Shown: piece by piece, positions 1 to 64,000 of the stretch
Numbering within the stretch: position 1 is the stretch's first letter
Layout: each line of letters begins with the position of its first letter
Assembly: GCA_015486015.1 (NCBI GenBank)
Contig: WFSL01000002.1
Location: 8,871-72,870, forward strand
DNA length: 64,000 nucleotides
From: Aquificota bacterium
GTDB taxonomy: Bacteria; Thermosulfidibacterota; Thermosulfidibacteria; Thermosulfidibacterales; B14-G1
Direction of reading: 5' to 3'
Notes under the pieces: generated by a model
Seen by the model: the letters and a program-made list of their open reading frames with translations, nothing else
The model's database searches: none
Told to the model about the DNA's origin: nothing
Program-made: the position numbers and the translations under genes

Positions 1-550
1 AGGTGGGAGTACCCCGTTGATCGCTGACCACGCGTATTTCCTCCCTTTCTTTGGCTAACTTGAGCATGGTCTTGACGAAGTTCTTCCTGCGGGAGCTATA
101 TAGCCAGGCTACCCTAAGGATGAAAGAACGGGGATTCTGTTCCCTGACTGTTTGTTCTCCCACGAGCTTCGACCATCCGTAGATACTCAGGGGATGTGGG
201 GGGTCATACTCCACATATGGACCGTCTTTGCGCCCATCGAAAATGTAATCGGTACTGATATGCACGAGCTTTGCCCCTGCCTCCCGGGCCGCGATGGCCA
301 CGTTCCTCGCCCCGACAGCGTTGACGTGAAAGGCCATTTCCCTATTGCTCTCACATCCATCCACATCGGTGTAAGCAGCCGTATTCACGATGGCTTCCGG
401 TTTTATTTGCCGCACCAATGTAAGAACCTGGGACAAGTCTGTGATATCTGCCTCGTGGCGAGTTGCTGAAAAGATTTCATGATTATCCCGCAAGGCGTTA
501 CAGACTTCGGATCCAAGTTGCCCGGCTGCTCCTATAACTAAAACTCGCAA
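1..550 (-). CDS. rfbD: dTDP-4-dehydrorhamnose reductase, 3' end outside window
   Basis: NADPH-dependent reductase for the last step of dTDP-L-rhamnose synthesis (RmlD/RfbD family, cytoplasmic). About 183 N-terminal residues are present and the gene runs off the window's left edge. Seen in translation: the dinucleotide-binding loop VIGAAGQLGS near residue 5, a DITD segment, STDYIFDG, and the catalytic Tyr/Lys pair in YGWSKLVGE. The start is taken as TTG at 548-550 because a GGGAGA ribosome site lies about 6 bases upstream; no ATG is better placed. It belongs to the surface-polysaccharide genes that continue at 7.6-10.7 kb. Family assignment is firm; the rest of the rml set is not visible. Confidence 0.9.
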   Translation of the reverse strand, partial: MRVLVIGAAGQLGSEVCNALRDNHEIFSATRHEADITDLSQVLTLVRQIKPEAIVNTAAYTDVDGCESNREMAFHVNAVGARNVAIAAREAGAKLVHISTDYIFDGRKDGPYVEYDPPHPLSIYGWSKLVGEQTVREQNPRSFILRVAWLYSSRRKNFVKTMLKLAKEREEIRVVSDQRGTPT

Positions 551-584
551 ATCTTCTCCCTTCGGCCTTCGCTTCACATGCGGA

Positions 585-635
585 TTCCTTTACCAGCTTT
601 ATGGCATCCATAAGGACCACGGGGGTATCGGAGCC
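585..635 (-). pseudogene. relic of a sugar-nucleotide epimerase 3' region
   Basis: In one minus-strand frame this stretch reads GSDTPVVLMDAIKLVKE, nearly identical to GSDTPVVLMDAIRLVEE in the complete epimerase at 8981-10021, and the DNA matches closely. Nothing on either side continues the homology: the frame soon runs into the start of rfbD and the upstream side is unrelated. It is best read as a leftover of a second epimerase copy removed by recombination in this sugar locus. Confidence 0.6.
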
Positions 636-698
636 CTGATGACTTTGTGGATGGAGGAAGGGCGGGAAGCTGATGGTTGATAGCTCATGGCTCTCCGA

Positions 699-2687
699 TT
701 AGAAGATGATCTTCTCCAAATATCTTAGCACTTTCCCCACTGCTTCTTCCACGGTAAGTTCATGCGTCTTGACATGCACCTCTGGAGCTTCTGGCGACTC
801 GTAGGGAGAATCAATCCCAGTAAAGTCTTTGATCTCTCCTCTTTCAGCCTTTTGATATAAACCTTTAGGATCTCTCCTCTTACACACGTCTATCGGTGCA
901 TCAACAAAAACCTCAACAAACTCGTTATCTTTTACCAAACTTCTGGCATAATCCCGGCCTTCCTTAAAAGGAGATATGAAAGCAGTAATAACAACAAGTC
1001 CTGCATCCACAAACAACCTGCAAACCTCAGCAATCCTCCTGATATTCTCTACTCTGTCTTCTTTTGAAAACCCTAAATCTCTGTTGAGTCCATGTCTGAC
1101 ATTATCTCCATCCAATAGATACGTGTGCACTCCCATTCTATTCAGAGTAACCTCAAGCTCGTTTGCAATAGTAGACTTTCCCGACCCGCTCAGGCCTGTA
1201 AGCCAGACCACGCATGGTTTATGCCCCTTTAATCTTTCTCTATCCACTTTTCTCAGTTTGTGCTCATAACAAAGAATATGTTTGCTCTTGCTCTTGGCAG
1301 AAATCAATCCCACACCTGCTGTATTATTGGTAATCCTGTCTATAAATATAAGGCCTCCTATGTACCTGTTATTCCAATATTTGTCGAAGGGAATGGACCT
1401 TGATAATGTGAGCTTGCAATATGCTATTTCATTCATGTGAACTTCCTTCGACTTCTGCCTTTCTAATGTATTCACGTTTATCTTGTAATAGATATCTTCA
1501 ACGTATCCTGTTAGTTTTGTGGTTGCCCTCTTCAGATCGTAAATTTTGTTTAATTTTAAAGGTTCCTCGTGCATCCAGACGACAAAAATATCAAAGGAAT
1601 CGGACATGTCGGGAAGAGCATCACCTTTCACAATTACATCTCCTCGAGCAATGTCTACCTCGTCTTCGGTAAGTAAAGTCACCATCATGGGAGCAACAGA
1701 TCTACTAACGGTGGCAATAGAATCCAGCGACGGTTTATCGTTAATTTCTTTACGGCAAACGGGAGGAATGATCTTTCTCACACGAGTCTTTACCTTTGAT
1801 GGCAGGACCACTATCTCGTCTCCCTCACTCACCTCACCGGAGACTATCATGCCGCAGTATCCTCTAAAATCCTGGTTTGGACGATTAACATATTGAACAG
1901 GAAAGCGGAAAGGCTTATTATCATAGTTTGTATTATTAACCTTAACCTCTTCCAAGTATTCCAGCAATGTCTTCCCGCTATACCAAGACATATTCCTGCT
2001 TCTATGAACAACATTGTCCCCTTTTAGGGCTGATATGGGGACAAAAAAGAGATTATCTAAAAAGAATATTCCCCTTTCACGCTTTCTTAAATCGCCACTA
2101 TCATCATGGAATTGGGGGAATTTATTGTGTATCTCCATGATTAGTTCTTTGTAGTCTTCCTTTATTTTCTCGAATACCTCTTCGCTATAATCCACCAAGT
2201 CCATCTTGTTCACTGCGACTATTATGCTCCTTATACCCAGAAGAGTTATAATAAAAGTGTGTCTTTTGGTCTGGGTAAGTACACCGTTTCTTGCATCTAT
2301 TAGGATAACAGCCAAGTCCGCATTCGATGCTCCCGTGGCCATGTTTCTTGTGTATTGCTCATGTCCGGGAGTGTCCGCCACAATGAATTTGCGCTTTTCA
2401 GTAGTAAAATACCTGTAGGCAACATCTATTGTAATTCCCTGTTCCCTCTCAGCTTGCAGACCATCGATCAGCAAAGAGAAATCTATCTCATCCTCTGTTC
2501 TCTTATATTTAGCCTCGGATTTGAGAGCCATCAATTGATCTTCAAATACAAGATTGGTGTCGAAAAGCAGGCGCCCGATCATAGTGCTCTTGCCATCGTC
2601 AACGCTGCCGCAAGTGATGAATCGCAGGAGCTCCTTGTTTAGATGTTTGTGAAGAAATTCCATTATCTCCTGCCTGCAATCCAACAT
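699..2687 (-). CDS. cysNC: bifunctional sulfate adenylyltransferase GTPase subunit / APS kinase (CysN-CysC fusion)
   Basis: 662-residue CysN-CysC (NodQ-type) protein. With CysD it makes adenosine 5'-phosphosulfate (APS) using GTP hydrolysis; its C-terminal kinase makes PAPS. Seen: G1 loop GSVDDGKST at residues 27-35, G3 DTPGHEQYTRNM near 105, G4 NKMD near 160, EF-Tu-like barrel domains, then the kinase from about residue 490 with GLSGSGKST near 498-506, DGDNVRHGLN, and FISPF carrying the phospho-acceptor Ser. Length is typical for the fusion. It starts 9 bases after cysD with GAGG upstream of the ATG, so the two form one transcription unit. Sulfate assimilation or PAPS supply for polysaccharide sulfation are both possible; the neighbouring sugar genes make the second worth considering. 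Confidence 0.95.
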   Translation of the reverse strand: MLDCRQEIMEFLHKHLNKELLRFITCGSVDDGKSTMIGRLLFDTNLVFEDQLMALKSEAKYKRTEDEIDFSLLIDGLQAEREQGITIDVAYRYFTTEKRKFIVADTPGHEQYTRNMATGASNADLAVILIDARNGVLTQTKRHTFIITLLGIRSIIVAVNKMDLVDYSEEVFEKIKEDYKELIMEIHNKFPQFHDDSGDLRKRERGIFFLDNLFFVPISALKGDNVVHRSRNMSWYSGKTLLEYLEEVKVNNTNYDNKPFRFPVQYVNRPNQDFRGYCGMIVSGEVSEGDEIVVLPSKVKTRVRKIIPPVCRKEINDKPSLDSIATVSRSVAPMMVTLLTEDEVDIARGDVIVKGDALPDMSDSFDIFVVWMHEEPLKLNKIYDLKRATTKLTGYVEDIYYKINVNTLERQKSKEVHMNEIAYCKLTLSRSIPFDKYWNNRYIGGLIFIDRITNNTAGVGLISAKSKSKHILCYEHKLRKVDRERLKGHKPCVVWLTGLSGSGKSTIANELEVTLNRMGVHTYLLDGDNVRHGLNRDLGFSKEDRVENIRRIAEVCRLFVDAGLVVITAFISPFKEGRDYARSLVKDNEFVEVFVDAPIDVCKRRDPKGLYQKAERGEIKDFTGIDSPYESPEAPEVHVKTHELTVEEAVGKVLRYLEKIIF

Positions 2688-2696
2688 CTTACATCC

Positions 2697-3605
2697 TCAA
2701 AAGTAGCCCTCTACCTTCTTTTTTTCCATACTTCCCACCTGATCATAATCTATCAACCTTCCTTGCCTCTCCGAGTACTTTGTAAGCAAGGTTTCCTTTA
2801 TTATCTCAGGCACGGAAGAGGCCTCAGATCTAATTGCACCTGTTAAAGGGTAGCATCCTAATGTTCTAAACCTGACGGTCTCCAGTCTGGATTTTCTGCG
2901 TAACTCTTCGGGAACTCTGTCATCATCTATTAATATTAACGTCCCATTATAGTCGACAACCGGTCGCTCCTTGGCAAAGTACAGTGGGACAATTGGTATG
3001 TTCTCCAGGTATATGTAGAGCCAGATATCAAGTTCTGTCCAATTTGACAGAGGGAAAACCCTTATGCTTTCTCCCTTGTTTTTCTGGCAGTTATAAACAT
3101 TCCACAATTCTGGTCTTTGATTCTTAGGGTCCCATTGGTGTTTTCTGTCCCGGAAGGAAAAGACTCTCTCTTTAGCCCTCGATTTCTCTTCGTCCCTTCG
3201 TGCTCCTCCAAGAACTACATCAAATTTGTATTTGTCCAATGCTTTCTTAAGTGCTTCTGTTTTCATAATATCTGTGTGAACTTTGCTTCCATGGACAAAA
3301 GGATTAATCCCTTTTTTGATGCCCTCCTCGTTGATGTAAACTATCAAGTCTAATCCCAGTTCTCTTGTTCTCCTATCACGAAACTCTATCATCTCGCTGA
3401 ATTTCCACGTCGTATCGATGTGCATAAGAGGAAAAGGAGGTTTGGAAGGGTAGAAAGCTTTCATGGCAAGATGGAGCATTACAGACGAATCCTTCCCTAT
3501 CGAATACAACAATACAGGATTTTCTGCTTCTGCCACAGCCTCGCGTATGATATAAATGCTCTCTGCTTCAAGAAGCTTTAGATGAGTCATTCTATCATCC
3601 ATCAC
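2697..3605 (-). CDS. cysD: sulfate adenylyltransferase subunit 2
   Basis: Catalytic ATP-pyrophosphatase subunit of ATP sulfurylase, forming APS from ATP and sulfate together with the CysN GTPase. 302 residues, normal length. Seen: PP-loop SIGKDSS at residues 35-41 followed by [10 protein letters not shown], and the family blocks [28 protein letters not shown] and SNWTELDIW. Start is the GTG at 3603-3605, 7 bases after GAGG; the ATG in the next codon is a close alternative. First gene of the cysD-cysNC pair. The upstream stretch holds a TCTGGT-rich tract and no recognisable riboswitch. Confidence 0.95.
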
Positions 3606-3670
3606 AACACAACCTCGTTTTTACAATAGCCTGAGAATGCTCATGGTGTCAGGTCTCAACATTTGACATG

Positions 3671-3720
3671 TCTGGTTTATCTGGTCTGTCTGGTTGGTTT
3701 GATCCATCTGGTCGGTTTGG
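3671..3720. repeat. TCTGGT-rich intergenic tract
   Basis: About 50 bases made of imperfect copies of TCTGGT / TTGGTT / TCTGT, lying between cysD and the broken hepT. Similar shorter tracts occur at 4521-4530, 7061-7084 and 7541-7575, all in the same accessory stretch. No open reading frame or hairpin explains it. Confidence 0.6.
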
Positions 3721-3728
3721 TCATGAGA

Positions 3729-4192
3729 TTACTCCATAACACCTTTAAAGAATCTTACAATGTCAAATTGGAATTTATGGTAAGCTACATCAATATTTAT
3801 AACCAACGGCTTCACCTTAGCCCAGTCTATCTCAAAGGTATACGAATGTCTGAAGAAGTGGCCAAATAAGGCTCAAGGGTTTTCACCGTGTCATGATGCA
3901 ATACAGCAGGTCGAATCCCTCCTATCTCTTTCTCCATCCGTCTCAACAGAACCCTATGCCAGCTTCCTCCCATAGGCACACCCTGATCCACCTCTTCCGC
4001 TATACGTTTTAAAATGTTTTCCACTCCATTGTAGAAACTGTGAAGCAAAGCACCAAATGCAGCCTTATTCCTGAACGATGGCTCCGAAGTCCCTATCTCC
4101 TTGCGCAACTCTCTAATCTTAGACACGACTCTCTCAAGATTAGCAAGGTCAGATTCAACCTCTACTTTGAGCAAAGGATTAAGAGGACTCAT
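3729..4192 (-). pseudogene. HepT-like HEPN toxin (HepT-like_2 type), frameshifted
   Basis: HEPN-domain RNase or AMPylation-target component of a HepT/MntA toxin-antitoxin pair. The first frame gives 121 residues with family features (GALLHSFYNGVENILKRI, PMGGSWHRVLLRRM, GIRPAVL) but stops at 3827 without the catalytic motif. The next frame continues the family: FGHFFRHSYTFEIDWAKVK, then on to a stop at 3729-3731. The usual start of this block is FRHFFRHxY, so the lesion sits exactly at the R-x4-6-H active site. The break is within about 10 bases near 3865. It overlaps the upstream nucleotidyltransferase gene by 14 bases, the usual antitoxin-toxin arrangement. A sequencing or assembly error could also give this. 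Confidence 0.75.
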
Positions 4193-4454
4193 AGACTGTT
4201 ATTCCTTCCCTCTCTATACGGGCTCGGAGACTTCCTCTGGCCTCTTTAAGATCCACAATGTCCACGTCCCTACCTAACTCCAAAAGAATCTCGCCCAAGG
4301 CATGAAAGAAATCCTCCGGAGCCAATCCCTCACAAGCTATGTCGATATCGGAAAACCCATGGGCGCTACCCCTTGCACAGGAGCTAAACAGAATCACCCT
4401 CCGGACCCCATAGCCCTTTAAGATCTCTATCGCCTTTTTTAGGTCTGTATCCAT
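4179..4454 (-). CDS. MntA-like minimal nucleotidyltransferase antitoxin
   Basis: Small (91 residues) nucleotidyltransferase of the MNT family, the partner that AMPylates and silences HepT-type toxins. The core motif normally reads G-S-x10-D-x-D; here it is S24-S25-x10-D36-I-D38 (FSSCARGSAHGFSDIDIA), so the Gly is replaced by Ser. A third acidic residue is available in DVDIVDL near residues 63-69. Placed directly before the frameshifted hepT and overlapping it. With the toxin broken and the Gly changed, this module may be decaying. Family call is firm, activity is not. Confidence 0.8.
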   Translation of the reverse strand: MDTDLKKAIEILKGYGVRRVILFSSCARGSAHGFSDIDIACEGLAPEDFFHALGEILLELGRDVDIVDLKEARGSLRARIEREGITVYESS

Positions 4455-4640
4455 GCTTTTATCTTATAACATTTCTCTGCGTTAGTCGCGTTAATTGAGT
4501 TCATAGCGTCGATCTATTCTGTCTGGTCGGCAAGATAGCGAGACAAGCATGGCACGCAAGGAAAGGCGGGAAACGCAAGAAGGACATGGTTGGCACCTCC
4601 TCTTTAAGCCTCCGAATTAAATACTTTAGAGGAAACACCC

Positions 4641-4835
4641 TCAGGCATAAGCCAGTTTTCCCCTTGGCTCAGGAATGTCCCTTCCAAGCTCCTTGTCTGT
4701 CTCAATCCACTCCTCTATGACACGCTGGGCATTTCTTATAGCCTCTTCATGGGTAGTGCCATCGGCCATACAGCCGGGAAGCTCTGGAACCTCAACGATG
4801 AATCTTTCGTCCTCATTGCTCCAGTAAATAACCAT
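4641..4835 (-). CDS. HicB-family antitoxin, no hicA seen
   Basis: 64-residue HicB-like protein with the RNase H-like fold signature: YWSNEDERFIVEVPELPGC, then MADGTTHEEAIRNAQRVIEEWIE. HicB proteins neutralise HicA mRNA interferases, but no HicA-like frame lies on either side (4455-4640 or 4836-5060). It lacks the C-terminal DNA-binding extension of longer HicB proteins. It sits 22 bases downstream of the DUF2283 relic and may be the last gene of that small cassette. Solitary HicB-like proteins are common, so its present role is open. Confidence 0.75.
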   Translation of the reverse strand: MVIYWSNEDERFIVEVPELPGCMADGTTHEEAIRNAQRVIEEWIETDKELGRDIPEPRGKLAYA

Positions 4836-4857
4836 CTCGTAAAGTACGGTCAGGGGA

Positions 4858-5077
4858 TCAACCCTGTGAAACCGTCTCTGTCTGCAATGTGACGCTGACC
4901 TCTCCGGGCTGGATTAGACGCCGGATGGAGGCGTGAAGGAACTCTACACTGACCGGCTCCCCATCCTCACCATAGCTGACAATCACACCCCCCCGGTTCC
5001 TCCACAGCATCCATAGGAGGGTCATCTCGAAGCACAAATATCAGCACATCAGCCTCTGGATCATACCGAACTCTCAT
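4858..5077 (-). pseudogene. DUF2283 protein broken in a 7-G run
   Basis: Starting at ATG 5075-5077 the frame reads MRVRYDPEADVLIFVLRDD and VEEPGG, the DUF2283 signature, then hits TGA after 36 residues. Dropping one base from the run of seven Gs (seven Cs on the plus strand, 4988-4994) restores the family sequence: VIVSYGEDGEPVSVEFLHAS and so on to a stop at 4858-4860, 73 codons in total. The start overlaps the stop of the upstream toxin-like frame (5061) by 17 bases, so the two were translationally coupled. DUF2283 proteins usually accompany a small toxin-like gene. The lesion could be slippage, a reversible phase switch, or a read error. Confidence 0.75.
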
Positions 5078-5561
5078 CCGATTCCTCCTTCCAATATTTA
5101 TCCACCCTGCTTGTCCAATAGACAGTAATAATTCTATACCCCTCTGCTGTCTTAATAAAGGGGACTCTCAGCAAACCACCTTCTCTCCTTGCCTGGACTA
5201 CTAAAGTGTCTTGTCCAAATAATTCTTCCGACTTTGACAGTTTGATTTTGAAACTCCTTCTCTTTAAAAGAGTTATGGGAACAGGCCACACCTCCTGGGG
5301 TACCTTCCCCTGGAGGTTGCCCATTCTATGAAGCCAACATCTGATCCTTACGCTCCTGGGAAACACTGCCTCTATGGCCCTTATGAGTCCAGGTGCACCA
5401 TCAGAGGTGACAGCCACAGGAGTCCCCATTCCTCTGTCTACCGTGTCCTTTAAGAAATCCAGCCAGCTCCCATAGCTCTCCTTGTTGCCCAACCCCAAAC
5501 TGGACTTACCTTCTTTTAGTGGACAATTCGCTGTTTTGGCTCCTAAGTCCCTTCCCGGCAT
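5061..5561 (-). CDS. chimeric ORF: IS256-type transposase fragment fused to a toxin-like C-terminus
   Basis: A 166-codon open frame with two unrelated halves. Residues about 25-92 match the catalytic core of IS256/Mutator-family transposases (ESYGSWLDFL, VTSDGAPGLIRAIEAVFP, CWLHRMGNLQGKVPQEVW), including one DDE Asp in TSDG. Residues about 98-166 are a different small basic protein (RRSFKIKLSK, GQDTLVVQARREGG, GYRIITVYWTSRVDKYW) that looks like the toxin-like partner usually found before DUF2283; I do not know its activity. The junction is near 5285. Transposase N- and C-termini are missing, so it cannot transpose. The C-terminal half overlaps the DUF2283 start. Whether the chimera is translated is unknown. 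Confidence 0.55.
   Translation of the reverse strand: MPGRDLGAKTANCPLKEGKSSLGLGNKESYGSWLDFLKDTVDRGMGTPVAVTSDGAPGLIRAIEAVFPRSVRIRCWLHRMGNLQGKVPQEVWPVPITLLKRRSFKIKLSKSEELFGQDTLVVQARREGGLLRVPFIKTAEGYRIITVYWTSRVDKYWKEESDESSV
5286..5561 (-). mobile_element. IS256-family transposase fragment
   Basis: Internal piece of a Mutator/IS256 transposase (about 70 residues with VTSDGAPGLIRAIE and HRMGNLQGKVPQEVW). No terminal inverted repeats, N-terminus or second half were found nearby. It abuts a glycosyltransferase relic on one side and is fused in frame to a toxin-like gene on the other, so it marks a past insertion/deletion. Confidence 0.7.
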
Positions 5562-5564
5562 TTA

Positions 5565-5760
5565 GCGCTGCAACAAACATAGAGCGACCAGTTCCCCCCA
5601 AAAACCGCCCGTAGTTGTAGTTGGGCGTGACGATGCTGATCTTTGGCCAGGGGCGGCCATCGGGCATAGTGTCCGGAAGTGTGGCTTCTCTTCCGTCCAG
5701 GGGCAGCCGGTTTTACCAGGTGGGGGGTGGGGGAAGTTCACTCAAGGTCGGGCAGCGCAT
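5565..5760 (-). pseudogene. relic of a family 2 glycosyltransferase 5' end (copy A)
   Basis: From ATG 5758-5760 the minus strand reads MRCPTLSELPPPP, then in the next frame PGKTGCPWTEEKP, then in a third MPDGRPWPKISIVTPNYNYG, then GRFL and an LLQR remnant. In order these are the N-terminal landmarks of GT2 sugar transferases of the type MRCPTLSELP...PGKTGWPWTEE...PDGSPWPKISIVTPSYN...LLQ. At least two frameshifts are needed and everything after LLQR is gone, replaced by the transposase fragment. Positions 5697-5761 form a direct repeat of about 85% identity with 6813-6876. Confidence 0.75.
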
Positions 5761-5765
5761 GGGGC

Positions 5766-6185
5766 TCACTCCACCAGAGCTTCCAGGAAGGAGATGATAT
5801 CTGGAAGGATCCTTTCCATCTTCTCAAGGTTCCTGTAAACCTCTTCATCATCAAGTTCCAGATACCCATGAGCCAAAACGTTCCTGAATCCACCAAGACC
5901 TCTCATCTTTTCGTACATCTCTTTGCCGAGAAGCTCCCTTTTGTAGGAGTTTTCAAGGATCTGCTCGTAGCTTTCACTGACCACGTTGAACTTTGCCGAC
6001 AGGATGTGATCCAAAAAATCCAGAATATTCTCCGCAATCAGAAAAAGGAGACGTTCTATAGCGTATTTGCACTTTTTGTCTGAAAGATAAACATCAAAGG
6101 AAAGATCTCCGTAAGACTCAATATCTCTGCGATACTCCTTCAGCTTCTCGATCCTTTTTATCAGGCTCTCCTTTCTATAGACCAC
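5766..6185 (-). CDS. hepT: HepT-like HEPN ribonuclease toxin (DUF86)
   Basis: Intact HEPN-domain toxin of a type VII (HepT/MntA) toxin-antitoxin pair. Helical throughout, with the catalytic R-x4-H-x-Y motif seen as RNVLAHGYL at about residues 101-109. Family knowledge: such toxins cleave RNA (often tRNA ends) unless AMPylated on the motif Tyr by the paired nucleotidyltransferase. The start is set at GTG 6183-6185, since AGGAGAAG lies just upstream; a longer form would begin at 6200. It overlaps mntA by 11 bases. The gene ends 6 bases before glycosyltransferase relic A, so the module sits between two copies of that relic. Unlike the module at 3.7-4.5 kb, this one appears functional. Confidence 0.85.
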   Translation of the reverse strand: MVYRKESLIKRIEKLKEYRRDIESYGDLSFDVYLSDKKCKYAIERLLFLIAENILDFLDHILSAKFNVVSESYEQILENSYKRELLGKEMYEKMRGLGGFRNVLAHGYLELDDEEVYRNLEKMERILPDIISFLEALVE

Positions 6186-6606
6186 GCCTTCTCCTCTCAA
6201 GATAGTACTTATAATCGTAGAACCTCTTTTTGGCCTTCAGTTCGAAATCATTCAGGATGTCAGGATCTCTGAAATATATGCTCTTTCCGGTGGCTATTAC
6301 CTCAAAGGTTATGATGGGATCTGCCCTGTTCAGCCAGAGAAGGTTAAACCTGTCGGTGCCAAGAGCCTTGCTGAAGGAGCCATGGAGCGTGTAATAGTCT
6401 TCCCATGTAAAGGTTTTGTCCCCCAAGAAGGCAAAATCTATATCAGACTCGGCGGATGCACTGTTCCTACCCCTGATTCTGGACCCAAAGGCATAGAGCA
6501 CAAGGACTTTCTCGTTCCCTTTTACAATTTCTATAGCCCTATTCAGCGCCTCTTCGGTAGAGATTCCAAGGGGTCGGGTGCCCCTCCATTTTTCCTTAAC
6601 TGCCAA
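6175..6606 (-). CDS. mntA: MntA-like nucleotidyltransferase antitoxin
   Basis: 143-residue MNT-fold nucleotidyltransferase expected to AMPylate and inactivate the HepT product encoded just downstream. Seen: YAFGSRIRGRNSASAESDIDFAF, giving G41-S42-x12-D55-I-D57; the spacer is two residues longer than the usual x10. A further Asp is present in the segment around residues 85-100 (GTDRFNLLWLNRADP). Start is TTG 6604-6606 with a GAGAGGAG ribosome site 6 bases upstream. Antitoxin-first order and the 11-base overlap suggest coupled translation. A possible promoter lies at 6655-6683. Confidence 0.85.
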   Translation of the reverse strand: MAVKEKWRGTRPLGISTEEALNRAIEIVKGNEKVLVLYAFGSRIRGRNSASAESDIDFAFLGDKTFTWEDYYTLHGSFSKALGTDRFNLLWLNRADPIITFEVIATGKSIYFRDPDILNDFELKAKKRFYDYKYYLERRRRGL

Positions 6607-6654
6607 AGAGTCTCCTCTCTCCTTTTTCGATCCAGCAGCTCAACTGATATCCAC

Positions 6655-6683
6655 ATCTTTAAAAGCTTTAAGGGTGTTGTCAA
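6655..6683 (-). promoter_or_regulatory. possible promoter of mntA-hepT
   Basis: Perfect -35 TTGACA (minus strand, 6678-6683), 17-base spacer, and a weak -10 AAAGAT (6655-6660), about 50 bases before the mntA start. The -10 matches consensus at only three positions, so this is tentative. Confidence 0.3.
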
Positions 6684-6747
6684 TGCAACTTCTTTTTAAC
6701 AGTCTCCCTCAGGTGTTTTGGGTAGTTGACGCATCAGCCTTTTGTTC

Positions 6748-6875
6748 TACTCTTTGAGCGGATTGGTAAGGCTCAAATACCATGATGGCGGTGATTCAAG
6801 GCCTTCCTCTGTCCAGGGGCAGCCGATTTTGCCGGGTTGGGGTAGGGGAAGTTCATTCAAGATCGGGCAGCGCAT
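6748..6875 (-). pseudogene. relic of a family 2 glycosyltransferase 5' end (copy B)
   Basis: A 42-codon frame opening MRCPILNELPLPQPGKIG then CPWTEE, the same GT2 N-terminus as copy A, but diverging after CPWTEE and ending at TAG 6748-6750. Positions 6813-6876 are about 85% identical to 5697-5761 in direct orientation. The hepT/mntA module lies between the two copies. The rest of the intergenic stretch, 6876-7141, holds only a short TCTGGT tract and no gene I can recognise. Confidence 0.7.
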
Positions 6876-7060
6876 GCTTGGGTCTATTTGGTTCGCAGGG
6901 GCGAGAAAGGTGGTAAGGTGAGAAAGAGTTTATTGGGTTGGGTAAGGTTTTCCCCAAAACGGTAGCCTCTTTACCTGGGGACCCATTACAATCCCTTCAA
7001 ATAGACAAGTCCCATAGTGCTGGTTTTCCCACAGCTAACCCCTGTTGCGTTTGTTGAGCT

Positions 7061-7084
7061 CGTCTGGTTGATCTGGTTTGTCGC
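7061..7084. repeat. TCTGGT-type tract
   Basis: Two TCTGGTT units with GATC between them, in the non-coding stretch after the exported protein gene. Resembles the larger tract at 3671-3720 and another at 7541-7575. Confidence 0.45.
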
Positions 7085-7141
7085 ATCGGAAGGGGTGTCA
7101 GGTTTTCACCGATGTAACCGATACTCGACTTTTTGCTATGC

Positions 7142-7510
7142 TCACTTGGGCCCTGGAAATTCTACCAAAATTGTTTCTCCCTTTTCCACCTTTATGTCAC
7201 CCCTGTAAAGCAAGAGCCCCCTTCCAAAGCAGTGAGAAAGGCGAAAGATCACACCCCTGTAATGCGTATGACCCACTGTAAACTCTGTCTGCTTCCCACT
7301 AAAGGCCTTGAGCATCTTTGAGAGCTCCGCCCTCTCATTTTCTCGGGCATGGTGAATCAACAACAAATGTGTCCCCTGAAGCCCACACCCTTTAACCACC
7401 TCAGCCGTCTCCATAACTTCACACTCAATGGCCTTTCCATCCCCCGACAGAGAAGGGGAAGACATAAACAAAAAGAGCAGTAACAATAGCAAAACACCGA
7501 GCCTCTTCAT
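7142..7510 (-). CDS. exported protein of unknown function
   Basis: 122 residues beginning with a clear Sec signal peptide: MKRLG, a run of leucines LLLLLLFLFM, then SSPSLSG with likely cleavage near residue 22. The mature part (about 100 residues) has three Cys (in IECEV, KGCGLQ, SHCFGRG) and several His (LLIHHARE, GHTHYRG). The clustered His and Cys could bind a metal, but I recognise no family. It stands alone between a TCTGGT tract and manC, 91 bases downstream of the latter on the same strand. Confidence 0.6.
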   Translation of the reverse strand: MKRLGVLLLLLLFLFMSSPSLSGDGKAIECEVMETAEVVKGCGLQGTHLLLIHHARENERAELSKMLKAFSGKQTEFTVGHTHYRGVIFRLSHCFGRGLLLYRGDIKVEKGETILVEFPGPK

Positions 7511-7601
7511 CCTTCAAACCTCCAATTTCACCCTATGGGTGTCTGATCTATCTGGTTTGTTCGGTGTGTCTCCAAGGCGGTCAAAGCCCGTTGGATCTGG
7601 C

Positions 7602-8984
7602 TTATCTACCATAGCGGTCCTCTACTCTCACGATATCATCTTCCCCAAGATAGTCTCCCACCTGGATCTCTATCACCTCTAAGGGCCCCATTCCAGGATT
7701 CTCTAAGCGATGGAGGGCATTTCGAGGGATGAAGACTGACTCATCTTCTTGAAGCAGCATCTTCCGGCTGTTTAAGGTCACCTTCGCAGTCCCCTTCACC
7801 ACCACCCAGTGCTCAGACCTGTAGGAATGTCTTTGAAGGCTCAAACACTCCCCCGGATTCACGCTGATCCGTTTCACCTTGTAACCACTGTTCTCCTGCA
7901 ATACTGTGTAACTCCCCCAGGGCTTTTGAACAGTGAGATGCACTGAAGCCTCCCTCCTGCCCAAGGAGCTGAGCCTCTTCACCACGTCCCTCACCTTCTG
8001 AGTGTGGCCCCTCTTGGAAACTAAGACGGCATCTTCGGTCTCCACCACTATGCAGTCCTCCAGCCCAACAGTAGAGACAAGCCTATCCCTGCCAATAACA
8101 ATGCTATTGACAGTGTCAACTGCGAGAACATCCCCTTGCACGATGTTGCCGTGCTCGTCCCCCTCTAAGAGCTCGTACAGGGAGTCCCATGAACCCACAT
8201 CGCTCCAGTGTAACTCAAGGATGAGGGTGACCACCTTCCTGCTCCTCTCCATAACAGCGTAGTCAATGGAGATGGAGGGAAGGGCACCGAAGTCCCTTAG
8301 CATCTCGCTGTAGGATAGTGCCATACCCCTCGCTATTTCCGGCTCGTACCTTGCGAGCTCCCCCATCATGGAGGAGATGTTGAAGAGGAACATACCAGAG
8401 TTCCAGCAATAGCCCCCATCCTTTATGTACCCTTGGGCGGCACGAAGGTCCGGCTTTTCGATGAACCCTTCAACATGGAATAGCCTTCCACCCCTGTAAA
8501 GAGGAGGACCTACCTTTATGTATCCGTATCCCGTCTCAGCACGAGTAGGCCTCACACCAAAGGTCACGATGTACCCATCACGGGCAGCCTCTGCTGCTGA
8601 GAGGACGCTTTCCACAAGCACATCCACCGGGTGGACCACATGGTCGGAGGGTGTAACAAAGACCACCTCATCCTCAGAGGCACCCATCTCCTCCAGGCAG
8701 TACTTCATGCCCAGTGCAATGGCAGGGCCAGTATTCCTGACCTCTGGCTCAAATACTATATGGCTCAGGCCGTAAGGGCTAAGCTCCCCCATTGTCTGGT
8801 ACCTAAAATCACTGTTGGCAAGCACAACTATCTCTTTTGGGGGAACCAGCTCCAAGAGTCTCTCCACTGCCTGACAAAGCAGGGATTTCTCGCTATTGAG
8901 TTTCAGGAACTGCTTTGGGAGGCAGTGCCTACTGAACGGCCAGAGCCTGGATCCGGATCCACCTGCCAAGAGTAGCGCTTTCAC
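7602..8984 (-). CDS. manC: mannose-1-phosphate guanylyltransferase / mannose-6-phosphate isomerase
   Basis: Bifunctional type II enzyme, 460 residues, making GDP-mannose for surface polysaccharide. Seen: nucleotidyltransferase signature LLLAGGSGSRLWPFSRHCLPKQF at the N-terminus (split here: LLLAGGSGSRLWP then FSRHCLPKQFLKL), FVTPSDHVV, the FIEKP block, and a C-terminal cupin domain of about 110 residues with QKPWGSY, GECLSLQRHSYRSEHW and FIPRNALHRLENP. Start GTG 8982-8984 overlaps the epimerase stop as GTGA, so the two are co-translated. Part of the NusG-like/epimerase/manC transcription unit. Confidence 0.95.
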   Translation of the reverse strand: MKALLLAGGSGSRLWPFSRHCLPKQFLKLNSEKSLLCQAVERLLELVPPKEIVVLANSDFRYQTMGELSPYGLSHIVFEPEVRNTGPAIALGMKYCLEEMGASEDEVVFVTPSDHVVHPVDVLVESVLSAAEAARDGYIVTFGVRPTRAETGYGYIKVGPPLYRGGRLFHVEGFIEKPDLRAAQGYIKDGGYCWNSGMFLFNISSMMGELARYEPEIARGMALSYSEMLRDFGALPSISIDYAVMERSRKVVTLILELHWSDVGSWDSLYELLEGDEHGNIVQGDVLAVDTVNSIVIGRDRLVSTVGLEDCIVVETEDAVLVSKRGHTQKVRDVVKRLSSLGRREASVHLTVQKPWGSYTVLQENSGYKVKRISVNPGECLSLQRHSYRSEHWVVVKGTAKVTLNSRKMLLQEDESVFIPRNALHRLENPGMGPLEVIEIQVGDYLGEDDIVRVEDRYGR

Positions 8985-10021
8985 CCTTCCTTCCCTCCTG
9001 AACCTTCATCTGTTTCTACCTCTCTCGCCCACTCCCTGTTTTTCCTATACCAGTTCACCAGATTCCTCATGCCCTCCTCAAAGGGCGTAGATGGGCTCCA
9101 ACCCAGAAGTTCCTTGGCCTTACCTATGTCCGCCCATGTTGCATGGACATCTGCCGGATGCATAGGGAGGAACTCTATGTTGGCCCTCTTGCTTGTCAGT
9201 TCTTCTACAAGCCTTATGGCATCCATAAGTACTACAGGGGTATCTGAACCCAAGTTAATGATTTCATAAACAGGGGATGGGGATGTCCTTTCTTCCATGT
9301 ACTTTACTGCGGCAATGGTGCCCCGGGCGATATCGTCTACATAGGTGAAATCCCTGGACTGGGTCCCGTCACCATAGACCAGAACAGGCTTGCCCTCCAT
9401 TATCCATTGCACGAACCTGAATAGGCTCATATCAGGCCTTCCAGCAGGCCCATAAACGGTGAAGTAACGGAGAACGGTGACATCAATACCATAAAGGTAG
9501 TGATACGTATAGCAAAGGGTTTCGGCAGCCTTCTTGGAGGCGGCATAGGGGGAAAGAGGTATACTTGTATCAGCATCCTCCCTGTATGGCATGGGGTTAT
9601 GTTTCCCGTATAGGGAAGAGGTGGAGGCAAGGATGAATCTCTTTGTGCCATGTTCTTTAGCGAGTTCCAGAAGATTAAGGGTGCCGGTAACATTGGCCTC
9701 ATAGTAAACCCAAGGGTTTTCCACGGACTGTCTCACTCCCGCCCGGGCGGCAAGGTTTATGATGGCATCAAACTGGGCGCTGAAGATCCCCCTTAGGGAA
9801 GAGAGATCTGAGATATCAATAGGGTAAAAGGTAAAGTTGGGACGCCCCATAAGTTTTTCCAGACGCCATTTTTTCAGTCTCACATCGTAGGCATCGTTCA
9901 TGTTGTCCACACCAATCACGGTATGCCCCTCTCCCAGGAGAAACTCCGCTACCTTGGAGGCAATAAACCCTGCAACCCCTGTCAGCAGATAAAAGGCCAT
10001 ACCCTGAGGTTTAAAAAACAT
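8981..10021 (-). CDS. NAD-dependent sugar-nucleotide epimerase (UDP-glucuronate 4-epimerase-like)
   Basis: Extended short-chain dehydrogenase, 346 residues. Seen: Rossmann loop TGVAGFIASKVAE, STSSLYG with the catalytic Ser, YAASKKAAE with the Tyr-x3-Lys pair, and RYFTVYGPAGRPDMS typical of UDP-glucuronate/galacturonate epimerases. It supplies an epimerised nucleotide sugar for capsule or O-antigen; the exact sugar is inferred. The start at 10021 gives a seven-residue extension before MAFYLLTG, whose ATG (10000) could be the true start; neither has a strong ribosome site. A 17-residue piece of a second copy survives at 585-635. Confidence 0.88.
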   Translation of the reverse strand: MFFKPQGMAFYLLTGVAGFIASKVAEFLLGEGHTVIGVDNMNDAYDVRLKKWRLEKLMGRPNFTFYPIDISDLSSLRGIFSAQFDAIINLAARAGVRQSVENPWVYYEANVTGTLNLLELAKEHGTKRFILASTSSLYGKHNPMPYREDADTSIPLSPYAASKKAAETLCYTYHYLYGIDVTVLRYFTVYGPAGRPDMSLFRFVQWIMEGKPVLVYGDGTQSRDFTYVDDIARGTIAAVKYMEERTSPSPVYEIINLGSDTPVVLMDAIRLVEELTSKRANIEFLPMHPADVHATWADIGKAKELLGWSPSTPFEEGMRNLVNWYRKNREWAREVETDEGSGGKEG

Positions 10022-10174
10022 GCTACCGCCATAAGCGCCCCTTTATAGCACGCCCCTTCATTACCACTATAAGTTTTGCAAACCTTAATGCCTTCAAAAA
10101 AGCTGCTGAATCTCTTTTTCACATATAGCGAGGGGCCTCAACCCCCGATCTTACCCTAACATGCATAATCTCTT

Positions 10175-10684
10175 TCATGGACTACCTACGAGATCGGGGG
10201 CAATCTCCACCTTGGCCTGGTAACGGATAGTGCTCAACAGGATCAAGACCCTCTCCTTGGGTTTAAGCTCCTCTAAGAAGATGCCCTCCAGGCCCTTCAA
10301 TGGCCCCTCCTGGATCACTACCTTCTCCCCACGGGCGAATTTCCGCGGTTGAAGGACCACGAAACCCTCCACCATCCTCGACCTTATCGCCTGTATTATG
10401 GCCTCATCTACTGCATATGGGCTTCCCACACTGTCTCCCACAATCCGCCTCACACCTCGGGTATACTTGATGGTGTGATAGTGCTCTTCAAGCTCAAAGC
10501 GGGAAAAGATATAGCAGGGGAAGAGCTCTTCCACTGCAGCCACATACCTTCCTTTAAGATACCTCTTTCTTCTGATTTTTGGATTGAATACCTCTAAACC
10601 CAAACGCCCCCGAAGCGCATCGCTCACTGCATCCTCTTTACCGGCCTTTGTATAGATGCAGTACCAATTTTTCATGATAATCAT
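10175..10684 (-). CDS. NusG/RfaH-like transcription elongation factor
   Basis: 169-residue NusG paralogue: NGN domain in the first ~105 residues (NWYCIYTKAGKEDAV, LFPCYIFSRFEL, IKYTRGVRRIVG) followed by a KOW domain (ARGEKVVIQEGPLKGLEGIF). Members of this RfaH/LoaP-like class stop polymerase from terminating early in long polysaccharide operons. It is the first gene of the unit leading into the epimerase and manC, with about 150 bases of untranslated leader in between. Start may be the internal MKNWYC at 10675. No perfect ops element was recognised. Operon-specific function is inferred from position. Confidence 0.85.
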   Translation of the reverse strand: MIIMKNWYCIYTKAGKEDAVSDALRGRLGLEVFNPKIRRKRYLKGRYVAAVEELFPCYIFSRFELEEHYHTIKYTRGVRRIVGDSVGSPYAVDEAIIQAIRSRMVEGFVVLQPRKFARGEKVVIQEGPLKGLEGIFLEELKPKERVLILLSTIRYQAKVEIAPDLVGSP

Positions 10685-10800
10685 TTAAAGGAAAAGAAGC
10701 CAAACAGTCAATCCCCCAAATTAAACAATTCTGTGCTGGGAGTTTGCATCGGCACCCTTAAGCAGCACCCCACACCTGGGTCGGGGAAACCCGGTAGAAT

Positions 10801-10888
10801 TGGTGCCCGGAGCGGGACTCGAACCCGCACGGGGAATGCCCCAGGGGATTTTAAGTCCCCTGCGTCTACCAGTTCCGCCATCCGGGCA
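10801..10888 (-). tRNA. tRNA-Leu(UAA)
   Basis: 88-base class II tRNA including an encoded CCA. Acceptor arms TGCCCGG / CCGGGCA pair fully, T-arm is GCGGGTTCGAGTCCCGC, the anticodon stem GGGGA/TCCCC encloses CTTAAAA giving anticodon TAA, and a long variable arm marks a leucine tRNA. Read on the minus strand, between the exopolysaccharide genes and the mla operon. The flanking 10689-10800 and 10889-11024 hold no recognisable gene; tRNA ends are common integration points, but no attachment repeat was seen. Confidence 0.95.
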
Positions 10889-11024
10889 AGGCGCTGCATA
10901 AGGGAATTTACCCCGGGGTCTCATGGAGTGCAAGCCTGCACAGCCGAAAGATCTTATGAAAAAGCAGCAAATAAAAGATCAGCAGAAGCGACTCAAGATG
11001 GAATGGTCCTAACACTCCCCGTCA

Positions 11025-11630
11025 TCACGCACCTTTCTTGAGCTTCTCTACCTTCTTCTGTAGGGTCTTTAGCATCTTATCAAAGGTGGAGTTCACCAGG
11101 ATGTTGTTTATCTGAACCCTATAGTTGTTCACCATACTCACGCCCTCAATGAGTATGTCATAGACCAGCCATTTGCCCTTCCTATTAATAAGGCGACACT
11201 CCATAGAGATGGGCTTCTCCTGGGTCTTGGTATAAACCTTTAGGAAGACCCTTGCGTACGGCTCATCTATCTCCTGTTTTCCATATACAATCTTCTCCCC
11301 TGAATACCTTTCAAACTTATCGGCATAGTTGGCCTTGACAAACTCCTTGAACAGCACCGTAAACCTCTCCCGCTGTTCTGGGGTGACGCGCCTCCATCTG
11401 ATAGCCAGCACCCTCTTGGCCACCTCGTGCCAGTCTACAGCACTATCCACAATCTTGAGGATCTTCTGGCTCCTCTCGTGGGGCTTGAGTTTGGGGTTTT
11501 TGAGAATAGCTAAGGACTGGTCAATTTCGCTCTTCACCTGATCCAGTGGAGAGAGGACCCCCGTAGCCCCAAATAATGGAATCGCCATACAAAGGGGAAA
11601 AATGAGCAAAAGCACCTTTATCACTTTCAT
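11025..11630 (-). CDS. mlaC: MlaC, periplasmic phospholipid carrier
   Basis: 201-residue Ttg2D/MlaC family protein that ferries phospholipid between the outer-membrane MlaA complex and the inner-membrane MlaFED transporter. Seen: a signal peptide (MKVIKVLLLIFPLCMAIPLFG), then the family blocks VDWHEVAKRVLAIRWR, FVKANYADKFERYSGEKI, and WLVYDILIEGVSMVNNYR. GGGGTG precedes the ATG by 5 bases. Last gene of the mlaE-F-D-A-C operon, 10 bases after mlaA. Confidence 0.93.
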   Translation of the reverse strand: MKVIKVLLLIFPLCMAIPLFGATGVLSPLDQVKSEIDQSLAILKNPKLKPHERSQKILKIVDSAVDWHEVAKRVLAIRWRRVTPEQRERFTVLFKEFVKANYADKFERYSGEKIVYGKQEIDEPYARVFLKVYTKTQEKPISMECRLINRKGKWLVYDILIEGVSMVNNYRVQINNILVNSTFDKMLKTLQKKVEKLKKGA

Positions 11631-11640
11631 CTCTTCACCC

Positions 11641-12486
11641 CTAATGTTTAATGAGTTGCCTTCTATACTGATAATAGGCGTTCCTCACGGCAATGTATGG
11701 ATCTATGGCCGACTTGATGAGGCCCTCATAGGTACCAATGGTGAGGGACGTCTCATTCACCTTGTTCAGGGCATACAAACCTAAGTAGGTCCATGTATTC
11801 AACAGATAGTAGAGGGGATCCATAAAGGTGTCTGCAATATAGCCCAAGGCATCCCTCACACAGGAGGGACCAAGGATAGGTATATCGATGTAGAATACCT
11901 CCTTGAGGCCATAGACGCCAAGGGTCTGTCCCGCGTCCTCGTCCACCTTTGCCAGGCCCATGTCGGTGGCGGGGTCCAGAAAGCCCGCTATCCCTACAGT
12001 GGAGTTGATGACAAAGCGGCACAGCACCGTTCCAGCCTTCTTCATCTTGAGCTGGAGGACTGAGTTGGCGAATCTGATAGGTGCATGAAGATTGGAGATG
12101 GCATGCCTCACCCCTATACGCACCTGCTCCGGAAGGATAAAGCCATAGAGCCTGGCTATGGGCTTGAGGGCGTCGAAATAGAGCCTGTTGTTTATCCAGA
12201 AGAACCCCCGGTTCAGTGGCTGAAAGGGGTCGGGCATAGTGCCTTGAATGGTCTTAGCCGGGGCCCCGGCCTCTTTGGCCTTCTCTTCCTCCCAGTATTG
12301 CGCCAGTTCCACCTTCTTATGATCCACCTTGTCCTTACATGGGCAAAACCCCTCTTCCTTAGGCAACACAAGTGGGATAGAGTCCGCAGAGGCCAAGAAT
12401 AGATGCGATGGTTCTCCTGCAAAGACCAACGAACCTGTAAAAAACAAAAGAAAAATCCACACCACGCTCGAAACGGGCCCTCTCAT
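11641..12486 (-). CDS. mlaA: MlaA/VacJ-family outer-membrane lipid removal protein
   Basis: VacJ family protein (about 281 residues) removing mislocalised phospholipid from the outer leaflet. Seen: DPFQPLNRGFFWINNRLYFDALKP, split family blocks including GIAGFLDPATDMGL, ETLGVYG-like QTLGVYGL, and GPSCVRDALGYIADTF. The start is set at ATG 12484-12486 because GGGGAGGG lies 8 bases upstream and a signal peptide (MRGPVSSVVWIFLLFFTGSL) begins there; a longer form from 12507 overlaps mlaD. No lipobox Cys follows the signal peptide, unlike the E. coli lipoprotein, and a Cys-x-Cys occurs only later (FCPCKDK). Confidence 0.9.
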   Translation of the reverse strand: MRGPVSSVVWIFLLFFTGSLVFAGEPSHLFLASADSIPLVLPKEEGFCPCKDKVDHKKVELAQYWEEEKAKEAGAPAKTIQGTMPDPFQPLNRGFFWINNRLYFDALKPIARLYGFILPEQVRIGVRHAISNLHAPIRFANSVLQLKMKKAGTVLCRFVINSTVGIAGFLDPATDMGLAKVDEDAGQTLGVYGLKEVFYIDIPILGPSCVRDALGYIADTFMDPLYYLLNTWTYLGLYALNKVNETSLTIGTYEGLIKSAIDPYIAVRNAYYQYRRQLIKH

Positions 12487-12503
12487 TTTTAGTACCCTCC
12501 CCT

Positions 12504-12956
12504 TCATTTTCCTGGGCTTCCATAGATAAGACGGCCAATAGCTTCGCTGAGGTCAAAAGGAGGCTGGGTCTCCCTGATGCGCCCACCGGGCTTAATCATC
12601 CGCTCCGACGCCCCTGGGGTGATAGAGACGTACTTCTCTCCGATGAGCCCTTTGGTTTTCACTGCCGCAATAGAGTCATCAGGCAGCTTCACATTGGAAT
12701 GAAGAGCGAAGGTGACCACAGCAGTGTAATCCTTTGGATCCAATTTGATGTCCTTCACCCTCCCTATCTCCACCCCCCCTATCTCCACGCTGGCCCCCTC
12801 TTTCAGTCCTCCAACGCTGGAGAACTTTGCATAGACCTCGTATCCCCTGTGGCCTATAACCTCCATCTTGCCCAACTTAATGGACAAGTAGGCCAAACAT
12901 ATTATCCCAATTAGAAAAAATACACCAACCGCCAGTTCCAAGTCAAACCTTTTCAT
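12504..12956 (-). CDS. mlaD: MlaD, MCE-domain substrate-binding subunit
   Basis: 150 residues: an N-terminal membrane anchor ([20 protein letters not shown]) and one MCE domain ([47 protein letters not shown]). It forms the hexameric periplasmic ring on the MlaFE transporter. Length is normal for single-MCE MlaD proteins. It overlaps mlaF by four bases (ATGA) and its stop overlaps the longer mlaA form. Confidence 0.93.
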
Positions 12957-13768
12957 CTCTCTTCTCCCGCATAACGCTGTCTCTCTTCCATAAATTCCTT
13001 TTCCAGCATGCCTATGATAGGGATGAAAGCCTCCTTCATATCCTCCCTGCCCCCTGTGATAAACTGTTGAACTATGGGGTGCGTGGAACGCATTATGTCT
13101 AAAGGGGTTCCAAAGGCCACTATCCTCCCTTCGTGGAGCATGGCCACCTTGTCCACCAAAAAAAAGATATCCGGTATCTCATGAGAGACCACAATTCCCG
13201 TGAAACAGACCCTTCGGTGGGTCTCCTTGATGAGTTCATTGATGGAGTGGGCTGTAATAGGGTCCAGCCCCGTTGTGGGCTCATCAAAGAGCATGATTTC
13301 AGGCGTAGTAACCATGCATCTGGCCAATGAGGCCCTCTTCTTCATGCCCCCACTGAGCTCCGCAGGGTACTTGTATTCCATCCCCTTTAACCCCACCTGC
13401 TCCAGCTCATAAAGAACCTTGTCCCTGATCTCGCTCTCCTTCGCCTTTGTCTTCTCCCTGAGGGGGAATGCCACATTATCGTAAAGGGTGAGAGAGTCGA
13501 ATAGGGCACCACCCTGGAAGAGGAAGCCCACCCTGCTCCTGAGCCTCTCCAGCTTTCTCCCCTTAGCGCTGGTAATATCCTCACCACCTATCAGCACCTT
13601 CCCCTTCTGTCCCTTCATAAGGGCCACGATGTGTTTTAAAAGAACACTTTTACCCACTCCGCTCTTCCCAATGAGGGCCAGGACCTCGCCCTTCTCTACC
13701 CTGAGCGAGACCCCATCCAGGACCTTCTGCCTGCCCAGGGTTGTATGGAGGTCAATCACCTGTATCAC
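12953..13768 (-). CDS. mlaF: MlaF, ABC transporter ATP-binding protein
   Basis: 271-residue ABC ATPase of the phospholipid transporter. Seen: Walker A GKSGVGKS near residue 37, Q-loop [12 protein letters not shown], signature [13 protein letters not shown], Walker [15 protein letters not shown], and the switch His in VVSHEIPD. Start GTG 13766-13768 has GGAGGG just upstream. It follows mlaE by 11 bases. No mlaB (STAS) gene is seen in the cluster. Confidence 0.95.
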
Positions 13769-13779
13769 CTGTCCCTCCT

Positions 13780-14559
13780 TCAGAAAAGCACAGATGTGAG
13801 TACATAGTCACAGACCAGGATGAGCACGCAAGATGCCACCACTGCCCTGGTGGTGGCCTTGCTCACCCCTTCGGCGCCATAGCCCGTGGTATAACCAAAG
13901 TAGCAGCATATCCAAGCCACCACCATACCAAAGGTGAGGGACTTGTAGATCCCGTGGAGTATCTCTGTCATGTCCACGTACCTGGGCATTTCCCCAAAGT
14001 AGGTGCCAGCGCTCACCCCCAGGAGCTTCACCCCCACCAGATACCCACCGTAAATACCCACCACGTCAAAGAGGGATGCCAACAGGGGAAAGGAGATCAC
14101 GGCCGCCAATAGGTTGGGGACTATGAGGTATCTGAAGGGGTTGAGACCCATCATCTCTAAGGCATCGATCTGCTCGGTGATGCGCATGATGCCTATCTCT
14201 GCCGTCAGGGCAGATCCAGCTCTGGCGGTGATCATGAAGGCGGATATCACAGGCCCCAGCTCCCTGATCATGGAGAGGGCAACGGCGGGGCCCAATAGGG
14301 CATCAGCGCCAAATCTCTCTAAGGCATAGTAGGACTCTAAGGTGAGGACCATCCCGGTAAAGGCCCCTGTGAGAGCGACTATGGTGATGGACTTTGTGCC
14401 AATGAAATCTATCTGGCGGATGAGGCGACTCACCTTCAGGGGGGGCACAAAGACCCAGAAGACGGCTGTGGCCAAAAAGAGCCCTACCCTTCCCAGGATC
14501 CTTACAGGGAGGAGGCCAAAGTAACCCAGCCGCCTCACCCCCACAAGGATTTGCTCCAT
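13780..14559 (-). CDS. mlaE: MlaE, ABC transporter permease
   Basis: 259-residue inner-membrane permease of the MlaFED complex. Several membrane helices and the family blocks GTKSITIVALTGAFTGMVL, RELGPVISAFMITARAGSA, ALEMMGLNPFRYLIVPN and KSLTFGMVVAWICCYFGY are visible. GGGGAG lies 4 bases before the ATG. First gene of the operon, divergent from hisF; the 137-base divergent region contains AT-rich -10-like sequences for both sides but no convincing full promoter. Confidence 0.93.
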   Translation of the reverse strand: MEQILVGVRRLGYFGLLPVRILGRVGLFLATAVFWVFVPPLKVSRLIRQIDFIGTKSITIVALTGAFTGMVLTLESYYALERFGADALLGPAVALSMIRELGPVISAFMITARAGSALTAEIGIMRITEQIDALEMMGLNPFRYLIVPNLLAAVISFPLLASLFDVVGIYGGYLVGVKLLGVSAGTYFGEMPRYVDMTEILHGIYKSLTFGMVVAWICCYFGYTTGYGAEGVSKATTRAVVASCVLILVCDYVLTSVLF

Positions 14560-14696
14560 CCCACTCCCCTGCTTAGATTTCGGAATATTCTGATCTCCTA
14601 ATATACTATATGGGTGGGATGGGCAAGGGGATTTGGACCTTGTTCACCCTCCGGTTTTCCGATAGGTATAAGACTGAAGGACCTTGGAGGTGGCCT

Positions 14697-15452
14697 TTGC
14701 TGGCAAAGAGGATCATTCCCTGTTTGGATGTGATGGAGGGGAGGGTAGTGAAGGGTGTAAACTTTGTGGGCCTGAGGGACGCCGGTGACCCATTGGAAAA
14801 CGCCCGGTTCTATGACGAAGAGCTGGCAGATGAGCTGGTATTCTTGGACATCACCGCCTCTTACGAGAAGCGTGACATCATGATAGAGGTGGTTAAGCGC
14901 ACTGCTGAGCAGGTCTTTATGCCTCTTACGGTGGGTGGAGGAATCAGGCAGATAGAGGATATCAGGGCCTTACTCGAGGCAGGTGCCGACAAGGTCTCCA
15001 TCAATACGGCTGCCGTCCAGAATCCCCAGTTGGTGGCAAGGGCCAGTAGGGCCTTCGGTTCCCAATGCATAGTGGTGGCCATTGATGCCAAAAGGGTCGA
15101 CGGCTCCTGGGAGGTCTATATCCATGGGGGGAGGACCCCAACAGGGGTAGATGCAGTAGAGTGGGCCAGGGAAGTGGAAGGGCTGGGGGCAGGGGAGATA
15201 CTCCTCACCAGTATGGACAAAGACGGCACAAAAGACGGCTACGACATCCCCCTCACCAGAACCATAGCCCAAGCAGTTTCCATCCCCGTCATTGCCTCTG
15301 GGGGAGCAGGGAATCCCCAGCACCTTTATGAAGGGCTGGTAGAAGGGATGGCAGATGCAGTGCTTGCAGCCTCCATCTTCCATTACAGGGAGTACTCTAT
15401 CCGGGAGGTGAAGGAGTATCTCAGAGATAGGGGCGTGGCAGTGAGGTTGTGA
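14697..15452 (+). CDS. hisF: imidazole glycerol phosphate synthase cyclase subunit HisF
   Basis: (beta/alpha)8 barrel that uses ammonia from HisH to form imidazole glycerol phosphate and AICAR. 251 residues, normal length. Catalytic Asp11 in RIIPCLDV and the second Asp in AIDAKRVDG are present, plus [31 protein letters not shown] and [10 protein letters not shown]. Start is TTG 14697-14699: GGAGG lies 6 bases upstream and the family begins just here; a frame upstream to 14610 has no homology. Its partner hisH is 36 kb away at 51 kb with hisB, so the his genes are split. First gene of a plus-strand run. Confidence 0.95.
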
Positions 15453-15482
15453 GGAGGCCTGGGAATAGAATGGATCGCCAGG

Positions 15483-17003
15483 GTGCATGAAGGGAAGATT
15501 CTCCCTGGACTGAGGCTGGTAGGAACGTTTCTCCTATCAGCGGCGTGCTATTTTTTTTCCTTTCCCCCTTTCGGGCTCTTTCCTTTGGCATGGGTGGCAC
15601 CACTTCCCCTGCTACTCTCAGGGGAGAAGCTCTCAGCGAGGGGTTGGTTTTTACTCTGGTGGTTATGGGGTAGTGCCTTCTTTCTGGCTTCCCTCTCTTG
15701 GCTCCCAGGTACCATAGAATCATACGCCCCCGTTACTCCTTGGCAGGCCTTCCTCGCTTACACTGCCTTAGCGGTGTATTTGGGGTTATACTGGGGGGTA
15801 TGGGCCTGGTGCTCCTGCCTCTTTTTACGGGTCATACCAGGTTTCCTGGCACTATCTATCCCTTTCGGCCTCTTAGAATACGTGAGGGGACACCTCCTCA
15901 CAGGCTTCCCTTGGCTCCTTGCTGCCCATTCCCAGGCACCATTTAAGCCTTTCATCCAGGGGGCTGCTCTGGTAGGCGTGTACGGGCTTTCTTTCCTCTT
16001 GGCCTGGATATGGGGTGGGCTATGGGAACTCATCAGGGGGGACAGGAGACTGGCCCTCCTGTCACTCGCCCTACCAATGTTGCTGACCCTCTGGGGACTG
16101 GTGCGCTTGGGAGACATGCAAGGAGGCAACCCCTTTGACGTGGCCATCGTGCAGCCCAATAACCCTCCAAGGACAAGGTGGAATCCAGCATGGGCCAGGA
16201 GAGAGGTGATGCGCACAGTGGCCATGGTTAGAAGGGTATGCAGGAGAGGGGAGCTGGTGGTCCTTCCAGAGTCGGCTGTTCCCGGATACCTCTTTGAGGA
16301 TCCCGAAGATACCAGGCCTTTCTTGGAGGGTCTAAGGGGGTGCAGATCTTATATGGTAGTGGGGACCAACCATTGGGAGTTCCAGAAAGGGAGGGTGTAT
16401 CTGAGAAACAGGGCATATCTCGTCTCCCCTCAGGGTAAAGAGGAGGGATACTATGATAAGCTCCATCTCGTTCCCTTCGGTGAGTTTGTACCCTTGGGAC
16501 GATACTTCCCATTCCTATATGTATTGGCAGGTTACAGGATTGGCTACCTACCAGGGAAGAAGGGGAAACTCCTGCCATTTCCCTTATCCCCCTTGGGAAT
16601 ACAGATATGCTATGAGGCCATCTTCCCAGGGTTGGCTCGTGCCCAGGTGAGGAAGGGGGCTGGTTTGCTGGTGAACATCACCAATGATGCCTGGCTTGGC
16701 AAAACCCTTGCACCCTATCAGCACCTGACGGGGGCCCTCTTCCGGGCGGTGGAGAACGGGAGATGGATGATACGCTGCTCCAACTCGGGGATATCAACGG
16801 TGATTTCACCCTCCGGGAGGGTAGTGGCATCCATCCCCCTATTCACAAGAGGTGTATTGAAGGCCCGAGTTTACAGACTGTCCTTTTTCACACCTTACAC
16901 CGTCTTGGGCGATTGGCTACCCTTCATGTGTGGATTGGGGGTATTTCTCCTCCTGCTGAGGGAGGGCTTTAAAAGCCTCGGGCTTTTTGATAAAAAATTA
17001 TAA
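15483..17003 (+). CDS. lnt: apolipoprotein N-acyltransferase
   Basis: 506-residue inner-membrane enzyme adding the third acyl chain to lipoproteins. N-terminal half has six or so membrane helices; the nitrilase-like domain follows from about residue 220. Catalytic triad seen as Glu in VLPESAVPGYLF, Lys in YYDKLHLVPFGEFVPLG and Cys in IQICYEAIFPG, with LVNITNDAWLG after it. Start GTG 15483 is provisional, since no strong ribosome site is visible. Follows hisF by 30 bases. Confidence 0.93.
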   Translation: MHEGKILPGLRLVGTFLLSAACYFFSFPPFGLFPLAWVAPLPLLLSGEKLSARGWFLLWWLWGSAFFLASLSWLPGTIESYAPVTPWQAFLAYTALAVYLGLYWGVWAWCSCLFLRVIPGFLALSIPFGLLEYVRGHLLTGFPWLLAAHSQAPFKPFIQGAALVGVYGLSFLLAWIWGGLWELIRGDRRLALLSLALPMLLTLWGLVRLGDMQGGNPFDVAIVQPNNPPRTRWNPAWARREVMRTVAMVRRVCRRGELVVLPESAVPGYLFEDPEDTRPFLEGLRGCRSYMVVGTNHWEFQKGRVYLRNRAYLVSPQGKEEGYYDKLHLVPFGEFVPLGRYFPFLYVLAGYRIGYLPGKKGKLLPFPLSPLGIQICYEAIFPGLARAQVRKGAGLLVNITNDAWLGKTLAPYQHLTGALFRAVENGRWMIRCSNSGISTVISPSGRVVASIPLFTRGVLKARVYRLSFFTPYTVLGDWLPFMCGLGVFLLLLREGFKSLGLFDKKL

Positions 17004-17004
17004 T

Positions 17005-17388
17005 ATGGATCATAAAAATGCCCTGAGGGAATTGGCAGAAGTCTTCAAGGCACTCAACGATGAGACCAGGTTGAGGATACTCAAACTGCTGGAAAATGAG
17101 CCCCTCTGTGTCTGTGAGATAATGAAGGTCTTAGGGATGATTCAGTCTCGGGTATCCAGGCATCTGGACATCTTGAGGAGGGCAGGCTTTTTAACAGCCC
17201 ATAGGGAGAAGAAATGGATAATATATAAGTGGAACAGGGAAAGGGTGAACCCGTATCACCTTCCTCTCCAGGAGATGATCAGACTCTGGCTCAGTGACGA
17301 TGAGCGTGTACGCCAAGATAGGGAGAGACTAAAGGAGGTGAAGGCCATGAAACTGAGGGAGAAGAGGAAGGAGGTGGGTGTGAAATAA
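17005..17388 (+). CDS. ArsR-family winged-helix regulator
   Basis: 127-residue ArsR/SmtB-type DNA-binding protein. Seen: FKALNDETRLRILKLLE, the metal-site-like PLCVCEIMKVLG (ELCVC box of ArsR sensors), then the recognition helix QSRVSRHLDILRRAGFL and a wing REKKWIIYKW. The C-terminus is rich in Lys/Arg. Start ATG 17005 lies one base after the lnt stop; a TTG at 16987 inside lnt is the alternative. No arsenic or metal transport gene is adjacent, so the effector is unknown; the two Cys in CVC suggest thiol or metalloid sensing. Confidence 0.85.
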   Translation: MDHKNALRELAEVFKALNDETRLRILKLLENEPLCVCEIMKVLGMIQSRVSRHLDILRRAGFLTAHREKKWIIYKWNRERVNPYHLPLQEMIRLWLSDDERVRQDRERLKEVKAMKLREKRKEVGVK

Positions 17389-17409
17389 ACGTATGGGAAG
17401 AGGTGGTAT

Positions 17410-18306
17410 ATGAATTATCAAGAGGTAGTGATAAGGCTGGAAAAGTTTTGGGCAGACTATGGCTGTGTCATTCAACAGCCATACGATGTAGAGGTGGGGG
17501 CAGGAACCATGAACCCTGCCACCTTCCTGAGGGTCTTGGGGCCCGAGCCTTGGAAGGTGGCCTATGTAGAGCCCAGCAGGAGACCTACAGACGGTCGCTA
17601 TGGTGAGAATCCAAACCGCCTTCAGCATTACTACCAGTACCAGGTGATCCTCAAACCATCCCCAGACGATGTACAGGACCTCTACTTAGACAGCCTTAGG
17701 GCCCTGGGCATAGATCCGCTGGAACATGATATCAGGTTTGTGGAGGACGACTGGGAATCTCCCACCCTTGGGGCCTGGGGCCTGGGGTGGGAAGTCTGGC
17801 TGGACGGAATGGAGATCACCCAGTTTACCTACTTCCAGCAGGCTGGTGGCATTGATCTGAAGCCTGTCTCCGTGGAGCTTACCTATGGTTTAGAGCGCAT
17901 AGCCATGTACATCCAAGGCGTAGACTCTGTTTTTGACCTTGTTTGGGTGGATAACGTGACCTATGGAGATGTTCACCATCAGGGTGAGGTGGAGTGGTCC
18001 CATTACAACTTTGAAGAGGCTGATGTAGGGATGCTCTTCAAGATGTTCGAGATGTGTGAAAGGGAATCACTCCGTCTGGCCGAGAAGGGGCTGGTGCTCC
18101 CTGCCTACGACTACTGCCTGAAGTGCTCACACCTCTTCAACCTCCTCGACGCCAGGGGGGCCATCAGCGTGAAGGAGAGGACGGCTTATGTGGGGAGGGT
18201 CAGGCAACTGGCGCGCCTGTGTGCTGAAGGATACATAAGACAGCGGGAGGCCATGGGATTCCCCCTGTTGAAGAAAGGGGCTTTCTCCAGCGTCTCTGCG
18301 GCTTGA
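17410..18306 (+). CDS. glyQ: glycyl-tRNA synthetase alpha subunit
   Basis: 298 residues, class II synthetase catalytic subunit of the bacterial (alpha-beta)2 enzyme. Seen: [72 protein letters not shown] and [13 protein letters not shown] ribosome site AGAGGTGG precedes the ATG. Unusually, glyS does not follow; the next gene is a CNNM/CBS protein starting within the stop codon. The beta subunit must be elsewhere, since nothing in this window resembles it. Confidence 0.95.
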
Positions 18307-19580
18307 AAAGGCTTGCAATGGGTCTCTCTCTAAGGGATCTTGCCTTAATGGCGTTATCCCTGTTCCTCCTGTTATTGGAGGCCTTCTTTTCGGGCTCAGA
18401 GATAGCCCTCTTGAGCTCAGACGTGGTAAAGGTAAAGGAGCTGGTAAAAGGTGGGAATGAGAGGGCCAAAAGGGTCCATTTCTTCTTGCGCTACCCCGAC
18501 AAGCTCTTGGGCACCACCCTCTTGGGAACCAATCTATGTGTGGTGGCCAATGCCTCTCTCGTCACCTATCTCCTCTCTACCCGGCTCGGCCACCCTTCAG
18601 AGTGGATGACCACCCTTATCCTCTCACCCCTTGTGCTTGTCTTTGGCGAGGCCCTCCCCAAGGGGATAACCCAGAGGAGTCCTACCTCAACGGCACTCAG
18701 GGTAGTGAAGCCCTTAGGCTGGGCCTACTTTATCCTAAGACCCTTCTCGTTGGTTTTTCTCTCCTTTGCCCAGCTCTTGATGCCAGGAAGAAAGGGTCTT
18801 GGGGAGCGGATCTCCTTCACCAAGGAGGACTTGGCTTTACTCGTAGAGGGTGGAAAGGGGGGTATTGATATTGAAGAGGAGGAGAAGGAGATCATCCATA
18901 GGGTGATCCGCTTGGAGGAGGTGAGGGTGAGGGAGACCATGAAGCCCATAAACCAAGTTGTGGTATTGGAGGAGGGGGAGACCGTGGCCAGGGCTGTTGA
19001 GATATTCCAGCGGTGGGGATACTCAAGGATCCCTGTCTACTCAGGCCATGTATTCAATGTGGTAGGTGTACTCACCATCTACGATGTACTACAGACAGAG
19101 GATTCCAATACGGTGGTGGGGAAGATTGTGCGGCCCGCCCATTTCGTTCCAGAGTACAAGAAGGTGGATGAGCTCCTCCAGGAGATGAAAGAGCGTCACA
19201 TCCCTATGGCCTTAGTAGTAGACGAGTTCGGTGCCTGTGTGGGTATCACCACTGTGGAGGACTTAGTGGAGGAGCTGGTGGGGGAGATTCAAGATGACTT
19301 CGACCTCTCTCTCCCAAGCCTATACGAGTTGGTAGAGAGGAACGGGGGGTACGTGGTGGATGCACAGGTGAGGCTGGACTTCCTTGAGGAGAGACTGGGT
19401 TGGGCAGTCCCAAGGAAGGACCTCTATGAGACGGTAAGTGGTTTCCTGCTCTTCCACTTGGGTCGCATTCCCCAAAGGGGAGAATCTGTTGTGGTCGAGG
19501 GCTACCGCTTTGAGATCCTCGATGCCGATGCCAAGAGTATAAAGAAGGTCTGGATTGCTCCCACAGGGAGAGAGGTTTGA
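18303..19580 (+). CDS. CNNM/CBS-domain membrane protein (HlyC/CorC family)
   Basis: 425 residues. Domains in order: DUF21/CNNM membrane domain to about residue 175 ([18 protein letters not shown] at its start, [11 protein letters not shown]), a pair of CBS domains about 200-325 ([45 protein letters not shown]) and a C-terminal CorC_HlyC domain. The family is linked to magnesium or other divalent cation homeostasis; annotation as haemolysin is historical. Start TTG overlaps the glyQ stop (TTGA) and its own stop overlaps the next start the same way. Confidence 0.88.
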
Positions 19581-20779
19581 GGATTACCCTACTCCACGCT
19601 GCAGATCTGCACTTAGGTACTCCGTTCAAAGGTGTTGGAGAGGTGAGCCCTTGGCTCAGGATGAGGCTTGTTGAGTCCAGCTTTGAGGCGCTCAGGAGGC
19701 TGGTGGACCTGGCCAGGGAGTCTGACATGCTCCTGCTGGCCGGGGACCTGTTGGAAACAGGTCTACCCCACCTCAGGGCCAGACTCGAATTGATAAAGGC
19801 CTTGAACATCTTATCGGCGGAAGGGGTGAGGGTATTTATAGTAGCAGGAAACCACGACCCCTATCCATCTTGGGAGGGTGTTTCCTTCCCCCAAGGGGTC
19901 TACTTCTTTACGCCCCATGGGGAAAAGGTGGAGGTCTCCCTTGGGGGACACAAGGTAAGCGTGAGTGGCATAAGCCATGGGGGTAAGGAGGTGAGGGACA
20001 ACCTGGTTCATAGGCTGCCATCAGGGGATGGCGACCTGCGCCTTGCCTTGATTCACGCATACCTCCAGGGGCAGGAGGGTCACGATCCCTATGCCCCTTG
20101 TCTCTTGGATGATCTGCTGTCACGGGACTTCAACTATTGGGCCTTAGGACACATCCACAAGGCGCAGGTTATGAGAGAGGACCCATGGGTGGTCTATCCA
20201 GGGAATTTGCAAGGACGTCACTTTAGGGAGGATGGCCCCAAGGGATGCTATCGTGTGGCCTGGGATGCAGGGGCGTTTCAGGTGGAGTTTCGGCCTTTAG
20301 CCCCAGTGGTATGGACTAAAAAAGTCCTGCGCCTCGAAGGGGTGGAGGACGAGGGAACCTTGATGGAGCGGCTGGAGTCTCTGAAGGAAGAGGTGAGGGG
20401 TCCTGAAGGGGTGCTGCTCCGGGTTATCTTGGAAGGCCCTACCCCTATGTACTCCTTAGAGAGGGAGGAGTGGAGCCAGATAGAGGAGATGCTGAATGAG
20501 GGGGAGGAGCATGAGGGTTTTGTATGGGTCACCCTTGAGAAGAGGCTTCTGCCCCCCTTGGACCTGGAGGAGCTTTCCTCTCGTGATGAATTCTTGGCCC
20601 GACTGATCAAGGGGGCGAGTGGACTGGAGAGTGATCCCTCATTGGAGGGGGAATTGGGGAGCATTTGGGGGAAGGGAGACGTGAAGAGGTGGATAGGGGA
20701 TCTGAGAAAGGAGGATAAGGTTCAGCTCGCCAATGAGGCCCTAAGGGAGGCCCTAATCTTTATGCTGAGGGAGAAGTGA
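19577..20779 (+). CDS. SbcD/YhaO-like DNA repair nuclease
   Basis: 400-residue calcineurin-fold phosphoesterase. Metal-binding motifs are seen in order: LLHAADLHLG (D-x-H), LLLAGDLLETG (GD), VAGNHDPY (GNHD), LALIHAYLQ and YWALGHIHKAQ (GHxH). Family: Mre11/SbcD-type nucleases working with an SMC-like ATPase. TTG start at 19577 overlaps the previous stop, and its own stop overlaps the ATPase start, so nuclease and ATPase are a coupled pair. YhaO-like rather than true SbcD is inferred from the partner. Confidence 0.88.
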   Translation: MRITLLHAADLHLGTPFKGVGEVSPWLRMRLVESSFEALRRLVDLARESDMLLLAGDLLETGLPHLRARLELIKALNILSAEGVRVFIVAGNHDPYPSWEGVSFPQGVYFFTPHGEKVEVSLGGHKVSVSGISHGGKEVRDNLVHRLPSGDGDLRLALIHAYLQGQEGHDPYAPCLLDDLLSRDFNYWALGHIHKAQVMREDPWVVYPGNLQGRHFREDGPKGCYRVAWDAGAFQVEFRPLAPVVWTKKVLRLEGVEDEGTLMERLESLKEEVRGPEGVLLRVILEGPTPMYSLEREEWSQIEEMLNEGEEHEGFVWVTLEKRLLPPLDLEELSSRDEFLARLIKGASGLESDPSLEGELGSIWGKGDVKRWIGDLRKEDKVQLANEALREALIFMLREK

Positions 20780-23667
20780 GACTAAAGGAGGTCTATATAG
20801 AGGGTTTTGGGGGTCTTGGGCCTCTCGCCCTCTCGTTTGCCACTGGCCTTAACCTTGTCCTGGGACCCAACGAGGCTGGTAAGACCTGCCTTATGGAGTT
20901 TATTAGGGCCCTACTCTTTGGCCTCTCGAAGAGGGATAGGTCTTATCTGCTCTACCGGCCATTGGATGACAGGCCTTTCGGGGGAAGGGCTGTGATAGAG
21001 AAGGATGGCGAAGAGTTTGCTTTAGTTGCCCGATTCCCTGGTGCCCCTAAGGTGGAGGGCAATAAGGTATATTGGGATCTACAGGGTGCTCCCCTTTATT
21101 CTCGTGTCTTCTCCTTAGGGCTCAACCAAGTGAGCAATCTTGCCCTCCTCAGCGGTCAGGAGATGGCCCAGCACCTCTATTCTACTACCCTGGGCCCCTT
21201 AGGGAAGGCCTACGCCCGGGCGGTAGAGGAGTTAGAGAGGAGGAGGGAGGGGCTCTTTAGGGTTAGAGGCCAGAAGCCTTTAATCAACAGACTGTTGAGG
21301 GAGATAAGGGAGGTAGAGGTAAGGCTCTCAAGCCTGAAAGATTTACCCTCTAGATACAGGGAGATTTTAAAGGGGATAGGGGAACTCGAGGCAGAGATGG
21401 AGAGGGTGGGGAAGGAGTTGACCAATGTGAGGAGGGAAAGGGAGACATGGGACGCTCTGAGCAAGGCTTATCCTATCTTTTCCCGCCTTGAGGAGGTACA
21501 GAGGCTCCTCAAGGGCGAGGAGTTGCCCCCTTCCTTCCCCTCCCAGGGGCTAAAGAGGCTGGAGGGCTTGATGGATGAGATAGCTCAGCTGACCCAGGGG
21601 TTGGAGGAGACCAGGCTCCGCTTGGGGCCCATAGAGGAGGCCTTGGCCTCACCCCTTGAGGGTATAGAGGTCCTGGCCTTAGAGGAGAGAATCCAGGCCA
21701 TTAAAGAGGAATGGCCCTTAATAAAGGAGATGAGGCATAGGCTTATAAAGATAGAGGATCGCCTCTCTTTGCTGAAGAGGTTGGTGGATGAAGGGTTGGC
21801 ATACTTGGAGACAGAGAAGTTGCCCCCTCGTCCTACAGGGGCGGTGTGGGAGAGGCTTAGGGGCTTCTCGAGAGAGTTTGAGCTCCTGAAGGAGGAACGC
21901 CTTGCCTTAGAGAAGGAAAGGGACCTCAGACACGAAGAGGAGAGGAGGAGAAGAGGGGAGCTTGAGACCTTGAAGGAGATGGCCCCACAGGAGCCCCCAA
22001 TCTCCAGAGACGAGGTGATAGCGAGGCTGGGCCTTGTGGGCCAAGCCTGGAGCCATGCCAAGGCTATCCCATCCCCTTGGGAGATTGTAGCCTTTCTCCT
22101 TTTGCTGTTAGGGGGCATGTGGGGGATGCTAAAGGGGGAAGGCCCTATTAGATGGGTAGGGATAGGGGTAATCCTCTTGGGGATTGGGGGGATAGGATGG
22201 ACCTGGTACCGGAGGTGGAGATGGGGAAAGGAGGCTAAGGGATTAGCCGAGGGGCTGGATCTTTATAGACTCACCCCTCCCCTCCTTGAGGCCACAGAGA
22301 AGAAATTGAAGGAGATAGAAGATGCCCACAAGCGCATGGAGGACTGGAGGAGAAGGTGCAGAGAGGCTGAGGGAACAATAGAACTTTTGGCCCAGGAGAT
22401 GAAAAGATTAGACGGCGTTTTGGAGAATCTTGAGACTAAGGAGAGGGCCCTTGCACAGGATTGGGAGAAGTGGCTGACAGAGATAGGACTCTCACCTATC
22501 TACCCTTATAGGGCGGTCCAGGACCTCCTCCATAAGGTGGAGGACCTCCATGCAGCGCGCAAAGAGCAGGAGGACCTCATCAAAGAGCGAGGGAGGATCT
22601 TAGAGAGGATTGAGGGATTTCAGGAGAGGCTCTCTCAGCTCATAAGCGATTTGGGAGTAAATGTTGGCTCTTGGGAAGAGGGGATGGTGATTATGGGAAG
22701 GGCCCTTGAGGATGCCAAGAAGGCCTGCGAAGAGAGGAAGGCCTTAGAGGTCAAGGCAGGTCCCTTGAGGGAGAAGAAGAGGGATTTAGAGGAGAGGTTG
22801 GCCCAAAGGAAAGGGGAGTTAAGGGGGTTACTCCAAGAGGCAGGGGTGGCCTCTGTCGAGGCCTTTAGGGAGCTCGCCCAGCGATGGGAGAAGAGAGAGG
22901 CCTTAGAGAAGGAGGCCAGGGAGCTGCGCCTAAAACTCGCCGGTCTCTTGGGGAGGGATTGGGAGGGGTGGGTCTCCAAATTGACTGGCTTGGGTCCTGG
23001 TGAGGCCAGCCTGAGGCTGGAGGAGCTGGAAGAGAGGGAGGCAGAGCTGGGGAAAGAGAGGGATAGGCTTATAGAATCCAAGATCCGCCTTGTGAAGGAG
23101 AGGGAGGAGCTGGAGGGTGAGGGCAGGGAGCAGGAACTGGTCCAAAAGAGGGAAGAGTTGATCGAGAGACTCAGGGAGGCCGTTAACAGATGGACAGTGG
23201 ATACTATGGCCCTCATGCTCTTCAAGAAGACCAGAGAGGTGTATGAGCGGGAGCATCAGCCTCGGGTCTTGCAGGAGGCTTCCCGCCTCTTCTCCACCAT
23301 GACAGGGGGGAGATACAGTAGGGTCTATCTACCTATGGGAGAGGAGGAGCTGTGGGTGGAGAGGTCCGACGGTCATCGACTTTCGTCACGCTACCTCAGC
23401 AGAGGCACAGGGGAACAACTATATCTCTCCCTCAGTATGGCCATCATGACAGAAGTGGCCCAGAGGGGGATGGTTTTCCCAGTGGTGCTCGACGACATCT
23501 TAGTGAACTTCGATCCCACAAGGGCAGCTAAGGCGGCTAAGGCGATTCTTTCCCTTTCGGATAGGCTCCAGGTCCTCTACTTCACCTGTCATCCCCATAT
23601 CGCCCAGCTATTCAAAGGGGAAAAGGGTGTCACCTTCCTTCAACTTCAGATCGTAGGAGATAGCTAA
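20776..23667 (+). CDS. YhaN/SbcC-like AAA ATPase with coiled coils
   Basis: 963 residues. Walker A GPNEAGKT at residues 30-37 near the N-terminus, then long coiled coils rich in Glu/Lys/Arg/Leu interrupted by two hydrophobic segments about residues 435-475 (IVAFLLLLLGGMWGML and VGIGVILLGIGGIGW) like the membrane-like hairpin of YhaN proteins, and a C-terminal half with YLSRGTGEQLYLSLSMAIM (ABC signature) and VVLDDILVNFD (Walker B). It lacks the Cys-x2-Cys zinc hook of SbcC. Works with the preceding nuclease, probably in DNA end repair. GTG start overlaps the nuclease stop. Confidence 0.88.
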   Translation: MRLKEVYIEGFGGLGPLALSFATGLNLVLGPNEAGKTCLMEFIRALLFGLSKRDRSYLLYRPLDDRPFGGRAVIEKDGEEFALVARFPGAPKVEGNKVYWDLQGAPLYSRVFSLGLNQVSNLALLSGQEMAQHLYSTTLGPLGKAYARAVEELERRREGLFRVRGQKPLINRLLREIREVEVRLSSLKDLPSRYREILKGIGELEAEMERVGKELTNVRRERETWDALSKAYPIFSRLEEVQRLLKGEELPPSFPSQGLKRLEGLMDEIAQLTQGLEETRLRLGPIEEALASPLEGIEVLALEERIQAIKEEWPLIKEMRHRLIKIEDRLSLLKRLVDEGLAYLETEKLPPRPTGAVWERLRGFSREFELLKEERLALEKERDLRHEEERRRRGELETLKEMAPQEPPISRDEVIARLGLVGQAWSHAKAIPSPWEIVAFLLLLLGGMWGMLKGEGPIRWVGIGVILLGIGGIGWTWYRRWRWGKEAKGLAEGLDLYRLTPPLLEATEKKLKEIEDAHKRMEDWRRRCREAEGTIELLAQEMKRLDGVLENLETKERALAQDWEKWLTEIGLSPIYPYRAVQDLLHKVEDLHAARKEQEDLIKERGRILERIEGFQERLSQLISDLGVNVGSWEEGMVIMGRALEDAKKACEERKALEVKAGPLREKKRDLEERLAQRKGELRGLLQEAGVASVEAFRELAQRWEKREALEKEARELRLKLAGLLGRDWEGWVSKLTGLGPGEASLRLEELEEREAELGKERDRLIESKIRLVKEREELEGEGREQELVQKREELIERLREAVNRWTVDTMALMLFKKTREVYEREHQPRVLQEASRLFSTMTGGRYSRVYLPMGEEELWVERSDGHRLSSRYLSRGTGEQLYLSLSMAIMTEVAQRGMVFPVVLDDILVNFDPTRAAKAAKAILSLSDRLQVLYFTCHPHIAQLFKGEKGVTFLQLQIVGDS

Positions 23668-24193
23668 AGGGGCCACGACAGTGGTAATGGATACGGTGAA
23701 GGATATCCCTCTGTGGATTCAGGAGTATGGCAGGGGGTGAGATATTGTCTATGAGGAGCCGGGCTGCCTCCTGAGGGGTTCCCCACCTGTATGGGTCATA
23801 CCCTGGTAGGAGAAAGGCCGGCGGTGATACCTTAAGTTTCTCTAAGTCACGGGCCAAGACCTTGAGCTCATCTGCAAGGTACTCTTTGCTCAGCCCCTCC
23901 ACCTCCCCCAACCCATAGAGCAAGACCCATGGGGTCTTCCAACGCCCCATGGTGGATATCAGGACCCTCTCCCCCTTAGAGCCTGTAATCCCCTTGCCAA
24001 GCCTGTCGAGGATAAGGGCAAGAGTGTGGTTTAAGTACCCCAAGGCCCCCTGAGGGGTAAAAGGACTAACAGTTCCTATGGCAATAAGCCCTGCCGAGAT
24101 CTCAGGCAGGAGGAGATCAGACAAAATCCATCGAGGGGGCGTGACCTGCCCTTGCAATCCCTTCCGCTTCTTCATGCTGGAGGTATACCCCAT
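23630..24193 (-). CDS. uncharacterised protein, faint M17 aminopeptidase N-domain resemblance
   Basis: 187 residues (181 if started at the internal ATG 24173-24175). The pattern RVLISTMGRWKTPWVLLYGLGE followed by helix-rich KEYLADELKVLARDLEKLK recalls the macro-like N-terminal domain of leucyl aminopeptidases (ERVLLVGLGK...), and the rest has no catalytic domain. That resemblance is weak. Convergent with the ATPase gene and overlapping its 3' end by 38 bases. No signal peptide or membrane helix. Function unknown. Confidence 0.6.
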   Translation of the reverse strand: MGYTSSMKKRKGLQGQVTPPRWILSDLLLPEISAGLIAIGTVSPFTPQGALGYLNHTLALILDRLGKGITGSKGERVLISTMGRWKTPWVLLYGLGEVEGLSKEYLADELKVLARDLEKLKVSPPAFLLPGYDPYRWGTPQEAARLLIDNISPPAILLNPQRDILHRIHYHCRGPFSYLLRSEVEGR

Positions 24194-24251
24194 TTTCCAC
24201 TCGAAATCCAGCCTTCATTGATATGTGGGAATGGGGGCTATAAACTAAATA

Positions 24252-25301
24252 ATGTTCAGGTGGAATATGGGGTCACTACTTCATATACGCGAGATCACAG
24301 AGGAGATGGAGCTTCAGATCCTCCATCCCTTTGCAGCCAAGAGTGCAACAAGCAAGGGCAGGGCGAGGCCAGAGGAGCCCTGCCCTGTGAGGACGGCCTT
24401 TCAAAGAGACAGGGACAGGATAATCCATTCTAAATCCTTCAGGAGGCTTAAGCACAAGACCCAGGTCTTCCTTTCGCCAGAGGGGGACCATTATAGAACA
24501 CGCCTCACCCATACCTTGGAGGTGGCACAGATTGCACGCACCATTGCCAGGGCACTGAGGCTAAACGAGGACCTCACAGAGGCCATCGCCTTGGGTCATG
24601 ATCTGGGTCATACACCCTTTGGCCATGCAGGGGAGGCAGTACTCCAGGAGATCCATCCTGGAGGGTTTAGCCACCCTCAGCAGAGCTTGAGGGTGGTGGA
24701 TCTCTTGGAAAAGGGAGGCGAGGGGCTAAATCTTACCTTCGAGGTGAGGGACGGGATCCTGAAACACTCCAAGGGGATGGGGGCCATCTTGCCTGAGGGG
24801 GAAGATACTCCACTAACCTTGGAGGGTCAGGTGGTGAGGATCTCCGACGGTATCGCCTATGTGAATCACGACTTGGACGATGCACTACGGGCTGGGATCA
24901 TTACCATGGACGATGTTCCTAAGGAACTTATAGGGTTCTTGGGTGATACTCATGCTAAACGTATCAACTCTATGGTCCTGGATGCCATCGGGGCCTCTTT
25001 GGAGGAGGAGTTGAGGCGCATCACCCTCTCTCCAGGGATGTTGGAGGCCATTACTGAGATGAGGTCTTTCCTCCATGAGAGGGTATACCTAAATCCCTTG
25101 GTTTATAATGAGTTTGTTAAGGCATTTAAGGTAGTGAGGGAGCTCTATTTCTATTACATGGAACACCCCTGTGAGCTCCCACCTGCCCCTGCTGAGGATG
25201 TGGCTACCCAGGTATGTGACTTCATAGCAGGCATGACAGACAGGTACGCCCTGCATCTCTATCATCGCATATTCATTCCCCACCCCTGGGGAAAATGCTG
25301 A
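24252..25301 (+). CDS. dgt: deoxyguanosinetriphosphate triphosphohydrolase-like protein
   Basis: 349-residue HD-domain dNTPase that removes triphosphate from deoxynucleotides. Seen: [34 protein letters not shown], the metal-binding [16 protein letters not shown], and [15 protein letters not shown]. Length fits the shorter bacterial dGTPase-like class. The ATG at 24267 has AGGTGG just upstream and may be the true start; the family usually begins near IREITEE. Divergent from the preceding minus-strand gene. Confidence 0.9.
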
Positions 25302-25330
25302 TGAAAGGAAGGCCATCTTTATTTTTTCTC

Positions 25331-25359
25331 TTGACAAACCCCTGGGTCCAAGGTATGAA
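25331..25359 (+). promoter_or_regulatory. sigma70-like promoter of the aromatic leader
   Basis: Perfect -35 TTGACA at 25331-25336, exactly 17 bases of spacer, and -10 TATGAA at 25354-25359 (four of six consensus positions). The predicted transcript start, around 25365-25367, coincides with the ATG cluster of the leader peptide, so the leader mRNA would be leaderless or have a very short untranslated end. Confidence 0.55.
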
Positions 25360-25366
25360 TCAAACC

Positions 25367-25450
25367 ATGATGAAAATGAATTACAGGATATTTAACTGGT
25401 TTTGGTTTTATTACTGGTGGGGCCTGCCTATGCGGTCCCTCAGCGCATAG
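25367..25450 (+). CDS. aromatic-rich leader peptide (attenuation control)
   Basis: Short reading frame with in-frame ATGs at 25355, 25367, 25370 and 25376 and a TAG at 25448-25450; the 25367 start gives 27 residues. Its core, encoded at 25382-25420, is YRIFNWFWFYYWW: 10 aromatic residues in 13 (four TGG, three TTT, two TAC and one TAT codons). Such density is not expected by chance and matches the role of trpL/pheL-type leader peptides, where ribosome stalling reports charged-tRNA supply. Here all three aromatic amino acids are represented. The stop codon lies in the loop of the first hairpin of the attenuator. No Shine-Dalgarno is visible, in keeping with a nearly leaderless transcript. Confidence 0.85.
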   Translation: MMKMNYRIFNWFWFYYWWGLPMRSLSA

Positions 25451-25521
25451 TTGAGTCAAAGGGGCCGTGGGCAGGCAGAACCCACGGCCTCCCTTCTTCT
25501 CTTTTAGGGCCGTGGGTTTTT
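25422..25521 (+). promoter_or_regulatory. three-hairpin transcription attenuator before aroA'-aroB'
   Basis: Segment 1 (25422-25439) pairs with segment 2 (25461-25476): GCCTGCC with GGCAGGC, and CGGTCCC with GGGGCCG (one G-U). Segment 2 GGCCGTGGG (25463-25471) can instead pair perfectly over 9 bp with segment 3 CCCACGGCC (25481-25489), loop of 9. Segment 3 can instead pair perfectly with segment 4 GGCCGTGGG (25508-25516), which is followed by five Ts. So 1:2 and 3:4 coexist (termination), and 2:3 excludes both (read-through). A ribosome held on the last aromatic codons (to 25420) would cover segment 1 and release 2 to pair with 3. This is the full logic of trp-type attenuation. Confidence 0.88.
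25481..25521 (+). terminator. intrinsic terminator arm of the attenuator
   Basis: Perfect 9-bp stem CCCACGGCC / GGCCGTGGG (25481-25489 with 25508-25516), 18-base loop, followed directly by TTTTT at 25517-25521. It lies 32 bases before the aroA' start codon and competes with the 2:3 antiterminator. Confidence 0.85.
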
Positions 25522-25553
25522 CACCCCGGCCCTAAATTTTTAGGAGGTGCATC

Positions 25554-26345
25554 ATGATAGGTAAGACCATTCGGATGGAGAGGATCATGGACAGGGCCAA
25601 GGGGACCACTGTGATAGTCCCCATGGATCACGGCGTAACCGTGGGGCCTATCAAGGGGCTTATAGCCTTTAAGGACACTGTGGAGGCCGTAGCGCAAGGA
25701 GGGGCCAATGCAGTGCTAATGCATAAGGGGATGGTGTCTGTGGGTCATAGGAGAGGTGGAAGGGATATTGGGCTCATCGTACATCTCTCCGCAGGTACTG
25801 CCTTGGCCCAAGATCCCAACTGCAAGGTGCTGGTGTGCACCGTGGAAGAGGCCATAAAGCTTGGGGCCGATGCCGTATCCATCCATGTGAACATCGGGGC
25901 GCCCGATGAGAAGAACATGCTACGCGACTTTGGCAAGGTGGCCCAGAGCTGCTTAGAATGGGGAATGCCCCTGCTGGCCATGGTTTATCCCAGGGGGCCA
26001 AAGATAAAGAACCCTTACGACGTAAGCGTGGTAAAGCACGCCGCTCGCATCGGAGCAGAGTTGGGTGCCGATTTGGTAAAGGTTCCTTATACGGGAGACC
26101 CCGATTCGTTCTCCGAGGTGACCCAAGGCTCTCCTGTTCCAGTGCTCATTGCTGGTGGAGAAAAGATGGACACCGAGGAGGATGTCTTGAGGATGGTGAA
26201 GGGGGCCATTGACGCAGGGGGGGCAGGTGTCTCTATTGGAAGAAATGTGTTCCAGCACTCCTCCCCCCAAAAGATGGTGGAGGCCATCTCCCTATTGGTC
26301 CACAAAGGAGCCTCCTTAAAAGAGGCATTGGAGGTGTTACATTGA
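25554..26345 (+). CDS. aroA': 2-amino-3,7-dideoxy-D-threo-hept-6-ulosonate synthase (archaeal-type, DhnA family)
   Basis: 263-residue class I aldolase-fold enzyme. In the alternative route it makes the seven-carbon precursor of 3-dehydroquinate from an aspartate semialdehyde-derived and a sugar-derived unit. Seen: [52 protein letters not shown], the Schiff-base Lys in [12 protein letters not shown] near residue 176, [14 protein letters not shown] and [11 protein letters not shown]. Strong ribosome site AGGAGGTG 4 bases before the ATG. First structural gene after the attenuator, overlapping the next gene by 4 bases. A plain fructose-bisphosphate aldolase is excluded mainly by the partner. Confidence 0.92.
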
Positions 26346-27334
26346 GAGAGGTATGGGTTAGGGTGATTCCTTTCAGAAAAGAGTTGGTCACTACCGCCTT
26401 GGAGGCTGGGGCTCATGGTATATGGGTAGAAGGAGATGCGGTTTCCAAGGTGAGGGAGTTGGGCCGGATAAAGGTGTTGGGTGAAGAGGGGGACTTACAA
26501 CCTGGGAAGGACTTCTTTCATGTGAGCATCCATTCCGGGGAAGATCAGGAGAAGGCGTTGGAGCTATGTGGCAAAGGCCCTGTGGTGGTAGAGGCGGTAG
26601 ACTGGAAGGTGATTCCCTTAGAAAACCTGGTGGCAGCCTCAGATGCCATCTTTGCCGTGGTGAGGAGCGAGGACGAGATGAGGCTCGCATTGGGGGTTTT
26701 GGAGAAAGGCGTTTCAGGGGTGGTGGTGGATGTTGATGATCCTTCCCTTCTAAGGAGGCTCGTGCTCATGGTCCAGGACGAGGTAGAAAAGGTAGACCTG
26801 GTGGAGGGGACCATCCGGGATGTGAAACCTCTATGGATGGGGCATCGGGTATGTGTGGACACATGCACATTAATGGGAGAAGGGGAGGGGATGCTGGTGG
26901 GAAACTCCAGCAGCTTTTTATTTCTGATTCACGCAGAGAGCATAGAAAATCCTTATGTAGCCCCCAGGCCCTTCCGCGTCAACGCCGGAGCGGTCCACTC
27001 TTACACTATGGTACCTGGTGGAAAGACCAGATATCTCTCGGAGTTACAGAGCGGGGATGAGGTGCTACTGGTAGACCACCAGGGCAATGCCAAGGGTGCG
27101 ATAGTGGGCAGGTCCAAGGTGGAGAAGAGGCCTCTCCTTATGGTGAAGGCGCAAGTGGGAGATGTCCCAGGTACATGCATCCTCCAAAACGCCGAGACTA
27201 TCCGCTTGGTCTCCCCGTCTGGCGATGCCCTCTCCGTTGTCTCCCTAAGGGAGGGCGATCGGGTAATGGTCTATCTTGAAGAGGGAGGACGCCACTTTGG
27301 TATAAAGGTGGAGGAGAGCATTCAGGAAAAGTGA
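26342..27334 (+). CDS. aroB': 3-dehydroquinate synthase II (archaeal-type)
   Basis: 330 residues, AroB'/DUF of the archaeal-type pathway: NAD-dependent oxidative deamination and cyclisation to 3-dehydroquinate. Seen: the family blocks [87 protein letters not shown] (split) and [11 protein letters not shown] start overlaps the aroA' stop, implying coupled translation. Together the two genes replace AroG/AroF and AroB; no classical aroB is in the window. Convergent with ispDF, 17 bases apart. Confidence 0.93.
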
Positions 27335-27351
27335 TTTTCACCTTAGTACCT

Positions 27352-28524
27352 CTAAGGGGGCCAGGTGCGTCTGTTACCCACCCACCTCTGTAAGGTGGCC
27401 ACTGCATAGGCGGCTATCCCTTCCTGCCTCCCCGCAAAGCCCAGTCCTTCTGTAGTGGTGGCCTTTATATTTATGCAACAAGGGGGAATCCCAAGGGCCT
27501 GGGCCATCAACTCTATCATCCTTTGCCTGTAAGGGGCTATTCGCGGCGCCTCCATCACAAGGGTAGCGTCTATGTGCCGGATTTCCCAGCCCCCCTTCCT
27601 GAGCAGCGAGGCCGCCCTCTCGAGGAAGGTGAGGCTGGACTCGCCCCAATACTGAGGGTCAGTATCTGGAAAGTGTAGACCTATATCCCCAAGCCCTGCT
27701 CCGCCCAAAAGGGCGTCCACAACGGCATGGGAAAGCACATCCGCATCGGAATGGCCATAAAGCCCCTTTGGGGATGGCATTTCCACACCCCCAAGGATGA
27801 GCCTTCTCCCCTCCAATAGGGGATGCACATCGTATCCAAAGCCCACGGCTACGGCCCCCCCTGTCCTCACACTTACCTGCTCTATGTCTTCTGCGTATGT
27901 GACCTTAAGGTTCCCCTCCTCCCCATCCACACACCAGACGTTGTAGCCTGCCGCTTCCACCAAGGCGGCATCGTCTGTGGCCTCTGCCCCCTTATCAAGG
28001 GCCTCCCTGTAAGCCCTTTCAATGATCTCCCTCTCAAAAAACTGGGGGGTCTGGATGGCCCTCATTTTCCTCCTCTCCAGGGTCCTGATCACCCTATCTC
28101 CCTCCACCTCTTTAATTGTGTCCCTCAATGGTATCACGGGGATGGCGGCCCCCTTTTCCTGGGCCTTTTCAATCACCCTGGTGATGAGATCAGGGGTGAC
28201 CAACGGTCTGGCAGCGTCGTGTATCCCTACCAGGGTCTCTTCGCTCAAACGCCCCAAACCATACCATACGGTGTCTTGACGCCTCTCCCCCCCAATGTAA
28301 ACCTCCCTCCCCTTGGTGGGGGCCCACATGGCCAAGGCCCTCTCCCCCTCCCTCACATGATCCTGATCCACACCTATATAGATAGAGTGTATCAGTGGAT
28401 GGCGCTCGAAGGTTTCTATGGAATAGGCAATGAGCGGTTTACCACTTACCGGAACCCACTGCTTCGGGGTGCCAGCCCTCACCCCCTTGCCCGCTGCTAC
28501 AATTATTACACAACTGACTGCGAT
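27352..28524 (-). CDS. ispDF: bifunctional IspD/IspF (MEP pathway), apparent AUC start
   Basis: Fused 2-C-methylerythritol 4-phosphate cytidylyltransferase (N-terminal) and MECDP synthase (C-terminal from GFGYDVHPLLEG, metal site D-x-H, GHSDADVLSHAVVDALLG, GDIGLHFPDTD). About 390 residues. The IspD nucleotide loop reads VIIVAAGKGVRAGTPKQW, but the open frame (to 28536) has no ATG, GTG or TTG before it; the first GTG (28480-28482) lies after the loop and would destroy it. An ATC at 28522-28524 has AGAGGG 7 bases upstream and gives exactly the usual N-terminal length. A one-base deletion after GTG 28527 is the alternative. Co-transcribed with the PIN/TRAM gene, 17 bases away. Confidence 0.9.
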   Translation of the reverse strand: MAVSCVIIVAAGKGVRAGTPKQWVPVSGKPLIAYSIETFERHPLIHSIYIGVDQDHVREGERALAMWAPTKGREVYIGGERRQDTVWYGLGRLSEETLVGIHDAARPLVTPDLITRVIEKAQEKGAAIPVIPLRDTIKEVEGDRVIRTLERRKMRAIQTPQFFEREIIERAYREALDKGAEATDDAALVEAAGYNVWCVDGEEGNLKVTYAEDIEQVSVRTGGAVAVGFGYDVHPLLEGRRLILGGVEMPSPKGLYGHSDADVLSHAVVDALLGGAGLGDIGLHFPDTDPQYWGESSLTFLERAASLLRKGGWEIRHIDATLVMEAPRIAPYRQRMIELMAQALGIPPCCINIKATTTEGLGFAGRQEGIAAYAVATLQRWVGNRRTWPP

Positions 28525-28541
28525 CCCACTACCCTCTCAGG

Positions 28542-29591
28542 TCAGGACCTATCCTTTAACTCCTTCTGAACCCCCTCTCTCTCAGCCTGCCCCCTTGAAT
28601 CTTCCCTTACCCTTCCAAAGATCATGCGCCCAGATGGGGTCTGTAAAAGGCTGGTTACCTCTATCTTCATCTTCTTCCCTATATAGCTTCTCCCATTCTC
28701 CACCACGATCATGGTCCCATCATCCATATATCCCACCCCCTGCTGAGGCTCCTTCCCCTGGCGGAGTATAAACACCTCCATCTCTTCACCAGGGAGTACT
28801 ACTGGACGCAGGGCGCTTGAAAGCTCGTTCACATTGAGCACCTCTATCTCTTGGAGACTGGCTACCTTATTTAGGTTGTAATCTGTAGTAATGATCTTTG
28901 CCTTCATACGCTTGGCGAGGGCAATTAGCTTCTCATCTACCTCTTGAATCTTGGGAAAGTCCTGAGAAGAAACCTTCACCTTTACCCCTTTGCCTTCCTG
29001 AAGCCTCTTTAGTACATCCAGACCTCTCCTTCCCCTGCTCCTCTTCAATGGATCATGGGAGTCTGCAATATGTTGGAGCTCCTTTAGCACAAACTGTGGA
29101 ATGATAATGGTCCCTTCCAGAAACCCTGTCTCTACTACCTCTGCAATACGCCCATCAATAACAGCGCTGGTGTCCAAAATTTTATTGTTTCCTCCCCATG
29201 CAAGTGGGAGCCTGTCCCTCCCCACCCTGGAGAACTCCACCGACTCTGCCACCCTTACACCCAATATCCCCCCTAAGTAACCAAAGCAGAGCCCTACAAA
29301 GACGTTGAAGAGGGTCCTTGCACCGGTGATGGGAAACCTGATCTCGGTTATATCGATGATGAGATAAGAGAGGATGAGCCCCATGGTAACCCCTATAAGG
29401 GCACCTACAAGGGTCCTGAGGTTGAACTCCAATACCTTCTGCACTACATAGATGAATAAGAGACCCGCCATACATCCAACCCCTGCCCCCAAAACTGCTC
29501 CCTCCGTGGTGGGAAGGTATCCCTTCCCCATAAAGAACCCCAAGAGGGTACCCGATAGTACGATCGCAAACCTCAATATCAGCATTAACAT
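28542..29591 (-). CDS. PIN/TRAM-domain membrane protein (YacL-like)
   Basis: 349 residues. Four N-terminal membrane helices (MLMLILRFAIVLSGTLLGFF onwards), a PIN nuclease-fold domain about residues 140-270 with acidic residues in ILDTSAVIDGRI, FVLKELQHIADS and IITTDYNLNKVA, and a C-terminal TRAM domain (GEEMEVFILRQGKEPQQGVGYMDDGT, in part). Family role is poorly known; probably an RNase. Start ATG 29589-29591 follows AGGAGG and overlaps the carD stop by a few bases; a longer frame reaching 29798 has no homology. Usual carD-PIN/TRAM-ispDF order of deltaproteobacteria. Confidence 0.88.
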   Translation of the reverse strand: MLMLILRFAIVLSGTLLGFFMGKGYLPTTEGAVLGAGVGCMAGLLFIYVVQKVLEFNLRTLVGALIGVTMGLILSYLIIDITEIRFPITGARTLFNVFVGLCFGYLGGILGVRVAESVEFSRVGRDRLPLAWGGNNKILDTSAVIDGRIAEVVETGFLEGTIIIPQFVLKELQHIADSHDPLKRSRGRRGLDVLKRLQEGKGVKVKVSSQDFPKIQEVDEKLIALAKRMKAKIITTDYNLNKVASLQEIEVLNVNELSSALRPVVLPGEEMEVFILRQGKEPQQGVGYMDDGTMIVVENGRSYIGKKMKIEVTSLLQTPSGRMIFGRVREDSRGQAEREGVQKELKDRS

Positions 29592-29592
29592 C

Positions 29593-30111
29593 TTACTCTT
29601 CCTCCTTATTCCCTTGGAAGAGGCCATAGAGTAACCCCTCTGCCTCCTCCGGTGCAATGTGCTTGGCCTCAGAGATCTCGCCGATGAGAAACTGTTTGGC
29701 ACTCTCCAGTATCTTCCTCTCGCCAAAGGAGAGCTCCTTATCCCTCCTGAGCTGCATGAGATCCCTGTACACCTCCGCAACCTCCTCAATGGAGCCACTC
29801 TTTATCTTATCAGCATACTCCCTATGCCTCACGGTCCAGCTCACCTTCTCCTCTCCACGGGATGTGGGTTCACTGGTGAGGATCTCTACGATATCCCTTA
29901 CAGAACTGTCGGTGATAATCTTCCTCAGCCCCACCCTTTCTGCCTTATCCACAGGCACCCTTATCATCACGTCCTTTTCTAAGATGCGGATAGAAAAAAA
30001 GGAAAGACGCTCCCCTTCTACGGTGAGCTCCTCCACGCCCTCTATGATACCCACCCCTTGGGCAGGATAAACTATCTTGTCGCCTACCTTAAAACCTTCC
30101 TCTTTCTTCAT
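29593..30111 (-). CDS. carD: CarD-family transcription regulator
   Basis: 172 residues. N-terminal RNA-polymerase-interaction (Tudor-like) domain: FKVGDKIVYPAQGVGIIEGVEE; C-terminal helical DNA-binding part with WTVRHREYADKIKSGSIEEVAEVYRDL and KELSFGERKILESAKQFL. CarD proteins stabilise open complexes, including at rRNA promoters. Lies 14 bases downstream of radA and just before the PIN/TRAM gene. No strong ribosome site, so it may depend on coupled translation. Confidence 0.93.
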   Translation of the reverse strand: MKKEEGFKVGDKIVYPAQGVGIIEGVEELTVEGERLSFFSIRILEKDVMIRVPVDKAERVGLRKIITDSSVRDIVEILTSEPTSRGEEKVSWTVRHREYADKIKSGSIEEVAEVYRDLMQLRRDKELSFGERKILESAKQFLIGEISEAKHIAPEEAEGLLYGLFQGNKEEE

Positions 30112-30125
30112 GGAGTTTTAATATG

Positions 30126-31472
30126 TCATAAACGCTCTGCAATTTCAAGGGCTTCTCTAACATTGGAGGCGCCTATGGGTTCTATGCCGGCGTTCATGGT
30201 TACCCTCTCCACATCACTTGAAGGGAGAAGGAGTTTGGGAAAGCCATGCCTCTCTGCCTCCTTTGCCCGATAGATGGCACCCTTTACACCCCTGACCTCC
30301 CCGCCTAAGCCTACCTCTCCAAATACGGCCAGGCTGCAGGAGACCGGTCTCTCGTGGAAACTGGATACCAGCGCTAAAAGGATGGCCAGGTCACCGCCTG
30401 GCTCTGCAATCTTCATGCCTCCAGGCACATTGATAAAGAGGTCGAGGTTCTGAAGCTGGATACCTATGTGCTTCTCCACCACTGCCAGAATAAAGGAGGT
30501 CCTGGCAGGGTCCACACCCGCCATCACCCTTCTGGGGATTCCCCCGGTGGATGGGGCCACCAGGGCCTGAACCTCCAAGAGCAAAGGTTTGCTTCCATGA
30601 AGGCTGGCCACCACAACAGATCCAGGTGTGTCTAACAGCCTCTCTTGAAGAAATAAGGCTGATGGGTCCTTTACCTCTTTAAGCCCCTTCTCCGTCATCT
30701 CCAGGATCGCCATCTCCATGGCAGGACCAAACCGATTCTTGAGCACCCTGATGATCCTATAAGGCTGACCCTTTTCCCCCTCCATTTGTAATACCGTGTC
30801 CACCATATGCTCCAAGGTCTTTGGGCCAGCTATGCTCCCATCCTTTGTGACGTGGCCCACAAGGATGGCAGTGGTGTTGGTGGACTTGGCAGCCTCCATG
30901 ATCCTGGCTGTAGCTTCCCTTAGCTGGACCACTGTTCCTGGCGAAGAAGGCAAGTCTTCCAGCACCACAGTCTGGATGGAGTCCAGGACCATCACCCTTG
31001 GTGAGAGCAGCTCTACCTGAGTGAGAATCTCTTCCACCCGCGTCTCCTGGAGCAGATAGAGGTTGGGGCTGGCACCCCCTATCCTCTGGGCCCTAAGTTT
31101 CACCTGGGGCAGGTTCTCCTCGGCGCACACATAAAGCACCTTCTCTCCATTCGACGCCAATGCCATAGCGATCTGAAGGAGTACTGTGGATTTCCCCACC
31201 CCCGGCTCACCACCGAGCAGCACCATACTCCCCCTTACAAGCCCACCTCCAAGAACCCTATTGCATTCCTCCAAGGGGAGCCTTAGCCTTTCGTCTTCCC
31301 CAGAGCTGGGTATAGCCCCCAAAGATACATACCTGGGTCCCCGATGCTTTCCAGGCTTGGAAGAGACAGGCACTACTGTGTTCCACTGACCGCAAGAAGG
31401 GCACTTACCCACCCACTTAGGCAGAAAGGCCCCACACCCAGTGCAAACGTAGCCCCTCTTCTCCTTCACCAT
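30126..31472 (-). CDS. radA: DNA repair protein RadA/Sms
   Basis: 448 residues. N-terminal C4 zinc finger (YVCTGCGAFLPKWVGKCPSCG), RecA-like core with Walker A GGEPGVGKST, the RadA-specific LKNRFGP (KNRFG) motif, and a Lon-protease-like C-terminal domain (SVVVASLHGSKPLLLEVQAL, FGEVGLGGEVRGVKG). A branch-migrating helicase in recombination repair. First gene of the radA-carD-PIN/TRAM-ispDF unit, divergent from resB. Confidence 0.95.
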   Translation of the reverse strand: MVKEKRGYVCTGCGAFLPKWVGKCPSCGQWNTVVPVSSKPGKHRGPRYVSLGAIPSSGEDERLRLPLEECNRVLGGGLVRGSMVLLGGEPGVGKSTVLLQIAMALASNGEKVLYVCAEENLPQVKLRAQRIGGASPNLYLLQETRVEEILTQVELLSPRVMVLDSIQTVVLEDLPSSPGTVVQLREATARIMEAAKSTNTTAILVGHVTKDGSIAGPKTLEHMVDTVLQMEGEKGQPYRIIRVLKNRFGPAMEMAILEMTEKGLKEVKDPSALFLQERLLDTPGSVVVASLHGSKPLLLEVQALVAPSTGGIPRRVMAGVDPARTSFILAVVEKHIGIQLQNLDLFINVPGGMKIAEPGGDLAILLALVSSFHERPVSCSLAVFGEVGLGGEVRGVKGAIYRAKEAERHGFPKLLLPSSDVERVTMNAGIEPIGASNVREALEIAERL

Positions 31473-31571
31473 TTTTTTATTTATACTGTATTTTTATCGT
31501 ACCGTCCACAGATCCGGGCCTTGCATTTGGCGGAACGAGACATTACCAATTGATAAAATTTTAAGATTAGA

Positions 31572-32996
31572 ATGGGAGAAGGCAGCTTGTTAAAGGATGG
31601 TCATGGTATCTGGGGCAAGCTCTGGAGGTTCTTCACCTCCTTAAAGCTCACCATATCACTCTTGATCATCCTCGCCATCACCTCGATTTCGGGTACCCTC
31701 ATCCTCCAAAGGGGAGACCCCCATCAATACATCGAGGCTTATGGCGAAGCAGGGTATAAACTTATCAAGATGCTGGGACTCTACGATGTATATCACTCAT
31801 GGTGGTTCCTTATGCTAATCTCCATCCTTGTGGTAAATATAGTAGTCTGCTCCATAGATCGCTTTCCCCGGGCCTGGAGGTATATCAAAGCACCCCTCCG
31901 TTATCCTCCCCTCGGCCTTTTAAAAGAGATGAGGCCCCAGGAGACCCTCAAAACAAAGTACCCGCTGAAAGAGGTCACTGAGAAGGTCAAGGAGGTGCTC
32001 CATTCCAAAGGATACAGGGTAGAGATGCTGATGGAAGAGGGGGTAGGGAGGGTGTTTGGTCAAAGGGGCGTGATTAACCGCATGGGGGTCTATGTTACCC
32101 ATCTATCTGTGCTTACCATCCTCATCGGAGGGCTTATTGGTGGAATCTGGGGGTTCACAGGGGGCATGACCATCGTGGAGGGTGAGTCCAGCAGGAATGT
32201 CTCTATCTTTGGCACCCATAAGGTGATCACTCTTCCATTCGATGTGCGATGCGATGCCTTTCGGGTAAGCTACTATCCAGGGACTAATACTCCAAAGGAG
32301 TACAGGAGCACCATTACTATCTTGGAGCATGGAAGGCCTGTCCTCACCAAGGACATCAGGGTGAACCATCCCCTGACGTACAGAGGTATCAAGTTCTATC
32401 AGGCGAGTTACGGGACCATATCGAACCTGGAAGGGACCCTTACACTGAAGGTGATACCAAGGAGTGGAGAGGGATTTGTGGTGCATGTGGGTGCAGGGAA
32501 GGTATCTCCCTTAAAGGACGGATACACTCTGAAGTTGGTGGCCTTCTATCCAGATCTGGTTGTGGGAGAGGGGAATCAGCCCATGAATCGGTCGGATCAG
32601 CTGAGGAACCCCGCCGCCCTGTTGGAGGTTGAGAAAGGTGGGAGGCCCCTATATAGGAGTTGGGTCTTTGCTTACTTCCCCGAGGTGCACAGCGTGGAGG
32701 GGGTACCATTCAGGTTTCGGTATATCTCTTTTAAGGGACTGCAATATACGGGGCTCCAGGTTTCCAAGGACCCAGGTGTATGGATAGTTTGGTTGGGCTG
32801 CACCCTGATGGTTGTGGGACTCGCCTTCTCATTCTTCCTTTCCCACAGGCGTGTTTGGGTCTATATAGAGGACAAAGGAAAAAGGAGGCATGTACTGGTG
32901 GCAGGAAACACCAATAGGAGTCATGGTGCCTTTTTACTCCACTTTGAGGAGTTGATAAAGTCATTGAAGAGGGCCTTGGCCCCGGGAAAGCCATAG
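31572..32996 (+). CDS. resB: cytochrome c biogenesis protein ResB
   Basis: 474 residues, system II (Ccs) haem delivery. Seen: LWRFFTSLKLTISLLIILAI as the first membrane helix, helices near 85-105, WWFLMLISILVVNIVVCSIDR, GVYVTHLSVLTILIGGLIGG, a large periplasmic domain with NHPLTYRGIKFYQASYG, and a last helix WIVWLGCTLMVVGLAFSFFL before LSHRRVWV. Followed 15 bases later by ccsA, its complex partner. Points to a respiratory organism with c-type cytochromes in a periplasm. Confidence 0.92.
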   Translation: MGEGSLLKDGHGIWGKLWRFFTSLKLTISLLIILAITSISGTLILQRGDPHQYIEAYGEAGYKLIKMLGLYDVYHSWWFLMLISILVVNIVVCSIDRFPRAWRYIKAPLRYPPLGLLKEMRPQETLKTKYPLKEVTEKVKEVLHSKGYRVEMLMEEGVGRVFGQRGVINRMGVYVTHLSVLTILIGGLIGGIWGFTGGMTIVEGESSRNVSIFGTHKVITLPFDVRCDAFRVSYYPGTNTPKEYRSTITILEHGRPVLTKDIRVNHPLTYRGIKFYQASYGTISNLEGTLTLKVIPRSGEGFVVHVGAGKVSPLKDGYTLKLVAFYPDLVVGEGNQPMNRSDQLRNPAALLEVEKGGRPLYRSWVFAYFPEVHSVEGVPFRFRYISFKGLQYTGLQVSKDPGVWIVWLGCTLMVVGLAFSFFLSHRRVWVYIEDKGKRRHVLVAGNTNRSHGAFLLHFEELIKSLKRALAPGKP

Positions 32997-33011
32997 GGAG
33001 GGGAAAGGGAT

Positions 33012-33869
33012 ATGCATGGGGCCGTTTTAAGCCACACGCTGGATACGAGGCTTGTGGGTATAGCGATCCTCGTTTATCTCTTGGCCACTATCCTCTACTT
33101 TGTGTACGTGCCATTCAGGCATAGGGCGGTAGGGATCACAGCTAGCCTTGTAGCTCTGGTAGGGTGGGGCTTGGTTACTGCATCCATGATAGCCAGGGCT
33201 GTCATATCCCACAGGCTCGGATGGGGACATGCACCTTTCACGAACCTGTATGAGTCCATGGTCTTTTTCGCCTGGGCCATAGTGCTCATCTACCTTGTTA
33301 TAGAGTGGAGGTACAAGAATCGTACCATAGGCGCCTTCGTCATGCCCTTTGCCTTTATAGCCTTGGCCTATACCACTATAGGGCCTGGCATCAGGACCCA
33401 GATAGAGCCCCTCATTCCAGCTCTTCAGAGTAACTGGTTGGTTGCCCATGTGATCACCTGTTTTCTGGGTTATGCCGCTTTTGCTGTCTCTTGTGGGGTA
33501 AGCCTCATGTACCTACTGAAGGCATGGGCCAGCGAAAGGGGAAGGGATATTGGCTTTCTGCCTGACCTCAGGGTATTGGATGAGATAAACTACAAATCAG
33601 TGGTGGTAGGGTTCCCACTCCTCACCTTGGGTATCATCACGGGGGCAGCTTGGGCCAACTATGCCTGGGGCTCTTACTGGAGCTGGGATCCCAAGGAGAC
33701 CTGGTCGCTCATTACTTGGCTCATCTATGCGGCCTTCCTCCACGCCCGATTTGCGAGGGGATGGCGCGGCAAGAAGACAGCAGTGCTTTCTATTATTGGG
33801 TTTGCAGCCGTACTCTTCACCTATTTGGGGGTGAACCTCTTGATAGTAGGACTCCACAGTTATGCATGA
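33012..33869 (+). CDS. ccsA: cytochrome c biogenesis protein CcsA/ResC
   Basis: 285 residues, eight predicted membrane helices, haem-handling WWD domain seen as [18 protein letters not shown], with conserved His in [17 protein letters not shown] and [12 protein letters not shown] and in the final LHSYA region. Pairs with ResB to export and attach haem to apocytochromes. Start ATG has GGGAGGGG upstream. Its end overlaps argD by 8 bases. Confidence 0.93.
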
Positions 33870-35055
33870 GGACAGGGAAGTGGCCAAGTGGATAGAGCTG
33901 TCCGAACGTTACCTTATGCCCACCTATCGCCGGTATCCCCTGTTATTGGTCAGGGGACGTGGTACTCGGGTATGGGATGACAAGGGTAGGGAGTTTCTCG
34001 ACTTCGGGGCGGGTATTGCCGTGTGCAACCTGGGGCACTGCCATCCCAAGGTGGCAAAGGCCATTCAAGACCAGGCCATCACCCTCCTCCATGTCTCCAA
34101 CCTCTACCATATCCTCCCACAGATCCAATTGGCCCAGCTGTTGGTAGAGCATACCTTTGCCCATAAGGTTTTTTTCTGTAACTCTGGGGCAGAGGCCAAT
34201 GAGGCAGCCATAAAACTGGCCCGCTTATATGCCAGGAGGTTTATGGGTAAGGAGCGCTTCGAGATCATTACTATGGAAGGCTCCTTCCACGGCAGAACCA
34301 TGATGACCATGTCCGCCACTGGACAGGAGAAGGTGAGGAGGGGGTTCGAACCACTGCCGCAAGGATTTACTCATGTCCCCTTTGGGGACATAAAGGCCTT
34401 GAAGAGAGCTATCAATCCTAAAACCTGCGGCGTCATGTTGGAGGTGGTGCAAGGGGAAGGGGGCGTGGTGGTACCTCCCAATGGTTACATTCAAGAGGTG
34501 GAGGGCCTCTGTAAAGAAAAGGGCCTGCTATTCATGCTGGATGAGGTTCAGACGGGCATGGGGCGTTTGGGCACCCTCTTAGGGCATGAGAGGTTCGGTG
34601 TAACACCCCACATAGCAACCTTAGCGAAGGGTTTAGGGGGAGGAGTGGCTATAGGCGCCCTTTTGGCCACTGAGGATGTGGCTAAGGCCTTTGAGCCGGG
34701 CACCCATGCCTCTACCTTTGGGGGAAACCCTTTAGCGTGTGCAGCAGGTAAGGCGGTCATGGAGGTGATGACCCAGCCAGGCTTCCTGGATGATGTGAAA
34801 GAGAAGGGGGAATACTTTCTTGGGCGTCTCAAGGCATTGGCTTCCTATAAAGGTTGCATAAAAGATGCCAGGGGAGTTGGGCTCATGCTGGCCTTGGAGC
34901 TAAACCGTCCTGCTGCCCCTGTCATAGCGGATCTCATGGAAAAGGGATTTCTCACTATCCCTTCTGGCGAGAGGGTAGTGCGTTTCCTGCCTCCACTTAT
35001 CGTGGAGAGGGAGGAGATAGACCTCCTGTTGGATGCCCTGAATGAGGTCCTGTAG
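33862..35055 (+). CDS. argD: acetylornithine aminotransferase
   Basis: 397-residue class III PLP aminotransferase of arginine synthesis. Seen: [69 protein letters not shown], the PLP Lys in [16 protein letters not shown] and [15 protein letters not shown]. Overlaps ccsA by 8 bases. Succinyldiaminopimelate or ornithine aminotransferase activity cannot be excluded from sequence alone. Confidence 0.9.
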
Positions 35056-35063
35056 GATTGATC

Positions 35064-36359
35064 TCATGTACCACTCCCCCGACTTCCCGATGGGAGAGTA
35101 CTTCCATACAAATCTACCCCATCGGCCTCTGTGATCAAGGCCATCCCTATTGGGGTCTCTGTCTTCCCCTCGATCCTCACCTTCCCGTCCACCTCGGGGG
35201 CCTGACCCGGAAAACGCCCCCATCCCCTATCCTCCACAAGCACAGGAAGACTTTTACCCACTAACTCCAGATTCCTGGTGAGGTGAATCTCACTCTGAAT
35301 GGCAAGTACCTCGTTATATCTCTCTAAGATAATATTCCTCCTGTGGTGCTTCATCGTATAGGCAGGGGTGCCTTCCTCAGGGGAGTAGGGGAAGACGGCC
35401 AAGCGAAAGATGGGTGCCCCTCTCAGGAAACCCATTAGCTCCTGGAATTCGGCCTCCCCTTCACTGGGGAACCCCACCATTACAGTAGTCCTGAGGAACA
35501 CCCCACCAACTCTGCTCACCCTATCCAATGCCTCCATCACAGCCTTTTTCCCTCCCCTCCTACCCATGGTAGAGAGGACCTTATCGTTTACATGCTGGAT
35601 GGGCATCTCCAGGTATGGGAGCACCTTGCCCTTTCCTATTCTGCTGGCAAGCTCTGGCGTGACACCTGCGGGATGGGCATACATGAGGCGTATCCACTGG
35701 ATCCCCTCTACCCCTTCTAAGGTGTCCAAGAGGTCAAGGAGGCCATACTTGTATCCTATATCCTCGCCATAGCGGGTGATATCCTGGGATACGATGTTTA
35801 TCTCTAACACACCATCCGCAGCCAGCCTCCTAACCTCTTGAACGATGTCCCCTATGGGCCTGCTCCTGAAAGGCCCCTTGATGTAGGGGATGGTGCAATA
35901 GCTGCATCGGTTGCTACACCCCTCTGCTATCTTCAAATAGGCCCATGGGGCAGAGGTGAGCCTCCGCCTCGGATGATGGTAGTGCAACAGGAAAGCATGG
36001 GGAATGGGAGGTGCCCTCCTCCCCTTTATCAATGCTGGCAGGGACTCGAGGTTGTGGAGATCCACCCATATGTCCACCTCGGGCATCGCACGCCTCACCT
36101 TTTCACCGTAACGCTGCGGGAGGCACCCTGCCACTACCAAACACTGCCCAGCGTGCTTCATCTTGGCCAGAGTGAGGATGGTATCTATGCTCTCCTCCAC
36201 CGCATCTTGGATGAAGGCGCAGGTATTTACCAGAAGCACCTGGGCCTCCCTTGGATGAGAGGTGGCGATGTAACCCTCTTCCTCTAAGAGGCCTAAGAGT
36301 ACCTCTGAGTCCACCGTGTTCTTTGGACACCCTAAGGACACGAGATAAACCTTCTTCAT
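35064..36359 (-). CDS. rimO: ribosomal protein S12 methylthiotransferase RimO
   Basis: 431-residue radical SAM enzyme modifying S12 Asp. Seen: N-terminal UPF0004 domain with VSLGCPKNTVDSE, LVNTCAFIQDAVEESID and VAGCLPQRYG (three cluster Cys), radical SAM motif EGCSNRCSYCTIPYIKG near residue 148, RLMYAHPAG, and a C-terminal TRAM domain. GCPKN-VDSE and the RSRP motif distinguish it from MiaB. Convergent with argD, 8 bases apart, and divergent from mutS. Confidence 0.94.
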   Translation of the reverse strand: MKKVYLVSLGCPKNTVDSEVLLGLLEEEGYIATSHPREAQVLLVNTCAFIQDAVEESIDTILTLAKMKHAGQCLVVAGCLPQRYGEKVRRAMPEVDIWVDLHNLESLPALIKGRRAPPIPHAFLLHYHHPRRRLTSAPWAYLKIAEGCSNRCSYCTIPYIKGPFRSRPIGDIVQEVRRLAADGVLEINIVSQDITRYGEDIGYKYGLLDLLDTLEGVEGIQWIRLMYAHPAGVTPELASRIGKGKVLPYLEMPIQHVNDKVLSTMGRRGGKKAVMEALDRVSRVGGVFLRTTVMVGFPSEGEAEFQELMGFLRGAPIFRLAVFPYSPEEGTPAYTMKHHRRNIILERYNEVLAIQSEIHLTRNLELVGKSLPVLVEDRGWGRFPGQAPEVDGKVRIEGKTETPIGMALITEADGVDLYGSTLPSGSRGSGT

Positions 36360-36416
36360 TTCCCCCTACCGCCGATCGTGGTATGATTATTAATAATCTT
36401 GAGCGGGGATAAAAAG

Positions 36417-38948
36417 ATGCTACGTTCCCTTACCCCTATGATGAGACAGTATCATGAGGTGAAGTCCCGGTACAAGGATGCCTTGCTGCTATTCCGGTTG
36501 GGGGATTTTTATGAGCTCTTCTATGACGATGCGAAGGAGGCCTCTCAGGTTCTTCAGATCACCCTTACCAAGAGAAATGAGGTGCCCATGTGTGGCGTGC
36601 CTTACCACGCCTTGGATCAGTATCTCCCCCGGCTTGTGAGGGCAGGATATAAGGTAGCCATCTGCGAGCAGGTAGAGGAACCAGGGCAGGCCAAAGGGGT
36701 GGTAAAGAGAGAGGTGGTGAGGGTGGTAACCCCTGGCACCATCATAGAAGAGGAGGGTGGCAGAGAGTATGTGGCGGCGCTGGCAATGGGGGAAAGGTGG
36801 GGATTGGCGTTTCTGGACTTAGGGTGTGGGGACTTTTCCTTCTTTGAGGGGGAGGAAGGTGAGGCTGTGGAGATCCTAAAGCGCTTCTCCCCATCCACCC
36901 TTATTCTCCAGGAAGGGGTCAGGGAAACGCCTGTGATGGAGAGATTGAAGGAGCTCCTCCCCCACGTCTTTGTGGACACCTTGGAGGACTGGAGCTTTGC
37001 CTTGGAGACGGCCCGAGACTTGCTCCTCGAGCACTTTGGCACCGTGAGCCTCTCGGGGTTTGGTGGGGAAGGGAAGAGGGAGGGGATCATGGCGGCGGGC
37101 GCTTTACTCTATTATCTCACACGGCTGGAGCAAAGGCCCTTGCGCCACGTGAGGTCTCTTCGCTTCTACCAGCCAAAGGGTTACCTCTACCTGGATCCCA
37201 CAGCCATCAAGCATTTAGAGCTGACAAGAAACATGGTAGATGGTAGCAAAAGGCAGACCCTCCTCTCCATCTTAGACCAGACCAGGACACCCATGGGAGA
37301 AAGGCTGCTTCTCCATTGGATTTTGCACCCCCTCCTGGACCCTGGAGAGATGCAGAGGCGTTGGGATGCCATAGGGGCATTGATAACGAATAGGGAGACC
37401 ATGGCAGCTTTGGCGGCATCCTTGGAAGGTGTGAGGGACATGGAGCGCCTCTCCAGCAGGATAGCCTTGAACCTGGCTACTCCAAGGGACATGGGGCTTC
37501 TACGAGACTCCCTTTCTGGCATGGGGAAGATAGGGGAGACGGTGGGCTCCCTTGAGGCCCCTCTGTGGGTCCAACTCTCAAGGGAATGGGATGCCTTGGA
37601 TGACCTGCGGGAGTTACTGGAGAGGGCCTTGGTAGACCAACCACCCCATCTCAGCAGGGAAGGGGGGATATTCAGAGAGGGGTACTCGCAGGAGCTGGAC
37701 GAGCTGCGCCGCCTCTCAGTGGATGGAGAAAGGCTCCTGAGAGAGATGGAGCTTAGAGAGAAGGAGGCCACTTCCATCCCCAGTCTTAAGATCCGATACA
37801 ATAAAGTCTTTGGATACTACATAGAGGTGACGAGGGCCCACCTGGGCAAGGTACCTGCCCATTACGAGAGGAAGCAGACCATGGCCAATGCAGAACGCTA
37901 CATTACTCCTCAACTCAAGGAGCTGGAGTATCGCCTCCTGAGTGCCCATGAGAGGAGGCTGGCCTTAGAGCACGAGCTATTCTGTAGCCTAAGGGAAGAG
38001 GTGAGCGGGATGGTGGGGAGGATCCAAGATGCTGCCAAGAGGGTGGCCTTAGTGGATGTGCTCCTCTCCCTTGCCCAGGTGGCCGCTGCCAGGGGATACT
38101 GCCGCCCCAACCCCTCAGATCGCCCTGGCATAAGGATAGTGAAGGGGCGCCATCCTGTGGTGGAGGCCCAGCTCAAGGAGGAGTTTGTACCCAACTCCAC
38201 TCACCTTACACCTGAAAAGGGCATCCACATCATCACGGGGCCCAACATGAGCGGCAAATCCACCTACATCCGTCAAGTGGCCCTTCTGGTGATCATGGCC
38301 CAGATGGGTTCCTTTGTGCCTGCCGAGGCCATGGAATTTTCTCCCGTGGACAGAATACTCACCAGGGTTGGGACGGGGGATCACTTGGCAGGCGGACGAT
38401 CCACATTTATGGTAGAGATGGAAGAAGTGGCCAACATCCTTAATAATGCCACTGAAAGGAGTCTCATCATTCTGGACGAGGTGGGCAGGGGCACCAGTAC
38501 ATACGATGGGGTGGCACTGGCCTGGGCCATGGTGGAGCATATCTGTAAAGAGATAGGGGCTTTTACCCTCTTTGCTACTCATTATCATGAGCTCACCAGG
38601 CTGGCCTTCTTGTTGTCGGGGGTGGAGAACTATAATGTAGAGGTGAAAGAGTGGAAGGATCGGGTCGTATTTCTGCATCGGGTGGTTCCAGGATCTACCG
38701 ACAGGAGCTATGGTATACATGTGGCCGAGCTGGCAGGTTTGCCTCGGGAGGTGACGGAGCGGGCTGCCGCCATCCTTGATATGCTGGAGAAGGGGAGGCT
38801 AAGAATTCCCCCTTCTGAAGGACAGTCCCTGCTCTTTTCCGTGCAGGAGGACCCCATAAGGGATGAATTGCGTTTTTTGGATCTCTCCCGCCTCTCTCCA
38901 ATGGAGGCATTCTTCCTGCTGGAGAAATGGAAGAAGGAGTACCTCTAA
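36417..38948 (+). CDS. mutS: DNA mismatch repair protein MutS
   Basis: 843 residues. N-terminal mismatch-recognition domain with LTPMMRQYHEVKSRYKD and the Phe-x-Glu motif in LGDFYELFYDDA, clamp/lever domains, and the C-terminal ATPase with GPNMSGKSTYIRQ near residue 608, LIILDEVGRGTSTYDG and FATHYHEL. Start ATG 36417 has GGGG 8 bases upstream; a TTG at 36399 in frame is possible. The C-terminal extension beyond the ATPase is short. Stands alone between divergent rimO and convergent polX. Confidence 0.95.
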   Translation: MLRSLTPMMRQYHEVKSRYKDALLLFRLGDFYELFYDDAKEASQVLQITLTKRNEVPMCGVPYHALDQYLPRLVRAGYKVAICEQVEEPGQAKGVVKREVVRVVTPGTIIEEEGGREYVAALAMGERWGLAFLDLGCGDFSFFEGEEGEAVEILKRFSPSTLILQEGVRETPVMERLKELLPHVFVDTLEDWSFALETARDLLLEHFGTVSLSGFGGEGKREGIMAAGALLYYLTRLEQRPLRHVRSLRFYQPKGYLYLDPTAIKHLELTRNMVDGSKRQTLLSILDQTRTPMGERLLLHWILHPLLDPGEMQRRWDAIGALITNRETMAALAASLEGVRDMERLSSRIALNLATPRDMGLLRDSLSGMGKIGETVGSLEAPLWVQLSREWDALDDLRELLERALVDQPPHLSREGGIFREGYSQELDELRRLSVDGERLLREMELREKEATSIPSLKIRYNKVFGYYIEVTRAHLGKVPAHYERKQTMANAERYITPQLKELEYRLLSAHERRLALEHELFCSLREEVSGMVGRIQDAAKRVALVDVLLSLAQVAAARGYCRPNPSDRPGIRIVKGRHPVVEAQLKEEFVPNSTHLTPEKGIHIITGPNMSGKSTYIRQVALLVIMAQMGSFVPAEAMEFSPVDRILTRVGTGDHLAGGRSTFMVEMEEVANILNNATERSLIILDEVGRGTSTYDGVALAWAMVEHICKEIGAFTLFATHYHELTRLAFLLSGVENYNVEVKEWKDRVVFLHRVVPGSTDRSYGIHVAELAGLPREVTERAAAILDMLEKGRLRIPPSEGQSLLFSVQEDPIRDELRFLDLSRLSPMEAFFLLEKWKKEYL

Positions 38949-38957
38949 TTCTTCGCC

Positions 38958-40661
38958 CTATCTACTTTTTCTGGTGAAGGCCAGTAGTTCCTTTAGCGGA
39001 TAGGTATTTATCACATCTCGAGGCTCCAGCCATCCTCTCCTGGCCACGCCCACCCCTAAGCGCATCATCCAGAGCTGGCCCAGATGATGGGAATCAGTGC
39101 CCAGAGCCAGCTTCACCCCCATCTCTTTCGCCTTTCGGGCGTGGAGGTCGCTGAGGTCTAGTCGGTCCTGATGGGCATTGATCTCCAAGGCGGTACCCGT
39201 AGCGGCTGCTGCCCTAAGCACGGCGTCCAGGTCCATGGGGTATGGATCCCTGGAAAAGATGATGCGCCCAGTGGGGTGTCCTATGCAATGGACCCATGGG
39301 GATTGGCAGGCAGCGATGATCCTTTCAGTGGCGTCTTGGCCAAAGTGGGAATGGACAGAGGCCACCACCCAGTCCAGCTCCTTGAGAACAGCGTCGTCCA
39401 GATCCAGGGAACCATCTGGGTGAATGTCCACCTCTATTCCTGCAAGGAGGTAGGCGCCCACACCCCTGGCATTTATGTCCCTGATAGCCTTCATCTGCTC
39501 CTCCAGCCTCTTCTCGTCCAGGCCATGGGCAATCCTCATGGACTTGGAGTGGTCGGTGACGGCCACATACTCGTACCCCAACCTTGCCCCTTCCCAAGCA
39601 ATCTCCTCCAAGGTGGCTGTACCATCAGACCACTGGGAGTGAACATGCAGATCACCCTTGATCTCATGAAGCTCCACCAACCTTGGCAAAGCACTATGGG
39701 CCGCCGCCTCTATCTCCCCTCTGTCCTCTCTGAGCTCTGGGGGCACGTACTCTAAGCCCAGGGCCTGATACACCTCCTCCTCACGGATACCCCCTACCCT
39801 CCTATCCTCCTCCATGGTGAAGATCCCGTATTCATTGACCTTGAGCCCCATTCCCCTGGCAATTTCCCTCAAGTGTACGTTATGCTCCTTGGAGCCTGTG
39901 AAGTACTGAAGTGCAGCTCCCCACTCCCCTTCCTGCACCACCCTGAGGTCTATCTGGGTATCATCTACAATGATGGAGGCCTTGGTCTCCCCCTTAGCCA
40001 GTACATCCTTCACCCCTGGAGTATTCACAAAGGCTTCCATAATCCCTTCATTCTCCCCTGTAGTAAGGATGTCCAAGTCCCCTATGGTCTCCCTCATGCG
40101 CCTCAGTGAGCCCGCCAGTGAGAGCTTAGCGGCATAAGGGGTGAGATGGTGCACCATCTTCTCACCTATTTGGAGGGCCTCTCCCAGGAGCATCCTCTCC
40201 TGTCCCTTCATGAACATTTCCAGGCCCTTCTCTATTTTCCGGACCTTTTTAGACCCCATCCCGGGAAGCCGTGCAAGGGAGCCATCTCCTATCACCCTCT
40301 TCAGGTCGTTCAAGTTCCGAACGCCCAAGTACTCGTGGGCGAGGCGCAAGGTCTTGGGACCAAGATTGGGCACGTCTAACAGGATTATGAGCTCCTCAGG
40401 CACTTCCCTTCGAAGCTCCTCATACTTACGTATAGTCCCATCCTCAAAGTATTGGGCAATTTTCTTCCCTATCTTCTCCCCTATGCCATGGATCTCCTTC
40501 AGCCTCCCCTGGCGGTACACCTCTTCCACATCCACGGGCAGATCTTTAATCACCCTCGCCACCTTCCGATAGGCATTCACCCGGTAGATACTGTCACCCT
40601 TAAACTCCAAGAAGTCCGCAATCCGGTCGAAGATCTTGGCCAATTTCCTGTTCTTTTCCAT
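38958..40661 (-). CDS. polX: family X DNA polymerase with PHP domain (PolX)
   Basis: 567 residues. Order: helix-hairpin-helix region (IHGIGEKIGKKIAQYF, PNLGPKTLRLAHEYLG), Pol-beta-type nucleotidyltransferase (LAGSLRRMRETIGDLDILTTGE with the catalytic Asp pair, IQIDLRVV-like TQIDLRVV), then a C-terminal PHP phosphoesterase (GDLHVHSQWSDGTATLEE, VAVTDHSKSM, GIEVDIHPDG, LGTDSHHLGQL). A gap-filling polymerase with 3'-5' exonuclease in base excision repair. The start is ATG 40659-40661, 4 bases after GGGAGGGG; a longer frame to 40706 adds no homology. Confidence 0.93.
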   Translation of the reverse strand: MEKNRKLAKIFDRIADFLEFKGDSIYRVNAYRKVARVIKDLPVDVEEVYRQGRLKEIHGIGEKIGKKIAQYFEDGTIRKYEELRREVPEELIILLDVPNLGPKTLRLAHEYLGVRNLNDLKRVIGDGSLARLPGMGSKKVRKIEKGLEMFMKGQERMLLGEALQIGEKMVHHLTPYAAKLSLAGSLRRMRETIGDLDILTTGENEGIMEAFVNTPGVKDVLAKGETKASIIVDDTQIDLRVVQEGEWGAALQYFTGSKEHNVHLREIARGMGLKVNEYGIFTMEEDRRVGGIREEEVYQALGLEYVPPELREDRGEIEAAAHSALPRLVELHEIKGDLHVHSQWSDGTATLEEIAWEGARLGYEYVAVTDHSKSMRIAHGLDEKRLEEQMKAIRDINARGVGAYLLAGIEVDIHPDGSLDLDDAVLKELDWVVASVHSHFGQDATERIIAACQSPWVHCIGHPTGRIIFSRDPYPMDLDAVLRAAAATGTALEINAHQDRLDLSDLHARKAKEMGVKLALGTDSHHLGQLWMMRLGVGVARRGWLEPRDVINTYPLKELLAFTRKSR

Positions 40662-40734
40662 GACCCCTCCCTTTATAAAGGTACATCCTCTGCCTTTGAG
40701 GGGCAATCATTCACGGTGGCGCTTCCACAATTTA

Positions 40735-40762
40735 TTGCATTTCCTGTTCTTGGGACTATAGT
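40735..40762 (+). promoter_or_regulatory. possible promoter of the helicase gene
   Basis: TTGCAT (40735-40740), 16-base spacer, TATAGT (40757-40762), in the gap between divergent polX and the helicase, about 18 bases before its start. Reasonable match to sigma70 but not tested for background. Confidence 0.4.
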
Positions 40763-40779
40763 TGCGGGGAGAGGGAGAG

Positions 40780-43080
40780 ATGATGATACCATATAAAGAC
40801 TTAGACGGATTTCAGAAGCAGGCCATAAGAAAGCTCCAGGAGGGCAGTAATGTGATAGTGGCTGCCCCCACGGGGACAGGTAAAACTGCTATTGTGGATC
40901 ACATCCTGAAGGAGGTGCTGGAGAAGGGGGGAAGGGTGGCCTTTACCGCCCCCTTAAAGGCACTATGCAACCAGAAGTTCAGGGAGTTTACTGAGATATT
41001 TGGGGAGGAATGCGTGGGTCTGATCACAGGGGACGAGGTGGTGAACGACAGGGCCCCCTTAGTGGTTATGACCACGGAGGTGCTCAGAAACATGCTGCAG
41101 GAGGGCGCCTTAGAGGATATCCCCACCATGGTGGTGTACGACGAGGTACACTACCTGGCAGATGTGGATAGGGGTGCCGCTTGGGAGGAGAGCATTGTGC
41201 TTCTACCTCCCGAGGTCCAGATTGTGGGGCTTTCTGCTACCGTACCCAATGCAAAAGAGATCGCCCTCTGGATAGAGGTGATAAAGGGGCGGAAGACAGA
41301 GGTGGTGCGCCACATCAAGAGGGCGGTGCCACTGAAGCTCATGGGGATCACCAAGGATACAGGGCTCAAGCCATTAGGGCAGGTACTGAAGAGGGTAGAG
41401 ATGTACAAGAGGGATAGACGCAAGGGTTCCCTCCTCAAGGCCATGAACCATTTAGAGATCATCTCCGAGATCCAGCACAGGGGGATGCTCCCTGCGCTCT
41501 ATTTCCTATTTAATAGGAAGAAGGTAGAGGCTTATGCCTACGAACTGGGAAGGTATCACTCCTTTCTCATGGATCGCGAAAAGCGTAAAGTGAGGGATTA
41601 CCTCAACAGGCTGGAGATACCCGATGAGGCCAGGCCCTTCCTCGAGAAGGTGAGGGGGCTCTTGCTGAAGGGGATTGGCTTCCACCATGCGGGTTTGATG
41701 CCGCACCTTAAGAGGGTGGTAGAGGTCCTGTTTGAGAAGAGGCTACTGAAGGTAGTGTATTGCACCTCCACCTTTGCCTTAGGGGTGAATATGCCTGCCA
41801 GGACGGTCTGCCTTGAGAGTGTAGTTAAGTATGATGGTCACTCTTTCAGGCCCCTCACCCAGATGGAGTTCTTCCAGAAGGCAGGGAGGGCAGGGAGGAG
41901 GGGCATAGACGACGTTGGTTACGTAGTGGTCCGGTTTGACCCAAGAGACCACGAAGAGACTCCCTTTTACAGAGAGGATAGGATAGAGCCAGTAGAGAGC
42001 TCCTTTCGGCTCTCCTACAACTCTGTGGTAAACCTCCTCGCAAGGAGTGAGGAGATGGACATTGAGGATTTTCTCTCCTCTTCCCTTTGGTCTTTCCAGC
42101 ACGAAGAAGAGAAGCGGCGCCTCTCTAAGTATATTGAAGAGATCAAGGCGGAGATAGAGGCCCTTCCTACTTACCAGTGTGAGTATGAAGAGGCTCTCTA
42201 CCTTAAGAGGAAGGAGGAACTCGAGGAGGCCCTAAGGGTGAAGCAGGAGAGGCTTTCCCATGTTCAGGAAAGACTAAACGGGAAGACGATCACCTCTCCT
42301 GCACAGTTAAGGAGGCTCAACACCAGAAAGAGGGATCTTGTGCAAGGGATCATCCGCTTGGAGCGCCAGCTCAAGGATTTAAGGCTTCAGCACTGCAACT
42401 TCTGTCCGCACCTCTCTCAATGCAGGGCAGCACAGAGGAGACGGAGGCAGTTAGAGAAACGGCTTGGAAAGGCGGAGGAGCAGTTGCGATTCCTCTCCAG
42501 CTATCTGGTGAGGGAGTTTGAGGGGAAGTGCAATGTGCTCAAGGAGATGGATTACCTGGATGAAGAAAACGGTTTTCACATTGGCGCAGAGATCCTGCGT
42601 CGCTTACACATAGAGGAGCTCATGGTGGCAGAGATGATCTTGGAGGGGATATTTGATCGGTTAAGCCCTGTGGAGGTAGGAGCGCTTTTGCTCTGCATAG
42701 GCAGGGAACCTGACAGGTCGAGGGTGAGGACCTCTGCACTTGCCAAGTGGATCAGGAGGGAGGTAGAGGAGCTGGCAGAATACATAGCCAGTTTGGAGGA
42801 GCGCTATCTCTTTGAGCCCCAAAGCGGGAAGATCAACTGGAACTTCGCCGATGCTGGATACCTATGGGCCAGTGGGGCGAGCCTCAGTACCATTGTCCAG
42901 CAGTGTGATATCTACGAAGGGGATCTCATCTCGGCCCTCCGCCAGGCATTAGACTTAGCCAAGCAAATAAAAAGGGTGTATATGGAGGTCCCAGGATTCA
43001 GGCAACAGGAAGGATTTAAGGTGGTTGCAGAGATCACTGATAGGTTAGAAAGACCAGTTTTAAGGGAGTTCTCCCTTTGA
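40780..43080 (+). CDS. Ski2-like DEAD/DEAH-box RNA helicase (HelY type)
   Basis: 766 residues. Helicase core: FQKQAIRKL, Walker A AAPTGTGKT near residue 29, APLKALCNQKF, TGDEVVN, Walker B YDEVHYLAD near 120, LSATVPNA, then domain 2 with GIGFHHAGLMPHLKR, FALGVNMPARTVCLES and QKAGRAGRRGIDDVG. A coiled-coil arm (about 440-590) carries a Cys cluster CNFCPHLSQC also present in bacterial HelY proteins, followed by a DSHCT-like C-terminus (LSPVEVGALLLCIG). Related to Mtr4/Ski2; RNA processing is inferred. Start ATG 40780 follows a purine-rich GGGGAGAGGGAG. Confidence 0.88.
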   Translation: MMIPYKDLDGFQKQAIRKLQEGSNVIVAAPTGTGKTAIVDHILKEVLEKGGRVAFTAPLKALCNQKFREFTEIFGEECVGLITGDEVVNDRAPLVVMTTEVLRNMLQEGALEDIPTMVVYDEVHYLADVDRGAAWEESIVLLPPEVQIVGLSATVPNAKEIALWIEVIKGRKTEVVRHIKRAVPLKLMGITKDTGLKPLGQVLKRVEMYKRDRRKGSLLKAMNHLEIISEIQHRGMLPALYFLFNRKKVEAYAYELGRYHSFLMDREKRKVRDYLNRLEIPDEARPFLEKVRGLLLKGIGFHHAGLMPHLKRVVEVLFEKRLLKVVYCTSTFALGVNMPARTVCLESVVKYDGHSFRPLTQMEFFQKAGRAGRRGIDDVGYVVVRFDPRDHEETPFYREDRIEPVESSFRLSYNSVVNLLARSEEMDIEDFLSSSLWSFQHEEEKRRLSKYIEEIKAEIEALPTYQCEYEEALYLKRKEELEEALRVKQERLSHVQERLNGKTITSPAQLRRLNTRKRDLVQGIIRLERQLKDLRLQHCNFCPHLSQCRAAQRRRRQLEKRLGKAEEQLRFLSSYLVREFEGKCNVLKEMDYLDEENGFHIGAEILRRLHIEELMVAEMILEGIFDRLSPVEVGALLLCIGREPDRSRVRTSALAKWIRREVEELAEYIASLEERYLFEPQSGKINWNFADAGYLWASGASLSTIVQQCDIYEGDLISALRQALDLAKQIKRVYMEVPGFRQQEGFKVVAEITDRLERPVLREFSL

Positions 43081-43136
43081 AATATCCATTGAAATAGATT
43101 ATATTCCTTATAGAATTTATTGAGGGGGTGATACGG

Positions 43137-43376
43137 ATGTTGAGTAGGAAAAGGGCCAAGAGTCCTGCCACCAGGAGGGGCAGGAGACCCAGGATAAATC
43201 CTGCCTTTAAGGTGAGGGTCTTTACCCCTGAAGGGGACTATTGGGTGGAAGAAAGGTGTTGGCGTTGTGGTAGGGTCCTCAGCCGCCATAAGATGTTTCT
43301 CTCTACCCCGAAAAAGGAAGAGATACACTGTCCCAGCTGTAAGGCCATCAACAAGGTGGAAAGGGAGAGGGATTGA
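43137..43376 (+). CDS. small zinc-ribbon protein, basic N-terminus
   Basis: 79 residues starting at ATG 43137 with GAGGGGG 8 bases upstream. The first 30 residues are very basic (LSRKRAKSPATRRGRRPR), then VRVFTPEGDYWVEERC begins a four-Cys zinc ribbon: CWRCGR and CPSCK about 33 residues apart. This suggests nucleic-acid or ribosome binding. It follows the helicase by 56 bases and could be its co-expressed partner. No named family recognised. Confidence 0.65.
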   Translation: MLSRKRAKSPATRRGRRPRINPAFKVRVFTPEGDYWVEERCWRCGRVLSRHKMFLSTPKKEEIHCPSCKAINKVERERD

Positions 43377-43401
43377 GCCTTACCTTGCAAATTGGAGGGG
43401 C

Positions 43402-43737
43402 TTAGCGTGGAAGGTTGGACCTAAGGTTCAAGAGGAAGGTTTTTCTGTTTCCAAAATCCTTCTCGGAGATCTTCTTTATATAGAGCTTCCCGGTTTGGTT
43501 ATCCAGGATTACTAAGGTAATGTAAGAGGTTGCCCCTTTATGCAGTTTGCCCAGCGGGTTGATGTAGTATGTGATCACAGTGTACCTCTCACCTGGGGAA
43601 ATGCATGCGGCAATGTTGTTACTTGCACTACATGAAGGGGTTACTATCGTGGCCACCTCTTCTGCCCCCACCGTGGGGGAACAGAACACGAGAAAAGCAA
43701 AAGCCAAAATCCCTAAACACATCTTTATTCTGCCCAT
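43402..43737 (-). CDS. small periplasmic protein of unknown function
   Basis: 111 residues with a signal peptide (KMCLGILAFAFLVFCSPTVGA, cleavage near residue 25). The mature part has two Cys (PSCSASNNIAACISPGE), which may form a disulphide, and a beta-rich remainder (YTVITYYINPLGK, SYITLVILDNQTGKLY). GGAGGGG precedes the ATG. Convergent with the zinc-ribbon gene. Unknown family. Confidence 0.55.
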   Translation of the reverse strand: MGRIKMCLGILAFAFLVFCSPTVGAEEVATIVTPSCSASNNIAACISPGERYTVITYYINPLGKLHKGATSYITLVILDNQTGKLYIKKISEKDFGNRKTFLLNLRSNLPR

Positions 43738-43855
43738 AGTCCCCTCCCCGATAGTTTTTCTAATGCATCGAAAATTATCTCATGCTCTACTTTTTTATAC
43801 AATAAGCGGTATTGTGAAGGGCCAAGGCATAAGATAAATATAAAAAACAAGGGAG

Positions 43856-46483
43856 ATGCAGATAATCACCAGTCACATAATGGCTGATTTTGACGCCTTG
43901 GCATGTATGGTGGCGGCCAAGAAGCTCTATCCAAGGGCTCATCTCGTCTTTCCGGGCTCCCAGGAGAAGAAGGTCAGGGACTACCTGAAGGAGTCCCCCT
44001 TCGCCTTAGAGACCCTATCTGTTTCCCAGATAAATCCCCAAGATGTAGAGCTGCTTGTCATTGTGGATACAAAGCTGAAGGAGAGGATAGGGGACCTGAA
44101 AGGGATTGTGGAGATGGGGAAGGCTGCAATTCACATATATGACCACCACCCTGCCCATCCCAAGGACATAAGGGGAGAGGTTGAGGTTGTGGATGAGGTA
44201 GGCGCTGCCGTCACCCTCTTTACAGAGATGTTCAGAGAAAAAGGGATCCCTATCACCCCCGAAGAGGCTACTCTCATGGCCTTAGGGATATACGAAGATA
44301 CCGGGGCCTTTACCTTCAACTCTACCACTCCAAGGGATTTGGAGGCCGCCGCCTATCTGATAGCAAATGGGGCAGACCTCAACCTAATCTCTGACTATGT
44401 GAAGAGGGATCTCACGCCAGAACAGGTGGAGCTCCTCAACGAGATGATCCAAAATACCCAGATACATAGGATTTACGGGGTAGAGGTGGCCATCTCCACC
44501 ATTTCACGCCAGAAGTACGTGGGGGATTTGGCGGTCCTGGCCCACAAACTAAAGGACATGAAGAATCTGAACGTGCTCTTTGTACTGGCAAGGATGGATG
44601 ACAGAATCACCCTCATAGCCAGGAGTAGGATAGAGGCAGTGGATGTAGGGGCTATTACTGAGGAGTTTGGAGGCGGTGGGCATCCCACAGCCGCCTCAGC
44701 AGTGATTAAAGACCTCACCCTTGTACAGGCCCAGGAGAGGCTCCTTAAGGTGCTTGAGGAGGCCCTCTCATGTGCCCGAAGGGCAAGGGACATCATGACA
44801 AGTCCACCCCTCTGGGTATCACCTACCACGTCCATCAGGGAGGCAGAGAGGGCTATGGTGAGGTTTAACATAAATGCCCTTTTGGTGGTCGATGGTGAAA
44901 GACTCATGGGAATCATCACCAGACAAACGGTGGAGAAGGCCATTTACCATGCACTCCAGGATGCCCCAGTGAAAGACTACATGAATACCGAGGCACAGAG
45001 TGTGGACGTTGATACCCCTTTAGACGAGTTGGAAAAGATTATGCTGGAGGGGGCACAGAGGATAGTCCCCGTAATAGAAGGGGGCAAGGTAGTAGGGGTA
45101 GTCACAAGGGGTGAGCTCTTGAGGACCCTCTACAGGGACCTGAGCACGAAGCCCCACTCCCTAAGGATCAGAAAAGAGCCCTTTGTGAAGAATGTGAAGG
45201 TACTCTTAAAGGAGAGACTTCCAACGGAGGCTTGGGAACTGGTCCAGTTGGCAGGGAAGGTAGCTGAAAGGTTGGACTACAACGTATACTTAGTGGGAGG
45301 GATTGTGAGGGACCTGCTTCTCCGGGTCCCCAACCTGGACCTGGATCTGGTGGTAGAGGGGGATGGGCTGATCTTTGCTGATGAGTTTGCCAGGGCTACA
45401 GGTGGGAGGGCCAATAAGTACATAAAGTTCAAAACCGGTGTAGTGGTCTTGCCAGATGGGAGGAAGGTAGACGTAGCCACCGCAAGGATGGAGTATTACG
45501 AGGAACCAGGGGCCTTACCGGAAGTGATGGCTGGTCCTTTGAAGAGGGACCTTTACCGCAGGGATTTCACTATCAATGCCATGGCCATAAAGCTCAACAA
45601 ACCTGACGCATTCACGCTTATAGACTACTTCGGCGGTCAGAGAGACCTCAAAGATAAGGTGATCCGAGCGATACACAACCTCAGCTTTGTGGAAGATCCC
45701 ACAAGGGCCTTCAGGGCAGTTCGATTCGAACAGCGATACGGGTTTAGGATCGGCGGTCAGACGGAACGCCTCATAAAACAGGCAGTAGAGCAAAAGCTTT
45801 TCAACAGGGTCTCTGGTACGAGGCTCTCCAACGAGTTACGCCAGATGCTTTCCGAGAAGGCCCCCCTGCGGGTGGTGGAGAGGATGGAGAAGTTAGGGCT
45901 CCTCCCCTTCATTCATCCCGACCTTCATCTCACCCCTTCCATAGAGGAGCTCTTCAGGCGGATAGGCGAGGTGCTGGCCTGGTATGATCTTTTATTTTTG
46001 GAGGAAAAGGCGGACACATGGATCATATATATGGCAGCCCTCTTTAAGGAGATCCCCTCCTCTGAGGTACAAGAACTCTCAAAAAGGCTATCCCTTTCCA
46101 AGAGGTGCAACAGGGTCCTCTTGGAGGCCCACCAGAAGACGCCCTATGCTGCCAGGCTCCTGGCAAAGGGGATAAAAGATCCTGTAAAGATATACACCAT
46201 TCTCAAACCCTTAGCCTTAGAGACGGTCCTTTACACCATGGCGTTTACCACCAGCGAGGAGGCAAAGAGGGCCATCTCCCTTTACCTTACCAGGCTGAAG
46301 CACGAGGAGCCCATCCTCACGGGCAAGGATCTCGTAGCCATGGGGATCGAACCTGGCCCTGTATACTCCGAGATACTGGACGCTCTCAAGGTAGCAAGGC
46401 TCAGGGGAAGGGTCTCCTCCAGGGAGGATGAGGTCTCCTTGGTGAAGGAGTTTATGGAGAGGGCAAGGGAAGCGGTCTCGTGA
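43856..46483 (+). CDS. DHH-CBS-tRNA nucleotidyltransferase fusion (CCA/A-adding type)
   Basis: 875 residues. Order: DHH/DHHA1 phosphoesterase to about 305 (HIMADFDALACMVAAKKL, YDHHPAHPKD, GIYEDTGAFTF, FGGGGHPTAASA), CBS pair about 310-435 (ARDIMTSPPLWVSP, VKDYMNTEAQSV), then a class II poly(A)-polymerase-like head from about 465 (YLVGGIVRDLLLRVPNLDLDLVVEGDG, RDFTINAMAIKLN, DPTRAFRAVRFEQRYGFRI) and tail. In other bacteria such fusions are CC- or A-adding tRNA enzymes; DHH part may act as nano-RNase. Which nucleotide it adds cannot be told here. Overlaps the GH57 gene by 4 bases. Confidence 0.9.
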   Translation: MQIITSHIMADFDALACMVAAKKLYPRAHLVFPGSQEKKVRDYLKESPFALETLSVSQINPQDVELLVIVDTKLKERIGDLKGIVEMGKAAIHIYDHHPAHPKDIRGEVEVVDEVGAAVTLFTEMFREKGIPITPEEATLMALGIYEDTGAFTFNSTTPRDLEAAAYLIANGADLNLISDYVKRDLTPEQVELLNEMIQNTQIHRIYGVEVAISTISRQKYVGDLAVLAHKLKDMKNLNVLFVLARMDDRITLIARSRIEAVDVGAITEEFGGGGHPTAASAVIKDLTLVQAQERLLKVLEEALSCARRARDIMTSPPLWVSPTTSIREAERAMVRFNINALLVVDGERLMGIITRQTVEKAIYHALQDAPVKDYMNTEAQSVDVDTPLDELEKIMLEGAQRIVPVIEGGKVVGVVTRGELLRTLYRDLSTKPHSLRIRKEPFVKNVKVLLKERLPTEAWELVQLAGKVAERLDYNVYLVGGIVRDLLLRVPNLDLDLVVEGDGLIFADEFARATGGRANKYIKFKTGVVVLPDGRKVDVATARMEYYEEPGALPEVMAGPLKRDLYRRDFTINAMAIKLNKPDAFTLIDYFGGQRDLKDKVIRAIHNLSFVEDPTRAFRAVRFEQRYGFRIGGQTERLIKQAVEQKLFNRVSGTRLSNELRQMLSEKAPLRVVERMEKLGLLPFIHPDLHLTPSIEELFRRIGEVLAWYDLLFLEEKADTWIIYMAALFKEIPSSEVQELSKRLSLSKRCNRVLLEAHQKTPYAARLLAKGIKDPVKIYTILKPLALETVLYTMAFTTSEEAKRAISLYLTRLKHEEPILTGKDLVAMGIEPGPVYSEILDALKVARLRGRVSSREDEVSLVKEFMERAREAVS

Positions 46484-48276
46484 AGGCCTTCGTTGTTCAT
46501 GGCCATTTCTACCAGCCCCCCAGGGAGAATCCCTGGCTGGGGGAAGTGGAGATCCATAAAGATGCAGCCCCTTACCACGACTGGAATCAGCGCATTACCC
46601 ACGAGTGCTATGAGAGGAACATCCCCAACTACCCCTTTATGAGCTATAACTTCGGCCCCACTATACTCTCCTGGCTTGCCCGCAATGCCCCCCATGTTTA
46701 CAAGGAGATCCTCAAGGCGGACAGGAGAAGCAGAGAGGCCCTGGGGCACGGTAACGCCATTGCCCAGGCTTACAACCATGTCATCCTGCCCTTGGCAAGG
46801 GAGAGGGATAAGGAAATCCAGGTGGAGTGGGGGATAAGGGACTTCAAGCTTCGATTTAACAGGGACCCGGATGGGATGTGGCTACCAGAGATGGCCGTGG
46901 ACATGAAGACATTGGAGCTCATGGCCACGAGGGGGATCCGTTTCACCATACTGGCACCTCATCAAATCGCCCTCTGGAAAAAGAAGGAAGGTGGACTTTG
47001 GGCCCCTTACCCTGAGAAGTTCTATCCCTTTCCACTTTATCAAAAGTTGCCAGGTGGAAGGGGGATCTGGGTGTTTGTGTTTAACCGGGAAATGGGGGAA
47101 GCGGTGAGCTTTGGCGATGTCCTTGAGAACCCGGGCACCTTCCTTAAACTCATCGCCTCCCACCTTGAAGAGATAGAGGATGGCCTACTTCACTTTGCCA
47201 CCGATGGGGAGACTTTTGGTCACCACAAGGCAAAGGGGGCAGAGACCTTAAACAGGGTCCTGGAGACACTTAAGGAAAAGGTGCACCTCTGTAATTACTC
47301 TGCATTTTTGGAGCAGGACTTTCCCACCGTGTTCGCTCAGATTAAGGAATGCACCTCTTGGAGTTGTTCCCATGGGGTGGAGAGGTGGAGGTCGGATTGC
47401 GGATGTGCAACTGGGGGAAAACCGGAATGGAACCAAAAGTGGCGTTCCCCCTTCAGGGAAGCCATGGACTGGCTCAAGGATCGCTTAGACACGGTCTTTG
47501 AGGAGGAAGGCGGAAGGCTCTTCAAGGACCCATGGGAGGCCCTCATGGACTATGTTGAAGTGATGGTAAAGGGGCCCAAGGCACTCCATTCCCTCTTGAA
47601 CAAGCATCAGTCTAAGAGGCTCCACCAAGAGGAGCGGATCAAGGCAACCAAACTCCTGGAGATGGCCCGCATGGGTCAGTACATCTTCACCAGTTGCGGT
47701 TGGTTCTTTGCCGACATCTCTGGTGTTGAGAGCGTCCAAAACATGAGATTCGCCTCCAGGGCTATTGAACTGGCCCAAGAGGTAGCAGGGGTCTACTTAG
47801 AGGGCGGGTACTTGGACAGGCTTTACAAGGCAAAAAGCAACGTCCCCGAAGAGAAAAACGGTTTGGAGATCTACAAGAGGCATGTAATACCAAGCCGCTA
47901 CTCCAATAGGGATGTCACCGCCCATTATGTCATCTCCTCCTTCTTAAGGGGGAAGTTTAGGGAGGAGGGGATCTTTTCCCACCGCTTTATCCCTGCCAAT
48001 GTGAGGCGGAGAGAGAAGGAAACCACCTGCCTATGCACAGGGATAGTGAAGACGCTAAACCTTCCACTCCAGGAGGAGGTGACCTTTCTCTTTTCGCTGT
48101 TGAAATACCACAAAGGGGACATTCACTGCTGTATCGTTCCCATAAGGGGAGAATCAGTGGGGATCATAGAAAACCTGGAGGCTGCTTATGAGAGGGGAAT
48201 CACTCATTTGGTGAGAAAAATGGACAGGGCCTTTGGCTCAGACTTTTACAGCCTGGATAGTGTTATAACTTTATGA
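46480..48276 (+). CDS. glycoside hydrolase family 57 protein with DUF3536
   Basis: 598 residues. N-terminal GH57 barrel (VVHGHFYQPPRENPWLGEVE, ERNIPNYPFMSYNFGPTIL, GHGNAIAQAYNHVILPLA, GMWLPEMAVDMKTLELMA) followed by a C-terminal DUF3536 region (SCSHGVERWRSDCGC, IFTSCGWFFADISGVES, ANVRRREKET). GH57 enzymes act on alpha-glucans; the Glu in WLPEMAVD and a later Asp in FATDGETFGHH are candidate catalytic residues. Cytoplasmic, no signal peptide. GTG start inside the previous stop couples it to the CCA enzyme, an odd pairing. Confidence 0.88.
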   Translation: MKAFVVHGHFYQPPRENPWLGEVEIHKDAAPYHDWNQRITHECYERNIPNYPFMSYNFGPTILSWLARNAPHVYKEILKADRRSREALGHGNAIAQAYNHVILPLARERDKEIQVEWGIRDFKLRFNRDPDGMWLPEMAVDMKTLELMATRGIRFTILAPHQIALWKKKEGGLWAPYPEKFYPFPLYQKLPGGRGIWVFVFNREMGEAVSFGDVLENPGTFLKLIASHLEEIEDGLLHFATDGETFGHHKAKGAETLNRVLETLKEKVHLCNYSAFLEQDFPTVFAQIKECTSWSCSHGVERWRSDCGCATGGKPEWNQKWRSPFREAMDWLKDRLDTVFEEEGGRLFKDPWEALMDYVEVMVKGPKALHSLLNKHQSKRLHQEERIKATKLLEMARMGQYIFTSCGWFFADISGVESVQNMRFASRAIELAQEVAGVYLEGGYLDRLYKAKSNVPEEKNGLEIYKRHVIPSRYSNRDVTAHYVISSFLRGKFREEGIFSHRFIPANVRRREKETTCLCTGIVKTLNLPLQEEVTFLFSLLKYHKGDIHCCIVPIRGESVGIIENLEAAYERGITHLVRKMDRAFGSDFYSLDSVITL

Positions 48277-49119
48277 CAATCCCCCTTTTATAAGCAAGGT
48301 GTCTCCCACATGGACACCCAGGATCTGTGCCACCACATCACACTTCGCCCTCAGCAAAAAGTATATATCCCGTGGTGCATCGTCGAGGGTTTCAAAATTC
48401 CCTTGCCCCTTGCTGATCACCATATCGGCACCGAAGAAGAGCTCCCGGAATTCTGGTGAGACCTCATCCAACAAGGTGCCAGGGGCCCAGCACCCCGATT
48501 CAACCACCCGGGCCACTTGATCTATCCCTGCCTCCCGTGCATCCTGCAAAGTGACATCGTTTATGATGGGCTTCGATCTCACAGCAAAAAAGATTTCCTT
48601 CTCACTGAGCTCTTCAATGAGCACCTTGTCGAAGACCACCTCCCCTGCGTTATCCCCTATGTAAAGTATCTTCTTAGCATCCTCCAAATCCCGGCGGAAT
48701 TGATCATAGTGACTTATTATAAGGTCCAATCCCTCTAAGGCCTCAACCCCTTCTAACTCAAAGGTCCTTCCAACACCAAAGTCTATAATGTTCCCCACTA
48801 TGGCCACCTTCACAGCCATATACAGAGGGTCTGCGTTTCTCCTCACAGCCTCCTTGAGCTTAGGATAAAGCCCCATCGCCATCCGATTACTCTCGGCTTT
48901 CTTCTCCTTGTAGGGGTCTATAACACTTAAATGCTGGATGATGGTGCCATAAATAATCCTGGAAACCTTAGGGGGAGGATCCTTCCCCTCGTACATGGAT
49001 AGTTTCTCCATAATCTCCTTAAGTACCCTCTCCTGTATCCCTTCATCCTGGGTAACAAGCCTTAAGGTAGCGTATGCCTGGCGCAAAAAGCATGGATAAC
49101 ATTCTGGGTGGATCCTCAT
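48271..49119 (-). CDS. DUF89 / ARMT1-like damage-control phosphatase family protein
   Basis: 282 residues. N-terminal CYPCFLRQA (Cys-x2-Cys) and helical part, then the DUF89 core with KILYIGDNAGEVVFDKVLIEEL (metal-binding Asp/Asn), VRSKPIINDVTLQDAREAG, SGCWAPGTLLDE and ADMVISKGQGNFETL. Family members hydrolyse damaged sugar phosphates with a divalent metal; the CxxC subgroup is common in archaea and anaerobes. Convergent with GH57, overlapping by 6 bases. Substrate unknown. Confidence 0.88.
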   Translation of the reverse strand: MRIHPECYPCFLRQAYATLRLVTQDEGIQERVLKEIMEKLSMYEGKDPPPKVSRIIYGTIIQHLSVIDPYKEKKAESNRMAMGLYPKLKEAVRRNADPLYMAVKVAIVGNIIDFGVGRTFELEGVEALEGLDLIISHYDQFRRDLEDAKKILYIGDNAGEVVFDKVLIEELSEKEIFFAVRSKPIINDVTLQDAREAGIDQVARVVESGCWAPGTLLDEVSPEFRELFFGADMVISKGQGNFETLDDAPRDIYFLLRAKCDVVAQILGVHVGDTLLIKGGLS

Positions 49120-49513
49120 TTGCCGCCTCCATCTCCTTGAGGGATAAATCTACTGAGGTCTCCATCTTATAGCAACCCTGAGTCAGGCATCTCAATACTT
49201 GCGCCCCACGCACCATTTGCGCATCAGCGGGGCATAGCCCTAAACATAAACACTTAATAAATAACCAGTTAAACCTGTGGCATGATGCCGATGTATTAAG
49301 AAGGTGAGAATTAAAGGAGCGAAAGGGGAGTCGTTAATGGCAAGGGGAAAAGCAAGAGGCGGTTGCTTAGCACGAAGATCAGGGTAGAACCCTTTACATA
49401 GATGACCAGCCACCCATCCACCTCCCTTCGCGTAGCCGGCCCCTCTAAGGGGCCGGCAATTTTTAAGGAGAATTCCTCACCTAAGAACGGGATTGAAGAC
49501 AGATTGCGAATGC
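49120..49513. other. 394-base non-coding stretch with a terminator and a possible micro-ORF
   Basis: No full gene. On the plus strand a 16-codon frame (ATG 49337 to TAG 49385-49387) reads MARGKARGGCLARRSG, with GGGGAG 6 bases upstream of its ATG, and 47 bases after its stop comes a strong intrinsic terminator. No plus-strand gene follows. The left part (49120-49330) shows AT-rich promoter-like sequence but no recognised riboswitch. A small regulatory RNA or an orphaned leader is possible. Confidence 0.4.
49435..49464 (+). terminator. strong intrinsic terminator
   Basis: Perfect 9-bp stem GCCGGCCCC / GGGGCCGGC (49435-49443 and 49449-49457) with a 5-base loop TCTAA, then AATTTTT. Orientation is plus strand, although the only nearby plus-strand frame is the 16-codon one at 49337-49387. 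Confidence 0.7.
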
Positions 49514-49855
49514 TCAATTGGGGTGTAAATCTACGCAGGCAGACTTTACATCCTCTACTGGATAAGCAGGACAGAAATTCTCTGAGGTTTTTTCATTTTT
49601 GCTCTTCTTGAACCAATGGTCATAACCCTCTTTCATGCCCACACCAAGGAGAAAACCACCTGCAGCCCCTATGGTTGCCCCTGCCACATTACTGGTAGTA
49701 TTGTCTGCAGTGACGACCACGCCAATAATAGCCCCTGTTACTGCCCCAGCGGTCCCCTCTTTCCAGTCCCTCCTTACGGTCTGCCTGAAGGAGGCACATC
49801 CCACTGTTGCCAGTAGGAAAAGTGCAGCCGTCAACAAAGCGATGTTTCTCTTCAT
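49514..49855 (-). CDS. glycine-zipper lipoprotein
   Basis: 113 residues. Lipoprotein signal MKRNIALLTAALFLLATVGC with lipobox ATVGC at the cleavage site (Cys20), then a glycine-zipper stretch GTAGAVTGAIIGVVV and GATIGAAGGFLLGVGM, and a charged C-terminus with two more Cys. Such proteins sit in or under the outer membrane; function unknown. Start ATG 49853-49855 is 5 bases after AAGGGGGTGG. Confidence 0.75.
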   Translation of the reverse strand: MKRNIALLTAALFLLATVGCASFRQTVRRDWKEGTAGAVTGAIIGVVVTADNTTSNVAGATIGAAGGFLLGVGMKEGYDHWFKKSKNEKTSENFCPAYPVEDVKSACVDLHPN

Positions 49856-49954
49856 GGCTACCACCCCCTTCTACTCATTTGGGCATCTCCTCCCTCTACA
49901 AAGATACTCCAACCTGAACTATTCTGCCACTCCCTCCTCGCTGTCTCAGAGGGT

Positions 49955-51049
49955 TCAAGGGTAGGGACTCTGCCTGGATCCCTTTGCGAGCGCCTTACCG
50001 TCAAGGAGGAGGTAACGTCCGCTCCTTCTAAGGTTGATGCCCGTTTTTTCAATGGTCAACAGAGAGAGCTCGCCCTTCCTCTGAAGGGCAACGAGGCGCC
50101 TCGCCAGTTGAGGGCCTATACCGGGTACACGCAGAAGTTCATGGTACGTGGCGCCTTTCAGGTCTAGGGGGAAGAAGTGGGGATGCCTCTTAGCCCAGTA
50201 GGTTTTAGGGTCTATCCTCTTAGGGAGGTTGCCCTCGTGATCCACCAGTTCCTCTGGCGAAAATCCATACCTCCTCACTAAAAATTCACCCTGATATAGC
50301 CTGAGTTGCCTCTCCTTAGAACCCGGAGGTCTGTTACCTAAGGGGGTACCCGTAATGGGTCTGAAGGCCTGAAAGTAGGCCCTTTTCAAGGTATACCTCT
50401 TCACTAAGACATCTACAGCCTTCAATAGCTCCAGATCCCTTTCTGGCCCCAGGTCCACTACGAACTGGGTAGTGAAGCCCCCCTCCAGGAGAGGGAGAAT
50501 GGGAAGCACATCGCTCCTCAGGCTTTTAGACGGGGCTACCTCTCTTAGGAGGTCCTCTCTGGGCATCTCCATGTTGATAGAGAGTCGTGTGGCTAAGGGG
50601 ATGGCCTGCATCACCAGATCCCGAGAGGTGCCTGGCAGAATCTTCAGATGAATGTAACCCTTGAAACCCTCCCTGTACCGAAGCCTCCGGGCCACAGAGA
50701 CCATCTTCTCCATGGTGTCATCGGGGTGTACTGGGATGGCAGAGGAGAGAAAGAGACCTTGCACTAGCCCCCTTCTCCACATGAGCATGAAGAGACGAAC
50801 CAACTCCTCCACCTCGAAGGTGCAGCGGGGCGAGTCTGTGAGCGAGGAGAAGGCACAATAGCGGCAGTTAAGGCTGCAGTGGTTGGTAAAGAGTACCTTA
50901 AGAAGTGGCACCTTTTTGCCCGATGCCCAGGCGTGGTAGATTCCGGGGAAAACGATGTCGGGCCTATCAGCAGAGGGGTACGCACAGACATCGTAGCTTG
51001 AGGCCTGACCCAGGATCCTCAGCTTTTCAAAAACACCCAGAGATCGCAC
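49955..51049 (-). CDS. radical SAM protein with C-terminal helix-hairpin-helix (putative DNA modification/repair)
   Basis: 364 residues. Radical SAM motif NHCSLNCRYCAFSS (C-x3-C-x2-C) near residue 60, a (beta/alpha) barrel with YIHLKILPGTSRDL and LSINMEMPREDLL, and a C-terminal HhH DNA-binding motif (LLRVPGIGPQLARRLVALQR) about residue 310. This architecture fits the family often found beside a uracil-DNA-glycosylase-like gene (putative DNA modification/repair radical SAM); that partner is not adjacent here. It lies 9 bases downstream of hisH on the same strand. Substrate unknown. Confidence 0.82.
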   Translation of the reverse strand: MRSLGVFEKLRILGQASSYDVCAYPSADRPDIVFPGIYHAWASGKKVPLLKVLFTNHCSLNCRYCAFSSLTDSPRCTFEVEELVRLFMLMWRRGLVQGLFLSSAIPVHPDDTMEKMVSVARRLRYREGFKGYIHLKILPGTSRDLVMQAIPLATRLSINMEMPREDLLREVAPSKSLRSDVLPILPLLEGGFTTQFVVDLGPERDLELLKAVDVLVKRYTLKRAYFQAFRPITGTPLGNRPPGSKERQLRLYQGEFLVRRYGFSPEELVDHEGNLPKRIDPKTYWAKRHPHFFPLDLKGATYHELLRVPGIGPQLARRLVALQRKGELSLLTIEKTGINLRRSGRYLLLDGKALAKGSRQSPYP

Positions 51050-51058
51050 CGTTTACCC

Positions 51059-51661
51059 TCACAAACGATGGAAGTTCTCCAACATGGTTAAACCTGAGCG
51101 CTGACTCTTTTCAGGATGGAATTGGGTGGCGAAGACATTCTCCCTCCATAGCATGGAGGCAAACTCTACGCCGTACTCTGTGCTGGTAGCTACCACAGAA
51201 AGGTCGTAGGGAACTACGTAGTAGGAGTGTACAAAGTAAAAGTACGCCCCTTCTGGTATCCCCCTGAGGAGGGGGCAACCATCCCTCAGTATGTGTATAG
51301 TGTTCCATCCCATGTGTGGTACCTTCAACCCTCTGGGGAACCGCACTACCCTTCCGGGAATGAGATTCAGGCCTGTGTGGGTACCAAACTCCTCGCTTTG
51401 GGAAAATAGGAGCTGAAGCCCTAAGCATATCCCCAAAAAGGGCCGACCATACCCAATAAACTCCATCAAGGGCTCCACAAGCCGGAACCTATGAAGATTG
51501 TCCATGCAGTCTGCAAAGGCACCTACCCCCGGCAGCACAAGCTTGTCTGCACGTTTGACTACCCTTGGATCCCTGGTGATAACCACTTGGGCCCCCACAT
51601 ACTCTAACGCCTTCTGGACGCTCCTGAGGTTTCCCCTCTCGTAGTCCAGCACCGCTATCAA
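51059..51661 (-). CDS. hisH: imidazole glycerol phosphate synthase glutaminase subunit HisH
   Basis: 200-residue class I glutaminase feeding ammonia to HisF. Seen: IAVLDYERGNLRSVQKAL, LVLPGVGAF, the nucleophile Cys in FLGICLGLQLLF, and catalytic His/Glu in ATQFHPEKSQ. Start TTG 51659-51661 lies one base after the hisB stop, 8 bases from AAGGGGG; an ATG at 51697 inside hisB would add non-family residues. DYERGN replaces the usual DYGMGN. hisF is 36 kb away. Confidence 0.94.
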   Translation of the reverse strand: MIAVLDYERGNLRSVQKALEYVGAQVVITRDPRVVKRADKLVLPGVGAFADCMDNLHRFRLVEPLMEFIGYGRPFLGICLGLQLLFSQSEEFGTHTGLNLIPGRVVRFPRGLKVPHMGWNTIHILRDGCPLLRGIPEGAYFYFVHSYYVVPYDLSVVATSTEYGVEFASMLWRENVFATQFHPEKSQRSGLTMLENFHRL

Positions 51662-51662
51662 T

Positions 51663-52244
51663 TCAGAGGACCCCCTTTGTGGATGGGACATCCTCACCGA
51701 CCACCTGTACTGCCATCCTCAGGGCTCGGGCAAAGGCCTTGAACATGGCCTCTATGGCATGGTGGGTATTGGTACACTCGAGTAGACGAATATGGAGGGT
51801 GATCCCTGCCCCTCTCACTACCCCTTGGAAGAACTCTTGCACCAGCTCCGTGTCAAAGTCTCCCACCCTATGGGCCGGGAGAGAAGCAGAGAATCGGAGG
51901 AAAGACCTGCCGGAGAGGTCTAAAGCCACCTGAGCCAAGGCCTCATCCATAGGCACCAATGCCTCTCCAAACCTCTCAATGCCCCGCTTATCCCCCACCG
52001 CCTGGGCAAGGGCTTCTCCAAAGACGATCCCTGTATCTTCCACGAGGTGGTGAAGGTCTACATCCACATCTCCAGTAGCCTTGACATCAAGATCTATACA
52101 AGAATGGCGGGCTAAGGTCTGGAGCATATGGTTGAAAAACCCTGCAGGAGTTGAGATTTCTCCCTTCCCTTCCCCGTCCAGATTTACAGAGACTGTGATC
52201 TCTGTCTCTGCCGTGGACCTTTCTATCCTACCCCTGCGGCCCAC
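51663..52244 (-). CDS. hisB: imidazoleglycerol-phosphate dehydratase
   Basis: 193 residues, sixth step of histidine synthesis. Seen: the duplicated fold with RSTAETEITVSVNLDG, FFNHMLQTLARHSCIDL, metal-binding DLHHLVEDTGIVFGEAL, then SRSFLRFS-like GRSFLRFSA, and the second LVQEFFQGVVRGAGITLH and TNTHHAIEAMFKAFARAL. GTG 52242-52244 is taken as start since GGAGGAG lies just upstream; it overlaps the phasin-like gene by 17 bases. Monofunctional (no phosphatase domain). Confidence 0.95.
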   Translation of the reverse strand: MGRRGRIERSTAETEITVSVNLDGEGKGEISTPAGFFNHMLQTLARHSCIDLDVKATGDVDVDLHHLVEDTGIVFGEALAQAVGDKRGIERFGEALVPMDEALAQVALDLSGRSFLRFSASLPAHRVGDFDTELVQEFFQGVVRGAGITLHIRLLECTNTHHAIEAMFKAFARALRMAVQVVGEDVPSTKGVL

Positions 52245-52563
52245 CCTTCTCCTCCTTTGGGCCAAAGGTCTCAGTGATCCTCTTCTCCAAGCGGTGAATA
52301 TCCTCCTTGGTGGCCAGCCCAGCTATCTCCACCACCTTCTTGAGTGCCTCCTCTAAGCGGGCCTCCATGCGCTTTGACTCTTCCCTCTCCTTGAGATCCC
52401 GGATGTATTTGCGGCCCTTCTCTTGCCTTTCAGCCCCTTTCTTCACCAACTGATCCACCGTCTTCTTCGTTTCCTCCTCTAAGGTGGCCATAAAACCCAA
52501 ACCCAAGAGGAAGAGCTCCTTCAAACCAAAGCCCTCTTCCTTTCCCTTATTGCTCTCCATCAT
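52228..52563 (-). CDS. phasin-like coiled-coil protein
   Basis: 111 residues: GLKELFLLGLGFMATLEEET, then a charged helix TVDQLVKKGAERQEKGRKY to the end with heptad-like spacing. Resembles the polyhydroxyalkanoate granule-associated/phasin superfamily and the small apolipoprotein-like helices of PhaF type. GGAGGGG precedes the ATG. It sits immediately before hisB and overlaps it, so is co-translated with histidine genes. No PHA synthase is in the window, so a granule role is only inferred. Confidence 0.65.
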   Translation of the reverse strand: MMESNKGKEEGFGLKELFLLGLGFMATLEEETKKTVDQLVKKGAERQEKGRKYIRDLKEREESKRMEARLEEALKKVVEIAGLATKEDIHRLEKRITETFGPKEEKGGPQG

Positions 52564-52673
52564 GTCCCCTCCGTTAAGGTATCGCTTGTCTATTAAGGTA
52601 TGCGGCTTCATCATGCAATGCAAAGCCTATCCTTTGCCAGGTAGATGACACAGACCAAGCAGGGTTGGCGAAT

Positions 52674-53471
52674 CTATCCTTCTCTGAGGGCCCCCCTGAG
52701 TGCTTCAACTGCCTCCTTAAGCTTCTCCTTGGCCTCTCTCTCGCTCTTCCCCCATGCCTCTATGCGAACGGCTAAATCCACATCGGGCCCAAAGTGAGTG
52801 GCCAGGGTCTTGGGATACACACCTTCTATGCCCCCTAACGCCCTGTTCACCAGGGCACCCAGAAGTGATTCATCTTTGAAACCGGTATGAATCACCTCCT
52901 CAAGCATTACCCTTTCTTCCCCCCGCTCCTTCAATCTCTCGGCAAGGAGAGGTGAGAGTGCACCTTCAAACATGGCCTTCATCTCCTTTGGTACCCCTGG
53001 GAGTGCTGCGAGGATCCTGTTCTCTTCTTGGATGAGCATCCCCGGGGCTGTACCTACGGTGTTGAATAAGGGCACAGCCCCCTGAGGCATCCAAGCCATC
53101 TTCTCTCTCTCGGGCGTGATCTCAGGTGTGTCAACAAACCCCTGTCGATATAATTCTTGATACCTTGACTTCACTATCTCCAAGGCCTGGACGTGGAGCT
53201 CCATCCTCCTGCGTAAGGCTCTGGCCCATGCCCTCAGGGTGAGATCGTCCCTTGTGGGACCAAGACCACCCGTGGTGAGCAGCAGGGCTGGGCCCATAGA
53301 GAGGACATAAGAGATCTCCTGGGTAGCCTCTTCAATCACATCGTCTACTACAGAGATCCTGACTACCCTGATTCCCATAGCCGTCAACTCCCCGGCCAAC
53401 CAGTGGGAGTTTGTATCCAGGGTTTTCCCTGTGAGGATCTCCCTTCCCACAGCCACTATTGCCCCTCTCAT
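52674..53471 (-). CDS. cinA: CinA-type molybdopterin-binding-domain protein
   Basis: 265 residues covering only the N-terminal CinA domain (ADP-ribose pyrophosphatase / MoCF-like): AIVAVGREILTGKTLDTNSH, LLLTTGGLGPTRDDLTLRAW, NTVGTAPGMLI, LPGVPKEMKAMFE, then a KH-like region. The C-terminal NMN deamidase domain is absent. Start ATG 53469-53471 follows GGAGG by 8 bases; ATG or GTG a few codons upstream are alternatives. Follows rodA. Confidence 0.88.
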   Translation of the reverse strand: MRGAIVAVGREILTGKTLDTNSHWLAGELTAMGIRVVRISVVDDVIEEATQEISYVLSMGPALLLTTGGLGPTRDDLTLRAWARALRRRMELHVQALEIVKSRYQELYRQGFVDTPEITPEREKMAWMPQGAVPLFNTVGTAPGMLIQEENRILAALPGVPKEMKAMFEGALSPLLAERLKERGEERVMLEEVIHTGFKDESLLGALVNRALGGIEGVYPKTLATHFGPDVDLAVRIEAWGKSEREAKEKLKEAVEALRGALREG

Positions 53472-53494
53472 ACCCATCACCTCCCATTAACAGA

Positions 53495-54574
53495 TTACCC
53501 CAATCGCCACCTATATACGGCCATGATAATCCCTATCCCCAAGTAAGTAGCAACTACAGAAGACCCTCCATAGCTCATGAGGGGAAGGGGAACACCCACT
53601 ACGGGTAAGAGTCCCATGGTCATCCCTATGTTAATAATGAAATGGAGGCCATAGATAACGGCTATCCCTGTGGCTAAAAAAAAGCTATAGGCATCCCTCG
53701 TCTTGTAAGCCACTGAAAGGGCCAGCATCACCAAGGTCAGATAGAGCAAGATAAGAATAACCGAACCGATGAAACCCCTCTCCTCAGCAAATACAGAAAA
53801 TATAAAGTCAGTATGTTTTTCTGGCACAAACTGGAGGCGGGTTTGAAATCCCTTACGAAAACCCTTCCCCCATATCCTTCCCGATCCTATGGCCGTTTGT
53901 GACTGTATAACATGGTAACCTGCGGATCTGGCTACGGCCTGTGGGTTCAGGAATGCTACTATACGCCTTCTCTGGTAAGGTTTCAGGTGCTGCCAGGTAA
54001 ATGGGAGGGCTACCAACACGATCAAGCACACTGTCACCAGGCTCTTTAAACCTATCCCCTTCACCAACACCATGATGGCAGTGAGTGCAAGTATAATGAG
54101 GGCTGAGCCGAGATCTGGCTGTAGGGCAGTGAGGATAAATGCGGGGGCAGCCAGTCCCACAGGCTTCCACAGGGACAACAGGTCGAATGGGCCCTTTTGT
54201 TGTACCAATATCCAGGATAAAGAGAGTACCAAGGCCAACTTGGCAAACTCAGATGGCTGTATCCTAAAGCATAGAAAATGGATCCATCTCTGGGCCCCCA
54301 TGGCAGGTCTCCCCTGGATGAGCACGATCACCAAAAGCGCTAAGGTCCCCAGATAGATGATGAAGCAATACCTTTTTAGGACCTTGGGATGTACAAGGGA
54401 GATCAGCATCATGGCCGATATCCCGATGAAGTTCCATAGAAGCTGGCGCCTGAAGGCCCCGCCACTGCCACTGGCACTGAACAGGGTCACCAACCCCACC
54501 ACCATAATAAGGCCTAAAACCATCAGAAGCGACGTGGGGAAGTCCCAGCGTTTACCTGCTCCCCTTGCCTTCAC
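53495..54574 (-). CDS. rodA: rod shape-determining protein RodA (SEDS glycosyltransferase)
   Basis: 359 residues, about ten membrane helices. SEDS peptidoglycan polymerase working with PBP2. Seen: RRQLLWNFIGISAMML, RWIHFLCFRIQPSEFAKLAL, LQPDLGSALIIL with the catalytic Asp, QTAIGSGRIWGKGF, FVPEKHTDFIFSVFAEE and LPLMSYGGSS. GTG start 22 bases inside the 3' end of mrdA, with GGAGGGG upstream. Confidence 0.93.
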   Translation of the reverse strand: MKARGAGKRWDFPTSLLMVLGLIMVVGLVTLFSASGSGGAFRRQLLWNFIGISAMMLISLVHPKVLKRYCFIIYLGTLALLVIVLIQGRPAMGAQRWIHFLCFRIQPSEFAKLALVLSLSWILVQQKGPFDLLSLWKPVGLAAPAFILTALQPDLGSALIILALTAIMVLVKGIGLKSLVTVCLIVLVALPFTWQHLKPYQRRRIVAFLNPQAVARSAGYHVIQSQTAIGSGRIWGKGFRKGFQTRLQFVPEKHTDFIFSVFAEERGFIGSVILILLYLTLVMLALSVAYKTRDAYSFFLATGIAVIYGLHFIINIGMTMGLLPVVGVPLPLMSYGGSSVVATYLGIGIIMAVYRWRLG

Positions 54575-56369
54575 TGTACCCCTCCAAAAGGTAGGTCCTT
54601 ATCATCTCACCGGCCATGTGGGCCGCTGTACCGCCACCATGCCCCCCATGTTCTACAAGGACAGAGACCACTATTTTGGGCCTGGCAACAGGGGCAAAAG
54701 CCACAAACCAAGCATGTGGCTGCCTCGCGAGGATAGCCTTCCTGTCCCCTGGGTCCTCCTGGAGTGCCACTACTTGGGCTGTTCCCGTTTTCCCACCCAC
54801 CGCTATCCCTGGAATCCGTGCAGCCCTTCCTGTCCCATGGGGGTCCTCTACCACTCCCTTCAGGGCATCCTTTATAAAGGCCAGATTCCAGGACTTAAAG
54901 GGGAGCTTTTCCACCGCCACCTGCTCGGGGGTATCCCTCTGCTTTCCCCTCACTATACTCAGGAGGAGATGAGGATGGATCTTCATGCCCCCATTTACCA
55001 CCTCGGAAAGCATGAGAGCCAATTGCAAAGGCGTTACTTGGAGATAGCCCTGACCGATGGCCAAACTGAGGGTCTCCCCTGGAAACCACACTTGCCCCTT
55101 GACCTTCCTCTTCCACTCAGCGCTGGGTAAGAGGCCACCCTTCTCATCTGGAAGGTCAATCCCCGTTTTGCTCCCCAAGCCTAATAGACTTCCGTATTTG
55201 TGGATAGTGTCTATCCCAAGCCTTCGCCCTACCTCATAGAAATATACATCACATGACTCCACAATGGCCCGTCGCAGATTCACCATCCCATGAGCCTTCC
55301 AACAGTGATAAACCCTCCCTTTAAAAAGATATCCCCCATTGCAAAATACCTTGTCTGAGGGCTTGACTGCATGAGACTCAAGGGCCGCGAGGGCCACCAC
55401 AATCTTGAAGACCGAGCCTGCGGGGTAGAGCCCCTGGATACAGCGGTTCTGGAGGGGGTGTAGGGGATCAGTGGAGAGTTTCTTCCACGCTTCAGGGCTG
55501 ATACCATTCACGAAGTCGTTTGGGTTGTAAGAGGGCGAACTGGCCATGGCCAGCACCTCCCCTGTATTGGGGTCCATGGCTACTATAGCTCCCGACCTTC
55601 CCTTGAGGAGCTCTTCCGCCTTGCGCTGGAGCTTGGCGTCCAACGTGAGGTATATGTCGTCCCCAGGAACGGGTTTGGAAGAGTCCAGGAGCCTCCTCTT
55701 CCTCCCTTTGGCGTCCACTTCCCACTGCTCCCATCCTGGGGTTCCCCTTAGCACTTGCTCGTACTCTTTTTCTATCCCCGATCGACCGACCATATCTCCT
55801 AAACGGTAGTCCCCGTGCCGTAGATCCTCCACATTCGCCTCTCCCATGTACCCCAGTACGTGGGCAGCAAGGGTACCATGAGGATAGAAGCGCCTTCCCT
55901 CGGCCACCACCATGGCACCTGGAAAAAGCCATGGCCTCTCCTCCACCAGGGCAAGCTCCTGCTGTGAGAGGTTCCTCTTCAACAAGACAGGTGTATATGG
56001 ATCCTTCCTTCCCTTTGAAAGCCTCTCTTTCAGTTCCTTACCCGTGAGACCTAAATAGCGATGGGAGTTCTCAAAAAGGACGTCTACCTCTCCCTTAGGC
56101 AAGTCAGCGGGTACGAGATAAAGATTGAAGGAGGGCTTGTTTATGGCAAGCGGTTCCCCATTTCTGTCGAACACCCTCCCCCTCGGGGCCTTCACCTGAT
56201 ATTGCCTAATAGTTATGGACCGTGACCTCTCTAAGTAGTAATTCCCTTTTACTACTTGGAGATGGAAGGCCTTTGCCAAAAGCACAAGGCACGCTACTAT
56301 GAGTGCGCGCCTCACATAGAGCAGCCTCCCTTTGAGCCTATCTAACTCCTCTCCCTTCTTAGCCTCCAT
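54552..56369 (-). CDS. mrdA: penicillin-binding protein 2
   Basis: 605 residues, class B PBP transpeptidase for cell elongation. N-terminal membrane anchor (LLYVRRALIVACLVLLAKAF), PBP dimer domain (APRGRVFDRNGEPLAINKPS), and transpeptidase domain with SxxK in YPAGSVFKIV, SxN-type SCDVYFYEVG, and KTG in GGKTGTAQV. Start ATG 56367-56369 overlaps the lpxK stop; a frame to 56414 is longer but not family-like. Pairs with RodA. mreBCD are not in the window. Confidence 0.94.
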   Translation of the reverse strand: MEAKKGEELDRLKGRLLYVRRALIVACLVLLAKAFHLQVVKGNYYLERSRSITIRQYQVKAPRGRVFDRNGEPLAINKPSFNLYLVPADLPKGEVDVLFENSHRYLGLTGKELKERLSKGRKDPYTPVLLKRNLSQQELALVEERPWLFPGAMVVAEGRRFYPHGTLAAHVLGYMGEANVEDLRHGDYRLGDMVGRSGIEKEYEQVLRGTPGWEQWEVDAKGRKRRLLDSSKPVPGDDIYLTLDAKLQRKAEELLKGRSGAIVAMDPNTGEVLAMASSPSYNPNDFVNGISPEAWKKLSTDPLHPLQNRCIQGLYPAGSVFKIVVALAALESHAVKPSDKVFCNGGYLFKGRVYHCWKAHGMVNLRRAIVESCDVYFYEVGRRLGIDTIHKYGSLLGLGSKTGIDLPDEKGGLLPSAEWKRKVKGQVWFPGETLSLAIGQGYLQVTPLQLALMLSEVVNGGMKIHPHLLLSIVRGKQRDTPEQVAVEKLPFKSWNLAFIKDALKGVVEDPHGTGRAARIPGIAVGGKTGTAQVVALQEDPGDRKAILARQPHAWFVAFAPVARPKIVVSVLVEHGGHGGGTAAHMAGEMIRTYLLEGYSEGKGSR

Positions 56370-57432
56370 CCTCGCACCTTGCCCAGACGGCCTCAAAGAA
56401 GCTGTCTGATGCATCCATCTCTATTTTTACCACTAAAGGGGAGAACTCGGGATTCATGTTCTCTATGCGGACCCAGTCTTTCTCTGTGGTGAAGACCGTG
56501 CCCCACCTGTGTGCCATGGTTGAAAGCCCCTTCACATCCTCCACCGTGTAAAAATGATGATCAGGGTAAGCCCTTGTTTCTCTCAAGATCACCCCCACAT
56601 TCGAAAGGAGGCGAAAAAATGAGTCAGGGAAAGCAATACCCGAAAATGCGGCAGCCTCAATGCCCTTCACCTTGCCCAAGGGTATGGTCCTTCCCTCCAT
56701 AGGTGCGCGTATCTCCCTGACCACTATAGATGCAGTAAATATAGGGAGCTGCGGAGCGACCATGCTGATCTCCCTTTCGAGGACAGTGTTTCTACATTTG
56801 GTGACAACAGCGATATGGGCCCTATTTAAGGCACTCAGGGGCTCCCTGAGAGGCCCAGCAGGGAATAAGAGCCCGTTACCAAAGCCCTCTTCACCGCTCA
56901 CCAGCACAATGTCCAGGTCTCTAAACAGGGCCCAATGCTGGAAGCCATCGTCCAAGATTACGAGACGTGCTCCCAACTCCTCCACGGCCATGCGCGCCCC
57001 ATCTACTCGACGGGAAGCCACCACTACAGACGCCTTTGGTAGTGTTCTGGCAAGCATTAAAGGTTCATCCCCTCCTTCTTCAACAGAGACAAGTATCTCT
57101 CCCCATCGGGAGACTATGATAGTCTCTGCCTCACTGCGCCTCCCATAGCCCCTGCTCACCACGGTTACCGGAAGGCCCCTCTCCCCAAAACGGTTTGCCA
57201 ACCAGGCCACCATAGGCGTCTTACCCGTTCCCCCCAGGGTCAGGTTGCCTACACTCACCACGATCACCGGAAGGCGGTGTCTTTTCTTGGCTCCCAGGGC
57301 ATAGAGGGCTCTTCTGATCGTAAGGGCTGCGCTGTAGCACATAGAAGCACCTTGGAGTATCCCTCTCTCCCACCAGGGGCCTTCGCCTCTCCAACATCTC
57401 TTTACGTGCTTCTCCAGACGGCCCCTATTCAT
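56359..57432 (-). CDS. lpxK: tetraacyldisaccharide 4'-kinase
   Basis: 357 residues, lipid A 4'-kinase at the inner membrane. Seen: Walker A GGTGKT at residues 67-72 in GNLTLGGTGKTPM, VVSRGYGRR, GDEPLMLAR, LGARLVILDDGFQHWAL and FPAGPLREPL, with ITTEKD-like FTTEKDWVR near the end. The N-terminus has a short hydrophobic helix. Together with lnt and mla genes it shows a lipid A-containing outer membrane. Divergent from the permease genes. Confidence 0.93.
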   Translation of the reverse strand: MNRGRLEKHVKRCWRGEGPWWERGILQGASMCYSAALTIRRALYALGAKKRHRLPVIVVSVGNLTLGGTGKTPMVAWLANRFGERGLPVTVVSRGYGRRSEAETIIVSRWGEILVSVEEGGDEPLMLARTLPKASVVVASRRVDGARMAVEELGARLVILDDGFQHWALFRDLDIVLVSGEEGFGNGLLFPAGPLREPLSALNRAHIAVVTKCRNTVLEREISMVAPQLPIFTASIVVREIRAPMEGRTIPLGKVKGIEAAAFSGIAFPDSFFRLLSNVGVILRETRAYPDHHFYTVEDVKGLSTMAHRWGTVFTTEKDWVRIENMNPEFSPLVVKIEMDASDSFFEAVWARCEDGG

Positions 57433-57550
57433 ACCTTTATACTAACTCTAACATACATGAAAGGGAACCGGCGGACTTCGCACGTGCATGGGGGAGACAT
57501 TGATCATCTTTGTTTCTTATTATACCCTTTTGTACAAAGGGGGTGGAAAC

Positions 57551-58033
57551 GTGAGGATGCTCGCTATGCTAACAGGTGTGTGCCTTTTCTTTTCCCTCGT
57601 GGTTGATCTATCAAGGACCATCCAGGCCCTTAGAATTGCCCTCAGGAGGTTTACAAAACTTTTGGGGGAGTTTGCCCTTCTTCTCGTCCTGGTCTCTTTA
57701 GCCCTTACCTTCGTATCACCTCAAAGAATAACGGAATATATGCAGGGCCCTGGAAAGCTTATAGGGGCGCTCATAGCTGCCGTTGTAGGGTCTCTCACCT
57801 ATGTCCCCGGATTTATTGCTTACCCCTTGGCAGGGGTTCTCCATCAACAGGGTGTCCCATATTTTGTGCTGGCCGCCTTTGTGACTACACTGATGATGGT
57901 GGGGGTGGTTACCTTCCCCATAGAGCAGAGGGTGTTGGGAGCGAAGGTAGCACTGGTGAGGAACCTCCTATACTTCTTTTTGGCGCTTCTTACCTCTCTG
58001 GCCATAGGGATTATCTTTAAAGAGATACCATGA
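57551..58033 (+). CDS. half permease (DUF318/ArsP-like), N-terminal-type half
   Basis: 160 residues, four to five membrane helices (MLAMLTGVCLFFSLVVDLS, LLGEFALLLVLVSLALTF, GALIAAVVGSLTYVPGFIAY, LVRNLLYFFLALLTSLAIG). GSLTYVPGFIAYPLAG resembles the permease core of the ArsP/DUF318 family, where a full-length protein has two such halves. GTG start 57551 lies after AAGGGGGTGG; a longer frame to 57488 exists. It overlaps the second half by 4 bases, so the transporter is made as two chains. Substrate unknown (family: organoarsenicals or other metalloids). Confidence 0.75.
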   Translation: MRMLAMLTGVCLFFSLVVDLSRTIQALRIALRRFTKLLGEFALLLVLVSLALTFVSPQRITEYMQGPGKLIGALIAAVVGSLTYVPGFIAYPLAGVLHQQGVPYFVLAAFVTTLMMVGVVTFPIEQRVLGAKVALVRNLLYFFLALLTSLAIGIIFKEIP

Positions 58034-58545
58034 AGAGCAAAAGGTTATGGGCGATCGTCTTGTATTTCATCTTCTTGGCTGCCTCTTTGGCTACAGGGTT
58101 CAAACCGGGCATTCAGACAGGCAGGAACCTCCTCGACTTTGCCTATCAGATAGCGAGGGTGCTCCCCTTTGCCTTCGTGCTCATTGGCCTCTTCGAGGTA
58201 TGGGTGCCTAAGAAGACGGTGGAGAAACACTTAGGTACAGGGTCTGGAATCCAGGGTTACATCTGGGCGATAGTGCTTGCCGGACCTATGGTAGGCGGAT
58301 TGTACGTGGCACTCCCCATGGCGGTCACCCTTTACAAAAAGGGGGCTGGCCTTGGGGTGATCCTCACCTTCATAGGGGCGTCAAGCCTATGCAGGATCCC
58401 TATGCTCATCTTTGAGGCCTCCTTCTTAGGTATTCCCTTCTCCTTAGCCAGACTCATCATTGCCATTCCCTTGGTTACAGTAAGCTCTGCCTTCTTGGGA
58501 GGCGTTTTAGAAAAGAGGGGCTATCAACCCAATATGGACCTTTAA
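58030..58545 (+). CDS. half permease (DUF318/ArsP-like), C-terminal-type half
   Basis: 171 residues, about five membrane helices. Core PMVGGLYVALPMAVTLYKKG and FIGASSLCRIPMLIFEASFLG match the repeat of ArsP/DUF318 permeases; VEKHLGTGSGIQGY is the family linker. A Cys in SSLCRIP sits where transport-critical residues lie in the family. Four-base ATGA overlap with the first half. Confidence 0.78.
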   Translation: MKSKRLWAIVLYFIFLAASLATGFKPGIQTGRNLLDFAYQIARVLPFAFVLIGLFEVWVPKKTVEKHLGTGSGIQGYIWAIVLAGPMVGGLYVALPMAVTLYKKGAGLGVILTFIGASSLCRIPMLIFEASFLGIPFSLARLIIAIPLVTVSSAFLGGVLEKRGYQPNMDL

Positions 58546-58649
58546 CTCCAAATGGAACCTCCCTCTACACGCTTGGTAGTGACCTCCTGGCAAGAAACCA
58601 AGGCAAAGGCCCAAACCATCATGACCATGTACCTTGCCCATGCCTTCAT
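58542..58649 (-). CDS. possible 35-residue lipoprotein
   Basis: Minus-strand frame with a neat lipoprotein signal: MKAWARYMVMMVWAFALVSC, lipobox ALVSC at the end of the hydrophobic run, then a 15-residue tail QEVTTKRVEGGSIWS. GGGG lies about 7 bases before the ATG. It resembles entericidin-size lipoproteins, but nothing independent supports it and it lies antisense between plus-strand genes. Confidence 0.25.
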   Translation of the reverse strand: MKAWARYMVMMVWAFALVSCQEVTTKRVEGGSIWS

Positions 58650-58825
58650 GGCCAGTATCCCCGATCGCTGGCTCCCTCTCGTCATTGTCTTACAAAGGGA
58701 GTTACAATAGAATTCTGCCAAGGAGAGAGCAGGAGGTTCTGAACTGGGTGGTTTTTAAGGAAGATGGCCAAAAGTGTTGCAGCATTCTCATAAAGATGCG
58801 TACGGAGAGCTGAGGAAGTCAGGGC

Positions 58826-59764
58826 ATGAGACTCACCTTGCACTTCTATATTGCTACCTTGATCAAGGTGGCCATGATGGTCTTTGGCGGAGTGATCCTG
58901 GGGAAGGTGATGGAGGAGAGGAGGTGGACCAGGTTCTTCAGAGCACTTACACGGCCCATCCTGAAGACAGCTCATCTTCCCCCCTCCTGTGAAGGGGCCT
59001 TGGTTACATCCCTTGTGTCCGGATATGCAGGAGATGCACTCCTTTCCCTCCATTACAAAGAAGGAGAGCTCTCCACCGATCAAGTAATCCTTTCTTCCAT
59101 GATCCTCAATCTCCCCCTCTTCCTCTCCTTTGTCCCCCTGTTGGTGGGGATAGTTTATCCCCTCATGGGGTGGGTAGGCTTGGTGTATATAGGGTGTCAA
59201 ATACTGGCCAGTTCCGGCCTTATGGTCACTGCCATGGCAATAGGGAGGCTAAAACTGCCTCCAGAGGTCTGGGAGATAACCCTGGAAGAGGCCAACAACA
59301 CGATGCCCCCCGTCCTTGAGTCGCTGAAGAGGGCACTGAAGAGCGGGGCCACCATCACCTTCAGGATCATGCTCATAACTGCCCCTGTTATGGGGATAGT
59401 GTTCTACCTGGTGAACGTGGGCTTCTTTGAAAGGCTCCAAAACGCGCTTGCCACCCACCTTGTCTTCCCCGGGTTACCACCCGCCGCCCTCACGGTGAGC
59501 GCAGCCCATGCCTTCCACATAGCCGGTGGAGCCGCCGTAGCCGGTAGCCTTCTCCAGACAGAGCTCATCACCTCCAAAGAGGCGGTGCTCGCCATGCTCA
59601 TTGGCAATGCTGTGGGTACCCCCTTCAGGAGCCTGCGCCTCAACTTTCCCAGGTATGCCGCCTTGTACCCTCCTAAGCTGGCATTAGCCATTATCCTCAC
59701 CAGTCAGGGAATAAGGATGGTGATGGTGCTTATCATATACTTCCTTCTACTCTTGCTCTGGTAG
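58826..59764 (+). CDS. Gate-domain (nucleoside recognition) membrane protein
   Basis: 312 residues, about eight membrane helices. Two Gate-type repeats: TRPILKTAHLPPSCEGALVTSLVSGYAGDALL and LVFPGLPPAALTVSAAHAFHIAGGAAV (each quoted in part: SLVSGYAGDALL, SAAHAFHIAGGAAV). The fold is shared with nucleoside transporters and the FeoB C-terminus; substrate unknown. It follows the permease halves by 280 bases on the same strand and overlaps the 3' end of the DUF4387 gene by 18 bases. Confidence 0.75.
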   Translation: MRLTLHFYIATLIKVAMMVFGGVILGKVMEERRWTRFFRALTRPILKTAHLPPSCEGALVTSLVSGYAGDALLSLHYKEGELSTDQVILSSMILNLPLFLSFVPLLVGIVYPLMGWVGLVYIGCQILASSGLMVTAMAIGRLKLPPEVWEITLEEANNTMPPVLESLKRALKSGATITFRIMLITAPVMGIVFYLVNVGFFERLQNALATHLVFPGLPPAALTVSAAHAFHIAGGAAVAGSLLQTELITSKEAVLAMLIGNAVGTPFRSLRLNFPRYAALYPPKLALAIILTSQGIRMVMVLIIYFLLLLLW

Positions 59765-60079
59765 GGGCACTATCACATCCAGCCACGGGGCATGCTGCTG
59801 AGCCCCGTATATGTCTGGGTCACCTATGCACCCTGATGGCAACGGCCTCACTATCGTAACCTTTATGGCCCTGGCAGCAGGGACAAAGACTACGTGAAGC
59901 ACCTGATTTAGGGGCAGATTGTAGAGGCGGGCCACCAACTCCCGCGTGATCACTCCAGAGCGCTTCACCAACTCAAAGCTCTCCATGTCTGGAAAGATCA
60001 GATCGAAGGTGAGCTCAAAAGGGCCGGCATTCTTGCTGCGGATTACCTCCGCCACCTCTCCCAGCCTTGCCCATCTCAA
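59747..60079 (-). CDS. DUF4387 protein
   Basis: 110 residues: LGEVAEVIRSKNAGPFELTF, DLIFPDMESFELVKRS and GDPDIYGAQQHAPWLDVIVP match the DUF4387 family, which nearly always follows an AtuA-family gene. Overlaps the upstream AtuA-like gene by 4 bases (ATGA). Probably a small subunit of the same enzyme. Confidence 0.88.
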   Translation of the reverse strand: MRWARLGEVAEVIRSKNAGPFELTFDLIFPDMESFELVKRSGVITRELVARLYNLPLNQVLHVVFVPAARAIKVTIVRPLPSGCIGDPDIYGAQQHAPWLDVIVPLPEQE

Positions 60080-61431
60080 GGATTAATCTCCATAAACTCT
60101 ATATCAAAGGGCTCCATTGGGTCATCCACCCTAACCAGGTGATGGACATTGAAGGAATAAACGGGTCCCATAGGGATATCGGCGGGTGAGTAAGGAATGG
60201 CCAGATTCCCTGCTGTAGCCTTCCGTCCCTTGTAGTGGTAATGCATGAGGAAGGATCTGGCAAAGGAACACAAGGCCTGAGCCTTCTCCTGGGAAGGTGC
60301 TACCGCTTCGAAGACCAGGCCCAACTCGTGGGAAGAGATGGCCTTCACTGGCTCCAAGGCCCCCATCACCCCATCCCTCCCATAGATGTGGAAGAAGACA
60401 CTCCAATCTCCTGTGCCAAAGTATCTTTGTAAGGTCTCCCTGGTGGCATTTTCCCACTCTTCTACCCGGGAAATCATGATGGGGTCCCTGACGCCGGCAA
60501 TGAAGATAGATCGATACGCCTCGAAGCGGGCACCCTCCAACTTTATCCAGCATTCCCTCCCAGGCTCAAATGCAGAACCCCTCACTTCCACCCTCCTGTC
60601 GCTTACCTGATGAAAGGTAGCGCCTTGCAGGTTCATCACCCCTTCGGGCCCAGGGATAAGATAGGGATGCTCCTTCTCATAAAGGGTATGGGCTGCCACC
60701 GAAACCTCTGTGCAGCGTCGAGATGGGTTCAGGGGCTCCACGGCGAAGCACCCCTCCTTTAGGATGCCCAGCATAGAGTCAGAGGCACTTCCAGGTACAG
60801 CCGCCAGGGCACCACACTCCAGGATCTTCCCCAAGTGAAGGGAAAGACCTGGATCGAATCCCTTCCAAACAGCAAAGGAGGCGAAGATGGCGGGATCATT
60901 AGACCTACCCGCAACGATCACCTGGGCCCCTGAGGTTAGGGCCTCAATGTATGGGGCCATCCCCATGACCGCCACAATCCTCTTGGCCTTGTCTATCTCC
61001 TCCAACGTGAGCGGCCCTACAGGCCCGAGAGGCTTCACTTCCCCTGATCTCACCTTCGACTTGAGCCATCCCCTATCAACATCAGACCAGATTACCGCCA
61101 ACTTGAATGAGAGGTTCTCCTCCTTTGCCACCTCCCTGAGTATCCCCAGTACCCACTCCACATGCTCCCTGGCCCCAGCCCCTCCCGCAGAACCTATGAT
61201 CAACGGTATCCTTAGGGATACGGCACCCATCAGCATTAGTGAAAGGTCCCTCTTCACCGCTATGCGAGGAACAATGGGCATCCCTGAACCCAGACGGTAG
61301 GGTCCAGCATCGGTGGAACCACTGTCTACACCTATCATGTGGGGGAAAGTCTCTAACCCCGCTTTCAGAGACTCTTCAGGATATCCATATCCCAGCATTC
61401 CCTGTGGCGAGAGCAGACGCAACTCCTTCAT
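60076..61431 (-). CDS. acyclic terpene utilisation AtuA-family protein (DUF1446)
   Basis: 451 residues. Seen: LGYGYPEESLKAGLETFPHM, GVDSGSTDAGPYRLGSG, PLIIGSAGGAGAREHVEW, GRSNDPAIFASFAVWKGFD, VPGSASDSMLGILKEG, and GRECWIKLEGARFEAYR. AtuA in pseudomonads is required for citronellol/geraniol catabolism, but this AtuA/DUF4387 pair is widespread in bacteria without terpene pathways and its reaction is unknown. No other atu genes nearby. Confidence 0.88.
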   Translation of the reverse strand: MKELRLLSPQGMLGYGYPEESLKAGLETFPHMIGVDSGSTDAGPYRLGSGMPIVPRIAVKRDLSLMLMGAVSLRIPLIIGSAGGAGAREHVEWVLGILREVAKEENLSFKLAVIWSDVDRGWLKSKVRSGEVKPLGPVGPLTLEEIDKAKRIVAVMGMAPYIEALTSGAQVIVAGRSNDPAIFASFAVWKGFDPGLSLHLGKILECGALAAVPGSASDSMLGILKEGCFAVEPLNPSRRCTEVSVAAHTLYEKEHPYLIPGPEGVMNLQGATFHQVSDRRVEVRGSAFEPGRECWIKLEGARFEAYRSIFIAGVRDPIMISRVEEWENATRETLQRYFGTGDWSVFFHIYGRDGVMGALEPVKAISSHELGLVFEAVAPSQEKAQALCSFARSFLMHYHYKGRKATAGNLAIPYSPADIPMGPVYSFNVHHLVRVDDPMEPFDIEFMEINP

Positions 61432-61611
61432 GTGATGGCCTTATAGCACAACGTCGGGGGAACCCAAAGGGCAAAGGAATGTGAATCCCTTGCGGCCTCA
61501 TCCATTTCATGGCACCTTGTAAGCGCGTCCGACTATTTACCTGTTTCAGGAGGGGCTGATGCGTTTTTCCCAAAAGGACCTCTTTTTATAACCTATTAGC
61601 CCCATTTGTGG

Positions 61612-63033
61612 TTACTCGATCAAGGGCTCTTGGGGATCCCTCCCTTTCAAGGAACGCAAGAAGACGGCCAACAGATGAGGGTCGACAGCCTCTTGGTCCT
61701 TTCCAATAATCTCGAGGACCTTCGTCACCCTACCAACGCTCCAATGTCCTTCATCCTGAAGTAACCTGCATAACCTGTCCGCCAGATGTATCACCCTGGC
61801 CCCAAAGGGTATCTCTTCACCTTTCAGCCCCTTGGGAAAACCCGTGCCATCAAACCTTTCATGGTGGAAGAGGATCATGGGGCGGGCCTTTGAAAGGGCA
61901 GGGATGTTTCTGATCATGAAGGCCCCTATTACAGGGTGTTCCTTGTAGCTCCACGAGGCAGCATCGGGGAAGAACTCTGATTTTCCAATGTCATGTAGAA
62001 TGCCAGCGGTCTCTATCATCCGTATCTCACTCCTACTCAGTTTTAAAGCCTTCCCTATCTCTACTGAGACCTTGGCCACCACCTCCGAGTGGAGCCTGTT
62101 GTACTTGTCCCTTTCTCCCCTTTCAGAGACGAAGGATAGTGCGTCTTTTACAGAGCGGCAGATGGGAGGGATGGATACCTCATCTCCAGCATAGCAGACC
62201 CTGTTTCCACCTGTTCTTTTTGCCTGGTACATCCCCCAATCTGCCCTTCTCACCAACTCCTCTGAAGTGACACCATCTATGGGAAATGCGGCGACCCCAA
62301 TGCTCACTGTGACACGGGGAAAACCCTCTTTCCATATAGACTCTATGCGCCTCCTAATCCTCTCTGCCACTTTTATGGCTCCATCTGGTGGTGTATCGGG
62401 TAGTATCATGGCAAACTCGTCTCCCCCGTATCTACAGGCAACGTCAGAGCCCCGAATGGAAGAGCGCATGGCCTTTGCTACCCTCCTGAGCACCTTGTCC
62501 CCCACCACATGGCCATAAGCATCGTTCACCTCCTTGAGATTATCCATGTCCATAAAGAAGATGGAGAACATGGCGCTGTACCTAATGCCTCTCTCGACCT
62601 CGGATCGAAGGGTCCGATGGAAGACCCCTGCATTGTACAAGCCCGTCAAGTAATCTGTGGTGGCAAGATACTCCTTCCAGGAGAGTGCGCTCCAAAGGAG
62701 CCTGCCTCCCAAGGCCCCCATGACCTCTGCACCACCCCCCATGTGGGCGGAAAGCTCATCTCCTATCTCCTTTTCGCCAGTAAGATTGAGTACCAGATCT
62801 ACCTCAGGTAGGTCAAAAACCTCTCGGTAATCCCTATATATGGGTATGCCCATGGAGGTGGCAATGGGAATAGCCTCGGCATCTAAGTTTATCTCCGCTA
62901 ACCCCAGCACTTCAATGAATGGATCGTCACGTATAGCAGTGAGAAGCAACTTGCAGGCACTACCCCCACCAACAATGAATACCCTGATGCGCTCCTTAAA
63001 GACCCTGGGTACAACCCCTCTATTCACAGCCAT
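61612..63033 (-). CDS. Rossmann - GGDEF - HD-GYP-like signalling protein
   Basis: 473 residues. N-terminal Rossmann-like domain with VFIVGGGSACKLLLTAI (residues 18-34) and VDLVLNLTGE; then a diguanylate cyclase domain with DYLTGLYN (127-134), an intact inhibitory site RGSD (194-197) exactly five residues before GGDEF (203-207); then an HD-GYP-type phosphodiesterase with H315, HDIGK (347-351) and HHERFDGTGFP (390-400), where GYP is replaced by GFP. Both synthesis and hydrolysis of c-di-GMP look possible, perhaps switched by a nucleotide cofactor or small metabolite at the N-domain. Cytosolic, no membrane helix. Monocistronic by position. Confidence 0.88.
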   Translation of the reverse strand: MAVNRGVVPRVFKERIRVFIVGGGSACKLLLTAIRDDPFIEVLGLAEINLDAEAIPIATSMGIPIYRDYREVFDLPEVDLVLNLTGEKEIGDELSAHMGGGAEVMGALGGRLLWSALSWKEYLATTDYLTGLYNAGVFHRTLRSEVERGIRYSAMFSIFFMDMDNLKEVNDAYGHVVGDKVLRRVAKAMRSSIRGSDVACRYGGDEFAMILPDTPPDGAIKVAERIRRRIESIWKEGFPRVTVSIGVAAFPIDGVTSEELVRRADWGMYQAKRTGGNRVCYAGDEVSIPPICRSVKDALSFVSERGERDKYNRLHSEVVAKVSVEIGKALKLSRSEIRMIETAGILHDIGKSEFFPDAASWSYKEHPVIGAFMIRNIPALSKARPMILFHHERFDGTGFPKGLKGEEIPFGARVIHLADRLCRLLQDEGHWSVGRVTKVLEIIGKDQEAVDPHLLAVFLRSLKGRDPQEPLIE

Positions 63034-63405
63034 CTATTCTGAACCCCCTCTTGTGATCCATTATTGAACCCATATTGAGCAAATTTGCGCCCATTTCCCA
63101 AAACTGCCTCCTGACCTGAATCCTATGTTCTCACAACCCTTACTCCACCTCTCCTGAGGCATCAACCCCTAAATACCCGGACGACTTTTCACTATCCCCT
63201 ATGGCCACCCTCTACGTGAAAAGGGTGGGAGAATTCTCCCCTTTTATTATTCAAAAAGGAAACCACCAGGGACGAGGATATCAAGAATGACCCTCATCTG
63301 CTGAGTGCTGAGAAGGATCACTTACGACTACTTCCCCCGGTGTATCCCAAATGGCTATCCTCTATGCCAACACACAAGCGGAGAGAGGTCCACCTCCCTT
63401 GGCAT
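63034..63405. other. 372-base stretch without a gene
   Basis: No coding frame with recognisable features on either strand. It contains a small inverted repeat with flanking A and T runs (63219-63246) and nothing else I can support. It could hold the decayed 3' part of the DUF748-like gene, but translations in the other two frames show no continuation. Confidence 0.5.
63219..63246. terminator. weak bidirectional terminator candidate
   Basis: GGGAG-AATT-CTCCC (63227-63240) flanked by AAAAGGG on one side and CTTTT on the other, so it can fold with a T-run in either direction. It lies after the minus-strand DUF748-like gene. Short stem and tight loop make it tentative. Confidence 0.35.
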
Positions 63406-64000
63406 TCATGCTGCCCTCCTAACGGAGGGCAATAACTCCAAGAGACCTTTTAAGACCTTTTCATCTCTAAAGGGGTACTCTATGTTCCTGAGGGTGAGAT
63501 TGAATCCCTTCATGCTTATCATCACAGGGGGATGCAATGAGCTGTCTATGTAGAAAAGGGTACCATCCCTCACCACTACGGTTCCAATCTTGATGGCCGC
63601 AGCTTTCCTTGGGGTAGAGGACACTCCCTTAGCCTTCCTCAAGGGGTGAGTCTCTTTTGGGGTACCCAAGGTACCCAAGGGTGAGATCAGCCGCCCATCT
63701 GCCAATTTCTCTATGCGAATAAGGGGAGACTGAAGGAGGATCTTTCGGATCATCACCTTTCCAGAAAGGAGGGAGGTCCAGCTGGGAAATAAGGCAGCCA
63801 TCTCCACCTTGAGGAGGACCTTCCCACGGTGGACATCCTTTAGGATCACCCCTTTGGCTGTTACCTCGGTAAGGCCAAGGCTCACCTCTGCAACAGAAAA
63901 GCCTGGCCCTAACTTCTTCCGGATTGCATGCTCCACCAGCCTCCCTGCATAGTGCGTGGCACCCAAATAGAGCCCTGCCAATCCCAGAAAAACCAAGACC
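63406..64000 (-). CDS. DUF748/AsmA-like protein, short, 5' end at window edge
   Basis: The frame is open to the window's right edge; 197 residues are visible. An N-terminal hydrophobic helix (LVFLGLAGLYLGATHYAG), then the AsmA/DUF748 start pattern AIRKKLGPGFSVAEVSLGLTE, FPSWTSLLSGKVMIRKILL, SPLIRIEKLADGRL and VVVRDGTLFYIDSS. Family proteins are usually several hundred to over a thousand residues, but this one stops soon after FNLTLRNIEYPF, at 63406, so it seems truncated. Members sit in the periplasm and help lipid transport or envelope assembly. Confidence 0.7.
   Translation of the reverse strand, partial: VLVFLGLAGLYLGATHYAGRLVEHAIRKKLGPGFSVAEVSLGLTEVTAKGVILKDVHRGKVLLKVEMAALFPSWTSLLSGKVMIRKILLQSPLIRIEKLADGRLISPLGTLGTPKETHPLRKAKGVSSTPRKAAAIKIGTVVVRDGTLFYIDSSLHPPVMISMKGFNLTLRNIEYPFRDEKVLKGLLELLPSVRRAA

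Follow-up and report, generated by a model that had tools for sequence, protein, structure and literature searches.

The window analysed here, a 64,000-nucleotide stretch from the genome of an uncultured bacterium (1.62 Mb in 43 contigs, 97% complete), carries a leader region situated between dgt and aroA', with aroB' after aroA'. The features, numbered from the first nucleotide of the window, are as follows.

24252-25301: dgt, the 5' neighbour of the leader region.
25331-25359, forward strand: promoter TTGACA-17-TATGAA (from sequence; TTGACA and a -10-like hexamer occupy the same position in 9/9 members of the order).
25367-25450, forward strand: leader ORF MMKMNYRIFNWFWFYYWWGLPMRSLSA (from sequence; aromatic run unique in the window; orthologous frames in relatives L004-L011).
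25382-25420, forward strand: regulatory codon run YRIFNWFWFYYWW, 10/13 codons aromatic (from sequence).
25422-25439, forward strand: segment 1, putative antiterminator 5' arm, 3' of the aromatic codons and encoding GLP (pairing and covariation).
25461-25476, forward strand: segment 2, partner of 1 (antiterminator) or of 3 (proximal terminator) (pairing, covariation and folding of partial transcripts).
25481-25491, forward strand: segment 3, partner of 2 (terminator side) or of 4 (second antiterminator) (pairing and covariation).
25503-25517, forward strand: segment 4, partner of 3, or of 5 as the 5' arm of the distal terminator (pairing and covariation).
25523-25541, forward strand: segment 5 and U5, the conserved 3' arm and U-run of the distal terminator (folding; U-run conservation).
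25542-25547, forward strand: Shine-Dalgarno sequence AGGAGG of aroA' (from sequence).
25554-26345, forward strand: aroA', 2-amino-3,7-dideoxy-D-threo-hept-6-ulosonate synthase (NF005556 and TIGR01949, above cut-off).
26342-27334, forward strand: aroB', 3-dehydroquinate synthase II (NF002627, E 1.2e-141, above cut-off).

The profile matches bear out the gene names aroA' and aroB' proposed in the initial annotation. Because no aroFGH-type DAHP synthase was found in the 97% complete genome, and the B. subtilis type gave just a sub-threshold match, possibly KdsA, AroA'/AroB' is probably its sole entry to the shikimate pathway. The promoter proposed at the same time is likewise present (TTGACA at 25331-25336, a 17 nt spacer, TATGAA at 25354-25359). 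A generic scan reported no promoter here, its rule requiring T at position 6 of the -10 box; this fixed-rule promoter and terminator scan misses the terminators as well, and is not counted as contrary evidence.

The leader ORF comprises 27 codons, from the first in-frame ATG 3' of the promoter (25367) to a TAG stop at 25448-25450. Its aromatic run proved unique: elsewhere in the 64 kb, in all six frames, no 13-codon stretch had even 8 aromatic codons, a level never reached in 20 Markov resamples. The ATG lies 7 nt past the -10 box and is preceded by no strong Shine-Dalgarno sequence. This gap is 7-10 nt in all nine order members examined, and exactly 7 nt in each of the five from the window's family; leaders of the order have no strong Shine-Dalgarno sequence, while those of Desulfobacterota mostly have one, together with a longer gap. 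In this order, therefore, such spacing points to an ORF that is itself probably leaderless, its transcript beginning at the ATG.

Between the aromatic codons and aroA', five segments can form four overlapping stems, each named here by the segments that it joins. Stem 1:2 pairs 25422-25439 with 25461-25476 (16 pairs), and 2:3 pairs 25461-25471 with 25481-25491 (11 pairs); 3:4 pairs 25478-25490 with 25507-25519 and is accompanied by TTTTT at 25517-25521; 4:5 pairs 25503-25517 with 25523-25536, with U5 at 25537-25541 immediately 5' of the aroA' Shine-Dalgarno sequence. The initial annotation had correctly listed the first three stems and the TTTTT, but overlooked the fifth segment and with it terminator 4:5. 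The stop codon falls between segments 1 and 2, approximately 10 nt 5' of segment 2. The fold of the window's aro leader showed no pause hairpin across its aromatic codons, and Rfam searches, with default and with permissive settings, gave no credible match and no leader family, either for the window or for ten relatives.

The comparison set consisted of eight relatives from the same order which, with the window, make up the nine order members; the order's named records are metagenome bins, carrying the label ‘bacterium’ or ‘Deferribacteres bacterium’. An aromatic leader (for example FWWFWFYYGRCLPS, FFYFWWYYFKGARPW and YFWSFYFRGGLS) followed by the same chain of segments precedes aroA' in 8/8 relatives. 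One of these, L009, is without segments 4 and 5, its stems being just 1:2 and 2:3, the latter a terminator followed immediately by U5. Upstream of the aroA'/aroB' homologues, then, where the initial annotation had suggested looking, relatives keep both the aromatic frame and covarying stems. A survey of 80 named AroA' loci, order members included, found the leader at 39 loci outside the order, out of approximately 70 with enough upstream DNA to judge. These 39 were nearly all from Desulfobacterota, plus one Spirochaetes bin; the leader was absent where the AroA' locus carried a Planctomycetota, Aquificota or Armatimonadota label. Among plasmids, AroA' matched only distant enzymes. A hairpin with a U-run (dG below -14, within 150 nt before aroA') was present in 43/48 loci with the leader, compared with 1/32 loci lacking it. 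The Spirochaetes locus (L094, bin GWB1_36_13) has the aroA' leader YFWFYYYYSYRSS and a strong 1:2; transfer or mislabelling of the bin is possible.

The typical Desulfobacterota arrangement runs from the aromatic codons through GGTCTGCC (encoding GLP) and the stop to AAAGCCGTGGGCAGACC...GCCCACGGCTTTTTT and then, after this first terminator, AAGGCCGTGGA...TTCACGGCCTTTTTT and aroA'; GGTCTGCC is complementary to GGCAGACC within the first terminator. Among 30 aligned Desulfobacterota loci, a U-run follows 2:3 in 27 and 4:5 in 25, but 3:4 in none. All eight order members having 4:5 show a U-run after it, and only one of the eight, the window species, shows one after 3:4; there the 2:3 U-run has degenerated into a C/U stretch, and 3:4 happens to have U5 behind it. 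Because U-runs follow 2:3 and 4:5 and not 3:4, we assign 1:2 and 3:4 as the read-through pairings, and 2:3 and 4:5 as the termination pairings. The initial annotation, which took 2:3 for the antiterminator and 3:4 for the terminator, was thus off by one in its numbering: on the comparative evidence its 1:2 is assigned as the antiterminator and its 2:3 as the proximal terminator, while its 3:4 terminator with TTTTT appears confined to the window species, the conserved terminator being 4:5 (25503-25536 and U5). The idea that parity is inverted relative to trpL was considered and dropped, as Desulfobacterota loci show an ordinary antiterminator/terminator pair and the numbering was simply shifted by one.

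Covariation supports stems 1:2, 2:3 and 4:5 in these alignments, and 3:4 more weakly. In the 30 Desulfobacterota, 1:2 was 86.8% paired, and both sides had changed in five of its pairs (15 cells); 1/500 shuffles scored as high, and slid partners reached at most 46%. Stems 2:3 and 4:5 together were 89.6% paired, with 12 both-side-changed pairs (45 cells; 0/500 shuffles), and 3:4, where the signal is weak, was 91.7% paired with a single such pair. Across the nine order members, 1:2 (core) and 2:3 were both 100% paired, with two both-side-changed pairs each, and 3:4 was 94% paired with three. Shared ancestry inflates the shuffle tests, making the slid controls and counts of changed pairs the better guide. 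Duplexes between a locus's own segments 1 and 2 had the greater stability, -23.9 kcal/mol against -19.1 kcal/mol for swapped partners (0/20,000 permutations as good), a comparison of aggregate value only, given that the hairpin was mis-assigned in several loci, the window's included; like the pair counts, it is subject to shared phylogeny.

Folding of partial transcripts points the same way. When a ribosome occupies the first F, Y or W codon and the RNA reaches the end of segment 2, the probability of 1:2 was 0.97-1.00 in the nine species, the exception being L009 with F (0.58). A ribosome at the stop codon leaves RNA that folds as 2:3. After segment 3 has been made, 2:3 beats 1:2 at equilibrium in most species, and in the window 3:4 and 4:5 are equally stable (-23.2 and -23.3); for these reasons the switch and its read-through state must be kinetic, acting during transcription.

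Leader-peptide attenuators are marked by enrichment in end-product codons, here 10/13 aromatic and kept in relatives, and by mutually exclusive antiterminators and terminators, here the rival pairs 1:2 and 2:3, and 3:4 and 4:5, backed by covariation and U-runs. We consider it highly probable that the element is a ribosome-mediated transcription attenuator coupling aroA'/aroB' to the supply of charged tRNA-Phe, tRNA-Tyr and tRNA-Trp. The initial proposal of a Phe/Tyr/Trp leader-peptide attenuator thus stands as regards the frame, the relatives and the covarying stems, but not the wiring. Transcription would start at or beside the leader ATG, with ribosomes loading once the RNA emerges. Were any aromatic amino acid scarce, a ribosome would stall in the aromatic run, 5' of segment 1, which would be free to pair with segment 2 before segment 3 had been transcribed; segment 3 would then take segment 4, 4:5 would be blocked, and aroA'B' would be transcribed. 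Were aromatics sufficient, the ribosome would pass segment 1 and reach the stop between segments 1 and 2, 1:2 would not form, and 2:3 would form in its place, leaving segment 4 free to build 4:5 with U5, so that transcription in vivo would end 5' of aroA'. Given the usual footprint of a ribosome, one at the stop codon would be expected to occlude the antiterminator. Segment 1 lies 5' of such a ribosome in some species, and exclusion there depends on the ribosome sitting between segments 1 and 2; in L044, L053 and L065 segment 1 lies immediately past the stop and would be covered by the terminating ribosome.

The window sequence by itself would physically allow wiring like that of E. coli trpL, with segment 1 hidden by a stalled ribosome, 2:3 as antiterminator and 3:4 with TTTTT at 25517-25521 as terminator; it is the relatives that decide. 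All the stems required are present, U5 does follow 3:4 in the window species and, as the aromatic run adjoins segment 1, a stall on its last codons would cover part of that segment (its 5' half). Such wiring is nevertheless improbable, given a distribution of U-runs that favours 2:3 and 4:5 over 3:4 in the order and the aligned Desulfobacterota, the reduction of L009 to 1:2 and a 2:3 terminator with U5, and the position of segment 1 in L044, L053 and L065, past the stop and unreachable from a stall at the first aromatic codons.

Two further explanations dispense with codon-dependent attenuation. The tandem terminators might be constitutive and the translated ORF non-regulatory, or CUCC near 25490 might mask the aroA' Shine-Dalgarno sequence as a translational switch; in the full-leader fold, pyrimidines near 25490 do pair with the region of that Shine-Dalgarno sequence, but neither version would account for the conservation of aromatic codons, for the leaders ahead of trpE and leuA whose codons match their operons (below) or for a covarying 1:2, and we regard this as very unlikely. 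We give equally little credence to TnaC-like stalling, in which the nascent aromatic peptide would sense free aromatic amino acids instead of charged tRNA. The peptide is partly conserved within the window's family (WFWFYY), but Desulfobacterota leaders scramble the order of aromatic residues while keeping their composition, and in sibling leaders Leu or Trp codons take their place in keeping with the operon, both as codon reading predicts.

The aro element belongs to a wider family. A covariance model built from Desulfobacterota only, with no members of the window's order (R1), had the aro leader as its best match in the window's genome (E 6.8e-4), and of the eight listed relatives it recovered the aroA' leader in seven. 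At E 0.001 it matched 109/247 Desulfobacterota genomes, compared with 3/89 unrelated genomes; two of these three, when read, were aromatic leaders before DAHP synthase. The majority of the best Desulfobacterota loci lie before aroA', and others before DAHP synthase (either type) or shikimate kinase. A cultured member of the phylum, Desulfatibacillum alkenivorans (L104), carries the element. A second model, R2, built on the window's order, detected four elements in the window's genome, before aroA'B', trpE (MMREKMISIVCWWWHLGVPPAP), leuA (KKIGLLLSLLLLKARPGAFREG) and paaK (MVQRGKVSVRWFSFFVT), of which the aro and paaK elements were in its alignment, and are matched by construction, while those before trpE and leuA were not. 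The trpE leader (contig C13:6498-6575, locus L214) has WWW codons and tandem terminators and, by inspection, a hairpin over its Trp codons (TGGTGGCAC with GTGCCACCA), as in E. coli trpL.

Leaders with Leu codons, sharing this scaffold, were seen at C42:2309-2398 of the window's genome (L200) and at L140, L201, L204 and L208, before leuA wherever the next gene was readable. Phe/Trp-codon leaders precede paaK (phenylacetate-CoA ligase) in the window's genome (C43:21406-21479, L138/L206), in one family relative and in two Desulfobacterota (L145, L147 and L209), suggesting that paaK may serve arylacetate salvage into aromatic amino acids. Trp leaders GWWWQTL, GWWWRTL and GWWWQTP (L142, L143 and L144) precede a short secreted protein, possibly of the outer membrane, that has no NCBIfam match; at L144 a TrpB-like gene (trpB2) follows. 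Two others, FWWWCRGEVCP (L202) and WWWWQGLVCP (L215), precede LivH/UrtB-type ABC permeases, for which tryptophan or aromatic uptake is predicted. Individual Desulfobacterota loci show an Ile/Val-rich leader before ilvD (L146), an FY-rich leader before an aminotransferase (L148) and an aromatic leader before DAHP synthase (L149).

We are evenly divided on a broader reading, in which one ancestral scaffold, with an antiterminator arm at the leader stop and tandem cross-complementary terminators, would have served across the order and Desulfobacterota as a codon-exchangeable amino acid sensor. It would have been retargeted to Phe/Tyr/Trp (aroA'B' or non-homologous DAHP synthases), Trp (trpE, transporter, trpB2), Leu (leuA), Ile/Val (ilvD) and Phe (paaK), and an untranslated aro leader would, unlike trpL, default to read-through.

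Attenuation at this gene pair has been proposed before. A TyrA-family paper (PMC1173090) listed in its Table 7 in 2005, from Merino's database, a putative attenuator before the Desulfovibrio vulgaris aroA'>aroB'>aroQ-pheA>aroF>tyrA>trp supraoperon. The genes and position are the same, the likeness being drawn from the published table alone, where the entry appears without leader peptide, sensed amino acids, mechanism, segment map or relatives; the novelty first ascribed to the leader was accordingly overstated. The literature searched otherwise held no description of the aro leader, and as subscription papers are thinly covered there, this absence is weak evidence.

Among known systems, E. coli trpL and pheL share a short ORF with cognate codons, an antiterminator exclusive with an intrinsic terminator, and a biosynthetic target; the aro leader differs in addressing three amino acids together, in its additional 3:4/4:5 cascade, in being without a pause hairpin over the aromatic codons and in an ORF that is apparently leaderless in the order. 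The two-hairpin Trp attenuators of Actinobacteria, as described in the accessible part of PMC1262725, similarly pair an antiterminator and a terminator through a common complementary triple, but are from another phylum, read Trp only and show no tandem terminator cascade. In Sinorhizobium meliloti, an alphaproteobacterium, the trpL transcript begins with the ATG of the leader ORF (PMC7298713), a precedent for a leaderless start, although there Trp alone is read and the target is trpE. The uORFC-13-1 motif of Acholeplasma (PMC8632094), likened by layout and not by sequence, places a uORF with a run of Phe codons and a terminator before aroF, but reads Phe only and is from another phylum.

The aro leader is, judged from its anatomy and conservation, a genuine and widely conserved leader-peptide attenuator of known kind, whose new features would be the joint reading of three amino acids, the terminator cascade, the apparently leaderless frame and the codon-swapped siblings. 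Regulation of the bacterial AroA'/AroB' entry to the shikimate pathway is essentially undescribed in the searchable literature. Here one RNA device would read all three end products, placed before whichever non-homologous enzyme catalyses the first committed step, which suggests stronger conservation of the regulation than of the enzyme controlled. Through this element, amino acid control in a phylum of uncultured and sulfate-reducing bacteria can be approached from sequence, and the leader peptides hint at what unassigned transporters and salvage genes act on.
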